Assembly (NCBI RefSeq): GCF_002153425.1 | Contig: NZ_KZ119600.1 | Coordinates: forward strand, 3,872,143 to 3,936,142 | DNA: 64,000 nucleotides | Direction: 5' to 3' | DNA from: Litchfieldia alkalitelluris | Lineage (GTDB): Bacteria; Bacillota; Bacilli; Bacillales; Salisediminibacteriaceae | In this document: positions 1 through 64,000 of the stretch, piece by piece | Layout: every line of letters starts with the position of its first letter | Position numbering within the stretch: position 1 is the stretch's first letter | The notes under the pieces: model-generated | The model's input: the letters and a program-made list of their open reading frames with translations, nothing else | What the model was told of the DNA's origin: nothing | Database searches by the model: none | Position numbers and translations under genes: made by a program

Positions 1-1454
1 TACGTGGCGTAAACATGTACGTCTGGGACACAGACTTCCCTACTCCAGGAGGCAATGAAATAAACATTGTCGTTTATAGTACAGATGATAACGGTAATCC
101 TGCAGAACGTGTCATCGGTCCTGTTCCTGTAGAAGTGGAGCGAGGTACATGGAACTATATCGACTTATCCGACCACAGCTTTGTAACAGACGGTGACTTC
201 TTCATTGCTACATTACAGGATGAAATTGGTGACTTATCACCTGCAGTCGGTACAGATGAGGAGTTCCCTAACGCTGAGAGATCATACCTTTATGTAGACG
301 GGGCATTTGAACCTCATTTTGATAATGGTAACTTCATGATTCGTGCAAATGTTGCCTACTCATTGGATGCGCCAAGTTTGACAGCACCAAGTGACGGTAC
401 CATTACTGCAGATGAAACAATTGAAATAACAGGATCATTTGACGGTGATGGCGATGTTACAATATACAATAACGGCGAAGAAGCTGCTATTGCTGATAAA
501 GAAGGTAATCAATTTAGTGCGACCATCTCCCTATTCGAAGGGTTAAATGAGATTTTTGCAGAAGGAGATGCAGAAGGATTACCATTACCTTCTGAGACCA
601 TTACAGTCATTAAAGACACTGTTGCTCCTGAAATCACACTAGACTCACCTGTTGATGGTTTGAGTACAAACAGCCAAGTAGTGGATGTGAGTGGTACGGT
701 TTCGGATGAAAACTTAGATGTTGTTACTGTCAATGGGTCAGCTGTCGAAGTGGACGCTGACGGAGCATTCCTTAAACGGGTGATCGTCGATGAAGGGGAA
801 AATACATTTACAGTGGAAGCAGTTGACCTAGCAGGTAACACTGCAACCGAATCAGTAACTGTTTATGTAGATTGGACTGACCCAACCATTGAAAATATAC
901 AGCCTTCAGAAGACGTGACCATCGCACCAGGTGAAACGGTTACTGTCTCCTTTGAAAGTGATTCTGAAGGTGGAGAAGCAACCTTTGTTGTGACACTTCC
1001 AAGCGGTTTTGCACAAACAGCTGCAGTTAATGATATGGAAGAAGTGGAGCCAGGTTACTATGTAGGAACTTGGACAGCTCCAGAAGCCAACTTTGAAAAT
1101 GGTGTCATTGAAATAACGATGACTGATGCAGCTGGCAACTTCACAAGAACGACAGCTGATGGAAGAGTTTCAGTTGTCATGGAGGATCCAATTCCTTCTA
1201 CACCAACAGAATTGCACGACTTAATTGATGCTTTTGAAGAAAAGGGTGAGATCTCAAGCAAAGCAGCAGATCAACTATCAGGCGCCCTATCAAATGCTGA
1301 AAAACATTATGAGAATGGCAGACTAAAACCTGCATTGAATCAGATGGATAGGTTCATAGACAGAATTGATAGCAATCAGATGAGAGATGCTTCTGAAGAA
1401 GTCAAATCTATCCTAAGAGAAAGTGCGAATATGATTATCGAATCTTGGAGCTAG
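1..1454 (+). CDS. C-terminal part of a secreted S8 peptidase, bacillopeptidase F-like (5' truncated by window)
   Basis: The reading frame is already open at base 3, so the N-terminus and any catalytic domain lie outside the window. The first ~120 residues, with runs such as DGDFFIATLQ, AERSYLY and NFMIRANVAY, resemble the beta-rich domain that follows the protease domain in bacillopeptidase F. Next come about three Ig-like modules (roughly residues 125-390), one carrying the VTVNGS...NTFTVEAVDLAGN pattern of glucodextranase-B-like repeats. The last ~80 residues form a FIMAH-type helical domain (DLIDAFEEKGEIS...ALNQMDRFIDRI). The product is probably an extracellular serine endopeptidase; the family assignment rests on tail domains only, so another secreted multidomain enzyme is possible. 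The protein is acidic, as expected for secretion into alkaline or saline surroundings. Confidence 0.7.
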   Translation, partial: RGVNMYVWDTDFPTPGGNEINIVVYSTDDNGNPAERVIGPVPVEVERGTWNYIDLSDHSFVTDGDFFIATLQDEIGDLSPAVGTDEEFPNAERSYLYVDGAFEPHFDNGNFMIRANVAYSLDAPSLTAPSDGTITADETIEITGSFDGDGDVTIYNNGEEAAIADKEGNQFSATISLFEGLNEIFAEGDAEGLPLPSETITVIKDTVAPEITLDSPVDGLSTNSQVVDVSGTVSDENLDVVTVNGSAVEVDADGAFLKRVIVDEGENTFTVEAVDLAGNTATESVTVYVDWTDPTIENIQPSEDVTIAPGETVTVSFESDSEGGEATFVVTLPSGFAQTAAVNDMEEVEPGYYVGTWTAPEANFENGVIEITMTDAAGNFTRTTADGRVSVVMEDPIPSTPTELHDLIDAFEEKGEISSKAADQLSGALSNAEKHYENGRLKPALNQMDRFIDRIDSNQMRDASEEVKSILRESANMIIESWS

Positions 1455-1947
1455 ACAATAACTCAAAAGGGGTTGCCTTATTAGGTGTTTGTAACTGAAA
1501 ATCTCAAGGATACATTACTTTAGCGAAGGAATATACGAAGATTACTAATTTAAGGAAAGTTGATGAGACTGGAGCAAGCGAGACTCCTGCGGGATCGAAG
1601 GCAGGGGTAAGACCCCGCAGACGCAACGCGTCGAGGAGGCTTACCAGCCGCCCGCGGAAAGCGAGTTTGCGCAGGTCTCATCAACACCTTTATACGAATG
1701 AAAGCTATAAATGATAGCCAATTCTTCAAATATTGGTTATTTTCATTGGTCTCTGCATAGGCTTACCATTCGTCCGTGAAAAACGAAGTATATTTCTGAA
1801 GCGATTTATATACATATTCTTACCCTTGAGATTTTCTATGATAAAACACTAGTGTCCCAGCCTTTCCATTGTTTTCCCAATATAATTTATATTGCAGTCC
1901 TTCCTCTCCCCCATTTATAATTAACTCACATACTTTGGGGGTGCACC
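1455..1947. other. Intergenic region with one dispersed repeat
   Basis: No gene is visible between the peptidase and the amidase. The region holds the family C element at 1559-1685 followed by about 260 bp of AT-rich sequence that should contain the promoter of the amidase gene; I could not pick a convincing -35/-10 pair. Confidence 0.5.
1559..1685. repeat. Family C dispersed element, copy 1, with terminal inverted repeat
   Basis: A GC-rich 127 bp block in an AT-rich gap, bounded by a perfect 11 bp inverted repeat (GTTGATGAGAC at 1559-1569, GTCTCATCAAC at 1675-1685). The interior contains AAGACCCCGCAGACGCAA, CGAGGAGGCTTACCAGC and CGCCCGCGGAAAGCGAG, which recur at 56081-56225 and in part at 37871-37990. 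I recognise this general type as a common non-coding repeat of Bacillaceae. It has no ORF and could be mobilised only in trans. Confidence 0.75.
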
Positions 1948-2934
1948 ATGAAAATACTGCAAATAAAATTCTTCATATTCATCTTATTTTTTCTATTTCC
2001 AAATATTAGTTTTGCTGAAAAAACAGTAGTTATTGACCCTGGCCACGGCGGCGCGTTTAGGGGAACATGCGGATATTCTGGCCTAGATGATGGATTCTGC
2101 GAAAAGGACGCAAACTTGTTAGTCTCCTTAAAACTAAAGGAGGTTCTCGAGGAAACAAGTGATATAACTGTTCATATGACAAGGACAACAGATACTGACT
2201 TCTTAACGGAAGAAAACATTGCTAATGGAGAAACAACAGAAGCAGTAGATTTATATAACAGAATGACGATTGCAAACGGATTTGTTGAAGGGAACAATGA
2301 TAATAGCATCTTCATTTCTATCCATTTTAACCAAGACATAAATAGTTCCAATACAGGTGGAACTGAAACTTACTATTACGATGGGATTAATCATTTCAAA
2401 CCTGAATTCCTACCAAATCCAAAGCAGCTAGAACTACTAAATGAAAATAGAAGGTTAGGAGAAATAGCACATACAAACCTACTAAGCTACCTCGGATTGA
2501 GAGATCGGGAGCTAAGAAATGACCAAAGCTTCAATGTCATTCGTAATGCTGAGATGCCCGCCATACTTGTGGAAATCGCCTTCATGACTAACCTTGAGCA
2601 GGAAAGACTCACTAAATCAGAGGACTTCCAATGGGAGGCTGCGCAGGCCCTAGCAGATGCAGCAATTGCATATTTTCAAGTTTATGAGATTTTTGATGAA
2701 AACCATAATAGGATAGAAACTTTTACAGAAAAGGAAAAGGCCATTGCTTATGCGGAAGAGCATTCACAGCTTACCGTTTTCGATAAATACCGTCAGGAGG
2801 TTATTTATCCAGAACCTGAACCAATAGCAGTTGATATGAGGCGGCTTTTCTATAATCCTATGTTTTGGAAAGAGGAACTTAATAGCAAATATGTAACTTT
2901 ATTTAGGAAGTTTCTCCATATGAGATTTTCCTAG
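1948..2934 (+). CDS. N-acetylmuramoyl-L-alanine amidase (Amidase_3 family), secreted
   Basis: This enzyme hydrolyses the bond between N-acetylmuramic acid and L-alanine in peptidoglycan. Residues 1-23 form a signal peptide ending in SFA-E. The zinc-amidase signature is complete: VIDPGHGG (His) near residue 30, a Glu in CEKDANL near 50, His in ISIHFN near 128, and the catalytic Glu in ILVEIAFMTN near 208. The last ~80 residues are an unassigned tail with no recognisable wall-binding repeats. A GGGGGTG ribosome site lies 5 bases before the ATG. The gene stands alone and is followed by a strong terminator, so it is probably monocistronic. Its role is likely wall turnover or cell separation. Confidence 0.88.
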   Translation: MKILQIKFFIFILFFLFPNISFAEKTVVIDPGHGGAFRGTCGYSGLDDGFCEKDANLLVSLKLKEVLEETSDITVHMTRTTDTDFLTEENIANGETTEAVDLYNRMTIANGFVEGNNDNSIFISIHFNQDINSSNTGGTETYYYDGINHFKPEFLPNPKQLELLNENRRLGEIAHTNLLSYLGLRDRELRNDQSFNVIRNAEMPAILVEIAFMTNLEQERLTKSEDFQWEAAQALADAAIAYFQVYEIFDENHNRIETFTEKEKAIAYAEEHSQLTVFDKYRQEVIYPEPEPIAVDMRRLFYNPMFWKEELNSKYVTLFRKFLHMRFS

Positions 2935-2973
2935 GTTAATATTAATTAAGTATCTTTTTCATAACATGCTCAT

Positions 2974-3012
2974 AGCACCAGGTTGGATTAATTTCAACCT
3001 GGTGCTTATTTA
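2974..3012 (+). terminator. Intrinsic terminator after the amidase gene
   Basis: Perfect 12 bp stem, AGCACCAGGTTG at 2974-2985 and CAACCTGGTGCT at 2995-3006, with a 9-base loop and a T-rich tail. It lies 40 bp after the amidase stop. Confidence 0.85.
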
Positions 3013-3199
3013 TATGCTAAGTCAAGGCAGATATTTGTTGATAAAAAGTATTACCACCGTAAAATTCAAAATATCTCACCTTAACCAAAATGAGTATTCC
3101 GATGTTTATAACAATATGCTATTATTCTCTTAATCATATGTAAAATAATTCAATTAACTGTAAATAAAAGTTATTCATTAAAATTTGAGGAGAATATAT

Positions 3200-3862
3200 G
3201 TGGAAAAACATTTAACTGTTTCTCTCTATTTTATCTTGTTCATGTCACTAATCCTCGTCGCATGTCAAACTGCTAAATCTCAAGCAGTACCGTTCGATGA
3301 AAATATGGAGACTATTGTCATTTCAGGAAGTTACAATAAATATGAGGAAGAAGAAGATTTATTCAATGCTGCAGACTTAGTAGTCATTGCAGAAACAAAC
3401 TTAAGTTTCGAAGATAGGAAACATGTCATTGAATACATGCCTTCCTATCACGACAATTTAGATCAGGCTATTGAAGATTATTATACAAAAACACCAATCA
3501 CCATTTCTAAGGTATTAAAGTCTTCCGCTTCAGAACAGTTAAAGAAAAATAAAAAGTTGACTATTATAGAGCCACTCTCGTTAATTCATTTCGATGACGG
3601 TAGTATTCAAAAACTCGTTTCTGAAGATTATGTAGAATTAGAGGAACATAATAAATATATTTTGTATTTAACGGAGAATACATACGGGGAATATACTATT
3701 CTTAATGCCTTTAATGGCAGGTTTAATTTGGAAAAGAAAGAACAAATGATTTATTCTAAACATAAACAAGAAGAAATGGAATCACAGAAAGAACAAGAAG
3801 ATATAGAAGAAATTTATGAACAAATTAAAGAACAAGCAAAGGGTAGATTAGAAAAACAATAA
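3200..3862 (+). CDS. Putative lipoprotein of unknown function
   Basis: I do not recognise a domain family. The GTG at 3200 is chosen as start because an AGGAG ribosome site ends 7 bases before it; a TTG at 3185 in the same frame would place that site inside the gene, and the ATG at 3198 is out of frame and stops after five codons. The N-terminus is a type II signal peptide with lipobox LVAC near residue 22. The body (~200 residues) is charged and mostly alpha/beta, and the last ~35 residues are Glu/Lys/Gln-rich and probably coiled-coil. A membrane-anchored extracytoplasmic protein is inferred. It is monocistronic. Confidence 0.7.
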   Translation: MEKHLTVSLYFILFMSLILVACQTAKSQAVPFDENMETIVISGSYNKYEEEEDLFNAADLVVIAETNLSFEDRKHVIEYMPSYHDNLDQAIEDYYTKTPITISKVLKSSASEQLKKNKKLTIIEPLSLIHFDDGSIQKLVSEDYVELEEHNKYILYLTENTYGEYTILNAFNGRFNLEKKEQMIYSKHKQEEMESQKEQEDIEEIYEQIKEQAKGRLEKQ

Positions 3863-3865
3863 AGT

Positions 3866-3926
3866 ATATAGAGAGGCTGCCCCAAAAGGTCATTAGAAAA
3901 GGACTTTAAAGGGAGAACCTCTCTAT
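3866..3926. terminator. Long imperfect hairpin, probable bidirectional terminator
   Basis: TATAGAGAGG near 3867 pairs with CCTCTCTATA near 3917, and the arms continue inward with gaps (CTGCCCC with GGG, AAAGGTC with GGACTTT). It sits between convergent genes, the lipoprotein (+) and the ABC permease (-). A related hairpin lies at 51670-51730. Confidence 0.55.
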
Positions 3927-3935
3927 ATGCAAAAG

Positions 3936-4787
3936 TTACTTCTTATTTTTATATAAAAACATTGTCAACGGTGCAAAAATTACTGTTATTACTAAAGAGG
4001 CAATCAGTACCCAGGCTATTTGCTCAGAGGTGGCGACTCCATGCATCAATCCTCTGACTGCTGTCACTACAAGAGATATGGGATTTACATCTACAAACCC
4101 TACCAACCATGAAGGAAGTGTTCTCGGATCTACAAAAACATTACTTACAAATGTTAGTGGAAAAAGTACCATCATACTAACACCCATTAATGATTTTTCC
4201 GAGCGTAATATCAATCCAAGAGTGGTCCATATCCATGATAGACTAAATGAAAATAACACTAAAAGCCCTACTCCGAGCAAAACCCCTACAACTCCCCCTT
4301 CTGGTCGAAATCCTAAGATTAGTCCCAGTGTTATCATTATTGCAGAAGCGATTGTATAACGGACAGCATCTACAAAAAGTGCACCAACTAATACGGAAGG
4401 TCTCCAAATGGGCAATGAACGGAAGCGATCGAAAATTCCCTTTCTAATATCATTATTTAACTCCATTCCCGTGTACATGGTAATCGTGACGACAGTCATA
4501 ACTAATATTCCAGGAAGAAGAAACTGCAGATAATCCCCCGTAGACCCAGCTATCGCACCACCAAATAAATACGTAAACATTAATAAGAACATAATTGGAA
4601 AAACAGTTACGTCTAATAGTTGTTCTGGGATATATTTTATTTTAAGAAGCGCACGCCACCCAAAGGTCAACGTATTCGTTATAGCATTCGCCTTTTTAGG
4701 ACGTTCCCGTATCAACAATGCTTTCCTCAATTTCTCATTATCCATATTGTCAATCGCATTTGAAGAGTTAGAAAACGATTCTGCCAT
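3936..4787 (-). CDS. ABC-2 type multidrug/daunorubicin exporter permease (DrrB-like)
   Basis: The membrane half of an ABC exporter, six predicted membrane segments in 283 residues, with the ABC-2 family features (ITNTLTFGWRALLKIKY ahead of TM1, FDRFRSLPI after TM2, NPISLVVTAVRGLM near the end). The ATG at 4787 is preferred over an upstream start at 4838 because a GGAGGAGG ribosome site lies 8 bases before it, overlapping the end of the ATPase gene. It follows the ATPase gene by 4 bp and is translated from the same transcript. The family exports hydrophobic drugs or lipids; the substrate here is unknown. Confidence 0.85.
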   Translation of the reverse strand: MAESFSNSSNAIDNMDNEKLRKALLIRERPKKANAITNTLTFGWRALLKIKYIPEQLLDVTVFPIMFLLMFTYLFGGAIAGSTGDYLQFLLPGILVMTVVTITMYTGMELNNDIRKGIFDRFRSLPIWRPSVLVGALFVDAVRYTIASAIMITLGLILGFRPEGGVVGVLLGVGLLVLFSFSLSWIWTTLGLILRSEKSLMGVSMMVLFPLTFVSNVFVDPRTLPSWLVGFVDVNPISLVVTAVRGLMHGVATSEQIAWVLIASLVITVIFAPLTMFLYKNKK

Positions 4788-4791
4788 CCAA

Positions 4792-5916
4792 TTAACCTCC
4801 TCCTTCTGTATGATGATTGCGTTCCTGATATCCTTCACTACCTTTTTCTTCAGGTGGATTTCCTGTTAGGCTTAGGAAAACCTCATCAAGACTGGGTTGC
4901 CCTAAGGAAAAATCTATTACTTCTATTCCCTCTTTGGTTAGTTCACTAATTGCTTCTGCTACTAATGCAGTATTTGTAACCTGAGCTGACATGGCCGATG
5001 AGTCTGTAGACGAAAAATGTATTTCTGTTTGAAGTTTCCCACTGAGAACCTCCTCCGCCCTTTCCGATTCCTCGGGGACTTTTAGACGCAACTGGAAGAC
5101 ACCTGTTCCAACTGAAGCCTTCAATTCTCGACTTGTACCTTCTGCAATAATTCTCCCATGATCAATAACTGCAATTCTATCTGCAATCTGGTCTGCTTCA
5201 TCAAGGTATTGTGTCGTAAGTAACACCGTTGTCCCTAAACTCACAAGCATTCTTACGATATCCCATACTTGATTACGACTCCTTGGATCAAGTCCAGTTG
5301 TAGGTTCATCTAGGAAAAGAAGTTCTGGAGTCACAACAATGCTTGCTGCAATATCCAGTCTCCGCTTCATCCCACCTGAGTAATTTTTTACCTGCTGCTT
5401 CCCAGCTTCCTCCAGTGCGAATGCACTTAGAAGTTCCCAAGCTCTCTCCTTTGCTTCTTTCCTTGAAAAACCTAGTAGTCGTCCGATCATCACAAGATTT
5501 TCTAATCCAGATAAATCTTCATCTACAGAAGCGAATTGACCTGTTAAACTTACCCGCTTTCTAATCTCATCCGCTTCATTTGCCAAGTCATATCCAAGAA
5601 TACTGACACGACCATCATCTGGTTTTAATAGTGTTGAAAGTATTCGAATTGTAGTCGTTTTCCCCGCCCCATTTGGTCCTAAGAAACCATATACTGTGCC
5701 TTTTGGAATAGCGAGATCCACCCCATCTACAGCACGCTTTTCTCCAAATTTCTTTACTAATCCTTTAGCTTCTATCGCTAATTGCTTAGGTTCTTTATCT
5801 CGCAAAACGAAACTTGTATTTTTTAATTCAATCTTTATTGGGTTTGTTGTTCCATCATTAATAATCGTTGCAGATTCTTCATCTACACGATGTTTTACTG
5901 TAGATTTATTTTTCAT
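4792..5916 (-). CDS. ABC exporter ATP-binding subunit (DrrA family)
   Basis: ATPase partner of the preceding permease. Walker [10 protein letters not shown] lies near residue 80, the signature YSGGMKRR near 178, Walker [14 protein letters not shown] near 200 and the switch region TTQYLDEAD shortly after. The last ~80 residues match the DrrA C-terminal domain. The ATG at 5916 has an AAGGG ribosome site at good spacing and is preferred over one at 5967. An oddity is about 47 extra residues ahead of the normal DrrA start (the family usually begins at [12 protein letters not shown]); they are polar and have no known motif. The two genes form one operon. Confidence 0.88.
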
Positions 5917-6056
5917 CCCATCACCCTTCCTAAATGTAAAACGTTCAAATATTATCATATAAAACATATTAGACAGTTTTATCTTTAATACCTAAACAAC
6001 CCCAATTAAGATTGATAAAATAGTAACTTCCTTCCTATGAATAAATGAACGCGGAC

Positions 6057-6667
6057 TTAGGGGGGGCGGTGTAGCTGGTGTGGAAAGTGTAGCGAGATTT
6101 TGTATTCGAATGGGTGCCTAGAACGCATTTCTCAATAATGCGGACTAGATTTCACGGTTTCACTTACTCTCTTGGCCGCATTTCTCAATAATGCGGACTA
6201 CATTTCACGGTTTCACTTACTCTTGGCCGCATTTCTCAATAATCCTTAGCACATTTAAATCACTATCCAGTTTACATTTCCTAATGAGGACTCAAACCGC
6301 TTTGCTTCCTCAGTTCAGTCCACATTCTTTGAAAATGAGGACTCAAACCGCTTCACCTCCTCATTTCAGTCCGCATTTCGTGAAAATGAGGACTCAAACC
6401 GCTTCACCTCCTCATTTCAGTCCGCATTTCGTGAAAATGTGGACTCAAATCGCTTCACCTCCTCATTTCAGTCCGCATTTCGTGAAAATGTGGACTCAAA
6501 TCGCTTCACCTCCTCATTTCAGTCCACATTCTTTGAAAATGAGGACTCAAATCACCTCGATACCTCATTTCAGTCCACATTCTTTGAAAATGAAGACTCA
6601 AATCAAGCCGACACCCTCATTTCAGTCCCATTCTGAATTAGAAACCATTGCCCTCATCCCCCCCTAA
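6057..6667. repeat. Family B tandem hairpin array, locus 1 (51 bp period)
   Basis: Seven units recur at exactly 51 bp, marked by GGACT or AGACT at 6288, 6339, 6390, 6441, 6492, 6543 and 6594. Each unit holds TCCGCATTTCGTGAAAATG then GGACTCAAACCGC then CTCATTTCAGTCC, so AGTCC/GGACT and CATTT/AAATG arms pair with neighbours on either side. A divergent block at 6131-6250 carries GCGGACTA at 6140 and 6193 plus CTTGGCCGCATTTC, the version also found at 48.5 kb. The whole is flanked by a perfect 10 bp inverted repeat, TTAGGGGGGG at 6057-6066 and CCCCCCCTAA at 6658-6667. It is intergenic. Confidence 0.85.
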
Positions 6668-6700
6668 AAAAACTGATTAATTTTATAAATTTTTCACCAC

Positions 6701-6745
6701 AAAAAAAGCACTGCTCTTCCCTCTACCTCCAGGAAAAACAGTGCC
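6701..6745 (-). terminator. Intrinsic terminator after the TraB-family gene
   Basis: On the minus strand GCACTGTTTTTCC pairs with GGAAGAGCAGTGC and a run of seven T follows. Confidence 0.85.
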
Positions 6746-6792
6746 AAATTCAAATTTTCAACTAATCTAACAACACATTCAAAATTCAAGAT

Positions 6793-7956
6793 TTATAAAT
6801 TCTGTATAAACAACCTCACAACATCAGCACCGCCGATAAATGTCCCGAGAGTGCTTCCCACATTAGTTAAAACAACAATTAAAAGAATTCGTGTCACTTT
6901 GTTATTCCAAAATCCTTTAGCTGAATGGACATCATCAGCTAGTGCTTCAAAGTCTGATACACTCGGCCTGCGAACAAAGGCTTGGACAATACCTGCGAAC
7001 CAACCAGCGGCCATGAGTGGATTTAATGAACTCAATGGCGCCACCAGAAAGGCGGTCAAAATGGTCAAAGGGTGTCCGTATGCAATAGCTGCTCCAATAG
7101 CTGAAAACGATCCATTCCATAGTATCCAGCTAATCGTTTGTTGTAGTCCTGCAGATGGATTCGAGTAAAATGTGTACCCGATGATTCCTAAAATAAGGAG
7201 TGGAATCATCCACGCAATGACCTTAGGCGCTTTCGATTTAGGTGGACGCTTCGTTAATGTAGTTAAATTATGGTCCTTTTTAATTTCTTCTTTTATACCT
7301 GGAACATGGGCTGCACCAAGAACTGCCACAATCTTCTTTCCAGGGGCCGTCTTAATTTTTTGCGCCAAGTATTGATCCCGTTCATCAATTAACGGCTTCT
7401 TCAACTCTGGAAAGGATTCAGTAAACTCCTTCAACATGGAATTGAGCATGTCTTGCTCCTTCATCTTCTCCAGCTCTTCTTCTGTAATAGTTTCTTTACT
7501 GAAGATGCTACCAAAGATCATGGTCATGATTTGAGCTTTTCCCATTAGCCCCATGTTACCCCATATTCTTGAAAAAGTGATTTGAATATTTCTATCAGCT
7601 AGAACAAGCTCTGCACCATGTTCTTTTGCCGACTCAATTCCTTGAATCATTTCTTGTCCTGGCTTAATCCCAAACTGTTTCGCCATTCGCTTTTGGAAGG
7701 AGGACATGACTAAGTTCATTAAAAGAAGTGTAGCCTTCTTTTCCTTAATCACTTTAAAGATATCCATCTCCCGCCACTTGTTCCCATCTTTAATGGATTG
7801 GTATCTCTGCTCATCCAATTCCACACATACGGTATCAGGTTTTTCCAAATCAATGATCTCTTTTACTTCTTCAGCGCTTTGCTTCGATACGTGCGCTGTT
7901 CCTATTAATATAATTTCTTTGCCATCTAATTCCAAACGCGTTATCGTATCAGACAT
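6793..7956 (-). CDS. TraB/PrgY-family membrane protein
   Basis: 387 residues. The N-terminal ~240 residues are the TraB domain with its GTAHVSKQS motif near residue 18, VCVELDEQRY near 42 and AVLGAAHVPGI near 210; the His and Glu residues of these motifs are the proposed metal or catalytic positions. The C-terminal ~150 residues contain about four membrane segments (IAWMIPLLILGIIG, ILTAFLVAPLSS, ILLIVVLTNVG and others). In enterococci PrgY and TraB limit pheromone signalling and may be membrane proteases; most bacterial members have no known role. An AAAGGAG ribosome site precedes the ATG. It appears monocistronic. Confidence 0.85.
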   Translation of the reverse strand: MSDTITRLELDGKEIILIGTAHVSKQSAEEVKEIIDLEKPDTVCVELDEQRYQSIKDGNKWREMDIFKVIKEKKATLLLMNLVMSSFQKRMAKQFGIKPGQEMIQGIESAKEHGAELVLADRNIQITFSRIWGNMGLMGKAQIMTMIFGSIFSKETITEEELEKMKEQDMLNSMLKEFTESFPELKKPLIDERDQYLAQKIKTAPGKKIVAVLGAAHVPGIKEEIKKDHNLTTLTKRPPKSKAPKVIAWMIPLLILGIIGYTFYSNPSAGLQQTISWILWNGSFSAIGAAIAYGHPLTILTAFLVAPLSSLNPLMAAGWFAGIVQAFVRRPSVSDFEALADDVHSAKGFWNNKVTRILLIVVLTNVGSTLGTFIGGADVVRLFIQNL

Positions 7957-8232
7957 TATATTCTCCTTTAAGCTTTAAGTCCCCTATTTTCAACATTTCT
8001 CATCTCTTAATTATGAACTACTGTGAAAGAAATTTCTATTAATTTTTCTTCCAAAAGAGTATTAATTAATTGCTACAAAGAAAAATAAAATTTGTATTGG
8101 TGTTCACTGCAGGCTTATCCCCATTTACCACATACACAAATGCAACTGCTACTTCTACACATTCTTCACAGTGGCTTCGTTACCGTGGGTGGCTTGGAAA
8201 CCAAACCTCCTCATGCATGCGTACTGCGTTAA

Positions 8233-10419
8233 CTAAATCAGCAACTTTTCCATTTCCCCTGGTGTGAGTGGGACACTGAAATAATCTCCTTGGGCAATTA
8301 AGCAATGGTTTTGCTTTAAAAATTTCAACTGTTCCTCCGCCTCGACACCTTCAGCAATAACATCTAGTTCAAGAATTTTCGCTAAATGTAAAATCGTCTG
8401 AACTATTGCTGCATCCTTATTATCATTTTTAATGCCAGAAATAAATGAACGGTCTAGCTTCAAAATATTAATAGGAAGATCCTTTAAATAGCTTAGTGAG
8501 GAATACCCTGTGCCGAAATCATCAAGGGAGGTTTGCACTCCAATATTCTGGAGCGCCCTTAAAACTTCACTTGTTTTCTTCGTGTCTTTCAACAGGGTTC
8601 CTTCCGTCATTTCAAGGGATAGATAGGATGATGGCAATTCAACTTCTTCCAAAATCCCCTTCACATTTTCCACTAGTTCATTATAATAAAACTGATTAGC
8701 TGACAGATTTACACTTATTTTCACAGCTGGCAACCCTTTTTTCAGCCACGCTGCTCCTTGGTGGCAAGCTTCTCGGAGCACCCACTTATCAATTTCCAAA
8801 ATCAATCCTGTTTCTTCCGCAATAGGAATAAACTTATCTGGACTCACTTCTCCCCACTCTGGGTGAGACCAACGAATTAGTGCCTCCACACCGACAACCT
8901 CATTTGTATGTAAGTCAATCTGCGGTTGGTAATACAAGCTGAACTGATCTTCCCTAAGTGCATAATTCATTTCCCGTTCCAATCGCTTTTTCTTTAAAAT
9001 GGATTCATTCATCTCAATAGTATAAATGAGGTACTTATTTTTCCCAGTCTTTTTGGCTTGATACATGGCCATATCTGCCCTAGCAATTAAAGTATCAGCA
9101 TCGCGGCCGTGGACTGGATATTGACACACTCCAATACTAGCCGTAATGTAAAACTCCTTTCCTTCTACCATGAAAGGAGATTGTAAGATTCTCAATATAT
9201 TTTTTGCTAATTCATCTATGACTTTAACTTCTGCTTGTTTAAAAATAAATGCAAACTCATCTCCTGATACACGGGATACTATACCGCCCCCTTCAATAAC
9301 GTTACTCAATTCAAACGCTACTTGGCGTAACAATTGATCTCCGTAGAGATGTCCCATGGTATCATTCACATCTTTAAAATTATCTAAATCTAAAAATAAC
9401 ACAGCTCCTTGCGCTTCTTCTGTACGGACTTTTTCTAGTTCAGCCTTTAACTGCTCCATAAAAACCCTTCTATTTGGTAGACTTGTTAAAGGATCATTGT
9501 CTGCTAAAAAATGGATTATTTCTGCAGCTTCCTTTTTCTCCGTAATATCCAATACTGCACCTTGATAATGAGTAACGACACCTTCACCATCACGTTCAAT
9601 AATTGTTCGGTCATCTACCCATTTGATATTTCCGTCCTTAGTATAAAGGCGATACTCTTGTGTGTAATCATCCACCCAATTCTCGGAATGACATTGAACT
9701 TCAGCCTCCACTCTAGGGAGGTCTTCAGGATGAATTATGGAATCATACATTATTTTTCCTGATAAAAAATCTTCGGGAGAATAACCAAAACGGGAAATAT
9801 TATTGGAAACATACTCCACAGGCCACCCTTGCTCCGCCTTCCACCTCATTAAAATGACTGGACTCTTTTCAACCACCGTGTTTGATAAATATAATTTTTC
9901 TTCCAATCTCTTTTTAGTTATTATCAGTCCCGCTAAGTTAGCATAAATGCCTATCATTTCCCACTCTTTTTCCGTTGGTTTTCTTTTGTGATCATAATAA
10001 AATGCTAAAGTACCCAGTACTTTATTTTCAGAGGAAAAGATAGGCTTAGAACAACAAGCTCGAATATTATATTTTAAGCATAGTTGACGAAAGTCCCCCC
10101 ATAAGTGATCAGTCAACGTATCAGTCACAACAACCGTCGCCTTGTTATAAACCGCAGTTCCACAAGATCCAGCAGCAGGGCCAACTTCAAGACCATCAAT
10201 TTCCTTTAAAAAACCTTTAGGCACCTTCGGACCAATACCCCTACCTAAAGTATTTGTTTTTTTATCAAAAAATAGAATAGAAGATTTTATATCAGGTATA
10301 ATACTATCAATTGTTTTAATAAGTTCAGCAAGAATCTCTTCAAGTGGGAGATTATCTCTTGCAATCATTTCAATCACTTTATTCTGCTCATATAAAGAAA
10401 TATGTTCATCGTTTTTCAT
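8233..10419 (-). CDS. GAF-PAS-GGDEF-EAL protein (c-di-GMP turnover)
   Basis: 728 residues, no membrane segments, so a cytoplasmic sensor enzyme. Order: GAF (~10-160), PAS/PAC (~180-300), GGDEF (~305-465), EAL (~475-725). The GGDEF signature reads SGDEF, which may reduce or keep cyclase activity. The EAL domain has VEALIRW, NLSANQF, EMTE, DDFGTGYSS and KLDRSF, all expected for an active phosphodiesterase, but its last motif reads QGDYFSVPL instead of the usual QGYxFSxP. The net activity is therefore more likely c-di-GMP breakdown. The GAF domain contains two adjacent Cys (ACCSK) that could bind a ligand or respond to redox, an inference. Monocistronic. Confidence 0.9.
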   Translation of the reverse strand: MKNDEHISLYEQNKVIEMIARDNLPLEEILAELIKTIDSIIPDIKSSILFFDKKTNTLGRGIGPKVPKGFLKEIDGLEVGPAAGSCGTAVYNKATVVVTDTLTDHLWGDFRQLCLKYNIRACCSKPIFSSENKVLGTLAFYYDHKRKPTEKEWEMIGIYANLAGLIITKKRLEEKLYLSNTVVEKSPVILMRWKAEQGWPVEYVSNNISRFGYSPEDFLSGKIMYDSIIHPEDLPRVEAEVQCHSENWVDDYTQEYRLYTKDGNIKWVDDRTIIERDGEGVVTHYQGAVLDITEKKEAAEIIHFLADNDPLTSLPNRRVFMEQLKAELEKVRTEEAQGAVLFLDLDNFKDVNDTMGHLYGDQLLRQVAFELSNVIEGGGIVSRVSGDEFAFIFKQAEVKVIDELAKNILRILQSPFMVEGKEFYITASIGVCQYPVHGRDADTLIARADMAMYQAKKTGKNKYLIYTIEMNESILKKKRLEREMNYALREDQFSLYYQPQIDLHTNEVVGVEALIRWSHPEWGEVSPDKFIPIAEETGLILEIDKWVLREACHQGAAWLKKGLPAVKISVNLSANQFYYNELVENVKGILEEVELPSSYLSLEMTEGTLLKDTKKTSEVLRALQNIGVQTSLDDFGTGYSSLSYLKDLPINILKLDRSFISGIKNDNKDAAIVQTILHLAKILELDVIAEGVEAEEQLKFLKQNHCLIAQGDYFSVPLTPGEMEKLLI

Positions 10420-10666
10420 AAGGGGTGCCCCCAGTAGTTATGTCATATAGTTCAATGATGTTATACATTTCTACTCAAAAAGCATCGAGATTATTTCAAT
10501 ATAATACTCATTATGGATATTATTGTTTTATTATATCAAAACTGGAAGATTGATAGGTTAGGAATTTTATGTTAAATTTATGGAGTTTCTTTAATAGTCT
10601 ACCGTGAAAACAGACATTCTGTAATTGAATTGACTGCAGGCTACTCCCTTTCCTCTGGCTGTACCA

Positions 10667-11875
10667 TTATACCTCTCTCCCCTTCACAAACGTCTTCAGC
10701 ACATAGTAGTCTTCATTTAGTACAACAAGATCTGCATCATACCCTTCCTTTATAGCGCCTATCATATCGCCTAACCCCATTTTCCGAGCAGGGTTCTCCG
10801 TTAATAAGGGTATTACTGCTTCCAAGCTTTCATTCGTAAACCTCATCATATTTCTTAAAGCTTTATCCAAAGTTAAACAACTACCTGCTAGATCCCCAGT
10901 TTTTTGGAGACGAACCTCTCCATTTTTTATAAAACAAGGAAGTCCACCTAAATGACACTCCTCCCCATCTCCGAGCCCAGCCGCTGACGTAGCATCAGAA
11001 ATGAGTATGATGTTTTCTCGTGGCTTCGCTTTACAGATGTAATCTAAGACATCAGGGTGTACATGAATGCCATCACTAATCAATTCGACCGTAAGCGAAT
11101 CGAGCATTAGGGCGGCACCTGCTACTCCTGGTTCACGATGGTGAAGAGGGCGCATTCCATTAAATAAATGTGTCACATGACTGAGCCCATGATTAATTGC
11201 TGACTTTACCATGTTCATTGTTGCATCGGAATGACCTACGGAACATACTATTCCCTCTCCCACTGCGTATTGAATACATTCAAGTGCCCCAGGCATTTCA
11301 GGTGCAATAGTGAGTAGCTTCACTTGATTTTTAAAGATATATTGATATCGTTTTAATTCTTCTATGGAGGGGTTCCGAATATGTGCTGAATTCTGTGCCC
11401 CCGCTCTTTTTTCGTTAATGAAGGGTCCCTCTAGATGAACCCCAGCAATGCTCGCCCCTTCTGTTCCTTGCTCCTTTGCTTCCGTGATGTTGGTTAGTGA
11501 AGCTTCAATGTCTTCTCTAGGTGCAGTAAGGGTGGTTGGGAAAAAAGTAGTGGTGCCATGTTTAGCAAGGAATATACTTATTTCATTTATTTCTTGAGGA
11601 GAAGTTGCCTGCATGACATCATAGCCATTTCCCCCATGTATATGAACATCTATGAAACCTGGAACTAGATAATTGCCAAGTAAATCAATCGTTTCAACGT
11701 TACCTTTTGTGGTTGTATGGGGCGGTTGCGAGGCTGTTTCTTGCTGTTCTATTTCTAAATTGCTACCGGTCCAAACATTAACGATTTTTCCATTAATTAT
11801 ATGTACGCTTCCTGGTAAAAATCCTTTTCCTGTATATATTTTTCCGTTTGTTAAAAGTATCTCATTAAGATTCAT
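10667..11875 (-). CDS. nagA: N-acetylglucosamine-6-phosphate deacetylase
   Basis: Converts GlcNAc-6-phosphate to glucosamine-6-phosphate and acetate in amino-sugar and wall recycling. 402 residues, the normal length. Amidohydrolase motifs are complete: FIDVHIHGGNGYD (metal His), HLEGPFINEKRAGAQ (Glu), VGHSDAT and THLFNGMRPLHHREPG (metal His and substrate residues), LISDGIHVHPD, and the catalytic Asp in LISDATSAAGL. A GGGAGG ribosome site lies 8 bases before the ATG. nagB and nagR are not adjacent, so the usual operon is split here. Confidence 0.95.
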   Translation of the reverse strand: MNLNEILLTNGKIYTGKGFLPGSVHIINGKIVNVWTGSNLEIEQQETASQPPHTTTKGNVETIDLLGNYLVPGFIDVHIHGGNGYDVMQATSPQEINEISIFLAKHGTTTFFPTTLTAPREDIEASLTNITEAKEQGTEGASIAGVHLEGPFINEKRAGAQNSAHIRNPSIEELKRYQYIFKNQVKLLTIAPEMPGALECIQYAVGEGIVCSVGHSDATMNMVKSAINHGLSHVTHLFNGMRPLHHREPGVAGAALMLDSLTVELISDGIHVHPDVLDYICKAKPRENIILISDATSAAGLGDGEECHLGGLPCFIKNGEVRLQKTGDLAGSCLTLDKALRNMMRFTNESLEAVIPLLTENPARKMGLGDMIGAIKEGYDADLVVLNEDYYVLKTFVKGREV

Positions 11876-11950
11876 ATTGTTAACCTCCCCCCTCTCCTTT
11901 ATTATACTTTATTTACGTTATTCTTCTGCAGCAGATTTCTTAGCTCAATG

Positions 11951-11986
11951 GAAAAGGGTACCCAATAAACAATATGGGTACCCTTC
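11951..11986 (-). terminator. Intrinsic terminator after the peroxiredoxin gene
   Basis: Perfect 11 bp stem, AAGGGTACCCA at 11954-11964 and TGGGTACCCTT at 11975-11985; on the minus strand it is followed by TTTTCC. It lies about 20 bp after the stop at 12004. Confidence 0.8.
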
Positions 11987-12003
11987 CACTCCTTATTTTC
12001 TTC

Positions 12004-12471
12004 CTACACCAGTTTTTCCAATTGAGCAAACACTTCCTCATAATCTTCTTGTTTTTTCGCATCAAAGGCAGTGTTAACGTAAGTAACTATACCATCTTTA
12101 TTTATCACAAAAACCGAGCGGATGGCTGTCTCATTTTTTTCATGAAACACGCCATAATCCTTCACTGTCTGTTTGTGCCAGTCTGAAAGTAACGGATATG
12201 GCAATGTTCCGAGACTCGCTGCAAAAACATTATGGGCATAAATATGATCTACACTGATGGCTAAAACTTCTGCATTTAGTGTTTCAAACTTCTGATAGTC
12301 CTCTTTCCAAGAGGTGATTTCCTTGATTCAGCCAGGTGTGAAGTCAAGGGGATAAAAAGCAACGAGGACATTCTTCTTTCCTCTGTAATCTGACAAAGAT
12401 ATCTTTTCCTTTATGGTTGAAGATAGTTTAAATTCCGGCGCCTTTGAACCTACAATAATACTTTCACTCAC
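12004..12471 (-). CDS. Peroxiredoxin with in-frame UGA at the peroxidatic position (candidate selenoprotein)
   Basis: Reading from GTG at 12471 (GGAGG site 8 bases upstream) gives a complete 155-residue peroxiredoxin if one UGA, at 12330-12328 (codon 48), is read through. The frame is intact on both sides: SKAPEFKL near residue 9, FYPLDFTPG-(UGA)-IKEITSWKED, LAISVDHIYAHNVFAASLG, LPYPLLSDWHK and the active-site Arg118 in AIRSVFVI. The UGA replaces exactly the Cys of the family motif PxxxTxxC (Pro41, Thr45, position 48). The protein has no Cys anywhere, so without selenocysteine it has no redox residue. A SECIS-like hairpin follows the UGA. Ordinary gene callers would report only 12004-12204 or a pseudogene. 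The alternative is a recent Cys-to-stop mutation. If selenocysteine is inserted, it is a 1-Sec cytoplasmic peroxidase. Confidence 0.8.
12300..12330 (-). promoter_or_regulatory. Candidate bacterial SECIS element with UGA codon
   Basis: On the minus strand the UGA (12330-12328) is followed, after 13 bases, by a 6 bp perfect stem CCTCTT/AAGAGG with loop GGA at 12314-12300. There are 19 bases between the UGA and the loop, and the loop starts with G. The published bacterial SECIS model asks for a small apical loop with a G in its first two positions, roughly 16-37 bases after the UGA; this fits. The lower stem is weak. Confidence 0.6.
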
Positions 12472-12567
12472 ACATTCCACCTCCTCGGTGGCAAAAATAT
12501 AGATTGAATTTCTGTTATTAGTATTAACTTCAATCAGGGAATTTAGTACATTTCAAATACAGGACAA

Positions 12568-12597
12568 ACAAAAAACCACCCCGTATCCAGGATGGCT
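12568..12597 (-). terminator. Intrinsic terminator after the iron permease gene
   Basis: On the minus strand CCATCC pairs with GGGTGG (one G-U pair), followed by seven T or so. It lies about 20 bp after the stop at 12618. Confidence 0.75.
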
Positions 12598-12617
12598 TTT
12601 CACGTCACTACTATAAG

Positions 12618-14306
12618 TTAATACTTTTTCAATAAATAACGTAACGGAATAATGGATACTAACACAATTAATAAGGCTGCAGGGGCCGCTTGATGGTATA
12701 ACGCCTCGGAAGCTTCGTAATATACCCTAACTGCTAATGTGTCAAAACCAGGTGGCCGTAACATTAAAGTTGCTGGAAGTTCCTTAATCGAACTTACGAA
12801 AACAAGGGCTCCACCAGCCAACACCCCTGGTAGGATGGTTGGAATGATCACCTTAATCATGACTTTCCATGGCGGATATCCTAAACTCCTTGCTGCTTCA
12901 TCAATTCTTGGTGATACGAGACTTAATGAAGCTTCCCCAGCTTGCATTGCCTGAGGTAGGAATCGTACAACAAAAGCTAAAGCAACCATATAAAATGTGT
13001 TGTATAACCATGGTATATGGTTGTTGAATATGAACACAAACCCAAGTGCAACAATAACCCCTGGTAAAGCATATCCAGCATAGCTCAATTTATCAATGGC
13101 ACTTGAGATGACGGATGGGTATCGTGATTTTAAATAAATAATAGGCATAGCAAGGACCATACATAATAAAGCTGCAAATCCAGATACTTTCAAGCTGTTC
13201 CAAGCAAAACCAAAGAATCTTTCGTCGATGGCGCCCCTTTCAATACCTACGATAGACCAATAGATTAAAACAGCAATAGGTAAAATCACAGATAAAAAGA
13301 AAATGACGATCACATACAATAACGTGAATGGTTTCCATTTCCCTAACGGTAACGTGTCAGGTACTTTATAAGAGTTAGTAGTTTGATAATACTTGTTTTT
13401 CCTACGTGTTCTTGATTCAATCCACAGTATACCGACAGTAAGAATAATTAATACAAGACTCAATACGGAAGCAGCTGCTGTATCAAAGCTAGCCTGTTGA
13501 AAATAAATAGCTGCAGTAAAGGTTACATATCGCAACATAGCAATAGCACCAAAGTCAGAGAGCACATACAAAGAAATTAGTATAGCACCTGCTCCAATTG
13601 CAGGTCTTAAAAACGGAAGATTTACTTTCCAAAATATTTGTGATGTATTCATACCCTGTGATCTCGCTACCTCTTCAAAGTTTCGATTCATTTTTCTTAA
13701 CGATGCACTAGCAATGAGGAAAACATATGGGTATGTGAACATGGTCAAAACAAAGAACACTCCCCAAAACGAATAAATATTTAATGGATAATTTCCGAAC
13801 GTATCCACTAACCAAGGTGTATCACGCCAAAAGTCACGCATCCAACCACTAGGACCGAAAACAATAATATACGTTACGGCACCTACGTATGGCGGTATAA
13901 CTAAAGGAAGAGCCATGAGCCATTGCCAATGTTTTCTACCTGGAACGTCTGTCCGTACAACTATCCATGCCAAAGATACCCCAATGATCAAGGCACATAA
14001 TGTGACAGCAAAGGTTAAGGAGAACGTATCCCACAACAACTGTGGAATTCTCCCGTCTAATAATCTCCGCCAGCGGTCTGCACCTGCGAATAGGGAGTTC
14101 CATACCACATAAATGATCGGAATGGACATGATAATTCCTACGATGACTCCCCATGAAAGTAAAATCATTCCCGGTGGATTTCCGCGCCACAAACTATACC
14201 ACTTTCTACGGAAGAAATGGAGAAGGGTTGGAGAAGTTTCTTCTCCAACCTTAGCATTATGTTTTTCGTTTTGGTTCGACTTTTGTCTATTGTCTTTATC
14301 CATCAT
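12618..14306 (-). CDS. Iron(III) ABC transporter permease (FbpB/SfuB type)
   Basis: 562 residues with about 12 membrane segments and two BPD_transp_1 halves, the fused permease form typical of ferric iron importers. The first half carries the EAA-type loop FEEVARSQGMNTSQIFWKVNLPF near residue 230, split here as EVARSQGMN and FWKVNLPFL; the second carries IDEAARSLGYPPWKVMIKV near 490. The N-terminal ~45 residues are polar and cytoplasmic. Two ATG codons (14306 and 14303) are possible; the GGGAG site fits the second slightly better. It lies 36 bp after the binding-protein gene in the same Fur-type operon. No ATPase gene follows; a terminator ends the operon. Confidence 0.9.
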   Translation of the reverse strand: MMDKDNRQKSNQNEKHNAKVGEETSPTLLHFFRRKWYSLWRGNPPGMILLSWGVIVGIIMSIPIIYVVWNSLFAGADRWRRLLDGRIPQLLWDTFSLTFAVTLCALIIGVSLAWIVVRTDVPGRKHWQWLMALPLVIPPYVGAVTYIIVFGPSGWMRDFWRDTPWLVDTFGNYPLNIYSFWGVFFVLTMFTYPYVFLIASASLRKMNRNFEEVARSQGMNTSQIFWKVNLPFLRPAIGAGAILISLYVLSDFGAIAMLRYVTFTAAIYFQQASFDTAAASVLSLVLIILTVGILWIESRTRRKNKYYQTTNSYKVPDTLPLGKWKPFTLLYVIVIFFLSVILPIAVLIYWSIVGIERGAIDERFFGFAWNSLKVSGFAALLCMVLAMPIIYLKSRYPSVISSAIDKLSYAGYALPGVIVALGFVFIFNNHIPWLYNTFYMVALAFVVRFLPQAMQAGEASLSLVSPRIDEAARSLGYPPWKVMIKVIIPTILPGVLAGGALVFVSSIKELPATLMLRPPGFDTLAVRVYYEASEALYHQAAPAALLIVLVSIIPLRYLLKKY

Positions 14307-14342
14307 GCCCTCTCCCGGTGTCAGTCACTATATTCTCTTTCT

Positions 14343-15455
14343 TTATCTTAAATCAAGATCTAAACCAGAATCCTCAATTAAGTTAGTTGTTCCCTCAAAG
14401 TAGTTTCCAAGCTCCTTAATTGGCATATCTTGAACCTTAAGTTCATCGAATTCAACAATATACGGTTCAACTTCTTCTGGATACTGAGCACCATATTCTG
14501 AATTGATCAGTAGCTCTAAAGATTCACCAACAAAAGCAACTTGATTTTCTGGCTCTAACAACCATTCTAAAAATACAATAGCATTTTCTTGATTTGGAGC
14601 GCCACTTACAAGCCCTGCTCCAGCAGCATTGGCAATTACACCCATTTGATCTTCTTCTTGATCTACATATATAAATCCAACATTATTATCAGATGGCTCT
14701 AATAATTGTTGGTGGAAGTAATAATTATTAACTAAGCCGAAAGAATGCTCTCCAGCACCGACTGCTCTCCTAATATCACCATGGCCTTCATAAATTCCTG
14801 CCGCATTTTCTCTTATGGCAGAAACCCACTCTGCTGTTTTATCATCGCCCCACTCAAAACGTAAAGCGGATACGTTTCCGATCATACCACCGTTTCCACC
14901 ACGGGTGATTGCATAGCCATTTTCAACTTCAGACCATTTAGGATCAAATAAGTCCTCAATACTTTTCGGCATTTCCTCTTCCGTAATCATATCTTTATTA
15001 TAGATGAAACCGCGAGATCTTGCAGAGATTGCGAAATACGCATTGTCATCTGCACGAAAATCAGCTGGTATTGAATCTATTCCATCAATATCAGCACCTT
15101 CTAAGATTCCTTGATTATGAAGGTAACCCATTGCTCCCATATCATTTGAGATAAAAACATCAGCCTGTACATTTCCCGCTTCTTGTTGGAGCTGAAGTGG
15201 ATTTGCACCATGAAGAGCTAAAACTGTGATACCTGTTTCTTCTTCAAATTTATCTAAAAGTGGTTGAACAAAGTTTTCGTTACGTGATGAGTATACAACA
15301 AGTTCACCAGCAACTTCCACTACTTCCCCTTCGTCTTCAGTATCTCCCGTCCCTTGCTCAGATTGTGAGTCGCCTTGATCATCTCCACAACCTACAACCA
15401 AGAAAAGCGAAACTGCTAATAAGCCAAATAATAATACTTTTAGTGCCTTATTCAT
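14343..15455 (-). CDS. Iron(III) ABC transporter substrate-binding lipoprotein (FbpA/FutA family)
   Basis: 370 residues, type II signal peptide with lipobox VVGC near residue 23, followed by an acidic linker. The mature part begins ELVVYSSRNENFVQPLLDKF, the usual opening of class-2 ferric binding proteins, and contains ADVFISNDMGAM, SARSRGFIYNKD and a NNYYFHQQ segment where this family places paired Tyr ligands for Fe3+. It captures iron at the outer face of the membrane for the permease encoded next. Expression is probably repressed by Fur with iron, from the promoter at 15581-15640. Confidence 0.9.
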   Translation of the reverse strand: MNKALKVLLFGLLAVSLFLVVGCGDDQGDSQSEQGTGDTEDEGEVVEVAGELVVYSSRNENFVQPLLDKFEEETGITVLALHGANPLQLQQEAGNVQADVFISNDMGAMGYLHNQGILEGADIDGIDSIPADFRADDNAYFAISARSRGFIYNKDMITEEEMPKSIEDLFDPKWSEVENGYAITRGGNGGMIGNVSALRFEWGDDKTAEWVSAIRENAAGIYEGHGDIRRAVGAGEHSFGLVNNYYFHQQLLEPSDNNVGFIYVDQEEDQMGVIANAAGAGLVSGAPNQENAIVFLEWLLEPENQVAFVGESLELLINSEYGAQYPEEVEPYIVEFDELKVQDMPIKELGNYFEGTTNLIEDSGLDLDLR

Positions 15456-15580
15456 CTTGTTTACCCCCTATGTTTTATGTAATTAATCCTTACCTAGCTG
15501 ATCCCATCTCCAAAGCTACTAGCATATTACTATTTCATTTGATGTTATCATCAATAAAAATTAGTTAGAGTTAAGCTCAA

Positions 15581-15640
15581 TGAGAATGATTATCAACCTC
15601 ACTCAATTTAGAGTATAATGTTATTGAGAATCATTGTCAA
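15581..15640 (-). promoter_or_regulatory. Promoter with two Fur boxes for the iron uptake operon
   Basis: On the minus strand a TTGACA box (15640-15635) and TATACT box (15617-15612) are separated by exactly 17 bases. One Fur-like site, TGAGAATCATTGTCA at 15625-15639, overlaps the -35 box; a second, TGAGAATGATTATCA at 15581-15595, lies just past the expected start of transcription and differs from the 7-1-7 consensus TGATAATNATTATCA at one base. The arrangement predicts strong iron-dependent repression. Confidence 0.85.
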
Positions 15641-15770
15641 TAAGTTTTCTGTTATTTTGAAACATATTATTATGTTATGTATAAGGTGAAGTTCAGCACC
15701 TTTCGGATATCGTCATCTCTTAATTTTTCTATCCTATGGTGTTTTATACTTTATAAGGTTATCTTGTTCC

Positions 15771-15807
15771 AAATAAAAACGCCTCCAACGATTGGTGGAG
15801 ACGTTTC
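15771..15807 (-). terminator. Intrinsic terminator after the zinc-ribbon membrane protein
   Basis: AAACGCCTCCA pairs with TGGAGACGTTT (one mismatch) around an 8-base loop; T-rich tails lie on both sides, so it may work in both directions. Confidence 0.75.
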
Positions 15808-15866
15808 TCATTTTTTCATATCGCTTTGTTAAAGGACAATGTGGTTTTAATATAGAGTTGATTTTA

Positions 15867-16688
15867 TTAGAATCCAAATGGAATCAGATTACTAATAACC
15901 GTTTCTAATATCATTTGTGCAGTAAGACCTAAATAGATGAAATACACAGCATACGTAATAAATATTGTGTAAATTGGATCCAGTGTTCCTTGTGCAGATT
16001 CTTGGTACGAGTTTAACGTTAAAATAACCGCAATTTGAGCACCTGCAATTAAAAGTAGTAATATAAATCCAGTCAGCATTGTTACGCCAAGGATACTAAT
16101 GATAAAGTAAGCGGCTGCCAACAGCGTACATAAGGTAATTAGCGTTCCAAATCGCCCAACAATATCATGAAAAGAAACGTTAACTTTACTAATTAGCTTC
16201 AAGGCACCGAATATTACTGCAGCGCCTACAACAAAGGCAGCAAGAGTAAATAATAAAACTGATGGGAAGACATTCCAAAAACCAATCCCCACCATACTTC
16301 CAAAAGGACCTAATGAACCTCTTATCTGAAAAAACATTCCCAAACCTAGGAACAAAGATATTAGAAAAATATTAATATAACCGAAGATAAAGTCCTTGGA
16401 CGTATTTTCAAAGCCCCTCTTAGTAGGTGCCTTTAAATTCTCTAAAATAAAGCCCCAATAATTCTTTGAAATTTCCACTGTCTTTTCAACATACTCATTA
16501 CTACTTTTCCCCTCATCTGCCTCTACTTCAACAGGTAGAGCACTTTCATTCCCCTGTTGTTGTACTGGAGGAGATTCCACTACGTCAGCAGTTGCCGCGG
16601 CAGTTTCATCTTTAAGAACTGGATTTCCACATTCCATACAAACCTTGTCAGACAAACTCAATTCTCGACCACAATTTTCACACTTCAT
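15867..16688 (-). CDS. Zinc-ribbon membrane protein of unknown function
   Basis: 273 residues. The first 25 residues are a zinc ribbon with two CxxC pairs (CENCG at 3-7, CMECG near 17). A Glu/Ala-rich acidic linker follows to about residue 75, then five predicted membrane segments between ~100 and 265 (for example FLISLFLGLGMFF and VLLFTLAAFVVGAAVIFG). Such zinc_ribbon plus Yip1-like membrane proteins are common in Firmicutes, with no assigned role. A GGAGAGAGG ribosome site precedes the ATG. The gene is isolated. Confidence 0.7.
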   Translation of the reverse strand: MKCENCGRELSLSDKVCMECGNPVLKDETAAATADVVESPPVQQQGNESALPVEVEADEGKSSNEYVEKTVEISKNYWGFILENLKAPTKRGFENTSKDFIFGYINIFLISLFLGLGMFFQIRGSLGPFGSMVGIGFWNVFPSVLLFTLAAFVVGAAVIFGALKLISKVNVSFHDIVGRFGTLITLCTLLAAAYFIISILGVTMLTGFILLLLIAGAQIAVILTLNSYQESAQGTLDPIYTIFITYAVYFIYLGLTAQMILETVISNLIPFGF

Positions 16689-17061
16689 TCAACCTCTCTC
16701 CTTCCTCTTTTTTTAATCATTACTTCCTCCACGCTTAGCAATGCAACAATGCAATGCCTAAACAATAGATGAATATGAATCAGGCTCTTACTTTATTTAA
16801 TACTGCGAAAAATAGATTATGAATTTTATTATCTTAGTTGCTAAGTGTGGATATTATTACCATCAAACAATTATAAATGATTTTTGAAAAAATTTGGGGT
16901 TTTCGTCAAAGTATTGCGAAATTACTATATTTTCGACAACATTCTCTCTCAAAACTCGAGAGGGCCTGTCAACCTGGTGAAATTCCTATAGGTCAATTTG
17001 TAAAATGGTTCTTGTGATTTTTAGCCGAGCCCTTTCATAGGTTTTATATGGGGGTGCTAAT
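16689..17061. other. Intergenic gap between divergent genes
   Basis: This AT-rich stretch lies between the starts of two divergent genes and must contain both promoters. Apart from a small hairpin (CTCTC/GAGAG near 16945-16965) I see no convincing motif. Confidence 0.4.
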
Positions 17062-17535
17062 ATGGGGAGAGTGGAAGAACTCTATCAGAAAGCAAAAGTA
17101 TTTCACGAGATATTTGGTACAGTTTACGTTGTCGTCGAGACAGACAATTGTTTCAACTATGAAGATCAGAGATATGATAAATTCTTATTAGCTGTAAAAA
17201 ATCGTGTGGATTTACTTGAAGGGGAAATTCTCTCAGAGATTACTTCCGTTGAAGGTGCCATTCATGCAGAAATCATACGTTTTTTTAAACCCTCCATTCC
17301 AGAACAAGTTGTTAGCTATACTAGTCAGACCCCTTTGTTCAGCGTTGATGTGGAAGAACTACTATTTACAGATGATTGGCTAACTGAATTTTACGACATG
17401 CTACTAGATTCCATCGAAGAGGATTTTAGTACAATCCAAGTGAGAGATAGTAACGGGGATAAAGATAAATATAGCTTTAGAGTTAGGGACGTTTATTTCT
17501 ACGAATTTAATCATTATTCTAACGACCCTGAGTAG
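17062..17535 (+). CDS. Hypothetical protein
   Basis: 157 residues, acidic, soluble, no signal peptide or membrane segment, not recognised. The composition, start context (GGGGGTG site before ATG) and a terminator downstream support a real gene. Aromatic- and acid-rich segments such as VYFYEFNHY near the C-terminus and an alternating beta/helix pattern suggest one compact domain. It stands alone on the plus strand between minus-strand genes. Confidence 0.65.
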   Translation: MGRVEELYQKAKVFHEIFGTVYVVVETDNCFNYEDQRYDKFLLAVKNRVDLLEGEILSEITSVEGAIHAEIIRFFKPSIPEQVVSYTSQTPLFSVDVEELLFTDDWLTEFYDMLLDSIEEDFSTIQVRDSNGDKDKYSFRVRDVYFYEFNHYSNDPE

Positions 17536-17585
17536 TTAAATTCTCGCAAGAAGGATTTTGTAGTAGATTAAGTTTTATATATGAT

Positions 17586-17637
17586 GAAAAATGAAGACTG
17601 AAATCAACTCTTAGCACGTGTTCAGTCTTCATTCTCT
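17586..17637. terminator. Bidirectional intrinsic terminator
   Basis: Perfect 13 bp stem AATGAAGACTGAA (17590-17602) with TTCAGTCTTCATT (17621-17633). It separates the convergent hypothetical gene (+) and lrgB (-). Confidence 0.85.
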
Positions 17638-17706
17638 ATATTGGAAATACTACAACGTAACCCGGACTAGTATTCTAGCTACCCATAACACTCTAGCTAC
17701 TCCAAG

Positions 17707-18390
17707 CTAAAACAACAGCAACACGAGAGGGCTAATGAGGGATACGATCACTGCACTCATTACCATGGCAATGGTACTTACTGCGCCTTCTTTTTCCCCA
17801 TATTCCATGGCTTTAGAGGTTCCAATCGCATGTGATGCACAGCCGATTCCAACCCCACGCCCGATAAAATGATTGATACCAGTATATTTGAATGTAAAAG
17901 TACTCATTACGGCCCCGCCTATTCCTGCAATCATTACAAATACTGCCGCTAGAGGAGATATTCCACCTAATGAGCCTGAAATATCCATTGCCACTGGTGT
18001 CGTGACAGATTTCGGTGCGATGGAATATAAAATAGAATCGTTGAATCGTAGCAACTTAGCTAAGATAACACCACTCATTACTCCAATCAATGCTCCAGTG
18101 AAAACTCCAATTGTTATTGGTATATAGAAGTCTTTTAACAGTTTGCGCTGATTATAAAGGGGGTATGCCAAAGCCACCACAGCAGGTCCCAAAAGCATAT
18201 CGATCCATTTCCCACCGGTTAAAAATGTTTCATAGGAGACATTAAATGTAAGCAGAATCACAATAATTACCACAGTTGCAAGTAGTACAGGCAATGTAAA
18301 AGGGGACTGATATTTCATATAAATGTATCTGCACCCTAAATAAACTAAAATGATTCCCATGATGATCAGGATTGGCAAAATTTTATCCAT
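17707..18390 (-). CDS. lrgB: LrgB/CidB-family membrane protein
   Basis: 227 residues, about seven membrane segments, the LrgB family throughout: IAPKSVTTPVAMDISGSLGG near 130 and the GRGVGIGCASHAIGTSKAME segment near 180 are hallmarks. LrgAB/CidAB modulate murein hydrolase activity and programmed lysis in staphylococci and act as a pyruvate or overflow-metabolite system in Bacillus. The start overlaps the end of lrgA by 8 bases with a GGGAGG ribosome site inside lrgA, indicating translational coupling. Confidence 0.9.
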   Translation of the reverse strand: MDKILPILIIMGIILVYLGCRYIYMKYQSPFTLPVLLATVVIIVILLTFNVSYETFLTGGKWIDMLLGPAVVALAYPLYNQRKLLKDFYIPITIGVFTGALIGVMSGVILAKLLRFNDSILYSIAPKSVTTPVAMDISGSLGGISPLAAVFVMIAGIGGAVMSTFTFKYTGINHFIGRGVGIGCASHAIGTSKAMEYGEKEGAVSTIAMVMSAVIVSLISPLVLLLF

Positions 18391-18787
18391 TTTGAACCTC
18401 CCTCACCGTTTCATCGGAAGAAGTTGTCCCCTCGGTTAAATCGGGTGCTAACCTTTGACTTAGCCTTCCCGCAATAATCATCACAAGTAAAGTACTAAAT
18501 AAAACGATGAGAATAAGTAAAAACCCCTTGCCGAAAAATAAATCAAAATAATTCATCATTCCCACTGTTGCTGGAATAAAAAAGAGAGGGAGATACTTAA
18601 TAAGGAAATGAGCACCATCTTTTACCCATGCAGGTTTAATAAGATTCGTTGTTAATGCGGTGAAAAACAGAAGCATCCCAATAACACTCCCTGGTATAGG
18701 AAGGTTTAAAAAAGATTGAATTACTATTCCTATATAATAAAATATGTACAATATTGCTATATGGCATATAACTCGCAATGCCTCCAT
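18383..18787 (-). CDS. lrgA: LrgA/CidA-family holin-like protein
   Basis: About 134 residues, four membrane segments, with the CidA/LrgA pattern LPIPGSVIGMLLFF near residue 35 and LIKYLPLFFIPATVGMMNY near 75. The ATG at 18787 is preferred because the GGAGG site lies 10 bases upstream; the in-frame start at 18796 lies almost on top of that site. It is thought to form oligomeric membrane assemblies with LrgB. The lytSR two-component regulator, often adjacent, is not in the window. Confidence 0.87.
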   Translation of the reverse strand: MEALRVICHIAILYIFYYIGIVIQSFLNLPIPGSVIGMLLFFTALTTNLIKPAWVKDGAHFLIKYLPLFFIPATVGMMNYFDLFFGKGFLLILIVLFSTLLVMIIAGRLSQRLAPDLTEGTTSSDETVREVQNG

Positions 18788-19108
18788 GTTCAACATTCCT
18801 CCAAAATATAAACTCGCTTCTGAATCGAAACTAGCTTCGTTAAAACCAATATTAAATGATTATACCAAACTATTTCTTCTTGTATATCAAATATATAACC
18901 TTACACCAATTCGTTGCTGGTGGACGCTTTTCCCGTGGAAGCTGAAGTCTTGCCCTTGGAAAGCGATCTGGTGGTTGCCATATCAACAACAACACCTCTT
19001 ACAGTGGTTTTAGTGAACTTTTAACATAACTAAATAATTCCAAGAAGGTATTTCCTATTTATTCTATGAATATATGTAAAATATCAAAGTTCCATGGAGG
19101 GGTTAAGG
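18788..19108. other. Intergenic gap with a GC-richer repeat-like block
   Basis: Between the divergent lrgA and DoxX genes. A block at about 18910-18985 (GCTGGTGGACGCTTTTCCCG and CCCTTGGAAAGCG) looks like a decayed copy of a Bacillaceae dispersed repeat. No gene is seen. Confidence 0.4.
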
Positions 19109-19519
19109 ATGACTAAATTACTTACTTTAGTTTCAAGATTGATTTTAGGGATCATTTTTTTAGGTGCAGGAATAAACGGCTTCTTTGTTATTTTTGGGAT
19201 AGATCCTTTTATTGAGACAAGTGATGCAGCGATGGAGATATTTCAATTTGACTATTTACTAGTTTTTGAAAAATCATTAGAAGTAATTTGCGGCATCTTA
19301 CTATTATCTAACCGGTTTGTACCATTAGCCCTTGCTATCTTAGCACCGATAATCGCTAATATCCTTTTGTTACATATATTTATGGATCCAAGCTTACTTT
19401 TACTTGCCATCGTTTTAGTTATTTGCCACAGCACTTTATTAGTTATTTATCGGAAAAACTTTTTGGCACTCTTAGAAAAGAAGCCCATTATTAAAATCCC
19501 AGATATACCATCAAGCTAA
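19109..19519 (+). CDS. DoxX-like small membrane protein
   Basis: 136 residues with four membrane segments (LVSRLILGIIFLGAGINGFF, VICGILLLSNRFVPLA and two more), the DoxX-like layout. The ATG at 19109 is chosen because the GGAGGGG site sits 6 bases ahead; an in-frame ATG at 19094 would place that site inside the gene. The family is linked loosely to redox and quinone functions; the role here is unknown. It converges on glycerate kinase with only 7 bp between the stops. Confidence 0.75.
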   Translation: MTKLLTLVSRLILGIIFLGAGINGFFVIFGIDPFIETSDAAMEIFQFDYLLVFEKSLEVICGILLLSNRFVPLALAILAPIIANILLLHIFMDPSLLLLAIVLVICHSTLLVIYRKNFLALLEKKPIIKIPDIPSS

Positions 19520-19526
19520 CAGTATT

Positions 19527-20681
19527 TTAGCCGTTTATATTATTGTTTCTTCCTAGTTGGTATAAATCCAGCGTCCTTTTTACCGCATTATATAACAACA
19601 ACTCACTCTCCTTCATGGCCTCGTGAAGGGGCATTGGCCTGTCTACAATTGGAACGACAGCAGAAATTCCCTCAGCTCGGACTCGATCCTCCCCTTCACC
19701 AACTGCACCTGTAAATGCAATGACAGGAACACTTTGCGCTTTTGCTAGCCTCCCTATACCTACAGGAACTTTCCCGTAAAGACTTTGTCCATCAACCCTT
19801 CCTTCTCCTGTAAAAACAAGGTCGCAATTTTTCAAATGCTTCGCAAAGTGAGATGTCTCGACGACAATGTCCAAGCCACTACGGAACTCCACGTCCAATA
19901 ATGATTTCAGCATAAAACCAATACCTCCAGCAGCCCCGCTGCCAGGTGAATTCACCATATTTTTTCCTAAAGCATCTATAACCACCTTAGAAAAATGAAC
20001 CATTCCTGCTTCAAATGTCTCGATTTGATCCGCTGTGACACCCTTTTGTGGGCCAAAAACACGAATCGCCCCATTATCCCCGAGTAAAGGGTTCGTCACA
20101 TCAGAGGCTACTACAATTTTTACATCATATAGCCTTCGATCTATGTGCCTAGTGTCTATTCGAGCAATACGACCGAGCTCCCCTCCGACACGATGCATTT
20201 CAACGCCATCATGGTCGAAAACCTTCAGACCTAGGGCTTGAAAGAGACCAACACCAGCATCCACAGTCGCACTCCCACCAAGTCCTAAAATGATCGACTT
20301 GCCCCCACGGTTGAGGGCATTTAAAATGAGCTGTCCCGTACCAAATGTTGTTGCACGAGCTGGGCTCTTCTCCTCGTCACTTAAAAGAGGTAATCCTGAT
20401 GCAGCTGCCGTTTCAATAACAGCTATTTTCCCCTCTGGAATCCACCCATAATACGTTTCAATATCTCGTCCCAAAGGATCCTCCACGTTACAAAAGATCT
20501 TCTTGCTATTGGGAATTCCCAATAGGATCGCATCAACGGTTCCTTCTCCCCCATCTGCCATGGGAATTTCTAACACCTCTATGTTTTCATCAAAAGAATT
20601 AATCGCTCGCTTCATGATAGATGATACTTGTATATTTGTGAGTGAGCCCTTGAAAGAGTCAGAAGCAACAATAATCTTCAA
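19527..20681 (-). CDS. glxK: Glycerate kinase (GlxK/GarK family)
   Basis: Phosphorylates glycerate, giving 2-phosphoglycerate in this family, feeding glycolysis. 384 residues, standard length. Family marks: ASDSFKGSLT at the N-terminus, MADGGEGTVDA near 42, GLGGSATVDAGVGLFQALG near 133, NSPGSGAAGGIGF near 255 and FTGEGRVDGQSLYGKVPVG near 293. The start codon is TTG, with a GGAGGGGG site at good spacing. Neighbours give no pathway context. Confidence 0.93.
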   Translation of the reverse strand: MKIIVASDSFKGSLTNIQVSSIMKRAINSFDENIEVLEIPMADGGEGTVDAILLGIPNSKKIFCNVEDPLGRDIETYYGWIPEGKIAVIETAAASGLPLLSDEEKSPARATTFGTGQLILNALNRGGKSIILGLGGSATVDAGVGLFQALGLKVFDHDGVEMHRVGGELGRIARIDTRHIDRRLYDVKIVVASDVTNPLLGDNGAIRVFGPQKGVTADQIETFEAGMVHFSKVVIDALGKNMVNSPGSGAAGGIGFMLKSLLDVEFRSGLDIVVETSHFAKHLKNCDLVFTGEGRVDGQSLYGKVPVGIGRLAKAQSVPVIAFTGAVGEGEDRVRAEGISAVVPIVDRPMPLHEAMKESELLLYNAVKRTLDLYQLGRNNNING

Positions 20682-20753
20682 CCCAATCCCCCTCCTTCTT
20701 CATCAACGACATTTACATCTATCATACTACGAATTCTATAGAATTTAACTCCT

Positions 20754-20797
20754 ACAAAAAAGTCAGGGTTGCTTTTTACGTTAGCAGTACCCCGACT
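20754..20797 (-). terminator. Intrinsic terminator after the membrane GGDEF gene
   Basis: Imperfect stem AGTCAGGGTTGCT with AGCAGTACCCCGACT; a run of six T follows on the minus strand. Confidence 0.75.
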
Positions 20798-20808
20798 AAT
20801 AATTAACT

Positions 20809-21828
20809 CTATTTCAATACCCTAATCTGATTCTTCCCATCATTCTTCGAGCGATATAACAGCTTATCTGCTTCAGATAAAACCTTTAAGACATCATAAT
20901 TTAAATCAGCTGCTTCCACTACACCTGCACTAATTGTAATTTTCAATGCTTGTTTATCATAAATAAATGATTCCTCTTCAATCATTATTCTAATGGATTC
21001 CATTATTTCACTGGCTTCATTTTTTTTAAAACCTTTAAGAATGATTAGCAATTCATCTCCGCCCCATCTTACAACCGATGCATTTTCTGGCAGATTGTTT
21101 TTCATCAAAGTGGCTATTTTTTTCAAAATGAAATCTCCAAATAAATGACCATGTTTGTCATTCACCGTTTTAAAATCATCAATATCACAAAAGCAGATAC
21201 TGACAGGACTACCTGTATCCTTTGCCTCAAGCAACTGTTCTTCAATCATCTGCTCCCCTGTTTTTTTATTATATAAATTTGTTAAGTAATCAATTTTCAA
21301 ATGATACGCCATATGTCTTAATCGAACCTGCAAAAACATAACGCTATAACCTAACGTAAAATAAGAAATAATATAGACTCCTGCCCTAATCCACTCCGTA
21401 AACTCTGCATTTGAAAAATACATATTAAGCCCTGTATAAACGACTCCAAGCATAATAATCCAGAGAATGGCCCCATGTCTCACCCTTGACATAACCATTG
21501 CAGCAAATGAAATAGATGGCAAATAATACATTGGCATGAACGGACTATCCTTATGTCCAGTCAAGGAAATCATAATAAATACAATCGTGATATTAATAGT
21601 ACATAGTATTAAAACATATAAGTCCCTGCCATCATTAGCACTATATTTTCCAAGAAGATAATTCACTATAAAGGCAAACACAAATAATATATTTAGCCAT
21701 ATTGATATGGTTGAGTCCGTTCCCCAATAATAACTTACAACTATAAAATAGAGGATATTTTGTAAAGTAATAAAAATCATCATAAATCTTTTTTCTGTAT
21801 TTTCAATCTGGTTTATTCTCTTTTCCAT
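20809..21828 (-). CDS. Membrane-bound diguanylate cyclase (GGDEF)
   Basis: 339 residues. The first ~170 contain six membrane segments of the kind found in Bacillus DgcK-like sensors. The GGDEF domain (~180-335) starts with LTNLYNKKTGEQMIEEQL and has FCDIDDFKTVNDKHGHLFGD and the intact signature VVRWGGDELLII. It should make c-di-GMP from two GTP. No EAL domain and no clear inhibitory RxxD site five residues before the signature. A GGGGGGAG site precedes the ATG. Isolated gene. Confidence 0.9.
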   Translation of the reverse strand: MEKRINQIENTEKRFMMIFITLQNILYFIVVSYYWGTDSTISIWLNILFVFAFIVNYLLGKYSANDGRDLYVLILCTINITIVFIMISLTGHKDSPFMPMYYLPSISFAAMVMSRVRHGAILWIIMLGVVYTGLNMYFSNAEFTEWIRAGVYIISYFTLGYSVMFLQVRLRHMAYHLKIDYLTNLYNKKTGEQMIEEQLLEAKDTGSPVSICFCDIDDFKTVNDKHGHLFGDFILKKIATLMKNNLPENASVVRWGGDELLIILKGFKKNEASEIMESIRIMIEEESFIYDKQALKITISAGVVEAADLNYDVLKVLSEADKLLYRSKNDGKNQIRVLK

Positions 21829-22039
21829 CTATGTCTCCCCCCTCGTTGCGTCCATTAGACCTTTCTATATATAAAATGTATATACAAATTGTAATTACAA
21901 GATAATACTCCCACCTTAAGTATAAACTATGGTATTTGTTTAGGTATATAGTTCTATCATCTCCACCTGAATATAAGTATGAAATACCTATATTTAACTT
22001 TTTTATGTACTTTTTGCTCATTATTTGCTCTTCACTATA

Positions 22040-22080
22040 AAAAAAGCATTTTCAAGATTATGCTGATCTTGAAAATGCTC
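22040..22080 (-). terminator. Intrinsic terminator after the ZIP transporter gene
   Basis: Perfect 14 bp stem AGCATTTTCAAGAT and ATCTTGAAAATGCT, followed on the minus strand by seven T. Confidence 0.88.
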
Positions 22081-22104
22081 TCAGAAATTATTCATCAAAT
22101 TCCA

Positions 22105-22932
22105 TCACAGATAATGTAACCAAAGGGAAATAAACACACCAATCGAGGTTACAAAACCTACAGTTGGTCCACCTTCCCGGTACGCTTCTGGCATCATCGT
22201 CGATGCAATCATTGCAATAATGGCGCCACCTGCAAAACAACTTACGATGGCTTTGATATCATTTGAGGCCATTTCTAGTAAAGTGGCCCCTGCTAAAGAA
22301 CATAGTGCGGAGAAAAACACAACAAGAAACCATAAAAAAAGAATCTTTCTGGTGGAATATCCACTTTTTTGAAGACCAACAGTACTGGACAGCCCCTCTG
22401 GGATATTACTAATAAATATCGAAACGACTAAAGCAAGACTTACGCCTCCTCCTCCAATAAGGCTCATACCAATCATTGCTGACTCAGGCAAAGTGTCCAT
22501 AACAGTCCCAATAAATATCCCTTTTCCTGAGCTCGAACCTTTAGAAGACGAGTGATCGCTTTTTTTGGTTGAAGGCTTATGAAAAAGTGAAGTTGTCCCT
22601 ACTCCACCGTTTGTCGCTTCCCGTGCCTCATTCCCTTGTTCCTGCGTTCTTTCAGAGTTCTTTCTCTGTTGGCCACCCCGATGGGAGACAAAATAATCCA
22701 AGACCGTAAATACCAGAGCACCACCTAAAAATCCGATTGCCACCTCCAAAAAACCACTAATTTCTAATGACTCCTCTAACAATTCATACGTTGTGGCACC
22801 TATCAAAGCGCCAGTCCCTAGAGCCATAATGTAACCAATAATTCTTCTAGGGATCGTAAACTTAAGTACAACTAACGCTCCAAGTAATGTAGCTGAAGCT
22901 GCAATTGTTCCCCACATAATGGCGTTCCACAT
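22105..22932 (-). CDS. ZIP-family divalent metal transporter
   Basis: 275 residues, about eight membrane segments. The metal-site motifs are present: MDTLPESAMIGMSL in TM4 and SNIPEGLSSTVGL in TM5, with Glu residues in place of the His pairs of classic zinc ZIPs. A Ser/Lys/Gly-rich cytoplasmic loop of ~60 residues with a few His (residues ~85-140) separates TM3 and TM4, as is usual. The transported ion (Zn, Mn or Fe) cannot be told. The gene is single. Confidence 0.8.
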   Translation of the reverse strand: MWNAIMWGTIAASATLLGALVVLKFTIPRRIIGYIMALGTGALIGATTYELLEESLEISGFLEVAIGFLGGALVFTVLDYFVSHRGGQQRKNSERTQEQGNEAREATNGGVGTTSLFHKPSTKKSDHSSSKGSSSGKGIFIGTVMDTLPESAMIGMSLIGGGGVSLALVVSIFISNIPEGLSSTVGLQKSGYSTRKILFLWFLVVFFSALCSLAGATLLEMASNDIKAIVSCFAGGAIIAMIASTMMPEAYREGGPTVGFVTSIGVFISLWLHYL

Positions 22933-23044
22933 ACAGGAGTCGCCCCCTAATTTACATTCTCCTTTAATACCATTTTCATTTATGGGGGAAAATATGCAGA
23001 TAATAAACTTCAGAACGGTCGTTATGAGCTCTCGGCACTCGGCT

Positions 23045-23990
23045 TATCGACAGTTTTGCTTGCGATTCCTAAAATCTGTCGGTATCAGCTCGTTTTATCG
23101 ACAGATTTGCTTGTGGAAAACTCAAATCTGTCGGTATCAACCAGCTTTATCGACAGTTTTACTCGTGGAAAACTCAAATCTGTCGGTATGAGCTCGCCTT
23201 ATCGACAGTTTTACTCATGAAAAACTCAAATCTGCCGGTATTAACTCGCTTTATCGACAGTTTTACTCTTGAAAAACTCAAAACTGTCGGTATCAGCTCG
23301 CCTTATCGACAGTTTTACTCATGAAAAACTCAAATCTGCCGGTATTAACTCGCTTTATCGACAGTTTTACTCTTGAAAAACTCAAATCTGTCGGTATCAG
23401 CTCGCCTTATCGACAGTTTTACTCATGAAAAACTCAAATCTGCCGGTATTAACTCGCTTTATCGACAGTTTTACTCTTGAAAAACTCAAATCTGTCGGTA
23501 TCAGCTCGCCTTATCGACAGTTTTACTCATGAAAAACTCAAATCTGCCGGTATTAACTCGCTTTATCGACAGTTTTACTCTTGAAAAACTCAAATCTGTC
23601 GGTATCAGCTCGCCTTATCGACAGTTTTACTCGTGAAAAACTCAAATCTGTCGGTATCAACCAGCTTTATCGACAGTTTTACTCGTGAAAAACTCAAATC
23701 TGTCGGTATCAACCAGCTTTATCGACAGTTTTGCTTTTGAAAAACTCAAATCTGTCGGTATCAACTCCCTTTATCGACAGATTCACTCCTGAAAAATTCA
23801 AATCTGTCGGTATCAACTCCCTTTATCGACAGATTCACTCCTAAAAAATTCAAATCTGTCGGTATTAACTCGCCTTATCGACAGATTTACATGCGGAATT
23901 TTCAAATCTGTCGGTATCATCCCGCCTTATCGACAGTTTTACTCGTGAAAAACTCAAATCTGTCGGTAAGAGCTCGGTTTATCGACAGTT
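23045..23990. repeat. Family A tandem hairpin array, locus 1 (19 copies, 52 bp period)
   Basis: TATCGACAG (its first base can be the last T of the previous block) recurs 19 times at 51-52 bp spacing: 23045, 23096, 23148, 23200, 23252 and so on to 23980. Each unit is AAATCTGTCGGTAT, ~11 bases, TTATCGACAGTTTT, then a 15-base spacer like ACTCGTGAAAAACTC. CTGTCGGTA and TATCGACAG are complementary (one G-U), so each can pair with the neighbour on either side. Between ~23200 and 23630 the units alternate in a 104 bp higher-order pattern (CTGCC with CTCTT, then CTGTC with CTCAT). It fills the gap between the ZIP and binding-protein genes. No gene is present. Confidence 0.93.
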
Positions 23991-24033
23991 CACACAATCT
24001 CAATTTCCCCGCCGCATTTCATGTAACAAATCT

Positions 24034-24086
24034 ATAAAAAAAATGGCTATGCCAACACCACAATAAAGGGTGTGACATAGCCATTC
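24034..24086 (-). terminator. Intrinsic terminator after the binding lipoprotein gene
   Basis: AATGGCTATG pairs with CATAGCCATT, with inner pairing ACACC/GGTGT; eight T follow on the minus strand. The outer stem GGCTATG is shared with the terminator of the paralogue at 33002-33048. Confidence 0.85.
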
Positions 24087-24121
24087 TTATTTATCCTTTA
24101 TTCGATTAGAAAATGGTTATC

Positions 24122-25852
24122 TTACCATTCTCCCCTTACACGAGCTTGAACTACTTCTGTAAAGAATGCTTCATACTCATCTACATCAAGTTGACGATAA
24201 GCATTTACAAAATCTTCCCACTCTGATTCGAAGTCAGCTGGGTCAGCTAATACGATACGTGCATAGTGACGCTTTTGTAATTCTTCTGCTCTCTCTTCAA
24301 AAATTTGAATTGGAGAACCTTGCTCAATGTTTGCACTCCAAGCAGGATACCAAGGACGATCTTGTGGTTGAGCAAATAATTCTGCAAACATACTAATGTC
24401 ATATGCATCTAAAATTTCTCTGTCACTTTCAGTATACTCAGCTAGAGCAACTTCAGGTTGACGACGAGGTTCAACAGCATTCCCATCAGAGAATGAACCA
24501 TTGATACGTGGCCAATCCCACTCAAATACTGTCATACCAATATCTTGTCTTAAGCTTTCGTCTTGCATAAGAGCAATTTGCTCATCTGTACGATAGAAGT
24601 AACCATCTTCATCTACGTTGTAGTGCTCTCCTTCATAACCCCACATGATAAGCTTTTGGTTTTCCTCTCTTACAAGGTTATCCCAGAATTGAATAATACG
24701 CTCTGGATTTTCAGCATTAACAGTTATAGCTGCACCACGATTTCCTGTAAATGCTGGTGGATCTATATATTGATCTTCAATACCTTCATCAAATACGATT
24801 GGTAAAGCCATAAACTCTTTATCTGGGTCTCCTGCATCTCTCAATGCATTACGTGCGTCCCCAAACTGCCAACCATAGTCAAAGAATCCTAATACACGAC
24901 CAGAAGATAGTTTTCCTAAATACTCATCATAGTTCATAACGAACATTTCTTGATCTAGGTATCCTTCTGCGTTTAGTTCATTTAACTTCTGTAAATAACG
25001 CTTTGCATGTTCAGAATCAGCATAAACAGTTGCTTCATGCGTATCCATGTCAATCATTACGCCACCATCGTTTGGATAACCAGCTAAATGGTTCGGAATG
25101 TTAGAGAAAGCAAAGAATCTCCAGTCATACGTTAAACCAGTAAATGGAATCGTATTCATTCCATCAATTTGAGGATTATCATCAGCGTATTGAGTAATAA
25201 GATCAAAATATTCATCTAAAGTTGTGACTTCAGGGTATCCATTTTCTTTAAGTACGGCTCTTTGAATCCAGAAAGCACCTTGGTCAATGTTTGCCATTGG
25301 CTTGAATTCATTTACATTAGCACCAAACGGAATCCAGAAAATTTCTCCGTCCATTTTCATTTGGTCAAGGTAAGGACCATACGCTTCTAGAATGTGAGGA
25401 CCATGCTCTTCTAGTAAGTCATCTAGTGGAATGAATGCTTCTGCATCATATAGTGCGTCAATTGCAGAGTCAGGAACGATTACATCTGGGTAATCTCCAC
25501 TTGCTATCATAACACCAACTCGTTGGTTTACGTCTCCAACGTTATGCTCTAACTGGAAGTTAACACCAGTTTGTTCTTCAAATAGTTGTCCTAATTCTGT
25601 TTCATTTGTATTAATGTCGCGTCCAGTTCCTCCAGCATTAAAGAAGGAATATGTTACAACTGGTTCTGTTTGATATCCAGTAGACGCTTCTCCTTCATCT
25701 CCATCAGCATCATCAGTGTCTTCACCAGCATCTTCTGTCTCAGGTGTGTCATCTTGGTCATCTGTGTCAGCATCCTCGTCTGTTGAACATGCCGCAAAAA
25801 CTAAAACCAATGATAACATTAATAATAACAACCAACTCATTCTCTTAAACAT
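24122..25852 (-). CDS. Sugar-type ABC substrate-binding lipoprotein (LplA-like), paralogue 1
   Basis: 576 residues. Signal peptide with lipobox FAAC near residue 21, a ~40-residue Asp/Glu/Thr linker, then a large family-1 solute-binding domain of the LplA type that binds oligosaccharides at the outer face. It shares long identical runs with the protein at 33081-34805, for example TYDWRFFAFSNIPNHLAGYP and AWSANIEQGSPIQIFEE, both ending in RVRGEW. No permease or ATPase genes adjoin. A GAGAGGGG site precedes the ATG; a cre-like site lies ~105 bp upstream. The hemicellulose context suggests arabino- or xylo-oligosaccharides, an inference. Confidence 0.87.
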   Translation of the reverse strand: MFKRMSWLLLLMLSLVLVFAACSTDEDADTDDQDDTPETEDAGEDTDDADGDEGEASTGYQTEPVVTYSFFNAGGTGRDINTNETELGQLFEEQTGVNFQLEHNVGDVNQRVGVMIASGDYPDVIVPDSAIDALYDAEAFIPLDDLLEEHGPHILEAYGPYLDQMKMDGEIFWIPFGANVNEFKPMANIDQGAFWIQRAVLKENGYPEVTTLDEYFDLITQYADDNPQIDGMNTIPFTGLTYDWRFFAFSNIPNHLAGYPNDGGVMIDMDTHEATVYADSEHAKRYLQKLNELNAEGYLDQEMFVMNYDEYLGKLSSGRVLGFFDYGWQFGDARNALRDAGDPDKEFMALPIVFDEGIEDQYIDPPAFTGNRGAAITVNAENPERIIQFWDNLVREENQKLIMWGYEGEHYNVDEDGYFYRTDEQIALMQDESLRQDIGMTVFEWDWPRINGSFSDGNAVEPRRQPEVALAEYTESDREILDAYDISMFAELFAQPQDRPWYPAWSANIEQGSPIQIFEERAEELQKRHYARIVLADPADFESEWEDFVNAYRQLDVDEYEAFFTEVVQARVRGEW

Positions 25853-25956
25853 ATAACTTCCCCTCTCAAGTAAGTAATTGTCCCTTTTTTTTGATGAGAT
25901 TTAAAAACATAATGAAACTATTATTATCCTATTTGAATCACCCCTTTCAAAGCATC

Positions 25957-25970
25957 ATAAAGCGCTTACA
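25957..25970 (-). promoter_or_regulatory. cre-like site (CcpA)
   Basis: Minus strand TGTAAGCGCTTTAT against TGNAANCGNWWNCA: all but the last two defined bases match. It lies 105 bp before the start of the 24122-25852 gene, which suggests catabolite control. Confidence 0.55.
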
Positions 25971-26303
25971 TATGAGATAAAAAAATATATTTAGAATAAA
26001 TTATTAAAAAATAGTAAAATATCAAACTAAATTCTCATTCGAACATCTTTAGATTTCAACCTATAAACTAAATGAATTGTCCGTATGAGTTTATTATATT
26101 TCAACTACAAAGTAATAGCAACATATTTTTTAAATTTCGACAAAAAACTTATATGACGGTGACAAAAGCGTTAAAACATATGGGAAAATTGGACATTCAC
26201 TCCCAAAAAAGTAAACCCTTTATATTTTTAAACTATAACTTTACTTTATAAGGTTGACACAAAGACTAGTTTTCCTAATGGTCATAAATTAGCACAGCTG
26301 AAA

Positions 26304-26332
26304 AACTTGTATGGTAAAAGTACATACAAGTT
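26304..26332. promoter_or_regulatory. 10 bp perfect inverted repeat, possible operator
   Basis: AACTTGTATG (26304-26313) and CATACAAGTT (26323-26332) with 9 bases between. No T-run follows, so it is not an ordinary terminator. A related ACTTGTA...TACAAGT pair occurs at 34990-35013 upstream of the paralogous binding protein. Confidence 0.45.
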
Positions 26333-26372
26333 CCGCTTATAATTATAAGTAAATTAGGTATTTTATTCATCC

Positions 26373-26406
26373 AAAAGACCTACAGGAATTAAATCCTATA
26401 GGTCAG
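26373..26406 (-). terminator. Intrinsic terminator after the GH43 gene
   Basis: GACCTACAGGA pairs with TCCTATAGGTC (one mismatch) around a 6-base loop; TTTT follows on the minus strand. Confidence 0.7.
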
Positions 26407-26428
26407 TTACAATTAACAATGAATATAT

Positions 26429-28036
26429 TTATTCTATCTCTTCATACTTAAAATAATCAAAATCCCCATGCAAATTGCGTCCAGTTAAATCTTGTACACA
26501 CATACCAATGAAGGCTCCTGTAAAACCTTGATCTAGGATGTAGCCATTTACAAACTGATCCGCATGTTCATCAGAAATAGTTGTTGCATCTAGTATAGGG
26601 CCTAACTTAATCCAATCAGTGCCATTGCTAGAATAATAAAATTGTAGATCAGCTTCACGAATCTCCGCTTTTAGATAACACCGATCCCAACTGTCTATAG
26701 ATAATCTACCTTCTGATGGCTCATCATATATCCCTTTGGTATTGGAAAGAATGCCAATACATTTTCCTAAATCCTCATCATGGCTCACATGCAAGTAATA
26801 GTAGTTTTTCGTATTATAATAGTATATAAGACCAGCCAACTGCTGAAAGCTATCAGGTTCAAATTCTACAACCGTTTCCACATTAATATTAAATGCTTGC
26901 TGCCTTCGCGCAATTAAGCTCTGCCTATGAAGGGAATTGAGTGATTCTCTTCCATATAACCTTAAAAATCCAGGTCGTTCTGTTAACGATGCCCAGCTAT
27001 CTTCTATAGGAACACGTAAGGAATTAAAGTGAATGTTCAATTCCTTATTTTCGAAGTCATCAAGAGGTGATTCCTTTACAAATGGGTGTTCAGGTAGATT
27101 TGGCGCTTGAACCTTCACTTGTGCATCTCCATGCTTACCACCAACAACCCGAAGCCAGCCTTCCTCAGACCACTCACATTTTTGTATTGCAGTTTCCCTA
27201 CCTAGAATACTCCGCTCAGAAGGGTAGAGGAAACGACTGCATAAATGAGCTAGATACCACTCGCCATTCTGTGTCTCCACCAAGCTACCGTGCCCTGCTT
27301 TTTGCAATGTAAGATGGGCTTTATTTGCTGAAGTGAGCATCGGATTTTCTGGATCCACTTCGTAAGGACCTTCAATGGAGCGTGATCTTGCCATTGTAAC
27401 AGCATGGTTTACCCTCGTCCCACCTTCTGCAGTCATCAAGTAGTACCACCCATTAATTTTATAAATGTGAGGTGCTTCCGTTAAACCTAGTTCAGATCCT
27501 TTGAATATATTTTTTATTGGACCTACTAATTTTTTCTCCGCCTCAGAGTATTCTTGAAGTAAAATACCACCGAAGCGATTCTTCCCCTTTCGATGATCCC
27601 AAACCATATTCACAAACCACTTTTGACCATCATCGTCATGAAATAAAGATGGATCAAATCCACTACTATTAAGGTAGATTGGCTCTGACCATGGCCCTTT
27701 TATATCCGTCGCTGTTACGAGGTAATTATGTGTATCCTTAAAGCCACCAAAGTGACTTTTAACATCTGTGAAAATAAGGTAATACGTTCCATTATCGTAG
27801 CTAAGGCACGGTGCCCAAACACCACCGGAATCAACATTTCCTTTTATATCTAACTGACTCTTCCTTGAAAGTGGGTGCCCGATCAACTTCCAATGAATCA
27901 AATCTCTAGAATGGTGAATCTGTACACCTGGGAACCATTCAAAAGTAGAAGTAGCTATATAATAATCATCTCCAACTCGAATAATTGATGGATCAGGATT
28001 AAAGCCAGGTAAAATGGGGTTAGTAATCTGTGACAT
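26429..28036 (-). CDS. xynB: Glycoside hydrolase family 43 beta-xylosidase (XynB type)
   Basis: Removes xylose from the ends of xylo-oligosaccharides. 535 residues, close to B. subtilis XynB and without a signal peptide, so cytoplasmic and acting on imported sugars. The five-bladed propeller has the catalytic residues in expected places: Asp15 in NPDPS (base), Asp128 in GFDPSLF (pKa modulator) and Glu187 in LTEAPH (acid). The C-terminal ~210 residues are the beta-sandwich domain of this subfamily. Some GH43 enzymes also cut arabinofuranosides. GGAGGG precedes the ATG. The gene appears monocistronic. Confidence 0.92.
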   Translation of the reverse strand: MSQITNPILPGFNPDPSIIRVGDDYYIATSTFEWFPGVQIHHSRDLIHWKLIGHPLSRKSQLDIKGNVDSGGVWAPCLSYDNGTYYLIFTDVKSHFGGFKDTHNYLVTATDIKGPWSEPIYLNSSGFDPSLFHDDDGQKWFVNMVWDHRKGKNRFGGILLQEYSEAEKKLVGPIKNIFKGSELGLTEAPHIYKINGWYYLMTAEGGTRVNHAVTMARSRSIEGPYEVDPENPMLTSANKAHLTLQKAGHGSLVETQNGEWYLAHLCSRFLYPSERSILGRETAIQKCEWSEEGWLRVVGGKHGDAQVKVQAPNLPEHPFVKESPLDDFENKELNIHFNSLRVPIEDSWASLTERPGFLRLYGRESLNSLHRQSLIARRQQAFNINVETVVEFEPDSFQQLAGLIYYYNTKNYYYLHVSHDEDLGKCIGILSNTKGIYDEPSEGRLSIDSWDRCYLKAEIREADLQFYYSSNGTDWIKLGPILDATTISDEHADQFVNGYILDQGFTGAFIGMCVQDLTGRNLHGDFDYFKYEEIE

Positions 28037-28079
28037 GCCATTCCCTCCAATAAAATTATTATTTCTAAATCATGAGCGA

Positions 28080-28150
28080 TTGTCGCGCGCTCTCGTAGCC
28101 TATGTGGCAGCGCGTAGCTTCACCAGCTGCCCGCGCAGCCTACAGCGAAT
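28080..28150. repeat. Possible decayed family C element
   Basis: A GC-rich patch in AT-rich sequence with TTCACCAGCTGCCCGCGCAG, reminiscent of the ACCAGCCGCCCGCGG core of family C, and with internal GCGCGC/GCAGCGCG pairing. The similarity is short. Confidence 0.35.
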
Positions 28151-28197
28151 ATAATTACATTACATCATCATGACTCATTTCCCGTTAGTCATAGTTT

Positions 28198-28238
28198 AAA
28201 AAACGATATCGGCAATCTAGTAAATAAATTGCCGATAG
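28198..28238 (-). terminator. Intrinsic terminator after the VOC gene
   Basis: Perfect 10 bp stem TATCGGCAAT with ATTGCCGATA; CGTTTTTT follows on the minus strand. Confidence 0.82.
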
Positions 28239-28265
28239 CAAAGCGTTTAACGTAAAACGCATATA

Positions 28266-28658
28266 TTAGATTAGATCCTTTTGGTCCACATTAAACTCAA
28301 TTAAGTTATCATCAGGATCAGCACAAAAAATCTGTGCAAAACCACTTTTACTAAATCTTTTCTCTACAATCGAGACACCTTGATCCTGTAAGTATTTCAA
28401 TGTTGCTTCATAATCCTTCACTCGGACCGCAAAATGACCATCCTTACTTTCCACTTGACGATCATATCTTAAGGTCTTTGACTCTGGGTATACAATTAAG
28501 TGGAGCTGTTGCTTTCCTATACTGTACCACGCTCCAGGAAAGTCAAAGTCTGGCCGCTTCATTTCCTCAAAACCAAGGATGTTACTATAAAAATGCTTCG
28601 CTTTATCAAGGTCAGTTACTGACAAACTCACATGATGAAGCTCTTCTATTTTAATCAA
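28266..28658 (-). CDS. VOC superfamily (glyoxalase-like) protein
   Basis: 130 residues, one VOC domain: IEELHHVSLSVTDLDKAKHF at the start, then LHLIVYP, HFAVRVKDY and DPDDNLIEFN, giving metal-site candidates His, His and Glu. Members are lyases, isomerases or dioxygenases; the reaction is not predictable. The TTG at 28658 is chosen as start because a GAGGGG site precedes it and the upstream gene stops 4 bp away; a longer frame from 28742 would overlap that gene. It is the last gene of a three-gene set with two dehydrogenases. Confidence 0.82.
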   Translation of the reverse strand: MIKIEELHHVSLSVTDLDKAKHFYSNILGFEEMKRPDFDFPGAWYSIGKQQLHLIVYPESKTLRYDRQVESKDGHFAVRVKDYEATLKYLQDQGVSIVEKRFSKSGFAQIFCADPDDNLIEFNVDQKDLI

Positions 28659-28662
28659 GTTA

Positions 28663-29754
28663 TCACCCCTCAGATACTGCAGGCTCAACATTAATCGCCA
28701 TATTTTGTGCTTCAATACAAAGCTCAGCAGCACGGAATGCATGCTCTTGTGTCATGGCATTTTCAGTCCCATGCAAGCAATCTAAAATAAATTCTCCGAA
28801 GTAAGGACAACCTACCTTACCTGAGCACTCAAAGTGTTTTTCCCCTTCCTGGTTAACAAGGTAGAGATGATCCCCATTCGGGTCACGGGCAATATCAATG
28901 TACTTGCGTATTTCAATATATCCTTCTGTCCCTAGAATAATAGTACGCCCATCTCCCCAAGTCCCTAGTCCATCTGGGGTAAACCAATCTACACGGAAAT
29001 AGAATGTAGCACCATTATCTGCTACAAGGGTAGCATCACCATAGTCCTCAAATTTCGGGTACTCTTTATAATTGTAATTAGCTACTTTGCTGTGTAAAAC
29101 TTGAGCATCCTTAGCCCCAGCAAAATGAAGGAACTGCTCAATTTGGTGGCTTCCAATGTCACATAAAATTCCACCGTATTGTTCTGGATCAAAGAACCAG
29201 TCAGGTCTGCTCGGTGCATTTGCGCGGTGAGGACCAGTACCAATTACTTGAATTACCCGACCAATTGCACCTTCATCGATCAACTGGCCAGCGAAAATAG
29301 CACTCTCGACATGGAGGCGTTCACTATAGTAGATCCCCCATTTCAACCCAGTTTCTTCAACTTTTTTACGCGCTTCCTTCACTTGGTCAAGGGTGGTAAA
29401 GGCAGGCTTATCAGCGAAAAAATGTTTGCCGTGCTCCAACGCTCGAAGACCTACTTGATAGCGATCCACAGGGATAGAGGCACAGGCTACTAGATTTATA
29501 GTGTCATCTTCATAGATTTCATCTTCAGATGCTGCTACTTTCACTTCTGGAAAAGCTTTTAGAAAGCCCTCAACTTTGCTTGGATCGGGATCATAGACAG
29601 CCACTAGCTCTGCACCAGCCTCCGTTAGACCATTACACATACCATAAATATGCCCATGGTCTAATCCAATTGCAGCAAAACGGAACTCACCAGCTTCTAC
29701 AACTTTATTATCAAAACCCTTTGGGGCATAATTCATTCCGTCATTTCTATTCAT
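28663..29754 (-). CDS. Gfo/Idh/MocA-family oxidoreductase
   Basis: 363 residues. NAD(P)-binding Rossmann fold at the N-terminus (AIGLDHGHIYGMCNGLTEAG), the conserved EHGKHFFADKPAFTT segment (Lys of the family EKP motif, here DKP) near 105, and a C-terminal GFO_IDH_MocA domain with the DIGSHQIEQF motif near 200 (conserved Asp and His). Likely acts on a sugar, inositol or sugar acid. The ATG at 29754 has the better-spaced GGAG site than the GTG at 29760. Its neighbours are a second dehydrogenase upstream (20-odd bp) and a VOC protein downstream. Confidence 0.87.
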   Translation of the reverse strand: MNRNDGMNYAPKGFDNKVVEAGEFRFAAIGLDHGHIYGMCNGLTEAGAELVAVYDPDPSKVEGFLKAFPEVKVAASEDEIYEDDTINLVACASIPVDRYQVGLRALEHGKHFFADKPAFTTLDQVKEARKKVEETGLKWGIYYSERLHVESAIFAGQLIDEGAIGRVIQVIGTGPHRANAPSRPDWFFDPEQYGGILCDIGSHQIEQFLHFAGAKDAQVLHSKVANYNYKEYPKFEDYGDATLVADNGATFYFRVDWFTPDGLGTWGDGRTIILGTEGYIEIRKYIDIARDPNGDHLYLVNQEGEKHFECSGKVGCPYFGEFILDCLHGTENAMTQEHAFRAAELCIEAQNMAINVEPAVSEG

Positions 29755-29780
29755 CGTCACTCACTCCTATTACGTCTATA

Positions 29781-30941
29781 CTATGCGTTATCTTCGTCAC
29801 TACCAGTTGTAATAGTATTATCGGAGAAGTTTGAAATACTATTTTTTTTCTCATAAAAATAGGTTGCATTATTTAATAATCCTTCCCGTGTATAAAACGG
29901 GCTTTCCTCTGTTAAAGGTAGTTTTACCTTTTCACCAAGGCTCGCTGATTGATAGATTGCTGTTATTAATTCCAATGTTTTTCTGCCCTGCATACCATCA
30001 ACCAACAATTCCTTATTCCCTTCAATAGCTTGAAGAAAATCATGAATTTGACCTGTATGCCCTTCAAACTCCACTTCTGGAAGTGCATCGTATGCCGATT
30101 GAATTTCTTTTTCTAAGGAAAGATCTTCTACTGGAAAGCCATTTTCTTGTGCAGATGACGCCTTTAACTTCCAAGGAGCAGACACACGTGCTTTTTTCCC
30201 TTGAAAAATTAATTGTTGCTCTTCCCCATGGTGTACAACAGAACTTGTAATCTGAGCTAAGCTCCCATCCTCATACTTACCAATTGCAATGGAAATGTCC
30301 TCTACCTCTGCATTATCGTGAGACGTGTTACTTGTAATGGCCGTAATTTCAGAAGGCATTCCTTTCATCCATTGAAAAATATCAATGTGGTGTACTGCAT
30401 GATTTAGTGTGCAGCCTCCACCTTCTTTTTCCCAAGTACCTCGCCACCAAAGATCATAATAGCTGTATCCTCGCCACCAAAACGAATCCACCTGGGTATG
30501 TACAATTGGACCCATCAGCTTTGTATCTAATATTTGCTTTAACTTCATCATAGATGTACGGAAGCGATTCTGGGCAATGACTGATAGTAATTTCCCATTT
30601 TTCTTAGCTGCAGCATTCATTGTATCGCACTCTTCTAAGGAGGAGGCCATCGGTTTTTCCACAATGACATGTTTTCCAGCATTAAGGGAATTAATCGTAA
30701 TTTCTGCATGAGTATACGGGGGAGTACAAACAGACACAAAGTCAATATCATTCTGCTCTAAAAGCTTCACGTGGTCATCGAAAACTTGCGCGTTTAAGCC
30801 ATACTTTTCATTGGCCGCCTCTGCTTTTTCTGGGTATATATCACATAGTGCAACAATTTCACAAGTATCTGAAAACTCCTTATATCCGTTAATATGAGAA
30901 GGTGCAATAGCACCAGTTCCAATAATAGCAACCTTTAACAC
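29781..30941 (-). CDS. Gfo/Idh/MocA-family oxidoreductase, first gene of a three-gene operon
   Basis: 386 residues. Rossmann motif LKVAIIGTGAIAPSHINGY, the catalytic-loop motif GKHVIVEKPMASS near 95, and GCTLNHAVHHIDIFQWM near 180 with the conserved His residues. GTG at 30941 has an AAGGGG site 8 bases upstream; the in-frame GTG at 30950 sits directly on that site. The C-terminal ~30 residues are a Ser/Asn/Asp-rich tail. A good cre site lies 29 bp upstream of the start, so the operon is probably glucose-repressed. Substrate unknown. Confidence 0.87.
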   Translation of the reverse strand: MLKVAIIGTGAIAPSHINGYKEFSDTCEIVALCDIYPEKAEAANEKYGLNAQVFDDHVKLLEQNDIDFVSVCTPPYTHAEITINSLNAGKHVIVEKPMASSLEECDTMNAAAKKNGKLLSVIAQNRFRTSMMKLKQILDTKLMGPIVHTQVDSFWWRGYSYYDLWWRGTWEKEGGGCTLNHAVHHIDIFQWMKGMPSEITAITSNTSHDNAEVEDISIAIGKYEDGSLAQITSSVVHHGEEQQLIFQGKKARVSAPWKLKASSAQENGFPVEDLSLEKEIQSAYDALPEVEFEGHTGQIHDFLQAIEGNKELLVDGMQGRKTLELITAIYQSASLGEKVKLPLTEESPFYTREGLLNNATYFYEKKNSISNFSDNTITTGSDEDNA

Positions 30942-30969
30942 TCTAATCACCCCTTGTGAAAAATTAAAT

Positions 30970-30983
30970 AGTTAGCGCTTTCA
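30970..30983 (-). promoter_or_regulatory. cre site upstream of the dehydrogenase operon
   Basis: Minus strand TGAAAGCGCTAACT matches TGNAANCGNWWNCA at all defined bases except the last. Its position directly ahead of the first gene fits repression by CcpA. Confidence 0.7.
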
Positions 30984-31185
30984 ATTTTATTTATTAACTT
31001 TGTACAACCAATTAACTAAGTAGGTAAAGTAAAGAAAGAAGATGTAAGTTTTATACACTCTCTTTCTATACAACGGAAAATAGTATTAAGTATTTAGTTA
31101 TACAAATATTTTTTCTAGGTTAACATACATGGCATCAAATGACACCTCATCTTTTAAGTTTTCTATAAATGGTCATTATTGTTTT

Positions 31186-32214
31186 TTAGAGCCAGACAGG
31201 GACACCATTATTTTCTGAAGATTCATAGATAGCAAGAATTAATTGTAAAGCATTTTTACCATCTTCAAGTCGAACTTTAGGACTTCTATTCATCTTTATC
31301 GCACATACCATGTCCTCAATGACTTTCTCATGTCCATATCCGTAAACTGTCGGAGCGTTTTCATTGTGCTTCCTGTCCAACTCCATCATATATTTTTGTT
31401 CATCTTGATATTCTTTTTCGAAACGCCAAGCTTCCAATCTATTTGTTGCGGAACCTCCAACAATGACAGTTCCATGCTGTCCAACTAGACTCAGTCTACC
31501 TTCCAAATCGTCTGGATAAGAAGCACCTACACCTTCAATCATTCCTATTGCACCTGATTCAAACTCCAGTATAGCTACACCTATGTTTTCCATCTCAATA
31601 TTTAAATTACTAGTCTTCACTTGACCAATTACTTTTTTAACCGGCCCCATCATCCATAGTAGTAAATCTATTGTATGAATAGACTGATTCATTAAGAACC
31701 CGTCCTTCATGTATTTCTTTCCACGCCACAGATCTTGATTATAATAGTCTTGACCACGATACCAACGTACACTTGCCGCTCCATATGATAGTTCTCCAAA
31801 GCGACCATCTTCTAGAGCTCGCCTAGTTAATTCTATAGGTTTATTATATCGGTTTTGAAAAACAACGGTGGCTTTTACGCCAGTTCGTTTTTCCGCTTCC
31901 AACATTCGATTTGCCTCTTCCATTGATAAAGCAATGGGCTTTTCCACAATAATATGTTTCCCCGCCTCCATCGCAGCTATCGCTATTTCCGAGTGCAAAT
32001 GATGTTCCGTACAAATATTCACGACATCTATTTCAGGATCAGCTAAAACATCTCTATAATTATTGTAAACACTTACATTTTCAACTGTGAAGTTAGTCGT
32101 TTTTGTTTCATTTAGATCACAGACCGCCTTCAAAACTGCCCCTTCCGTTTCTCTTATACCTTCCTTATGAAACGGGGCAATGCGACCACACCCGATAATT
32201 GCAAAGTTCAACAT
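31186..32214 (-). CDS. Gfo/Idh/MocA-family oxidoreductase in an operon with GntR
   Basis: 342 residues: MLNFAIIGCGRIAPFHKEGI at the N-terminus, GKHIIVEKPIALS near 90 and GFLMNQSIHTIDLLLWMMG near 170. The ATG at 32214 is preferred over 32229 because GGAG lies 9 bases before it. It is 45 bp downstream of a GntR-family repressor on the same strand, so the regulator probably responds to the substrate or product of this enzyme. About the same size and motif set as the two other dehydrogenases nearby, but clearly diverged from them. Confidence 0.87.
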   Translation of the reverse strand: MLNFAIIGCGRIAPFHKEGIRETEGAVLKAVCDLNETKTTNFTVENVSVYNNYRDVLADPEIDVVNICTEHHLHSEIAIAAMEAGKHIIVEKPIALSMEEANRMLEAEKRTGVKATVVFQNRYNKPIELTRRALEDGRFGELSYGAASVRWYRGQDYYNQDLWRGKKYMKDGFLMNQSIHTIDLLLWMMGPVKKVIGQVKTSNLNIEMENIGVAILEFESGAIGMIEGVGASYPDDLEGRLSLVGQHGTVIVGGSATNRLEAWRFEKEYQDEQKYMMELDRKHNENAPTVYGYGHEKVIEDMVCAIKMNRSPKVRLEDGKNALQLILAIYESSENNGVPVWL

Positions 32215-32259
32215 AGCTGTACACTCCATTTTTATTTTAACACAGACGTAAGTCAGAGA

Positions 32260-32934
32260 TTATTTAAAATAATTAGGGTAACGGGCCTTTAATTCTCCCT
32301 TTTCAAGATTGACTAATTCTAAATGGTTTCCCATCACCTTCTCCGCTCCCTCAGCATCTTTATTCATAATACAATCAAAGATCTGCTTATGGTGTGAAAC
32401 AAGCAGTTCCCAATTTGTATTTGATGCTAGTCGAAGCACGCGCAAACGGTCAAAATGCCCATTCATTTGTCTGATAAAAACCCAGGTTCGTAATTTTTTA
32501 TTTTCTTGGAATAACAATCTGTGAAATTCCTCATCTAACTCAAACAGCCGCTGATTTGTACCTTTCTGTATACACATAGACTGCATCGTCAAGTTTGATT
32601 CCATATCAAAAATGAAGTCGTCTCCAACCCCGTTACATAAATCCTTCACAATTGCCTTTTCTATATTTTCTCGTACAAACCTTGCTTCTTCAACTAAAGT
32701 GAAATCTATCCTTGAAACTACTGTACCAATTTGCGGAAAAATATCTAGTAAGTCCTCATGTCCTAATTGAAGAAACGCTTCTCTCACTGGAGTTCGGCTT
32801 ACATGTAATTTTTCTGCCACTTCTTTTTCTGAGATTTTTTGACCAGGCTTTAAATCCCAATTAACAATCTGGTCTCGAACTGTTTTATATACATAATCTC
32901 TTGTTGATCCTTTTTTACGTAAATTGGCGTTCAT
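32260..32934 (-). CDS. GntR-family transcriptional regulator (FadR/FCD type)
   Basis: 224 residues. N-terminal winged helix with ISEKEVAEKLHVSRTPVREAF near residues 35-55 (the GntR recognition helix) and a C-terminal FCD helical ligand domain whose metal-binding His residues may be those in EFHRLLF and SHHKQIFDCI. It likely represses its own operon (with the dehydrogenase at 31186) and perhaps the neighbouring sugar genes; ligand unknown. ATG 32934 is chosen for its GGGGG site. Confidence 0.88.
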   Translation of the reverse strand: MNANLRKKGSTRDYVYKTVRDQIVNWDLKPGQKISEKEVAEKLHVSRTPVREAFLQLGHEDLLDIFPQIGTVVSRIDFTLVEEARFVRENIEKAIVKDLCNGVGDDFIFDMESNLTMQSMCIQKGTNQRLFELDEEFHRLLFQENKKLRTWVFIRQMNGHFDRLRVLRLASNTNWELLVSHHKQIFDCIMNKDAEGAEKVMGNHLELVNLEKGELKARYPNYFK

Positions 32935-33001
32935 GTTGAACAACCCCCGTCCTAAATATTAAACAACGAGCTATTATCTCTTGCTTCTCTAGTAATCTTT
33001 G

Positions 33002-33048
33002 AAAAAGAAAGGCTATGACAACCTTCACTCTCGGTTTGCCATAGCCCT
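33002..33048 (-). terminator. Intrinsic terminator after binding lipoprotein paralogue 2
   Basis: GGCTATG (33011-33017) pairs with CATAGCC (33040-33046) with inner CAACC/GGTTTG pairing; TTTCTTTTTC follows on the minus strand. Confidence 0.8.
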
Positions 33049-33080
33049 CCCTTTAATACTATTCAGTAAGAAAGGTTATC

Positions 33081-34805
33081 TTACCATTCTCCACGTACAC
33101 GAGATTGTACAACATCTGTGAAGAACTCTTCGTATGCATCAACATCTAAAGATCTGTAAGCATCTACATAAGCTTCCCACTCTGCTTCGAAATCAGCTGG
33201 ATCAGCTAATACGATACGTGGATAGTGACGCTTCGCTAACTCTTCAGATTGCTCTTCAAAGATTTGGATTGGAGAACCTTGCTCGATATTTGCACTCCAT
33301 GCTGGGAACCAAGGGCGATCTTCTGGCTCATCAAACAATGCAGCAAAAGTATCAACTCCATAAGCTCCTAAGAACTCTTGGTCTGCTTCAGAAAGGCCTG
33401 CAAAGAATACTTCACCTTGTCTACGTGGTTCTACAGCATTCCCGTCAGAGAATGTACCATTTAAACGAGGCCAGTACCACTCAAAGTAAGAAGAACCTAG
33501 CTCATCTTTCACTTCTTCTTTAGCGAATTCTACGATTTGCTCATCTGTACGCCAGTAGCGTCCATCATCGCCAACTTCATAGTTTTCACCTTCATAACCC
33601 CACATGACTTTCTTTTGCATTTCTTCTTTAATCATTTCGTTCCAGAATTGTACAATACGCTCTGGGCTTTCAGCTGCTGTAGTAATACCAACACCACGGT
33701 TAGTTGTAAATGCTGGTGGATCTAAATATTGGTCTTTATCTACACCTTCAGCTACGATTGGAATTGGAACAAACTCACGGTCAGGGTCTCCTGCTTCTTC
33801 AAGTGCAGTACGCGCCTGGCCAATTTGCCATCCGTAGTCAAAGAATCCAAGTACACGTCCAGAAGAAAGTTTCGCTAAATACTCATCATAGTTCATAACG
33901 AACATTTCTTGGTCTAAGTGTCCATCTGCATTTAACTCGTTTAATTTCTTTAAGAAGTCATAAGTGTATTGAGAATCTGCATAAACAGTAGCTTCATGAG
34001 TTTCCATGTCAATTTGTACGCCACCATCGTTTGGATATCCAGCTAGGTGGTTAGGAATGTTAGAGAATGCGAAGAATCGCCAGTCGTACGTTAAACCTGT
34101 ATAAGGAATTGTACGCATTCCATCAATTTCAGGATTTTCTTCAGCGTATGCAAGAATTAAGTCAAAGAACTCATCTACAGTTTTAATTTCTGGGTATCCA
34201 GCATCTTTAAGTACTGCACGTTGGATCCACCATGCACCTTGGTCAATACCAGGGTTAGGAATGAATTCCCCAACAGTTGGACCAAATGGTAAGTAGTAAA
34301 TTTGACCATCATCCATTCTGAACATATCTAGATATGGAGCATAAGCTTCAAGTAAGTCTGGTCCATGCTCTTCTAGAAGGTCATCTAAAGGAATAAATGC
34401 TTCAGCGTCTAAAATAATGTCAATTGCACCGTCTGGAGCAATAACGTCTGGGTAGTCACCACTAGCAACCATTACCCCAATTTTTTGGTTCAAGTCACCA
34501 ACAAGGTGCTCCATACGGAAGTTAACTCCAGTTATATCTTCAAGCTCTTTACCGATTCTAGTTTCGTTAGAGTCGATGTCACGACCTGGGCTACCAGCGT
34601 TGAAGTAGTGATATGTGATAGGCGTAGTATCGAATTCTGGAGCTGCCTCCTCTTCATCGCCTTCATCATCACCATCGTCAGTTTCAGTTGCTGGCGGATC
34701 CTCCTGCTCTTCGTCTCCTGAAGTATCTTCATCTGTTGAACAAGCAGCAAAAACTAATAGTAACGATAAAATTAACATTAAAATCCAATTCTTTCTCTTA
34801 AACAT
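33081..34805 (-). CDS. Sugar-type ABC substrate-binding lipoprotein (LplA-like), paralogue 2
   Basis: 574 residues; lipobox FAAC near 21, acidic linker, family-1 binding domain. Close paralogue of the 24122-25852 product along its full length, including identical stretches in the ligand domain and the C-terminal RVRGEW. Differences cluster in the acidic linker and around residues 115-150 and 360-400, so ligand range may differ. No permease partner adjoins. GAGAGGGG precedes the ATG and a cre-like site lies 114 bp upstream. The pair flanks the GH43/dehydrogenase region, suggesting duplication with the region in between. Confidence 0.87.
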   Translation of the reverse strand: MFKRKNWILMLILSLLLVFAACSTDEDTSGDEEQEDPPATETDDGDDEGDEEEAAPEFDTTPITYHYFNAGSPGRDIDSNETRIGKELEDITGVNFRMEHLVGDLNQKIGVMVASGDYPDVIAPDGAIDIILDAEAFIPLDDLLEEHGPDLLEAYAPYLDMFRMDDGQIYYLPFGPTVGEFIPNPGIDQGAWWIQRAVLKDAGYPEIKTVDEFFDLILAYAEENPEIDGMRTIPYTGLTYDWRFFAFSNIPNHLAGYPNDGGVQIDMETHEATVYADSQYTYDFLKKLNELNADGHLDQEMFVMNYDEYLAKLSSGRVLGFFDYGWQIGQARTALEEAGDPDREFVPIPIVAEGVDKDQYLDPPAFTTNRGVGITTAAESPERIVQFWNEMIKEEMQKKVMWGYEGENYEVGDDGRYWRTDEQIVEFAKEEVKDELGSSYFEWYWPRLNGTFSDGNAVEPRRQGEVFFAGLSEADQEFLGAYGVDTFAALFDEPEDRPWFPAWSANIEQGSPIQIFEEQSEELAKRHYPRIVLADPADFEAEWEAYVDAYRSLDVDAYEEFFTDVVQSRVRGEW

Positions 34806-34918
34806 TTGACTGCCCCTCTCATTTTTAATTGCCCTTTTTTTTAGACAAATGAAACAAACGACATTTTAGAATATCTTCTAGTTAGCATCACCCCTTTCAA
34901 GTAATATGCAGTAATACC

Positions 34919-34932
34919 AGGAAGCGCTTTCA
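34919..34932 (-). promoter_or_regulatory. cre-like site (CcpA)
   Basis: Minus strand TGAAAGCGCTTCCT matches the cre consensus except at the last base. It lies 114 bp upstream of the binding-protein gene, the same placement as the site ahead of the paralogue. Confidence 0.6.
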
Positions 34933-35628
34933 TATTTTTTATATCTATATATTCGAAAGACCACCCCAGTAAACTATCAGAACATTCGAACTTGTAATCG
35001 TTTACATACAAGTGCTAAAAATTATCACCCCATATGGATGACTCATTTAACTATAACTCCTTAAAAGTAATTCAATCTTTTAATTTATTACTCTCGTTAT
35101 CTAGTTGTAATCTTTTTGAAATTATACTGTAAAAAACTGCGTATTTAGTACTATAAAAGAGTGTCTATTAATTTGTTTATTAAGTGAACCTTGTCGTTAA
35201 ACCTTTAATTTAACTAGTATGGTAGAAGTATAACCTATTTCAAAAAAAAGCACAATAACTTTTCGAATAAAAGTTTTATATTTTATTTAGTTTGTTGGGT
35301 GTTAACTATATTTAGTTAAACGAAAGGTGTTATTTTGAAGTGCTTTATTGTAAATATTCCCAATGCTAAGTGATAATGTAATGTATAACACATACTAATC
35401 ACGTTGTTATTTTTTATTTGTGTTATACTCTAATGAGCGGAAATAATATAAATTGGTGTCTTTTAATTGAATAGTCAGCTTATTTGTAAATCAACATGAC
35501 AGCTTCGTTAGTACACAAATTTGTAATAAATTTTTAAAAAAGTGTACTATAACCGCTTGGTTGTTTAGAAACTTCGAAAAATAGGTAATAGAAACCGAGA
35601 CTGTAAACCAAACTACCTTAGTACCTTT

Positions 35629-35672
35629 AAAAAAAAAGAACTACGGATCCTCTCTTACGAGACCATAGTTCA
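35629..35672 (-). terminator. Intrinsic terminator after the PAS-GGDEF-EAL gene
   Basis: GAACTACGG pairs with CCATAGTTC (one mismatch) with inner CTC/GAG pairing; nine T follow on the minus strand. Confidence 0.85.
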
Positions 35673-35736
35673 AAATAAAATAGTTAGTTGTTAAATTCAT
35701 ATTTAAAACAAATACTCCAATGGAACGATCAGTAAA

Positions 35737-37806
35737 TTAGCTACATCCTTTACGCATAACAACTTCCGTTTCCTGTGCAGCAACAGGTTTACTGAATAAG
35801 TATCCTTGTGCCTCTTTACAGCCTAAACTGATAATTGTATCTTTTTGCTCTATTGTCTCGATCCCTTCAACAATGACATCAAGATTCAAAGCGTTAGCCA
35901 GATCAACAAATGCAGAAACGATCAATTTGTTTTCCCTTGTTTCAATTTCCTTAATAAAAGATCTATCCAACTTCAAAATATCAAAATCAAAATTTTTCAA
36001 CGTCATGATTGATGAATACCCCGTTCCAAAGTCATCCATAGCAATTTTTACACCTATTTCCCTCAATCTAGCAATGGTTGAAAGGGTTTCTGTATTTTGA
36101 TTTAGAAGAGTTGACTCAGTAATTTCCAAAACGAGAAACGAAGGATTCAACATTGTTTTTTCCAAGATATTCGTTATTGTCTGATATATATTTTTTTGAC
36201 GGAACTGTACAGCTGAAAAATTAACACTGACTTTCAAATTTGGAAAGCCTGTATCCTGCCACTTTTTCGTTTGTTTACATGCCTTCTCTAATACCCATGC
36301 TCCAATAGGGATAATTTCCCCACTTCCTTCCGCTAACGGGATAAACTCAGCTGGTGAAATCATCCCTAGTGTCGGATGATTCCATCGAACTAAAGCTTCT
36401 ACGCCACCAAACGTCATTGAACTCATATTAATAACTGGTTGAAAATGCAATACTAATTCATTATTATCAATTGCCTTACGAAGGTCCTTTAATAATAAAT
36501 AATTCCTAAAACTCTCTAGAGCCATATTTTTATTATAATATTCATAGGCATTCTCCGTATTATCCTTCGCCCAATACATTGCAATTTCTGCATTTTTTAT
36601 GAGGGTTCCTCGATCCTTACCAGACTCATCATAAATACTAATTCCTATACTAGTAGTAATAGAAATTTCCTGTTCATTAATATAGTATGAATAACTTAAT
36701 ACATCTAAAATAGTATTAGATACGTGATTAAGGTTATTTTGATCACCATTTCTAATAATGATTGCGAACTCATCTCCCCCAATTCGTGCAATAAATGAAT
36801 CGGGGCCAAGGGAATTAATCAATCTTTGAGACACTTCTTTTAAAAGAGCATCCCCAATGGAATGTCCAAGAGTATCATTGATATATTTAAAATTATCAAC
36901 ATCTAAAAAGTACAGTGCAAACTGACTTCCCTTTTTACATGCTTTTTCAATTTCTTGATCAATCTGCCGTTCAAGCATTCTACGATTTGGTAATTTAGTC
37001 AAATAATCATGACCACTTTCAAAATGAAGCTTATCCCAAACTTCTTTCAATGATGTTATATCATAGTAATTAATTACTACTCCCCTTACTCCAGGGTCAT
37101 CAATCAAATTTTTCGCATATAGTTCACAAATTTTCCAGCTTCCGTCCTTTTTCCGTATCCGCGCTTCTACTTTCTGCTTATTTCCATTCTTAAATAAAAT
37201 ATTGTTCATCATTTTTTTAACACGGTTTGTGTCTTCATGATGAATAAAGTTAAAAATATTAGGTCTTAAAGTTATATCACCAAGTTCTTTTTTCCCCCTC
37301 GAATTTTCATATTGTATATTTCCATCTTCATCAACGATATGTACAATATCAAAGGAGTTTTCTAATAAAGCATTAAGACGGTTTGTATATTGATCCTGTA
37401 GCGCTTCTTTCTCCTTTAAGTGAGTTATGTCGGATAATGTGGCATAAACCCCAACATATATTCCATTTTCCATTATAGGTACATATATACAATTCAATTT
37501 TGCTAACGATCCGTCCTCCAACACTCCTATGTAATCAAATTCTTGGGACCTACCAGTCAGAGCTTTCTGGAAATGCTTCTCAACACGTGCAACGTCTTTT
37601 TCGTATATATAATATGAATAGTGTTTGTCTAGATCATCTGCTGTCAAACCAGTTAATTCTTGAAAGGATTCATTCACAACAAGACAATACCCTTTTGCAT
37701 CCAACCTTAATATAGGATGAGGATGGTTAAGAAAAAGGGCATCATGCTTGTCTTCATGATCATTGTTTCTTTTGTTTTCTTTTGATGTATTCTTACGTAT
37801 ACTCAT
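35737..37806 (-). CDS. PAS-PAS-GGDEF-EAL c-di-GMP enzyme under riboswitch control
   Basis: 689 residues, soluble. Two PAS domains (~25-145 and ~150-265), GGDEF (~270-430) with FLDVDNFKYINDTLGHSIGD and the intact signature RIGGDEFAII, then EAL (~440-685) with VEALVRWNHP, NFSAVQF, EITES, DDFGTGYSS, KLDRSF and QGYLFSKP. Both catalytic domains look competent, so the direction may be set by the PAS sensors. A c-di-GMP-I riboswitch lies in the leader, about 270-350 bases upstream, so its transcription senses its own product or substrate. AAGGAG precedes the ATG. Confidence 0.92.
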   Translation of the reverse strand: MSIRKNTSKENKRNNDHEDKHDALFLNHPHPILRLDAKGYCLVVNESFQELTGLTADDLDKHYSYYIYEKDVARVEKHFQKALTGRSQEFDYIGVLEDGSLAKLNCIYVPIMENGIYVGVYATLSDITHLKEKEALQDQYTNRLNALLENSFDIVHIVDEDGNIQYENSRGKKELGDITLRPNIFNFIHHEDTNRVKKMMNNILFKNGNKQKVEARIRKKDGSWKICELYAKNLIDDPGVRGVVINYYDITSLKEVWDKLHFESGHDYLTKLPNRRMLERQIDQEIEKACKKGSQFALYFLDVDNFKYINDTLGHSIGDALLKEVSQRLINSLGPDSFIARIGGDEFAIIIRNGDQNNLNHVSNTILDVLSYSYYINEQEISITTSIGISIYDESGKDRGTLIKNAEIAMYWAKDNTENAYEYYNKNMALESFRNYLLLKDLRKAIDNNELVLHFQPVINMSSMTFGGVEALVRWNHPTLGMISPAEFIPLAEGSGEIIPIGAWVLEKACKQTKKWQDTGFPNLKVSVNFSAVQFRQKNIYQTITNILEKTMLNPSFLVLEITESTLLNQNTETLSTIARLREIGVKIAMDDFGTGYSSIMTLKNFDFDILKLDRSFIKEIETRENKLIVSAFVDLANALNLDVIVEGIETIEQKDTIISLGCKEAQGYLFSKPVAAQETEVVMRKGCS

Positions 37807-37870
37807 GATGCAATGCTCCTTACATATCTATTCAAAAAATATGGTTTCTAATTAATAAAATGATTTCATA

Positions 37871-37990
37871 GCCCCGCAGACCGAAGAATTAATCATGCTC
37901 ACCAGCCGCCCGCGGCAAAGAAGACACTGCGAAGAATGAGCAGATGTCGCACTTGTACCTTGCGTGAAAGGGAATGGACTGTAGTGAACA
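37871..37990. repeat. Family C element, copy 2, inside a riboswitch leader
   Basis: Contains CCCCGCAGACCGAAGAAT, ACCAGCCGCCCGCGG and then a ~50 bp segment beginning CAAAGAAGACACTGCGAAGA and ending TACCTTGCGTGAAAG that is identical at 56161-56214 but absent from the copy at 1559-1685. It lies between the riboswitch terminator and the start of the c-di-GMP enzyme gene, so it would be part of that mRNA leader. Confidence 0.75.
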
Positions 37991-38025
37991 CCATACAAAA
38001 TTTATATTTTATGGTAGCAAAAACA

Positions 38026-38059
38026 CAAAAAAACAATCGCCTCTAATGAAACGATTGTT
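38026..38059 (-). terminator. Riboswitch expression-platform terminator
   Basis: On the minus strand AACAATCG pairs with CGATTGTT and seven T follow. It is placed about 20 bases after the 3' end of the c-di-GMP aptamer, as in transcriptional riboswitches. Confidence 0.75.
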
Positions 38060-38077
38060 AACAGCAATCTGATCAAT

Positions 38078-38160
38078 AGTGGCAACCCGGCGATCATAGA
38101 CTTTAGTCCTTAGACCCGTAGCTTTGCGTCCTAACCTTTCAGCTAGTTTGCCCTTATCTC
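38078..38160 (-). ncRNA. Cyclic di-GMP-I (GEMM) riboswitch aptamer
   Basis: Read on the minus strand the block contains the GEMM landmarks in order: AAGGGCAAAC, GAAAGG tetraloop, GGACGCAAAGCTACGGG with the receptor CAAAGC, CTAAGG, and the 3' strand GCCGGGTTGCC. This matches the c-di-GMP-I riboswitch consensus by eye. The terminator hairpin downstream suggests control of transcription. The first gene downstream encodes a GGDEF-EAL protein, a common type of target. Confidence 0.9.
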
Positions 38161-38340
38161 TAGGTAATATCACCTATCTATTGGTAATTATAAGGTATAA
38201 CTGGTTAAAAAATCAATAATTATTTACAGAATTTGTCGGAAAATGTATAACGAAGTCGTTTTTTAATAGAATTCCGCAAAAATTTCCAGGTTTATATCGA
38301 ATGAAGCAGCAGGACACTAAAATGTTAACTTTAATCGATA

Positions 38341-39141
38341 TTAATTTCCTATAATCCCTAATGATTTTAGGCCATTATATATACCAGAGTTTTCCACACT
38401 CGTTGTTTTTCGATTAGCATATGCAAACAAATCAGGATGGGCGTTCCCCATAGCAAACCCTTGCCCCACTAACTTCAGCATTTCCTTATCATTCATGGCA
38501 TCTCCGAATGCAATAGCCTCTTCTTTTTTATAACCTAATAAATCTAGTACCTTTTGGACAGCAAACCCCTTATTGACGTTATCACGAATGACGTCATAGG
38601 AGTGTTCACGAAGCCCATCTACATTTACATTTGATAGGTGCAAGCCACCATGTGATTCGTATTTTTTCAAATCTTCTTCTGATAATTTGATTAAGGTCAT
38701 TCCTAGAATATGATTGATATAGTCTGGACTATAAAGGACATTGTGTTTTAGATGAAATTTATCAATAAATTCCTGCATTTTTACCGAATCATATGTACTG
38801 AAAACATTTTTACTACTGGTATACATAATTACTTCATGGCCATTGTTTTCAGCAACAACATCTAGAAAAAATTGTACCGTTTCAGCTGTGATCGGCTCCT
38901 TAAAAACATCTTTTCCGTCATGAATGGCATAGGCACCGTTATACCCAATAAGAGATTGTACTTCAAGTTCATCTCCAATTTCTTTTATTTCATGTAAAGG
39001 ACGGCCAGTTGCTAAAAAGACATCAAGCCCTTTTTCTTTAGCTTGTGCAATCGCTTCTTTTGTCGAATTTTCAATTGTATCGTCTGGTCTTAATATCGTT
39101 CCATCAATATCTAAAAATAAAACTTTGTATGTAGTAGTCAT
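38341..39141 (-). CDS. Cof-type HAD-IIB phosphatase
   Basis: 266 residues. HAD motif I LFLDIDGTIL near residue 10 (nucleophile Asp), motif II LATGRP near 42, and motifs III/IV KEEAIAFGDAMNDKEML near 200. The cap is the C2B type typical of Cof-like sugar phosphatases such as YidA or YwpJ; substrates are usually phosphosugars or FMN-like compounds. Divergent from galE. Start by ATG with a purine-rich site. Specific substrate unknown. Confidence 0.9.
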   Translation of the reverse strand: MTTTYKVLFLDIDGTILRPDDTIENSTKEAIAQAKEKGLDVFLATGRPLHEIKEIGDELEVQSLIGYNGAYAIHDGKDVFKEPITAETVQFFLDVVAENNGHEVIMYTSSKNVFSTYDSVKMQEFIDKFHLKHNVLYSPDYINHILGMTLIKLSEEDLKKYESHGGLHLSNVNVDGLREHSYDVIRDNVNKGFAVQKVLDLLGYKKEEAIAFGDAMNDKEMLKLVGQGFAMGNAHPDLFAYANRKTTSVENSGIYNGLKSLGIIGN

Positions 39142-39346
39142 TGGAGGTTCCCCACTTTCTATAATCAGCTAGATAACCTCTATTATAACAACTTGAAATT
39201 TGTGTTCAACCTACTAGACATTGTTCGTATATGTCATAGCTTGTGTGAATATGTTAAAATATAGAAGTTAGATTGCATGGTTCATTCAAACAGTTTCCTA
39301 TTAATATATAGAAGCTTTTAGTTCATTTTAAGATGGGAGGCCTAAC

Positions 39347-40354
39347 ATGGCTATATTAGTTACAGGTGGCGCTGGATATATCGGCAGCCACACATGTGTA
39401 GAATTATTAGAGGCAGGATACGATATTGTCGTTTTCGATAACTTATCCAATAGTAAATTTGAATCACTCAAACGGGTAAAGGAAATAACAGGAAGAGATT
39501 TTCCGTTTTATGAAGGTGATCTCTTAAATAGTAACGATATTAATGAGGTTTTTGAGAAAGAGGCAATAGAAGCTGTCATTCACTTTGCTGGATTAAAAGC
39601 TGTTGGTGAGTCAGTAGAAAAACCACTTTATTACTATGAGAATAATGTTACTGGTACCCTTAAACTCTGTGAGGAAATGAAGAAGCATGGGATAAAAAAT
39701 ATCGTGTTCAGTTCCTCTGCAACAGTATATGGAATGCCTGATCGAGTGCCAATTTCTGAGGACTTTCCCCTCAGTGCTACGAACCCATACGGTCGTTCAA
39801 AATTGATGATTGAAGAAATTTTGAACGATTTGTATGTATCTGATCAAGATTGGAGCATATCCTTACTGAGATATTTCAATCCAATTGGAGCACACGAAAG
39901 CGGGCGCATCGGTGAAGATCCAAATGGTATACCGAATAACTTGATGCCTTTTATTACTCAAGTTGCTGTTGGTAAACTACCACAATTACAAGTGTTTGGA
40001 GATGACTACGACACTGTTGATGGCACAGGTGTTAGAGACTACATTCATGTCGTGGACCTTGCTAAAGGACACTTAAAGGCGCTTGAAAAGTCTTCCAACG
40101 AAAAGGGTGTTAATACTTATAACCTCGGAACTGGTACAGGATACAGCGTCTTACAAATGGTTCATGCATTTGAAACAGCTTCTGGGAAAAAAGTTTCCTA
40201 TAAAATCTCAGATCGACGCCCTGGAGACATTGCCGTATGCTACGCAGATCCTAATAAAGCCAAGGAAGAGCTTGGTTGGATAGCTGAAAAAGGAATCGAG
40301 GAAATGTGTAAAGACTCATGGAGATGGCAAGAAAACAATCCAAACGGTTATTAG
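39347..40354 (+). CDS. galE: UDP-glucose 4-epimerase
   Basis: Interconverts UDP-glucose and UDP-galactose for galactose use and surface polysaccharide. 335 residues. NAD-binding [10 protein letters not shown] at the N-terminus, SSSATVYG near 122 (catalytic Ser), YGRSK near 148 (catalytic Tyr and Lys), [10 protein letters not shown] near 175, and [14 protein letters not shown] near 228. GGGAGG precedes the ATG. It stands alone, away from galK or galT, so a role in polysaccharide precursor supply is likely. Confidence 0.95.
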
Positions 40355-40430
40355 AAAAACTCAAGCGCCTTGATAGCACATTGCACGTCTGTGGAAAATG
40401 AGCTACTAATATAAATTTTTATTCCTAATT

Positions 40431-40476
40431 AGAAAGGTCCAAGCATCATTTCATTATGACTACTTGGACCTTTATT
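40431..40476. terminator. Bidirectional intrinsic terminator
   Basis: Perfect 11 bp stem AAAGGTCCAAG (40433-40443) and CTTGGACCTTT (40463-40473) between the convergent galE and amidase genes, with T-rich flanks. Confidence 0.85.
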
Positions 40477-40479
40477 TCT

Positions 40480-41481
40480 TTAGTAACCTATTTTAGACCA
40501 ATCGAAAAGGGACCCTGGATCACTTTTTCTTCCTGGAGCATATTCATCATGTCCTACAACATGCTTCCTGTCTCTTTGAACATTTGGGTGGCGATCATAG
40601 ATTCCATTCAGTAACCGATTTAACGCTTCATATTGGGCATTTGTATAACCTATTAAACTACTATCCACTTGATCATACAGGTCACCGGTCATGATCGATG
40701 CCATCTCACTTTTTGTTCCAATGGCAAGAAGTTCAATACCAATAGAGTATTCATTTAAGTCGTTCTCGTATTCCGGAAAATCAGGTAAACTACCTCTTCC
40801 TGCGTGGTAAGCTACTCGATCCTCAGGCACTAAAAAGTAGATGACACCTTCTCGATCAATCATATAATGGGCAGATACTCCATATTCCACAAAAATATTG
40901 TGAATATCCTTAATATTAAATGGGTCAGCAGTATTCCTAGCTACATTACTAATAAAATGTAGCATCACATGTGTCACAGACTCCTCTCTAGCACGAGAGT
41001 TTTTTGACGGAAGACGATAATTAACCATGTCGAGACCCCCAATTTTAATATTGGGAAGGGCCTTTTCCTTCACTGCAACTTGAGCTGTCTCTTCTTCAGG
41101 TTCTTCTATAGTCACCGTTGTGTGATCAATTTGTGTTTCAACTTCTTCACTAGCTAGACTGTCACTATTAGAATGATCTATTACCTCCTGATTTTCTTCA
41201 GAGGCGATTAAATCATGATCTTCTCCCTTTTCAACCGTTAACAGTTCCACTACTCCAAGTTCAGGCAAAAGAACCAAATCCCGATCAGCATAGACCGAAT
41301 TTAATCTTTCGTTGAATACGCCTACTTTCATAGCAGAATCAACAGTATTAGCATCAGCTTCACCTGATTGACAACCTGCTAGTTTTATAGAAAACAATAA
41401 GAGGATTGTTACAGAAACTATTATTTTATAAATAGAATTCACACCCTTTAGTCCTATAATTTTGTCTTTTCTTGTCGACAC
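40480..41481 (-). CDS. N-acetylmuramoyl-L-alanine amidase (Amidase_2/PGRP fold), probable lipoprotein
   Basis: 333 residues. N-terminal hydrophobic segment with lipobox KLAGC near residue 37, an acidic Glu/Asp-rich linker to ~160, then the Amidase_2 domain: VMLHF (zinc His), VSAHYMIDREG, VAYHAGRG, YSIGIELLAIG and VVGHDEYAPGRKSDPG (zinc His and Asp). It would cleave peptide stems from peptidoglycan outside the membrane. The start GTG at 41481 lacks a clear ribosome site; later in-frame starts would shorten the signal peptide. Gene is convergent with galE and monocistronic. Confidence 0.85.
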   Translation of the reverse strand: MSTRKDKIIGLKGVNSIYKIIVSVTILLLFSIKLAGCQSGEADANTVDSAMKVGVFNERLNSVYADRDLVLLPELGVVELLTVEKGEDHDLIASEENQEVIDHSNSDSLASEEVETQIDHTTVTIEEPEEETAQVAVKEKALPNIKIGGLDMVNYRLPSKNSRAREESVTHVMLHFISNVARNTADPFNIKDIHNIFVEYGVSAHYMIDREGVIYFLVPEDRVAYHAGRGSLPDFPEYENDLNEYSIGIELLAIGTKSEMASIMTGDLYDQVDSSLIGYTNAQYEALNRLLNGIYDRHPNVQRDRKHVVGHDEYAPGRKSDPGSLFDWSKIGY

Positions 41482-41759
41482 CGTCTACTATTCTATCATT
41501 TTATAGGTATTTAGGGTATATACGAATTAGTTAACAAGGGTGAAAGTCTTCCTTTATGTAGGTCAATCTTACTTAAAAACGAAATTTCTATTTTTTTCAA
41601 CAATTAAATGAACATTCCCTTGAACATAATGTTAAAATACATATAGTAGTTTGTCGAAAAATGGATTAACAAAAATAATAGAGTTTAAAGCAAAAGTACC
41701 TTGTACAAAAATTGAAAGGTAAGTATTCCTTGCTTTATTTGATCAGGGAGGTTCAAAGA

Positions 41760-41996
41760 ATGGTTTTTAAAATACTTCAGGAAAAGAAGTATCAGCATTA
41801 TACCCACGCCCATTGTCCCAATTGCAATGAGGTATCGACAGTTGATAACTGGAACGATATTGCAATTAAGACATACGGAGAAACTAGCCCCGATATCCGA
41901 ATGGCCGCACTTGAAAAAACTTCATTTCCTTACCAATGCCCTAAATGCTATATGGCATACTCGGCCCACTTGTTAACCTTCGAAAAAATAAAATAG
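41760..41996 (+). CDS. Small CxxC zinc-ribbon-like protein
   Basis: 78 residues from the ATG at 41760, chosen because GGGAGG lies 8 bases upstream (the frame is open from 41712 but lacks a site there). Two CxxC pairs, HCPNC near residue 19 and CPKC near 60, form a probable zinc ribbon with a helical insert between. No family was recognised. It is followed by a good terminator, which supports a real single-gene transcript. Confidence 0.65.
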   Translation: MVFKILQEKKYQHYTHAHCPNCNEVSTVDNWNDIAIKTYGETSPDIRMAALEKTSFPYQCPKCYMAYSAHLLTFEKIK

Positions 41997-42028
41997 GTTA
42001 GTTTAACTATGACCAAGCCTGTTATTTT

Positions 42029-42060
42029 GCCCGTGCACAATGTAACGGGCATTTTTGTGT
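42029..42060 (+). terminator. Intrinsic terminator after the small zinc-ribbon gene
   Basis: TGCCCGT pairs with ACGGGCA and TTTTTGTGTTT follows on the plus strand. Confidence 0.8.
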
Positions 42061-42153
42061 TTCAATAACACTACTAGAAATAAAATGTACTAACGGGTTG
42101 TATGTTCATCTGCAACATAACATGAAACCTGCCTTTATGACCATTTTTCACAA

Positions 42154-42191
42154 TAGAAAAAGCTGCCCCTATTCAACTGGGACAGCTTTTA
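42154..42191 (-). terminator. Intrinsic terminator after the chemoreceptor gene
   Basis: AAAAGCTGTCCC pairs with GGGGCAGCTTTT (one mismatch) on the minus strand with a TTTTTC tail. Confidence 0.8.
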
Positions 42192-42203
42192 GCATTTATG
42201 CAC

Positions 42204-43946
42204 TTAAAGTTTAAATGTCTTAACCTCTTCTTGCAAAGTCTCAGCCATTTTGCTTAATGCTTCTGCTGAAGCAGTAATTTCTTCCATAGAAGAGCTTTGT
42301 TCCTCTGCAGATGCTGCGACATTTTGTGTGTAGCCTGCAGCACTCTCTGCGATCGTTGATGTTTCTTCAACTGCCGATAACATAGATTGTGTACTTGCAT
42401 TAATTTGTTGGACAGCAGAGGAAACCTCCAACACTTGTGATGTAACCCCTTGGATAGAATCGGAAATTTCGTTAAAGGATAGTCCAGCTTCCTTTACCAA
42501 CGTCATTCCAGCCTCAACAGATTCCTTCCCCTGACCCATAGAGGATACAGACGCATCAATTTGGGCTTGTATATCTTCAATTAACTCACTGATTTGACCA
42601 GCTGAATTACTAGACTGTTCGGCAAGCTTTCTCACTTCATCTGCTACAACAGCAAATCCTCTTCCATGCTCACCTGCTCTTGCAGCTTCAATAGCAGCAT
42701 TTAAGGCAAGCAAATTTGTCTGCTCGGACACGTTTGTAATGAGATTAATAATATTGCCAATCTGAATAGATTTTTCACCTAATTGGCCTACGATTCTTTC
42801 CATTTCTGATGAATTTTCATAGATGATATCCATCTGACCAACAGTTTTCCCAATAACCTCTGTTCCTTTTTTAGATCTTTCGGCTGTATTGGCTGTGGCT
42901 TGGCTAGCCTCTTCCATACTGCTAGATATTTGTTGCATTCCACTGGATATTTCTGTAACAGCTTCTGATACTGTAGATGTACTCTCAACTTGTTTTTCTG
43001 AACCTGAAGCCACTTCCTGAATAGAGTGTGTGATCGTTTCCGTTGCCCTACTCGTTTCTTCTGCACTTGCACTTAATTGCTCACTAGATGCAGCAACCTG
43101 CTCGGCAGCATCATTCACATTGTGAATTACTTGCTTTAAATTGCGTTGCATATTGTTAATGGAAGTACCTAATTGGCCTATTTCGTCCTTTGTTTTAACC
43201 GTAAGCTCATCTCCCCGAAGATCGCCCTCTGCGATTTGGTTCATTCGTTGTGAAACATGACGAATAGGTTTGGAAATATTATTAGCTATTATAATTGCAA
43301 CAACAATAGCCACTACTACCGCAATAATTGAGATAATAATTGTCAAAACTGCCAATGTAGCCCCTTGCTCCATAAGGTCTTCTCCAGATTGAAGAACATT
43401 CTCTTCAATTTGTTCTACTCGATTATTAAAAGCAATAATCAGTCCTTCACCTAGTGGCGCAACGCGGTCACTTAAATTTTGTAAAGCCATCTGATGGTTG
43501 CCTTGATCATACTGAGAAAATATCAACTCATCAACCATCTCGTCCCATTCCTTATTCATGTTCAGGACATATTCGAGGTCATTATCATGGGAATACCCCT
43601 CAAATAAAAGATTCGATATTTCTTCACCTTCTACTGATAATTGTTCAAACCTCTCTCTATATTGGCTATCTCCTAATAAAACATACCCCCTTATTGCTCC
43701 AATCCTTTGAGAGATATTATTACTTAACTGATACTCTAAAGAGAAGTTGTTTACATCCCCTTCTATTGTACTCTCCACTTGCTGATTAAATTGTGATAAA
43801 CCTAAGATAACACTTCCACTTAAGAAAACCATTAGTGCAAGTACTGCTCCAAAGCCTAAAAGAATTTTCGTTTTAATACTTTTCAGTTGAAGTTTTCCAC
43901 GCCTAGGTTTCTTTAGAGGTTTTTTCTTCATCTTAGTCAATTTCAT
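42204..43946 (-). CDS. Methyl-accepting chemotaxis protein
   Basis: 580 residues. A short basic cytoplasmic start (~25 residues), TM1 (~28-50), an extracellular four-helix-bundle sensor (~50-195), TM2 (~197-220, rich in Ile/Val), HAMP (~220-275) and a long signalling coiled coil. The hairpin tip reads [20 protein letters not shown] near 425, the conserved CheA/CheW contact. Glu/Gln-rich methylation helices flank it. The ligand is unknown. GAGGAGAG precedes the ATG. The gene is not in a che operon. Confidence 0.93.
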
Positions 43947-44170
43947 GTGTAGTCTCTCTCCTCTACTTAATTATGTTGAATTTATCTATGTAATGTAGAT
44001 TAACATCAATACTGGTCAGACAATGATCTTGTATTTTAAGCTTGTTAACTACTAATCTAGTCCTTTCCTCTCATGACTGCACAAGTATCTATTCTACCAA
44101 ACATAAGCGACAAATTAAAACATGATACGACAATCCTCGTATAAAATACCCATAAGGAATTGCTGTAACA

Positions 44171-44223
44171 AAATTGTGCGAGAATTGTACGGGGCCTGGC
44201 CCCGCACAATTCTCGCACAATTT
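44171..44223. repeat. Long near-perfect palindrome (25 bp stem)
   Basis: AAATTGTGCGAGAATTGT followed by ACGGGGC pairs with GCCCCGC followed by ACAATTCTCGCACAATTT; one A-C mismatch in 25 pairs and a 3-base loop. There is no U-run after it and no gene ending just upstream on the plus strand, so it is not an ordinary terminator. Hairpins with a GGGGCCTGGCCCC centre are found scattered in Bacillus genomes. Confidence 0.8.
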
Positions 44224-44251
44224 AAATCACCAATCCTTGAGCCTCCTGTTG

Positions 44252-44257
44252 TATAAT
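44252..44257 (+). promoter_or_regulatory. Likely -10 box of the zinc-ribbon/protease operon
   Basis: Perfect TATAAT, 38 bases before the ATG at 44295. The -35 region (around 44229-44234) is poor, so an activator or alternative spacing is possible. Confidence 0.5.
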
Positions 44258-44294
44258 ATTCATAAAAACAAGCTTGAAAAATGGGGGGATTCTC

Positions 44295-45578
44295 ATGTAT
44301 TGCTATCAATGCGGCAAAAATCTTCCAGAGGAATCACAGTTTTGTTCTTACTGCGGAACAGATGAAATCAGCAAGGTTACCAACGATTCAAATGACGACG
44401 ACAACTTTCATACACCTGCTGACGTTTCAACAAATCATATAGATGCAACTATTGAACACGAGTCAACAGTTCCTTCTTCTGAGCAAAACATTCAACAGGA
44501 GTATAAGAGAACGAGACCACGTAAAAAGGGTAGTTTTATATTTTCCATACTCCTCCCAATCATTACTTTTTTTGCACTATTAGGAGGTTTATTCTATTAT
44601 TTTCTTCACGAAACATCTATTAATGAGAAGGTTATAGAACTTCAGCTTTCCGCAGAAGAAGCAGCCTGGAGTGGTGATTACGAAGCGGCAATTGATGATT
44701 TAGTAGAGGCCAAAGCATTGCGACCTACTTACGTCGTATTAGACGATAACTTACAAATCATTCAAAGGGCAGAAACTCTCAGCAATGAGTTAGCTGAGAT
44801 AAAGAACCATATTGAAGCTGGAGAACTCATTGAAGCAGAACAATCACTTAACCTTTTTAATGAAGAATTAAGTAAAGAGTCTAGCCTGTTATTCACTAAA
44901 TTTCACGAAGAAGCTCTTCAGCAGCAACGTTTAATTACAGTGGGAAAAATAGAGTTGGAGTTAAATGAGCTAACAACAGTGAATGAACTATCTGATCGTC
45001 TCAGTATTATTAGAAGTACTCCTACTGAAAAATCAGATGAAGTGATTACTCGAATTCTAGATAAAATTGTACAGATTAGTTTGGACAATGCCGTGACTTC
45101 CCTTGAGAGGAACCAGTTTAGCGAAGCAATTACAACGATCAATCAAGGTCTAGTTCTTGCCATGGATAATGAAGAACTATTGTCACTAAAGGACTCTATT
45201 CTCGATCAGCAATCGAGTTTTGAACAAGCGGAACAACAGCGGATTGAGGCCGCAATGGAAGCTGCTGCACAAGAGGATATGAGAAATAGGACGAATGCAG
45301 TTGATGTCATTGTGTTCGATACTGAAATGGACGAAAATGGAGATATTTACATTCATGGTGAGCTTAAAAATATCGCTACCGTTGAAATTTCATCCGTTGA
45401 AGTTAACTATTCTATTTATGATGAGGCCGGTAACAAAATCGGTAGTAGCTTTGCTGCCGTTTCACCCGATTATTTAAGTCCAGAACAAAGTGGTATGTTC
45501 GAAGACTATTATTTTTTAAACGAGATTTATGAGAGAGTAACCGTGCAGATTGAAAGTATTGCATGGAATCTCTATTAG
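44295..45578 (+). CDS. Zinc-ribbon, single-TM, FxLYD-domain protein
   Basis: 427 residues from ATG 44295 (GGGGGG site 7 bases upstream; the frame opens at a TTG at 44274). N-terminal zinc ribbon MYCYQCGKNLP...FCSYCG, an acidic Ser/Thr linker, a basic stop and one membrane segment (~85-110), then a long helical region (~115-325) and a C-terminal FxLYD domain (IYIHGELKNIATVEISSVEV). The ribbon faces the cytoplasm and the rest lies outside. It is 12 bp upstream of an HtrA-like protease gene, so the two are co-transcribed and the protein may present or regulate a substrate. Confidence 0.75.
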   Translation: MYCYQCGKNLPEESQFCSYCGTDEISKVTNDSNDDDNFHTPADVSTNHIDATIEHESTVPSSEQNIQQEYKRTRPRKKGSFIFSILLPIITFFALLGGLFYYFLHETSINEKVIELQLSAEEAAWSGDYEAAIDDLVEAKALRPTYVVLDDNLQIIQRAETLSNELAEIKNHIEAGELIEAEQSLNLFNEELSKESSLLFTKFHEEALQQQRLITVGKIELELNELTTVNELSDRLSIIRSTPTEKSDEVITRILDKIVQISLDNAVTSLERNQFSEAITTINQGLVLAMDNEELLSLKDSILDQQSSFEQAEQQRIEAAMEAAAQEDMRNRTNAVDVIVFDTEMDENGDIYIHGELKNIATVEISSVEVNYSIYDEAGNKIGSSFAAVSPDYLSPEQSGMFEDYYFLNEIYERVTVQIESIAWNLY

Positions 45579-45590
45579 GGGGGGAATAAG

Positions 45591-46733
45591 ATGAGAGTAT
45601 ATTGGATCATTAGCTCTATCATTACATTTCTCCTACTGGGCGTTGGCGTTTACGGTTTTTATTTTATTTCGGAATATGTACCTGGTCAACTTGACACACC
45701 TTCTACTATTCTCGATACGGATTTAGAAGAGTCAGTCGATGATGAAGCTCAACAACGGGAAATTACAGAAGTCATCCATGAATCTCAAAAGCTTGTTGTA
45801 AAAATAGAAACACCAATCGGTCATCTAGGGTCTGGTTTTTTATATAATGATCTAGGAGATATTATTACAAATGCCCACGTAGTTACTGGTACGGAAAACG
45901 TTACTGTCATTACAGCGGATTCCCGCCAATTATCTGGAACTGTTATAGGGATTAGTGAAATAATTGATGTGGCTGTAGTGCGAGTGCCTGAATTAGCTGA
46001 TACTCCACCATTGAACCTTAGTACGGAAAAGGCTGAAATAGGTGTGGAGATTCTTGCGTTAGGTAGCCCATTCGGCTTAGAAAACACGGTTACAACTGGC
46101 ATTATTAGTGGTGTTAACCGCAGCTTTGAACTCCCTCCCTATCACTATGATGATGTGTATCAAATATCAGCTCCCATCGCACAGGGAAATAGCGGGGGTC
46201 CTCTGATTCACAGTAAAACAGGTGAAGTTCTCGGCATAAACTCCGCTGGTACAGAACAAGGTACCATAGGCTTTAGCATTCCAATTGGGAATGTCATTGA
46301 TTTAATAGAAGTCTGGTCAAGGGAGCCAATGACAAGCTTACCAAACCTTGATTTATACGAAGAAGACTATCATTACCGAGGAGATTTTAGGGAATTTAAT
46401 GACGAAGATATGGCTACGTATGTTGTGGGTTATTTCTTTGATAGCTTGAATTATAGGGACTACATTACTGCCTATTCCTTATTAGGAAGCTCCTTGCAGA
46501 CTAGCACTAGTTATCAATCCTTTCGTGCAAGCTATTTGAATACTAGATCTATTACTGTAGACAATATCCAAGCAAAAACGACAGATGGGAATTCTCTCGA
46601 AGTAACTGTTGTTATTACAACGGAAGAGCGTGAAGGCGGCAATAGTACTTTCCGCAGCTATAAAATCATTTATACGATGGGCTATGAAAATGATCAGATG
46701 AAAATACTAACAATTGATGAAACGCCACTATGA
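45591..46733 (+). CDS. Membrane-anchored trypsin-like serine protease (HtrA/DegP-like, no PDZ)
   Basis: 380 residues: signal anchor (~5-27), linker, and a trypsin-like S1C domain (~60-245) with the triad His in ITNAHVV (~97), Asp in IDVAVVRVP (~127) and Ser in GNSGGPL (~205). After the protease domain there is no PDZ; instead ~120 residues of an NTF2-like or unknown fold (YVVGYFFDSLNYRDYITAYS...). This suggests a housekeeping or stress protease with its own binding domain. Translated from the same mRNA as the FxLYD protein. Confidence 0.85.
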   Translation: MRVYWIISSIITFLLLGVGVYGFYFISEYVPGQLDTPSTILDTDLEESVDDEAQQREITEVIHESQKLVVKIETPIGHLGSGFLYNDLGDIITNAHVVTGTENVTVITADSRQLSGTVIGISEIIDVAVVRVPELADTPPLNLSTEKAEIGVEILALGSPFGLENTVTTGIISGVNRSFELPPYHYDDVYQISAPIAQGNSGGPLIHSKTGEVLGINSAGTEQGTIGFSIPIGNVIDLIEVWSREPMTSLPNLDLYEEDYHYRGDFREFNDEDMATYVVGYFFDSLNYRDYITAYSLLGSSLQTSTSYQSFRASYLNTRSITVDNIQAKTTDGNSLEVTVVITTEEREGGNSTFRSYKIIYTMGYENDQMKILTIDETPL

Positions 46734-46788
46734 TAGTTGACTGTTGACTGGTTAGTTTGTTTAAAGCATTTATGTTTTGGCACGAATG

Positions 46789-46818
46789 AAGGGCATGGAG
46801 AATAATCTCCATGCCCTT
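46789..46818 (+). terminator. Hairpin after the protease gene
   Basis: Perfect 13 bp stem AAGGGCATGGAGA with TCTCCATGCCCTT and a 4-base loop. The T-run is short, so strength is uncertain; it may serve both the protease (+) and DUF418 (-) genes. Confidence 0.7.
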
Positions 46819-46919
46819 AGTTATCATGATATGAATTCAGTTAATGTTTAATTTTGGAGCTATTTCTATTGAAGCGGCCCGCTGCAAGTAGATTATATTT
46901 TCATCAATGCTTAAATTAA

Positions 46920-48128
46920 TTACTTATAAGTAAACGACCGCCATAATTTTTCCATCGGCCCGAACTTAAATTTACTCAACCAAAACTTACTAAAAATAAT
47001 TTGGAATAAGAAAATACCCAACGTTATTAAAATGCCATACTCAGGAGGAACTGAACCGAATAATCCTAAGCCATAGCCGTTAAAGATGAGAAGACCAATT
47101 ACCGTCTGCATTAAGTAGTTCGTAAATGCCATTTGTCCAACAGGTGCCAAAAAGCTTAAACGCCCCAGCCACTGTTCTTTCTGACACAACAGAGTCAACG
47201 AAGTAATGTAGAAGAACGACAAGATTAGCCCTGATACAATGGCTAACACTTCAGTAGCTGGCAAGTGAAGATGGAATGGAAGGATAACCATTTCACTCTT
47301 TAAAATGACATAAATAACTGTCAAGCCCCAACCAACAACTAGACTCCTACTCCATACTTTCCTAATCCATGGTAGATGTCCAGGAATGTCCCTTAGTACA
47401 CCCTTTTTACCAACATAAAGTCCAAATAGAAAGATAGATAATACAAGTGGGACCATGACAATTAGATTGCTGAGCACTAGTGGCGCCTCTTCCCCTAAAC
47501 GGAATAGTAGAATATCTAAAAAGCTACCATTCTGGTAAACTTCCATTGCTTCAGCTACTAGTTCCTCATACGTCGTCACTAAAGGTACATCAAAGTCTAA
47601 TATACTCATTAACACAGAATTCAGATATGAAAACAGAGCAAGAACAACCATACATGCAATGAAAAGTCCGATTGCCCATTTTTTAATAGATTCCACTGCT
47701 TTTTTCCGAAAAAGCATTAAAAATAATCCCGCTATCGCGTAAGGTAGTAATATGTCACCACTCCAGAGAATAAATGCATGTATGATTCCAATAACTAATA
47801 GGAATATCATTCTTCTGGAATATACTCTCGGGACAGATAATCCCTTCTCCTCTACTCGGCTCATCAATAAAAAGAAACCTAGCCCAAATAGAAATGAGAA
47901 GGTCGTAAAGAACTTTCCTGATGCAAAAATTGTAATGAACCACTCTGCAATTTGGCTGCTCGTCCCTTCAAATAAGCTAATTTCAGCCATCATCGTAAAT
48001 AGCTTTGGTGTACTGAAAAAATGCATATTAACTAACAAAATTCCCAATAAAGCAAATCCGCGGATAATATCCAAAGTTATTACCCGATTCGCCTGGTCTA
48101 CAGGCTGTAACCTTTCACCCATCTTCAT
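46920..48128 (-). CDS. DUF418 family membrane protein (YeiB-like)
   Basis: 402 residues, about ten membrane segments. Begins ITLDIIRGFALLGILLVNM, the invariant DUF418 opening, and ends with the DUF418 C-terminal domain (FTNYLMQTVIGLLIFNGYGLG and WLSKFKFGPMEKLWRSFTY). The ATG at 48128 has GGAG 7 bases upstream; an upstream TTG at 48146 would place the site within the gene. Function unknown; homologues in Bacillus (YxaH, YrkO) are stress- or biofilm-related, and heparan-acetyltransferase-like folds have been proposed. Confidence 0.87.
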   Translation of the reverse strand: MKMGERLQPVDQANRVITLDIIRGFALLGILLVNMHFFSTPKLFTMMAEISLFEGTSSQIAEWFITIFASGKFFTTFSFLFGLGFFLLMSRVEEKGLSVPRVYSRRMIFLLVIGIIHAFILWSGDILLPYAIAGLFLMLFRKKAVESIKKWAIGLFIACMVVLALFSYLNSVLMSILDFDVPLVTTYEELVAEAMEVYQNGSFLDILLFRLGEEAPLVLSNLIVMVPLVLSIFLFGLYVGKKGVLRDIPGHLPWIRKVWSRSLVVGWGLTVIYVILKSEMVILPFHLHLPATEVLAIVSGLILSFFYITSLTLLCQKEQWLGRLSFLAPVGQMAFTNYLMQTVIGLLIFNGYGLGLFGSVPPEYGILITLGIFLFQIIFSKFWLSKFKFGPMEKLWRSFTYK

Positions 48129-48787
48129 CTTCCTCTCCTCTGTCAATCACCTAATAAGTGTAATACGTATGTATCAATATTATGTTTCAAATTCTATTGC
48201 TGCTTGGCTCCCGGTTCCAAATCCTGTTGCGGGTCGGCTAGCGGTTATCAATTCTCTCAGACCTATACCGTTACTAATCAAAAATATCACAATATTCAAC
48301 AAATAACATCATAAATTTACATTTTATGAGGGCGAGGGCTAGTTTTGGAGATAGTTGAGAGAGAGATCTTGATAATAATAGGGATTGGTCTTGAAGTAGG
48401 GGATGGTCTATTAGGGGGTATTTGGTAGTTTATGTTGTTAGAGGCCTGGAGAGGACTGATTATTTGATGAGGAGGTGGATGTGGGTGTGGGTGGAGATAT
48501 GTAGCTTATGGGAATGGGGACTAGATTTCGTTTGTTTTTAAATTCTAGTCCGCATTTCGCAATAATGCGGACTAGATTCCACCAAGTTCCTAATTCTTGG
48601 CCGCATTCCGTAATATTGCGGACTAGATTTCACCACACTAAAAATTCTTGGCCACATTTCACAACATAATGCGACCAAGATTTCAACCTCACCCATTTCC
48701 TAAAACCAAGAATCCAGTCCGCCTCTCAAAGGATCGTAACCAAAACTCCCATCTAGGAACCGAAATCATCAAATATCCCCTACCCCT
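48129..48787. other. Intergenic region with strand-skewed flanks and family B array
   Basis: Non-coding. About 48325-48530 is very G-rich and C-poor on the plus strand, then the family B array, then a C-rich, G-poor stretch to 48787. A 9 bp inverted repeat GTAGGGGAT (48396-48404) and ATCCCCTAC (48775-48783) flanks the array. Confidence 0.5.
48535..48705. repeat. Family B tandem hairpin array, locus 2 (about 51 bp period)
   Basis: GCGGACTA at 48567 and 48618 and GCGACCAA at 48671 mark units 51-53 bp apart; each has CTTGGCCGCATT or a variant between. CTAGTCCGCATT pairs with AATGCGGACTAG. It is the same sequence version as the 6131-6250 part of the 6 kb array. Confidence 0.75.
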
Positions 48788-49954
48788 TTAATCCCTTTGA
48801 TAAAGATCCCGCGTATATACTTTATCTTTCACATCAGCGATTTCTTCTGAGAGACGATTAGAAACGATGACATCTGACATGCTCTTAAACTCATCAAGGT
48901 CCTTAATTACCTTCAGTCCTTCAAACGTCTCCGAGTCCAGAACTGGTTCATAAATCACCACTTCAATTCCCTGCTCTTTAATACGCTGAATAATACCTTG
49001 AACTGATGAAGCTCTGAAATTATCCGAGTCCGTCTTCATCGTCAATCTGTAAACCCCGACGACTTTAGGATCACGGCTAATGATCTGTCCTGCAATGAAA
49101 TCCTTGCGCGTGCTGTTCGCGTCAACAATCGCACCAATTAGATTATTCGGTACATCGGAGTAGTTTGCCCGAAGCTGCTTCGTGTCTTTTGGCAAGCAGT
49201 AACCACCATAACCAAAGGATGGGTTATTATAATGTTCTCCAATCCTTGGATCCAGCCCAACGCCTTCAATAATTTGCTTCGTGTCCAGCCCCTTCATCTC
49301 AGCATATGTATCCAACTCATTAAAGTACGCTACACGTAAAGCCAAGTATGTGTTAGAAAACAGCTTTACTGCTTCTGCCTCCGTTGAGTTCGTAAAGAGT
49401 ACGGGAATATCCTCTTTCACAGCCCCCTCTACTAACAGGTCTGCAAATTTTCTTCCCCGTTCAGACTGCTCTCCCACAATAATTCTTGAAGGGTAAAGAT
49501 TATCATACAAAGCTTTTCCTTCCCTTAGAAACTCTGGAGAAAAAATGATGTTGTCTGTCTTGAACTTGTCCTTTACTTCCTTCGTGTATCCAACTGGAAT
49601 CGTTGATTTAATCACCATAACAGCCTTCGGATTAATGTCTAACACCGATTCAATAACACTCTCTACTGATCGAGTATTGAAATAGTTTTTCTCAGGATCA
49701 TAGTCTGTAGGTGTTGCAATCACTACAAACTCAGCTCCCCCATATGCCTTGACTGGGTCTGTCGTTGCAGTTAAATTCAAATCTTTGTTGGCTAAAAATT
49801 CTTCAATTTCCTTGTCAACGATTGGCGATTCCTTTCTATTTATCATTTTAACCTTCTCTTCCACAATGTCTATGGCAACAACTTCATGATGCTGCGCCAA
49901 TAAAACTGCGTTGGAAAGGCCCACATACCCTGTACCAGCAACTGCAATCTTCAT
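48788..49954 (-). CDS. ugd: UDP-glucose 6-dehydrogenase
   Basis: Oxidises UDP-glucose to UDP-glucuronate for acidic surface polysaccharide, using NAD. 388 residues, the short form as in E. coli Ugd. N-terminal [25 protein letters not shown] near 85, KSTIPVGYT near 118, [12 protein letters not shown] near 140, and the catalytic Cys in [12 protein letters not shown] near 255. GAGGATG precedes the ATG. With galE it points to uronic-acid-containing capsule, teichuronic acid or exopolysaccharide; no glycosyltransferases are nearby. Confidence 0.95.
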
Positions 49955-50143
49955 CTATAAACACATCCTCATTTGAAATCATATTCAAAATTTTTACACC
50001 AAGAAAAATATATCATAAATATATCCAATAATCCATTGGCATTGAGACTTCACCTGTGAGGCCCCATTCTCCCAGTCCTCTACATATGATATAGTTTTCA
50101 CATACAGATTAATTATCATCGTTTTCCAAAGGAGGCTACAACA

Positions 50144-51328
50144 ATGAAATCAACTGGCTCTATTGTGCTAGTCGGTATGAGTGGTTATGGTAACAGGTAT
50201 CTTACCAGTCTGCTCCAATCTGATGCTGCCAACATTTCCATTGCTGGCGTGGTAGACATTCAACCGCAGCGTTCCGATTACTATCATGAAATCGTACAAC
50301 GAAAAATACCAATCTATCATTCACTAGAACAGTTTTACGATGGCAATGAGGCTGATTTAGCAATTATCTGCACCCCCATCCACCTTCATGCAGAGCAATC
50401 CTGTTTTGCCATGGAGCATGGAAGTCACGTCCTTTGTGAAAAACCAATGACTGGCGACTCTCAAGACATTGCTAAAATCATCGAAACCAGCGATAGAACT
50501 GGAAAATTCTTTGCAGTTGGCTTTAACTGGTCCTTTACTGAGAGTGTCCAGCAACTAAAGAACGACATCATGTCTGGCGTTTTCGGAAAGGCACAACGGG
50601 TTAAGAGCATCGTCCTCTGGCCTCGGGATCACGCTTACTATAATCGTTCAAGCTGGGCTGGAAAAAAATACGGTCCAAATGGCGAAAAAATATTTGATAG
50701 TGTTGCAAATAACGCAACTGCCCATTTTTTACACCATTTACTGTATATTCTCGGAGATGAAACAAGTAAGAGCGCCGCTTTAATGGAAGTTACTGCTGAG
50801 CTATATAAAGTGAACCCAATCGAAACCTTTGATACATGCGCAGTACATATAAAAGCAAATTCAAACGTACATAATGAGGTGGAAATTTATTATTACGCAA
50901 GCCATGCAGCGAACGAACATCTTGACCCAACCTTTGAATTAGAATTTGAAAATGCAACCATTACATACGGCAACGGAACAAACGAAATCGTAGCAACCTT
51001 CCTTGATGGTTCGAAAAAAGTATACGAAGACCCTGGACCAGATGACTTAGCAAAACTACAAGTTTGTGTTACTGCTATTCAAGATGCAAATCACGATATT
51101 CTATGCGGCGCCGAAGCCGCAACAGCCCATGTTCATGCCATTGAAAAAATCCATCTCTCGGTCATGGATATACCCGTTTTCCCTAATGAGCTTCAACGCA
51201 TTTCTGATGACAACTTCCAGTGGGTGGAAGGCTTAGGTGACATAATGAAAACCTCATATGATAAGTGGCAGTTACCAAGTGATCTTGGGATCGATTGGAG
51301 CGTTCGGGGCCGCAAGATTAAGGTTTAG
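50144..51328 (+). CDS. Gfo/Idh/MocA-family oxidoreductase
   Basis: 394 residues. Rossmann region IVLVGMSGYGNRYLTSLL, the loop GSHVLCEKPMTGDS near 98, and the second domain from ~130 with ATAHFLHHLLYILGDE near 193. Unlike the three at 28-32 kb it is on the plus strand, alone, next to ugd and the arabinanolytic genes. An AAGGAGG site precedes the ATG. A strong terminator follows. Substrate unknown, probably a sugar or uronate derivative. Confidence 0.85.
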   Translation: MKSTGSIVLVGMSGYGNRYLTSLLQSDAANISIAGVVDIQPQRSDYYHEIVQRKIPIYHSLEQFYDGNEADLAIICTPIHLHAEQSCFAMEHGSHVLCEKPMTGDSQDIAKIIETSDRTGKFFAVGFNWSFTESVQQLKNDIMSGVFGKAQRVKSIVLWPRDHAYYNRSSWAGKKYGPNGEKIFDSVANNATAHFLHHLLYILGDETSKSAALMEVTAELYKVNPIETFDTCAVHIKANSNVHNEVEIYYYASHAANEHLDPTFELEFENATITYGNGTNEIVATFLDGSKKVYEDPGPDDLAKLQVCVTAIQDANHDILCGAEAATAHVHAIEKIHLSVMDIPVFPNELQRISDDNFQWVEGLGDIMKTSYDKWQLPSDLGIDWSVRGRKIKV

Positions 51329-51360
51329 TACCTTACTGCTTATTAGAATAATTAGGCTTA

Positions 51361-51400
51361 AAAACAGTTATCTATGTGAAAAACTGATAGCTGTTTTTTT
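51361..51400 (+). terminator. Intrinsic terminator after the 50144 dehydrogenase gene
   Basis: AAACAGTTATC pairs with GATAGCTGTTT (one mismatch), followed by a run of seven or more T. Confidence 0.82.
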
Positions 51401-51409
51401 GATCCAGGT

Positions 51410-51650
51410 TATTGACAGATTTCGTTGCTCCAACTTCAAATCTGTCGGTATTACGCTCTCTTATCGACTGTTTCTACTTGATTTCTATGCAAATCTGTCG
51501 GTATCAACCCCTCTTATCGACAGATTTCCTTCTCAAAACTTCAAATCTGTCGGTATGAACCCGCCTTATTGACAGATTTCAATGGAAAAATCTCAAATCT
51601 GTCGGTATGAACGCTTCTAATCGACTGTTTCACCTCAGAAAACCAGAAAA
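51410..51650. repeat. Family A tandem hairpin array, locus 2 (5 copies)
   Basis: TATTGACAG/TATCGACWG-type motifs at 51410, 51462, 51515, 51567 and 51618 (51-53 bp apart) alternate with TCTGTCGGTAT. The spacers differ from those of the 23 kb locus, and one (CTTGATTTCTATGC) matches the 59 kb locus. It lies between convergent genes. Confidence 0.88.
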
Positions 51651-51669
51651 CTGTCATTAAGACGAAAAA

Positions 51670-51730
51670 AAGAGAGGCTGGTCCGTAAAAGTCTCACAAA
51701 TCAATGACTTTTTGCGAAGCAGCCCCTAGC
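51670..51730 (-). terminator. Intrinsic terminator after the GH127 gene
   Basis: On the minus strand GGCTGC with AAAAAGTC pairs with GACTTTTA and CCAGCC, followed by TCTCTTTTTTT. The remaining 51731-51807 is low-complexity AT-rich sequence with repeated GATTAG/TTTAGT words. Confidence 0.75.
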
Positions 51731-51807
51731 AGATTAAATTAGTTAGTTTTGATTCGTTCAGATTAGTCTAGTTCACTCTAGATTAGAACATTTTAGAATA
51801 GATTAGT

Positions 51808-53763
51808 TTATTTTAGTTTATTCAACCAAACTCGCATTTCCCCTTCTCCACGGTTGGCCCACGCATAGTATGGAATGGCTTTCAGCGTAACTGTCCGTGT
51901 ACTTGCTGCGCTAAATTCGGCCGCCTTGTATAAAGGACCTTCACTCAACGCTTCCAACTCTATTTTTTCAGCCACGCAGGAAATAGAAACAACGCCATCT
52001 AGCAACCCTTCTTCAAAACTCGCCACATAAGAAGCTGGGTTCATTGGCACTGACACGGTGTGAAGATTGGGACCATTATCTGCTTCTTCTATACAGTACA
52101 CGACTGGGCCACGTTGGATAGCCACTTTTCCGAAATTTTCACGGACTTTCGGGTTCGCATGAATCAGTTGAACTTCCATTGGCAAATAGAGATCCACGAT
52201 GTCACCTGGCGCCCATTCACGATTTATATAAACATACCCATCTTTGATGTTGTCCCCGATATCAAAGCGTTCACCATTGATAGATAGCTGCCCCGAAGCA
52301 CACCAACCTGGCATCCTCATTGCGAGGGTAAAGGCATGATTTTTCCCCGAAGAAGGTGTAATGGTCAGCTTCACAGCTCCCTCCCATGGGTAATTCGTTT
52401 CTTGTGTCACGCGAACTTCTTCTCCTCCAACAGTCATCACGCTGTCGTTACCCATGTACAGATGGACGAACAACTCGTTCTCCTCTTCTGAATAAATATA
52501 ATGGTTGATGGAAGTAATCAGGCGCGCTAAATTCGGCGGGCAGCAGGCACACTTGAACCACGGCTGGCGGACAGGTTTCACATGATGATGCTCCCCACGA
52601 ACGCGATTTAATTCAGGTACAACCTCCAACGGATTTACGTAGAAAAACTTTTTGCCGTCTAAATCCATCCCGCTAATCGACCCGTTATATAAGGCGCGCT
52701 CCAACACGTCACCATATTCGCCTCGCTTTGCCACTTTCAGCATTCTACGGGCCCAAAAGGCAAGGCCGATTGTCGCACAGGTTTCTGTATAAGAGATGTC
52801 ATTTGGCAAGTCGTAATCTGTAGAAAATGCCTCGCCATGCTCCATGGAACCAATGCCTGCCGTAATGTACATTTGCTGCTGGATAACGTTTTTCCAAAGT
52901 CTTTCCGTCGCCCTGCGAAGCTCTTCGTCCCCAGTTTTGGCCACAATGTCTGCCATGGCGCTATACATATAAACAGCCCGCACGGAATGTCCGACTGCCT
53001 TCGTTTGCTCTCTCACTGGAAGATGTGACTGGTTATATCCAAACTTCCCATTCCAGAAAAACTTCCTTTCATCCTTTCGCTCTTCTGCTTCCTTAATAAA
53101 ATAATGGGGCTCTCGACCACGCTCGTTAATGAAAAATTCAGCAAGGCTTAAATATCTCTCGTTTTCAGTCACCTCATACAGCCTAAAAAGAGCAAGCTCA
53201 ATTTCTTGGTGACCTGGGTAGCCTTTCAATTTCTCCTCCTCAGGACCAAACATAGAATCAATGTGGTCTGCGGCCTTGCTCATAATATCAACGAACTTTC
53301 TTTTACCTGTTGCCTGATAATAAGCAACTGCCGCTTCCATTAAATGTCCCATACAGTAAAGTTCATGATCATCTCGGAGATTGGTCCAGCGCTTCTCTGG
53401 CGCCTTTACAGTATAGTAAGTGTTGATGTAGCCATCTTCCATTTGTGCACGTCCAATTAAGTCAATCACAGAGTCAGCCAAGGATTCCAATTCAGCGTCT
53501 GCCGTATGCTCCAAACTGTAGGCAACTGCTTCTAGCCATTTTGCGACATCACTGTCTTGGAAAACCATTCCGTAGAAATCACCACTTGATTCTCCAGCTG
53601 CAATTTTAAAGTTTTCAATGGCGTGGCTTGGTTCTGTATCAGGTATTTCGTCATTCAATGCTTTCCATTGATATGGAATTACTTCACGTTGCACAACTTC
53701 CACTTTCTTTTTCCAAAACGCGTCCGTTAACTGCACTTGCACTCTTCCCCTAGTCTCTCCCAT
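51808..53763 (-). CDS. GH127 beta-L-arabinofuranosidase (formerly DUF1680)
   Basis: 651 residues, no signal peptide, cytoplasmic. Family GH127 releases beta-linked L-arabinofuranose. The (alpha/alpha)6 barrel contains SYTETCATIG near 325 (Glu and Cys of the active site) and KCACCPPNLARL near 405, whose Cys pair with the Glu coordinates zinc and provides the Cys nucleophile in HypBA1. Beta-sandwich domains follow to the C-terminus. It is near GH51, araA and araD, so it probably acts on short arabino-oligosaccharides taken up by the cell. GGGAGG precedes the ATG. Confidence 0.9.
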   Translation of the reverse strand: MGETRGRVQVQLTDAFWKKKVEVVQREVIPYQWKALNDEIPDTEPSHAIENFKIAAGESSGDFYGMVFQDSDVAKWLEAVAYSLEHTADAELESLADSVIDLIGRAQMEDGYINTYYTVKAPEKRWTNLRDDHELYCMGHLMEAAVAYYQATGKRKFVDIMSKAADHIDSMFGPEEEKLKGYPGHQEIELALFRLYEVTENERYLSLAEFFINERGREPHYFIKEAEERKDERKFFWNGKFGYNQSHLPVREQTKAVGHSVRAVYMYSAMADIVAKTGDEELRRATERLWKNVIQQQMYITAGIGSMEHGEAFSTDYDLPNDISYTETCATIGLAFWARRMLKVAKRGEYGDVLERALYNGSISGMDLDGKKFFYVNPLEVVPELNRVRGEHHHVKPVRQPWFKCACCPPNLARLITSINHYIYSEEENELFVHLYMGNDSVMTVGGEEVRVTQETNYPWEGAVKLTITPSSGKNHAFTLAMRMPGWCASGQLSINGERFDIGDNIKDGYVYINREWAPGDIVDLYLPMEVQLIHANPKVRENFGKVAIQRGPVVYCIEEADNGPNLHTVSVPMNPASYVASFEEGLLDGVVSISCVAEKIELEALSEGPLYKAAEFSAASTRTVTLKAIPYYAWANRGEGEMRVWLNKLK

Positions 53764-53902
53764 AACAATGAATCCTCCCTATGTTGAATATATAGAAAGG
53801 CAGATGACTCTAACTCAATCATCTGCCTTTCGTTGCTGCTGCAAGGTTATTAATTATAAAGGTGTTACTTATGAATTTGCTTCATTGGACTTACTTGTAA
53901 AA

Positions 53903-54002
53903 CTTCGATTTAGCTTCGATTTAGCTTCGGTTTAACTTCGGTCTAGCATCGGTCTACCTTTGGGTTTAGCTTTCGTAAAACTTTGGTCTAGCTTTGCTGC
54001 AA
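53903..54002. repeat. 11 bp tandem repeat at the 3' end of the small Cys protein gene
   Basis: Nine units start at 53903, 53914, 53925, 53936, 53947, 53958, 53970, 53981 and 53992: CTTCGATTTAG, the same again, CTTCGGTTTAA, CTTCGGTCTAG, CATCGGTCTAC and so on, diverging rightwards. The last two units run into the stop and final codons of the 53988-54254 gene. Confidence 0.8.
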
Positions 54003-54254
54003 CCACCTTGGCTCCCCTGGAAATGGACAAGCCTTTTCCTTATACAATGCTCGATAAGAGACGAGCTCGCCTGAATGCTGACAAGTCGTTCCGTACATAA
54101 GGGAAGGACAGTCCATGCATAAATCAAGCCTCTCCTCGTATAATTCATCACTCACAGATTTAGCTGAGTCATCTACCAACTCATCTAGATCCACGGCTAC
54201 ATTTATTCCACAGCTTTTACATTCCCTCACTTGCGTTTTTGCTGCTTTACTCAT
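53988..54254 (-). CDS. Small Cys-rich protein (DUF6171-like)
   Basis: 88 residues with eight-odd Cys arranged as CKSCG near residue 12, CMDCPS near 48, a Cys near 58 and CPFPGEPRW near the end, the pattern of a small metal-binding domain that I associate with DUF6171 of Bacilli. Start ATG with a GAAGGGAGAA site. It lies 22 bp after abfA on the same strand and before GH127, so it may be part of the arabinan operon. The C-terminus is eaten into by an 11 bp tandem repeat. Confidence 0.7.
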   Translation of the reverse strand: MSKAAKTQVRECKSCGINVAVDLDELVDDSAKSVSDELYEERLDLCMDCPSLMYGTTCQHSGELVSYRALYKEKACPFPGEPRWLQQS

Positions 54255-54276
54255 AGGAATGAACTTCTCCCTTCAA

Positions 54277-55770
54277 TTAACCAATTGTTAGGACAGCCAC
54301 AGACATTGCTGGTAATGTAACAGTTAGTTCATCGTTTTCAACTGTAAAGTTCTCGAAGCTTTGCGGCTTCACATTCTCAGGATTCTCAAATGTGTTATGA
54401 GCATTTGTCTCATCTGCTGTTAAAACTCGACCAGTTACTGAACCAACTTTATCAGCTAATCCTCGTAGTTGAAGCTTCACTGTTGACTCTTCTTTATGGT
54501 TTAAGTTACATAAGCTGATATTTAGCTTTCCATTTTTGTCTCGAGATGCTGAAGCACTAACTGCTGGTAACTCTTCTCCATTCAATGTATAGTTCTCAGC
54601 TTCAACATGAATGTCCAGCTTCGTTGCGTCTTGGTGAACTTTAAACATTTCAAATACATGATATGTCGGAGTTAAAATCATTTTTTCCCCTTCTGTCAAA
54701 ATCATTGCTTGAAGTACGTTAACCGTTTGCGCAATGTTAGCCATTTGCACACGATCACTATGGTCATGGAAAATATGGAAGTGGAGTCCTGCAACGAGCG
54801 CATCACGAATCGTATTTTGTTGGTAAAGGAATCCTGGGTTTGTTCCCGGTTCTACTTCAAACCAAGTTCCCCACTCATCTACAATCATTCCGATACGTTT
54901 TTCAGGGTCGTATTTGTCCATGATTTTGGAATGCTTTGTTATCAATTCATCCATGTGAAGAGCTTTCTTCAATGTCATAAACCATTCTGATTCACTTGAA
55001 TCTAATGCAAAACCTTTTCCTTCCCAGAAATCCCCTGGAACTGTATAGTAATGAATGCTATATCCATCCATATATTGTGCCGCTTCTCGCATGAGTACTT
55101 CAGTCCAATTGTAGTCATCTACATTGGCTCCACCTGCGATTTTATATACTTTATTATCACCAAAGTTTTTCACGTATGTTTGATAACGACGGTACAAATC
55201 TGCATAATACTCAGGGCGCATATTCCCGCCACAGCCCCAGTTTTCGTTACCTACACCGAAATACTTTAATTTCCATGCATCTTCACGACCATTTTCTTTC
55301 CTCCAATTAGCCATCGGAGACTCTCCATCAAAGGTCATATACTCGACCCATTCAGACATTTCTTGTACTGTCCCACTACCTACATTTCCACAAATGTACG
55401 GCTCTGTTTCTAGCATATCGCATAGCATCATAAATTCGTGAGTTCCGAAATGGTTGTTTTCAACTACGCCACCCCAATTGGTGTTAACCATTCTTTTTCG
55501 GTTTTCACGTGGGCCAACGCCATCTTTCCAATGATACTCGTCAGCAAAACAACCTCCTGGCCATCTTAAAACTGGAATATCAATCTTTTTCAATGCTTCC
55601 ACAACATCATTTCTAATCCCGTTTGTATGTGGGATATTTGAATCTTCTCCTACCCAGAAGCCTTCATAAACACAACGACCGAGGTGCTCTGAAAAATGCC
55701 CGTAAATATTTTTATTAATTGTTCCCTTTTCCACATCTGTATTAATAATTACTTTGTTTTTGTTAACCAT
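54277..55770 (-). CDS. abfA: Alpha-L-arabinofuranosidase, GH51
   Basis: Releases alpha-linked L-arabinofuranose from arabinan and arabinoxylan oligosaccharides. 497 residues, cytoplasmic, standard size. Glu176 in GVGNENWG is the acid/base and Glu299 in IVDEWGTW the nucleophile; [13 protein letters not shown] near 70-82 binds substrate. The C-terminal ~120 residues are the beta-sandwich. The ATG at 55770 (GGAGGG site 8 bases upstream) is preferred over 55788. No AraR-type box was found just upstream; the leader contains family C sequence. Confidence 0.94.
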
Positions 55771-56080
55771 GTATGTACCCTCCAACAATCTTTTATTGTT
55801 TATTAAGTTTTACTTGCTTCATTTAAAATAGGAGCTCGGGCTGTTCCCGGTGGAGTCACCACCATCTACTTTTTCGAGATTCCCACTAGTTACTAAAGGA
55901 CTGTAGCGAACGCCAACTTATATATAGAACTATTATTATGAAGGCTCTATTAAAAATAATGGATAATCGATAATGAATACTATTGATTTTTTGAGGAAGG
56001 TACGCCTGTCTCTTCCTCTACGAGCAAATGCTTCGTAGCGTATCCGTCGAGACAACTCGCAGCATACTCGTGATGTAAAC

Positions 56081-56225
56081 GCTCGTTCCTGCGGGATTAA
56101 AGGCAGGGATAAGACCCCGCAGATGCAAAAGCATCGAGGAGGCTTATCAGCCGCCCGCGGCAAAGAAGACACTGCGAAGAATGAGCAGATGTCGCACTTG
56201 TACCTTGCGTGAAAGCGAGTACCTG
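56081..56225. repeat. Family C element, copy 3, with ~50 bp insert
   Basis: CGTTCCTGCGGGATTAAAGG, ATAAGACCCCGCAGATGCAA, CATCGAGGAGGCTTATCAGC and CGCCCGCGG parallel the 1.6 kb copy. After CGCGG comes the 50-odd bp segment (56161-56210) shared with copy 2, then GAAAGCGAGTACCTGTAGC, which resumes the copy 1 pattern. The segment therefore looks like an insert in the basic element. Confidence 0.8.
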
Positions 56226-56267
56226 TAGCAAAAAATCAATATCAAGATTTATCTGAGCTAATATTTT

Positions 56268-56348
56268 TTAAAAAAAAATGGAGCTTACCTTTAGCACATC
56301 AAATTGGCTAATTAATTTAGCTATGCATGCGTAAGGTAAACTCCCAAA
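56268..56348 (-). terminator. Terminator after araA
   Basis: On the minus strand GGGAG with TTTACCTTA pairs with TAAAGGTAA and CTCC, then nine T. The loop is long (~40 bases). Confidence 0.65.
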
Positions 56349-56402
56349 GGTAAAACATCTATTTTAATTAGTAAGGGGCAGCCAAACTAATTAAAACCAT
56401 TA

Positions 56403-57890
56403 TTAAAATCTACGAGCAATATCATTCCATTTCAGTTCATTTTGGAACTGCATCACATTGGTAGATTCGTTAATAAACACAATCTCAACATCATTCATTG
56501 TTGCCCAATCATACAATTGTTCCGGTGTTACCTTAAAGGAGAACACGGTATGGTGAGCACCACCAGCATGAATCCAAGCTTCGGCAGATTCACTTAAAGA
56601 TGGCTTCGGCTTCCATAAAACTTGTGCAACAGGAAGATTTGGCATTTCCTTCACAGGTTTCACAGCTTCTACTTCATTTACTACTAATCGGAAACGATGT
56701 CCTAAATCTATAAGAGATGCATTTAATGCACGTCCTTCATCACCATTGAATACCATTCGAGCAGGATCATCTTTCCCACCAATTCCAAGTGGATGTACCT
56801 CAATTTTCGGCTTTGTCGCTGAAACTGTAGGACAAATTTCTAACATGTGAGATCCAAGTACAAGCTCATTCCCTTTTTCTAAGTGGTAGGTGTAATCTTC
56901 CATAAAGGAAGTTCCCTTACCGTCTGCAATAATCTTCATCATTCGAAGTAACGCTGCAGTTTTCCAATCACCTTCTCCTGCAAAACCGTAGCCTTGTTCC
57001 ATCAAACGTTGAACCGCTAGTCCAGGCAACTGTCTCATGCCGTGAAGGTCTTCGAAGTTAGTTGTGAAGGCACCGAATCCACCTTCTTCTAAAAATGATT
57101 TCAAGCCTAACTCAATTCGAGCCTGATATTTAATAGATTCCTTGTACTCCTCAGACGTTTCTGCAGCAGAATTTATATCATATAATTCGTTATATTCTTC
57201 ATAAAGGGCATCAACAGCTTCATCAGAGATTTCATTCATACGTTCCACTAAATCCCCAATACCAAATGCTGTCGTTGTCCAACCAAACTTGATCTGAGCT
57301 TCTACTTTATCCCCTTCTGTAACAGCAACATTACGCATGTTATCGCCAAAACGGGCCACTTTGATGTTTTTCCCTTCAACAACTGCAATAGAAGTTCTCA
57401 TCCAACTTGCCGTTCTAGTACGCACATCCTCATCTTCCCAATGTCCCACTACAACTTTACGAGGAACATTCATGCGTGCACCAATAAAACCATATTCCCT
57501 GTCTCCATGAGCAGATTGGTTCGTATTCATAAAGTCCATGTCGATTTTGTCCCATGGAATTTCTCTGTTAAACTGCGTGTGAAGATGGAGTAAAGGCTTT
57601 CTTAATTCAGAAAGACCAGCAATCCACATTTTTGCAGGAGAGAAAGTATGCATCCAAGTGATAATCCCAGCACATTCTTTATCTACATTTGCTTCCGAGC
57701 ATAAATCTAGAATAGCATCTGCTGTAGTTAAAACTGGTTTTAATACGATTTCAAACGGAATACTTTCGTCATTATTTAATCCTTCAACAATCTTAGCTGA
57801 ATGGTCATGTACCTCTTCAATGGTTTCAGGACCATATAAATGCTGGCTTCCTGTTACAAACCAAAACTGATATTTTTTCGTCTTTAACAT
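56403..57890 (-). CDS. araA: L-arabinose isomerase
   Basis: Converts L-arabinose to L-ribulose. 495 residues, the usual size. Matches the family throughout: FWFVTGSQHLYGPETI at the start, GIITWMHTFSPAKMWI near 78, GLKSFLEEGGFGAFTTNFED with the Glu near 308, EDYTYH with Glu/His near 335, SHMLEICP with the metal His near 352, and HHTVFS with a metal His near 450. AAGGAGG precedes the ATG. It is 84 bp downstream of araD on the same transcript. Confidence 0.97.
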   Translation of the reverse strand: MLKTKKYQFWFVTGSQHLYGPETIEEVHDHSAKIVEGLNNDESIPFEIVLKPVLTTADAILDLCSEANVDKECAGIITWMHTFSPAKMWIAGLSELRKPLLHLHTQFNREIPWDKIDMDFMNTNQSAHGDREYGFIGARMNVPRKVVVGHWEDEDVRTRTASWMRTSIAVVEGKNIKVARFGDNMRNVAVTEGDKVEAQIKFGWTTTAFGIGDLVERMNEISDEAVDALYEEYNELYDINSAAETSEEYKESIKYQARIELGLKSFLEEGGFGAFTTNFEDLHGMRQLPGLAVQRLMEQGYGFAGEGDWKTAALLRMMKIIADGKGTSFMEDYTYHLEKGNELVLGSHMLEICPTVSATKPKIEVHPLGIGGKDDPARMVFNGDEGRALNASLIDLGHRFRLVVNEVEAVKPVKEMPNLPVAQVLWKPKPSLSESAEAWIHAGGAHHTVFSFKVTPEQLYDWATMNDVEIVFINESTNVMQFQNELKWNDIARRF

Positions 57891-57974
57891 GTTTTTTCCT
57901 CCTTGGGAATATTGTGCTTTAAATCATAAATAATTATAATTGCTAGATGCTATTGTTTTGTTCAGTATTTTGCT

Positions 57975-58670
57975 TTACTTTTGACCATAGTAAGCGTTCG
58001 CACCATGTTTTCTAAGAAAATGGCGGTCAAGTAAAGTTTGGTCCATAGGTGGTGTAGATGGATTGATAGAAAGCGTCTTCATTGCCATATCCGCAACTTC
58101 CTCCACTACAACTGCATTGTGAACGGCATTATTTGGATCTTTCCCCCAAACAAATGGCGCATGAGAATTCACGAGAACCCCTGGAATATTCATAGGATCA
58201 ATGTTCTGAGATTCAAAGCATTCCACGATCACATTACCTGTTTCCAATTCATATTTCCCTTCGATCTCTTCACGAGTCATTGCCCTTGTACAAGGAATCT
58301 CCCCATAGAAGTAATCTGCATGTGTTGTCCCGTATGCTGGAATTGACCTTCCTGCTTGAGCCCAGCTAGTTGCAGCTGTGGAATGGGTATGTACAATTCC
58401 ACCTATTTTTGTAAACGCTTTATATAGTATCAAGTGTGTCGCTGTATCAGATGAAGGCTTTAAATCTCCTTCAACAACGTTACCTTCTAAATCAACGACA
58501 ACCATATCATCACTTGTCATTTCATCATAATCAAGTCCACTAGGCTTAATTACTACAAGCCCACTTTCTCGATCAATCCCGCTGACGTTCCCCCAAGTAA
58601 ATGTAACTAGCTTGTGTTTTGGAAGTGCAAGATTAGCTTGTAAAACCTTCTCTTTTAAACTTTCTAACAT
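57975..58670 (-). CDS. araD: L-ribulose-5-phosphate 4-epimerase
   Basis: Converts L-ribulose 5-phosphate to D-xylulose 5-phosphate. 231 residues. Class II aldolase family: [20 protein letters not shown] near 25, [19 protein letters not shown] with the zinc His pair near 95, HADYFYG near 118 and [10 protein letters not shown] with the third zinc His near 168. First gene of the ara operon here; AGGAG precedes the ATG, and an AraR-type operator is in its promoter. Ribulokinase (araB) is not in the window. Confidence 0.97.
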
Positions 58671-58718
58671 ATGGTTCAGCTCCTTCTAGGAAACTAATAG
58701 AGTAATCACTCATGTTCC

Positions 58719-58747
58719 ATTATAAACTTGTACGTACAATATATAAA
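58719..58747 (-). promoter_or_regulatory. araD promoter with AraR-type operator
   Basis: A perfect 12 bp palindrome TTGTACGTACAA (58728-58739) matches the core of the B. subtilis AraR operator. It lies exactly between a TATAAT box (58724-58719, minus strand) and a weak -35 TTTATA (58747-58742) with 17-base spacing, so bound repressor would block RNA polymerase. Release by L-arabinose is expected. Confidence 0.85.
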
Positions 58748-58971
58748 GTGTTTTGTTAAGAATTTTATTTTACATTATTGTTACAACGATAAAAAACTAG
58801 ACTGGTGTGTTCTTAATATGGGTATTATTCCTTATTGTCCGTACATTTATGGATTGATTGTGACTTCGATAAAAAGGATTGCGTAGAAATCCCATAACTA
58901 TGCTTTTTTATTGAAGTGCTTGTGTGGGTTGTATTAAGGAAGCAGCAGTTATGATGGTTTATTCGTTTTCT

Positions 58972-60050
58972 TATCGACAGTTTGCTTTGGTTTCCATGCA
59001 AAACTGTCGGTATTACACTCTCTTATCGACAGTTTTCTTTGATTTCAATGCAAATCTGTCGGTATTACGCGCTCTTATCGACAGTTTTAATTGGTTTCCA
59101 TGCGTCTGTCGGTATTATGCTCTCGTATCGACAGTTTTAATTGATTTCTATGCAAATCTGTCGGTATTATGCTCTCTTATCGACTGTTTTAATTGATTTC
59201 TATGCAAATCTGTCGGTATTATGCTCTCTTATCGACTGTTTTAATTGATTTCTATGCAAATCTGTCGGTATTATGCTCTCTTATCGACTGTTTTAATTGA
59301 TTTCTATGCAAATCTGTCGGTATTATGCTCTCTTATCGACTGTTTTAATTGATTTCTATGCAAATCTGTCGGTATTATGCTCTCTTATCGACTGTTTTAA
59401 TTGATTTCTATGCAAATCTGTCGGTATTATGCTCTCTTATCGACTGTTTTAATTGATTTCTATGCAAATCTGTCGGTATTATGCTCTCTTATCGACAGTT
59501 TTAATTGGTTTCCATGCAAAACTGTCGGTATTACACTCTCTTATCGACAGTTTTCTTTGATTTCAATGCAAATCTGTCGGTATTACGGGCTCTTATCGAC
59601 AGTTTTAATTGGTTTCCATGCAAAACTGTCGGTATTACGCTCTCTTATCGACAGTTTTAATTGGTTTCCATGCGTCTGTCGGTATTATGCTCTCTTATCG
59701 ACAGTTTTAATTGATTTCTATGCAAATCTGTCGGTATTATGCTCTCTTATCGACAGTTTTCTTTGGTTTCAATGCAAATCTGTCGGTATTATACTCTCTT
59801 ATCGACAGTTTTAATTGATTCCAATGCAAATCTGTCGGTATTACACTCTCTTATCGACAGTTTGCTTTGATTTCTATGCAAATCTGTCGGTATTATACTC
59901 TCTTATCGACAGTTTTGCTTAGTTTCAATGCAAATCTGTCGGTATAACCTGTTCTTATCGACAGTTTTCTTTGATTCCGATGCAAATCTGTCGGTATTAC
60001 GCTCTCTTATCGACAGTTTTGCTTAGTTTCAATGCAAATCTGTCGGTATT
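58972..60050. repeat. Family A tandem hairpin array, locus 3 (21 copies, 52 bp period)
   Basis: TATCGACAG or TATCGACTG recurs 21 times from 58972 to 60008, mostly 52 bp apart (50 bp where GCAAATCTG is shortened to GCGTCTG). Units read AAATCTGTCGGTATT, then A(C/T)GCTCTC, then TTATCGACAGTTTT, then a 15-base spacer such as AATTGATTTCTATGC. Six nearly identical units between 59178 and 59438 carry CGACTG instead of CGACAG, which points to recent expansion by duplication. No ORF is real here. Confidence 0.93.
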
Positions 60051-60303
60051 ACCTAGAGACATACTTAAACACTTCCCCACAAAAAAGAACCTGAGCAAAA
60101 TTAATTCTGCATCAGGTAATAGTTTATGATTTCTTACGTTATCTATGTGAGAAACTATGAAGTAGCAAAATTCCAGGGGACAAAGTTACAAATGTAGCGA
60201 AGACGCTCAATTCCAAACGCACAAACTCGCAGCGTTCAATTGCACAAATCTACAATTTCGCACTTACAAATTCGCCACGCCCCTCCTCACTCACTTGCCC
60301 TTC
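60051..60303. other. Gap between array and VOC gene, with terminator
   Basis: The terminator at 60081-60117 is followed by a stretch (60205-60300) of irregular CACAAA/CGCA words with no coding potential. Confidence 0.4.
60081..60117 (-). terminator. Intrinsic terminator after the URO-D/NlpA/ProC/VOC operon
   Basis: On the minus strand ACCTGATGCA pairs with TGCTCAGGT (one bulge), with a TTCTTTTTTG tail; about 190 bp after the last gene. Confidence 0.6.
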
Positions 60304-61179
60304 TTATAGAAATACATACTCACCTTTCCCTATTTCAATCTTTGTCCCACTTAGTTTAGAATTCTTTGCCGTTTGGAACTCCAATTGAGTAAGGCGATTT
60401 GCATTACCTTTTCTAAACACAAACCCCTTCCCACTTCCACGAGATCCAGCTTCCTTTAGACTTGCCACCTCATAATCCTCATCAACACAAGAAGCCAACT
60501 CTGTTTCTTCAAAGCCAAAGCCAAAAATTTCCGCCCAATGAGATGCGATCTCCACAGGGTCCTCCACATGGAAAACTGCATTTTTCACAGACACTTCTCC
60601 AGCAGGGTGGTCCTGAACAACTCCCGCTTCTATCAACTGTTTGAGCCTGTCCTCATCATTCCCTTTCCACTGAATGACGAATGGATAAACAAGCCCTTGG
60701 TAGTCTCCAGCAATGGTCATCATACGCCATTCAATGAGCTGATCTTGTTTATTTAGACGCTTCCCATCAATGATTGGAGACAGGGACAAACCGTGCAACT
60801 TTAGTTTTGAGGCCACTGCATCAATATCGTTTGTTCGAAGGGCAACCCTGTTAAGCAACTCATGTTCAGGCAACAAAACTGCAGAATCCCTTGCAATTAG
60901 GTTCGATTCCTTTGCGTTAACAACAAGATCTCTGTCCTCTATTCCCATAAATTCAATGTACGTTAAATCGAAATAACTTAAGGCATTAAAGGTTCCCCAC
61001 TGTTTATGGGAGCCCCCGTGAAAGGCATGCAGACCATTTTTTTCAAAAACAGAGATGGGCTCCTCTAAATCATTCACATAATGAACAACGTGATCGAGAA
61101 CGAGACTGGGAGTTTGCCCGTCACCATCACCGTCACCGTTTTGACCCTTCAATTGATTGCCAGTGGCCACGTCACTCAT
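60304..61179 (-). CDS. VOC-family (glyoxalase-like) protein
   Basis: 291 residues. Two VOC-type halves: LVLDHVVHYVNDLEEPISVF and LTYIEFMGIEDRD in the first, NAVFHVEDPVEIASHWAEIFG and LTQLEF in the second. This is the larger Glyoxalase_3-like layout of Bacillus proteins annotated only as VOC or DUF. The first ~20 residues are Gly/Asp-rich. The start codon overlaps the last bases of proC (ATGA), so translation is coupled. Enzymatic function unknown; last gene of the operon. Confidence 0.82.
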   Translation of the reverse strand: MSDVATGNQLKGQNGDGDGDGQTPSLVLDHVVHYVNDLEEPISVFEKNGLHAFHGGSHKQWGTFNALSYFDLTYIEFMGIEDRDLVVNAKESNLIARDSAVLLPEHELLNRVALRTNDIDAVASKLKLHGLSLSPIIDGKRLNKQDQLIEWRMMTIAGDYQGLVYPFVIQWKGNDEDRLKQLIEAGVVQDHPAGEVSVKNAVFHVEDPVEIASHWAEIFGFGFEETELASCVDEDYEVASLKEAGSRGSGKGFVFRKGNANRLTQLEFQTAKNSKLSGTKIEIGKGEYVFL

Positions 61180-62018
61180 GACTTCTCTCCTCCAAGCTCA
61201 GTTGTTCGTTTCACAGCTGCCAGAACACTCCGTTGCAGCCCTGCGGAAAAGTCACTGCCATTTAACTCATGAAGGGCGTGCATTCCGACGCCTGCAGGTG
61301 AATTATTAATATCCAATAGCTGCCTAGGGTGCTTTCCGCTTAACCTTAGCATTTCTACTGCTCCAACCATGTTTTCAAGTGCTACCTTCCAAGCCTGTTC
61401 CCGCGGAAGTCCAGCTAGAACACCTGCGTCCACAAAGGATTCAATAAAATAATAGATGTAATTAGGACCAGCAACCCCGAAGCCTGTAAAAACATCGATG
61501 AGTGATTCTTCCAAGTATTGAACCTTTCCAAATCCTTTTAAAAACTTGTCTACTTCCTCTTTCACCGTTTCGACCTCAGCAGCTTGATTAGTAGCAACAC
61601 CACTATAGCCAAGTCCAGTATCTGTCAGTGTATTTGGAATCACCCGAATGATCGGGCGCCCCTCTATATCTACCTGTAAATAACTTGCTAGTTTTTCAAT
61701 ATTCACGCCTGCAATTAATGATAATACTGCCGCTTCGTCTTGCCCATGCTCTTTTATTAATTCACCAACAGATGCCAAATCATCATGAGGTCTTACACCT
61801 AGAACAATCAACGTTGCATGAGATAGCTCTTTTTGTTGATGATGGCTGGACACGGTCTTTATCTCATATTTCCCCTTCAAATAGTCCAATCTACTAGGAT
61901 TTATATCAGCTACAGATATCTGTTTTGCAGAAAAAGTTTCATTTTGAAGGATAGCACGGATGATGGCCTCAGACATCTGGCCACCACCAATAAAATGAAT
62001 TTGCTGCTTAGTTCCCAT
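61176..62018 (-). CDS. proC: Pyrroline-5-carboxylate reductase family protein
   Basis: 280 residues. N-terminal IHFIGGGQMSEAIIRAIL binds NAD(P)H, VLGVRPHDD near 73, IPNTLTDTGLGYSG near 128, and the C-terminal dimer helix has DINNSPAGVGMHALHELNGS where ProC usually has TSPGGTT. The family catalyses the last step of proline synthesis, but the altered tail motif and the operon with a methyltransferase-like gene leave room for a related imine or a ComER-type role. GAGGAG precedes the ATG. Confidence 0.85.
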   Translation of the reverse strand: MGTKQQIHFIGGGQMSEAIIRAILQNETFSAKQISVADINPSRLDYLKGKYEIKTVSSHHQQKELSHATLIVLGVRPHDDLASVGELIKEHGQDEAAVLSLIAGVNIEKLASYLQVDIEGRPIIRVIPNTLTDTGLGYSGVATNQAAEVETVKEEVDKFLKGFGKVQYLEESLIDVFTGFGVAGPNYIYYFIESFVDAGVLAGLPREQAWKVALENMVGAVEMLRLSGKHPRQLLDINNSPAGVGMHALHELNGSDFSAGLQRSVLAAVKRTTELGGEKS

Positions 62019-62054
62019 CTTTCTCTCCTCGCTTCTATCAAACTCGTATAGTGT

Positions 62055-62882
62055 TTAGTTGTTCTCCCAAGCTTCTGGTAAAATAAATCCATCATATTTT
62101 GACTGAGAAAGAATGTACTCTTCAAACTCACGGGATTCGTAAGCTGCCACTAAATCCTGTGCCCACTGCGTATCTTTATCTCCCTCATTTACAGATAGGA
62201 TAATGCGGTGCTCCATTGGAGTATTCTCAATTTTTAAAGCCTCTGCAATTCTACGACCCGAGTTTGCAATGTAATTTCCATTAACAACACCAAAGTCAAC
62301 GTCTTCTAATGAAACTAATATTTGTGCTGGGTCTAAAACTTGAAAGTCAATGTCGTATAAATCAGGCTCTACACTACTTAAATTAAAGTCAATTGTACCA
62401 GCGTCTTCCTTTATTTTTACCCACCCAAGGTCTTCTAGAATTCTCACAGCACGCTCCTGATTAACTGGATCATTAGGCAACGCAACAGTCGTACCATCCT
62501 GTACATCATCAAAAGAGTCGTGATTAACAGAGTAAAGTCCTTGTGGCGCCCCTGGCACGAAAGCAACCCCAGTCATATTCATGTTCTGATCCTCATTGAT
62601 CCCTTCCATGTAAGCCGTGCTTTGGAACACACTTGCATCGATCGAACCCTCGTGCATCGCAGGATTCAACTGCATGTTCTGTGAAAAAGTACGTATTTCA
62701 ACTTCATATCCCTTTTCTTCCATAATCGGTAGGATGGCTTCACGGAACTGCTCTTCATAAGTTCCTACCCCAAACCCAACAGTGATACTGTTTTTCTCTT
62801 GGCCAGTTGTTGATTCCTCACCACATGCTGCAACTAGCCCTAACATTCCTATTGATAATATTGTAAATAATAACTTTTTCAT
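62055..62882 (-). CDS. NlpA/MetQ-family substrate-binding lipoprotein
   Basis: 275 residues. Lipobox VAAC near residue 20. NlpA features: ITVGFGVGTYEEQF, NMQLNPAMHEGSIDASVFQ near 80 (the MetQ ligand-binding LNxAL-type region), GAPQGLYS near 112 and VALPNDPVNQERAVRIL near 132. The family delivers methionine or related compounds to MetNI, which is absent here. It lies 112 bp after a URO-D methyltransferase-like gene and 36 bp before proC, so it may bind the methylated compound that the operon uses (inference). Confidence 0.88.
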   Translation of the reverse strand: MKKLLFTILSIGMLGLVAACGEESTTGQEKNSITVGFGVGTYEEQFREAILPIMEEKGYEVEIRTFSQNMQLNPAMHEGSIDASVFQSTAYMEGINEDQNMNMTGVAFVPGAPQGLYSVNHDSFDDVQDGTTVALPNDPVNQERAVRILEDLGWVKIKEDAGTIDFNLSSVEPDLYDIDFQVLDPAQILVSLEDVDFGVVNGNYIANSGRRIAEALKIENTPMEHRIILSVNEGDKDTQWAQDLVAAYESREFEEYILSQSKYDGFILPEAWENN

Positions 62883-62994
62883 ATTTTTCTCTCCCTTATA
62901 TATATATGTTTGCTTTTGTTTTTTTTTTGTAAAAATTGTTTTTTATCTCTACTACTCCAGATTTTCTCGTTCCGTTAGTTCCTCCTAAAATCTA

Positions 62995-64000
62995 TTAACC
63001 TACCGAACGACGGAATTCCATCAATGCATCATCAGTTACATTCGGAGGAATCGCACAATTCGGAGCTAAAATGAACGGCTTACCTTCCATCTTTTTCAAC
63101 GCAGTAGCTGCTTCTTTACGAATCGCCGCTAGATCATTCTTAGCAAACAAGTGGTGATCAACTCCACCAACCTTCGTTTTTTCCAAGCATATATCTAAAC
63201 CGCAATTACCCCTTCCTTTTGTATCCCAACTGATTCCATGAACAGGATACTCATCAAAGCGCTTCGGCTGAGCGTAATCTCCGCACGTGTGAAGGATCGT
63301 CTTTCCGCCACTCTCCCTCGCCGCCTCTAATACGATTAAGTCGTATGGTCTGGAAAACTCATTGAAAGCTGCTTCATGAAATAAACTTGGATGGGGAGTC
63401 CCTGTCACGGCATAAAATAACCCATCAATTCCAGCTTCCTTCAACTCTTTTACATAATCCGCCAATGTCAAAGCAATGGCATGAAGGGCTTTGTGAACGC
63501 CAGTCCTCTCTTCTAAGAACAACTCCTCAAGCATCATGGGCTTATCACTTCCATACACCGTTTGATTCAAATATGGCATTCTACCAGCTAGAAACAATAG
63601 TATTGTTAATGGTGAAAAAATCGTTTGCGTTAATGGTGTATCTGGTAAGCCTCCTCTTATTTGTTTCACTGCCTGAATCTGCTCTAATAATGGGGCAGAT
63701 TTCGTCGCATCAACTGCTTGAATATTGAAAAGATCTTCTGGCCTTTCAATAGCTGCCTTCGTCTGTTTTGGAAAAACCCAGTTGTAATCTTCGAAGTCAT
63801 ACGTATTTCCCCACACTTCTGTGTAATACGTTGCCCTCGGATTAATTTTCACCCAATCCCAATCAAACTTCTTTGTAGAACGAACAGTGATCTTTGCAAG
63901 ATCCTCCCCTGTCTGCTCGTGATCTAAAAAATGCTTCCAACCACTGACAATAGGTCTGTCAGCTAGCTCCCCTGAAAGAATAGCGTCAAATCTTTCTTTC
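62995..64000 (-). CDS. Uroporphyrinogen decarboxylase (URO-D) superfamily protein, probable methyltransferase (N-terminus beyond window)
   Basis: The frame stays open to base 64000 upstream of the first internal GTG at 63852, giving ERFDAILSGELADRPIVSGW...HFLDHEQTGEDLAK, typical of the URO-D N-terminal region, so the gene is cut by the window end. Later it has HTCGDYAQP near three quarters of the length and LAPNCAIPP near the end. The HxC plus distal Cys matches the zinc site of URO-D-type cobalamin or CoM methyltransferases and is not needed in true HemE. A role in methyl transfer, not haem synthesis, is therefore favoured. First gene seen of the operon with NlpA, ProC and VOC. Confidence 0.8.
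   Translation of the reverse strand, partial: KERFDAILSGELADRPIVSGWKHFLDHEQTGEDLAKITVRSTKKFDWDWVKINPRATYYTEVWGNTYDFEDYNWVFPKQTKAAIERPEDLFNIQAVDATKSAPLLEQIQAVKQIRGGLPDTPLTQTIFSPLTILLFLAGRMPYLNQTVYGSDKPMMLEELFLEERTGVHKALHAIALTLADYVKELKEAGIDGLFYAVTGTPHPSLFHEAAFNEFSRPYDLIVLEAARESGGKTILHTCGDYAQPKRFDEYPVHGISWDTKGRGNCGLDICLEKTKVGGVDHHLFAKNDLAAIRKEAATALKKMEGKPFILAPNCAIPPNVTDDALMEFRRSVG

What the first reader, a model, noticed from the sequence alone, without database searches (positions are those of the whole stretch)
12004..12471. Peroxiredoxin with UGA in place of the peroxidatic cysteine: candidate selenoprotein in a Bacillaceae genome
Seen: with one UGA (codon 48, 12330-12328) read through, a complete 155-residue peroxiredoxin results, with good ribosome site and terminator and no other lesion. 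The UGA falls exactly on the Cys of PxxxTxxC (Pro41, Thr45, 48), and the protein contains no Cys at all. Known: Sec-containing peroxiredoxins (PrxU type) exist in some Gram-positive anaerobes. Inference: a 1-Sec peroxidase. Selenocysteine use appears rare in Bacillaceae, so this would be notable; gene callers would discard it as a pseudogene or a 66-residue fragment. The alternative is a single-base nonsense mutation.
Basis: partly seen in the sequence, partly recalled or inferred. Interest (0 to 1): 0.93.

Follow-up and report, generated by a model that had tools for sequence, protein, structure and literature searches.

The report
Selenium peroxidase in a Bacillus relative
A gene that looks broken by a stop signal in this Bacillus relative very probably makes a peroxide-removing enzyme with selenium in its active site, and the same gene with the same signal is found in many related bacteria.

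Summary
In detail: the ORF at 12471-12004 (-) is an intact peroxiredoxin except for one UGA at codon 48, on the peroxidatic cysteine. The reading as a selenoprotein is strongly supported. The same genome carries selA, selB, selD (itself with an in-frame UGA) and tRNA-Sec. Every orthologue found, in 45 genomes counting this one, has UGA at this codon. A hairpin starting 13 nt after the UGA keeps 246 of 246 base-pair cells in 41 distinct sequences, two pairs changing on both sides. In 22 orthologues, 3 of 50 amino-acid-conserved degenerate columns never vary in codon, and all 3 lie in the hairpin. Relatives show purifying selection after the UGA. In 397 genomes of the order, 31 of 32 carriers have selB; the exception, G405 (Pseudalkalibacillus salsuginis), showed no selA, selB or tRNA-Sec over cut-off and is unexplained. 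SelB is not rare there: 179 of 397. Sec-peroxiredoxins (TxxU) are known, so this is a new subfamily of a known kind. Selenium insertion itself is not shown.

The parts
12004..12471 (-). Sec-peroxiredoxin gene, 155 residues with UGA read as Sec; no Cys
12328..12330 (-). in-frame UGA, codon 48, at the peroxidatic position
   Evidence: UGA in every orthologue found, 45 genomes counting this one
12300..12314 (-). hairpin CCUCUU-GGA-AAGAGG, the likely bacterial SECIS element; 19 nt between UGA and apical loop
   Evidence: 246 of 246 cells paired in 41 distinct sequences, two pairs with both sides changed; codon invariance
12480..12485 (-). ribosome-binding site AGGAGG, 8 nt from GTG
   Evidence: read by eye
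11952..11985 (-). terminator-like inverted repeat with T run after the gene
   Evidence: read by eye; no terminator scan was run
12569..12599 (-). terminator-like repeat between the upstream ABC permease gene and this gene, so this gene may be transcribed alone
   Evidence: read by eye; no terminator scan was run

Best explanation
The gene encodes a selenoprotein: a small AhpE-like peroxiredoxin in which selenocysteine, inserted at UGA codon 48 by SelB and tRNA-Sec under the control of an in-gene SECIS hairpin just downstream, is the peroxidatic residue. Shown here: the reading frame, the active-site position, the decoding genes in the same genome, the conserved UGA, the base-pair-conserving hairpin, and purifying selection after the UGA in relatives. 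Inferred: that Sec is in fact inserted; that the selenolate reduces H2O2 or organic hydroperoxides and becomes a selenenic acid; and that in the Cys-free form (this one) an outside thiol (bacillithiol, or a thioredoxin or bacilliredoxin; recalled, not searched for in this genome) resolves it, as the chain has no second thiol. In other lineages a Cys in or near the last helix may do that.
For: tRNA-Sec, selB, selA and selD over their curated cut-offs in the same genome. UGA in every orthologue: 10 of 10 closest named relatives, 15 of 15 family genomes with a match of 53-99% identity, 32 of 32 order genomes with a match at E<=1e-60; together 45 genomes with 45 distinct proteins. Hairpin: 100% of 246 cells paired in 41 distinct rows, 65-68% when slid by 1-3 columns; two pairs changed on both sides in L148 and L151; two changes that alter the amino acid (L116 S to F, L157 E to G) keep a U-G pair. 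In 22 orthologues 3 of 50 aa-conserved degenerate columns are codon-invariant (ACC, AAA, GAG), all in the hairpin. dN/dS after the hairpin 0.015-0.19 in the 9 of 13 pairs where it could be computed. selB in 31 of 32 carriers against 148 of 365 non-carriers, Fisher p 8e-11, kinship not corrected. Fold model mean pLDDT 96; TM 0.90/0.91 to AhpE.
Against: G405 (P. salsuginis, 99% complete as listed) has the gene with UGA and hairpin, with the highest score of the order search, but no selB, selA or tRNA-Sec over cut-off. The hairpin is weak (-6.0 kcal/mol with 45 nt; the published bacterial SECIS model asks -7.5 or less) and its energy is ordinary: 39% of 752 sampled TGA+45-nt stretches of the window reach it; 15% of 2582 TGAs meet a loose loop-and-stem rule. 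The both-side changes come from two genomes of one genus, so they may be one event; the count of further pair types shows no excess over shuffles, and the slide by -1 also has two pairs with a change on both sides, though one cell each and 67.5% paired. All three dN/dS pairs that include the window gene were saturated in dS. The tRNA-Sec family also passes its cut-off in 5 of 14 control genomes where selB does in 2, so its score alone is not specific. No Rfam SECIS family matched. No expression or selenium data.
Confidence: 0.95

Rival explanations
1. A nonsense mutation has turned a Cys-peroxiredoxin into a pseudogene.
For: A single-base change of TGC/TGT gives TGA; 63 of 70 more distant loci have Cys there. 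One carrier genome, G405, lacks the decoding genes by our searches.
Against: The same UGA in every orthologue found; open frames after it and low dN/dS in relatives; full Sec machinery in this genome; base-pair-conserving hairpin.
Confidence: 0.02
2. The UGA is read through as another amino acid, or is a regulated stop, and the hairpin is a read-through or regulatory signal rather than a SECIS element.
For: A structure after a stop codon can also promote read-through (recalled, not looked up); the hairpin is weaker than the SECIS model asks.
Against: The UGA sits on the catalytic residue in every orthologue found, a place that only Sec or Cys would fill usefully; carriers almost always have selB (31 of 32); loop GGA and 19-nt spacing fit the published SECIS model.
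Confidence: 0.03

Closest known systems
Bacterial Sec-peroxiredoxin, 'Peroxiredoxin (Prx)', motif TxxU, COG1225 or PF00578 (tables of PMC9312934 and PMC13188914; passages seen)
   Same: Sec at the peroxidatic place of PxxxTxxU; AhpC/TSA domain
   Different: This subfamily of Bacillus relatives had UGA in every member found and either no Cys at all (12 of 45) or, in 31 of the 33 others, a Cys at U+98 to U+107; one group of 37 rows with support 97/95 in a thinned tree. The table's own example protein was not compared.
PrxU (NCBIfam NF040737; the Eubacterium acidaminophilum paper was seen only as a reference entry)
   Same: Sec-peroxiredoxin family model of NCBI
   Different: Window protein scores 86 bits against a cut-off of 270 and matches only positions 35-170 of 233
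1-Cys peroxiredoxin AhpE (PDB 4x0x, 5c04, 5id2)
   Same: Length, fold (TM 0.90/0.90-0.91, 33-34% identity), one catalytic residue, conserved Arg (R118 invariant in 34 rows)
   Different: Sec instead of Cys; AhpE is listed among mycothiol-regulated proteins (PMC10950700, passage), and Bacillus relatives are not known to me to make mycothiol (recalled)

Membership tests
Bacterial selenoproteins | In-frame UGA at a redox-active position, Cys in homologues | tested here: met
   UGA in every orthologue found, 45 genomes; Cys in 63 and UGA in 7 of 70 more distant loci
Bacterial selenoproteins | SelA, SelB, SelD and tRNA-Sec in the genome | tested here: met
Bacterial selenoproteins | Selenium in the protein | not testable with these tools
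   needs 75Se labelling or mass spectrometry
Bacterial SECIS element (model in the Fig. 2 legend of PMC13188914, passage) | 3-9 nt apical loop and 4-16 bp upper stem | tested here: met
   3-nt loop, 6 bp
Bacterial SECIS element (model in the Fig. 2 legend of PMC13188914, passage) | G in the first two loop positions | tested here: met
   loop GGA in 41 of 41 distinct sequences
Bacterial SECIS element (model in the Fig. 2 legend of PMC13188914, passage) | 16-37 nt between UGA and loop | tested here: met
   19 nt
Bacterial SECIS element (model in the Fig. 2 legend of PMC13188914, passage) | MFE at or below -7.5 kcal/mol | tested here: inconclusive
   -6.0 for 45 nt from the UGA; -7.8 only with 10 nt upstream and other stems included; the stretch length the model uses was not read
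Peroxiredoxin | AhpC-TSA domain over the Pfam cut-off, PxxxTxx(C/U), conserved Arg, peroxiredoxin fold | tested here: met
PrxU equivalog NF040737 | Score over the curated cut-off of 270 bits | tested here: not met
   86.2 bits
AhpE | One catalytic residue with no resolving Cys, AhpE-like fold | tested here: met
   no Cys in the window protein; TM 0.90/0.91; but 2-Cys peroxiredoxins have the lowest E-values
AhpE | Reduction by a low-molecular-weight thiol and its redoxin | not testable with these tools
   biochemical

The most novel reading that the evidence does not exclude
A Cys-free, one-selenol, AhpE-like peroxidase that exists only in the Sec form, is reduced by bacillithiol or a bacilliredoxin, and together with a second Sec-peroxiredoxin and Sec-SelD keeps selenocysteine decoding alive in a large order of Bacillus relatives, at least in genomes such as this one whose formate dehydrogenase genes show no in-frame stop.
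Probability: 0.3. Interest if true: 0.7.

Novelty: new member of a known kind. Interest (0 to 1): 0.55.

Why it matters
It is a selenoenzyme subfamily that ordinary gene finding would split or drop (no NCBIfam model reached its cut-off even with the UGA read through), in a group where selenocysteine decoding is common in the genomes sampled (selB in 179 of 397). It bears on what keeps selenocysteine in bacteria that live with oxygen: a 2026 review says aerobic bacteria rarely retain selenoproteins (PMC13188914, passage), while a 2016 survey found Sec users in aerobic (40.4%) and anaerobic (35.8%) organisms alike (PMC5029168, passage). The oxygen lifestyle of this strain was not tested here.

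Tried and rejected
Rejected: pseudogene by nonsense mutation (UGA conserved, decoding genes present, frames open after the UGA); PrxU equivalog (score too low); hairpin energy as evidence (many TGA stretches of the window do as well). Led nowhere: Rfam scan of the gene (four matches far below their cut-offs); gene neighbourhood, where the two genes upstream of the window gene are shared with L020 alone of the ten named loci, so it names no partner. Not resolved: why G405 lacks the decoding genes (loss, or a gap in the assembly); G017, 76% complete, also lacks them but carries only the second, 39%-identical UGA peroxiredoxin.

Literature: nine library searches. Those joining selenoprotein or selenocysteine with Bacillaceae, Bacillales, alkaliphil, Evansella or Halalkalibacter showed 20 of 33, 20 of 100, 12 of 55 and 10 of 3,333 papers; no title or abstract start shown was on this gene. 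Passages only were seen of PMC9312934, PMC13188914, PMC5029168, PMC1794560 and PMC10950700; term searches in PMC12013277 and PMC5330540 found nothing on Bacillus relatives. Supplementary tables could not be read, and the library holds open-licence papers only.

Full report
What is there. The minus-strand frame 12471-12004 encodes 155 residues with one TGA at codon 48 (12330-12328), a ribosome site 8 nt before GTG, and a terminator-like repeat after TAG. Read through, it is an AhpC/TSA protein (126 bits, cut-off 26) and contains no Cys. The gene lies between an ABC permease gene and a nagA-type gene.

Host. The window is G000:C1:3872143-3936142 of a 4.88-Mb genome. Two genomes listed as the same genus (G019, G020) share an identical 200-base stretch of the gene's region with the loci of Evansella sp. 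AB-P1 and E. tamaricis, so the host belongs to Evansella in that classification.

Decoding machinery. The genome has tRNA-Sec (55.1 bits, cut-off 47; ARAGORN anticodon tca), selB (389 bits), selA (527) and selD (413), all over curated cut-offs. Of 14 control genomes selB passes in two, E. coli and M. jannaschii; tRNA-Sec passes in five, so its score alone is not specific. SelD has an in-frame UGA (SSKAGUGCKIGP).

Conservation of the UGA. A scan of genome contigs with window peptides away from the UGA gave 300 relatives, of which the best 80 were kept; the ten closest (56-79% identity, Bacillus relatives) all have UGA at this codon. In the family search 15 of 35 genomes have a match of 53-99% identity, each with 1 TGA. 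In the order search 32 of 397 have one at E<=1e-60, each with 1 TGA (9 candidates scored per genome). Freed of repeats this is 45 genomes with 45 distinct proteins, counting the window's own; the 53 fetched rows were then located by the UGA motif itself, so the unconditioned evidence is that. Of the other 70 kept loci (37-50% identity) 63 have Cys and 7 UGA.

The hairpin. CCUCUU-GGA-AAGAGG begins 13 nt after the UGA. In 22 orthologues, 50 columns (the UGA column left aside) keep the amino acid in at least 21 rows and could vary in codon; three never vary, ACC, AAA and GAG, all in the hairpin; the fourth degenerate codon there, TCT, is kept in 21 of 22, and the exception keeps pairing through U-G. 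In the wider set of 41 distinct 48-nt rows ACC is not invariant (its first base, outside the stem, is G in 5 and T in 2 rows), but all 246 stem cells pair; slid by 1-3 columns 65-68% do. Two pairs change on both sides in L148 and L151, one genus, hence perhaps one event. Of 500 shuffles 0 reach the pairing percentage and the covariation score and 6 reach two pairs with both-side changes, while the number of further pair types shows no excess; the slide by -1 also has two pairs with both-side changes, one cell each. L157 changes Glu to Gly but keeps a U-G pair. Loop, stem and spacing fit the bacterial SECIS model printed in PMC13188914 (passage); the hairpin's own energy does not reach that model's limit. 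Energy and loop rule alone mean little here: 39% of 752 sampled TGA stretches fold as well, and 15% of 2582 satisfy a loose loop-and-stem rule.

Selection after the UGA. In 13 pairs over 85 codons beyond the hairpin, dN/dS is 0.015-0.19 in nine; in four dS was saturated, among them all three pairs with the window gene, which show 41.5-45.5 synonymous and 18.5-28.3 other differences.

Co-occurrence. selB is over its cut-off in 29 of 35 family genomes and 179 of 397 order genomes (3 candidates scored per genome in the latter). Carriers with selB: 15 of 15 in the family (Fisher p 0.03) and 31 of 32 in the order (p 8e-11; kinship not corrected). Of the ten named carriers 9 have selB. The exception, G405 = P. 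salsuginis (L025 = L133), showed no selB, selA or tRNA-Sec over cut-off. Loss and missing sequence cannot be told apart here.

Enzyme. The model (mean pLDDT 96, pTM 0.91) matches many peroxiredoxins. Among the 50 matches listed of 1394, AhpE gives the best two-way TM (0.90/0.91, 33-34% identity), while the lowest E-values are those of 2-Cys PrxA. The sequence profile ranks a 2-Cys Prx (5zte) first, a peroxiredoxin-like protein (2ywn) second, another 2-Cys Prx third and then AhpE (Rv2238c). Of the 45 proteins 12 have no Cys; 31 of the other 33 have one at U+98 to U+107, in or just after the last helix of the model. The window form is thus a 1-Sec enzyme if Sec is inserted. That an outside thiol such as bacillithiol resolves it is inference by analogy with AhpE, listed among mycothiol-regulated proteins (PMC10950700, passage).

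Origin. In a thinned tree of 67 rows (37 of the 45 proteins, 30 of the 70 distant loci) the Bacillus-type Sec forms make one group (97/95). Sec as a label needs four changes on the best tree, of which well-supported branches force two, so Sec forms arose or were lost more than once.

Known or new. Sec-peroxiredoxins with TxxU are an established selenoprotein family (PMC9312934, PMC13188914, passages), and a 2006 survey counted three selenoproteins in three families in Bacillales (PMC1794560, passage). This is therefore a new subfamily of a known kind. That survey also states that FdhA or SelD was present in every selenoproteome (passage), which fits the Sec-SelD here. I saw no report of this subfamily, nor of how common selB is in the order, in the searches named under Tried and rejected, which showed only part of their hits.

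Noticed in passing
G000:C1:2571330-2600955 (tRNA-Sec L017 9331-9423; integrase L017 9546-10829; L189 9592-9656): A tyrosine integrase gene (PF00589, 87 bits) lies next to the 3' end of tRNA-Sec, and about 29.5 kb on a diverged copy of the 3' part of tRNA-Sec recurs, where ARAGORN sees no whole tRNA: probably an integrated element that sits in the tRNA-Sec gene and supplies its 3' end. Its content was not examined.
   Followed up: partly
G000:C1:2283091-2283474 (L170 4930-5580, minus): A second likely Sec-peroxiredoxin in the same genome, AhpC-like with FTFVUPTE, about 161 bits to both AhpC and PrxU models, under both cut-offs; its UGA is followed by a hairpin with loop AGUU.
   Followed up: partly
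order sample, 20 genomes: A second group of peroxiredoxin matches at E 1e-36 to 1e-31 (22 matches in 20 genomes), every one with 1 TGA; 19 of the 20 have selB, and G232, which shows none, has selA and tRNA-Sec.
   Followed up: no
G000, three formate dehydrogenase alpha matches (L173, L175, L177): No in-frame stop in the three matches at E<=1e-20 (one over the cut-off), so they do not seem to use Sec in this genome.
   Followed up: no
window 38078-38162 (-): c-di-GMP-I riboswitch, 82.5 bits.
   Followed up: no
window 6191-6667 (+): An ORF made of near-repeats of the type MRTQTASPPHFSPHFVK, as listed; may be a DNA repeat rather than a gene.
   Followed up: no
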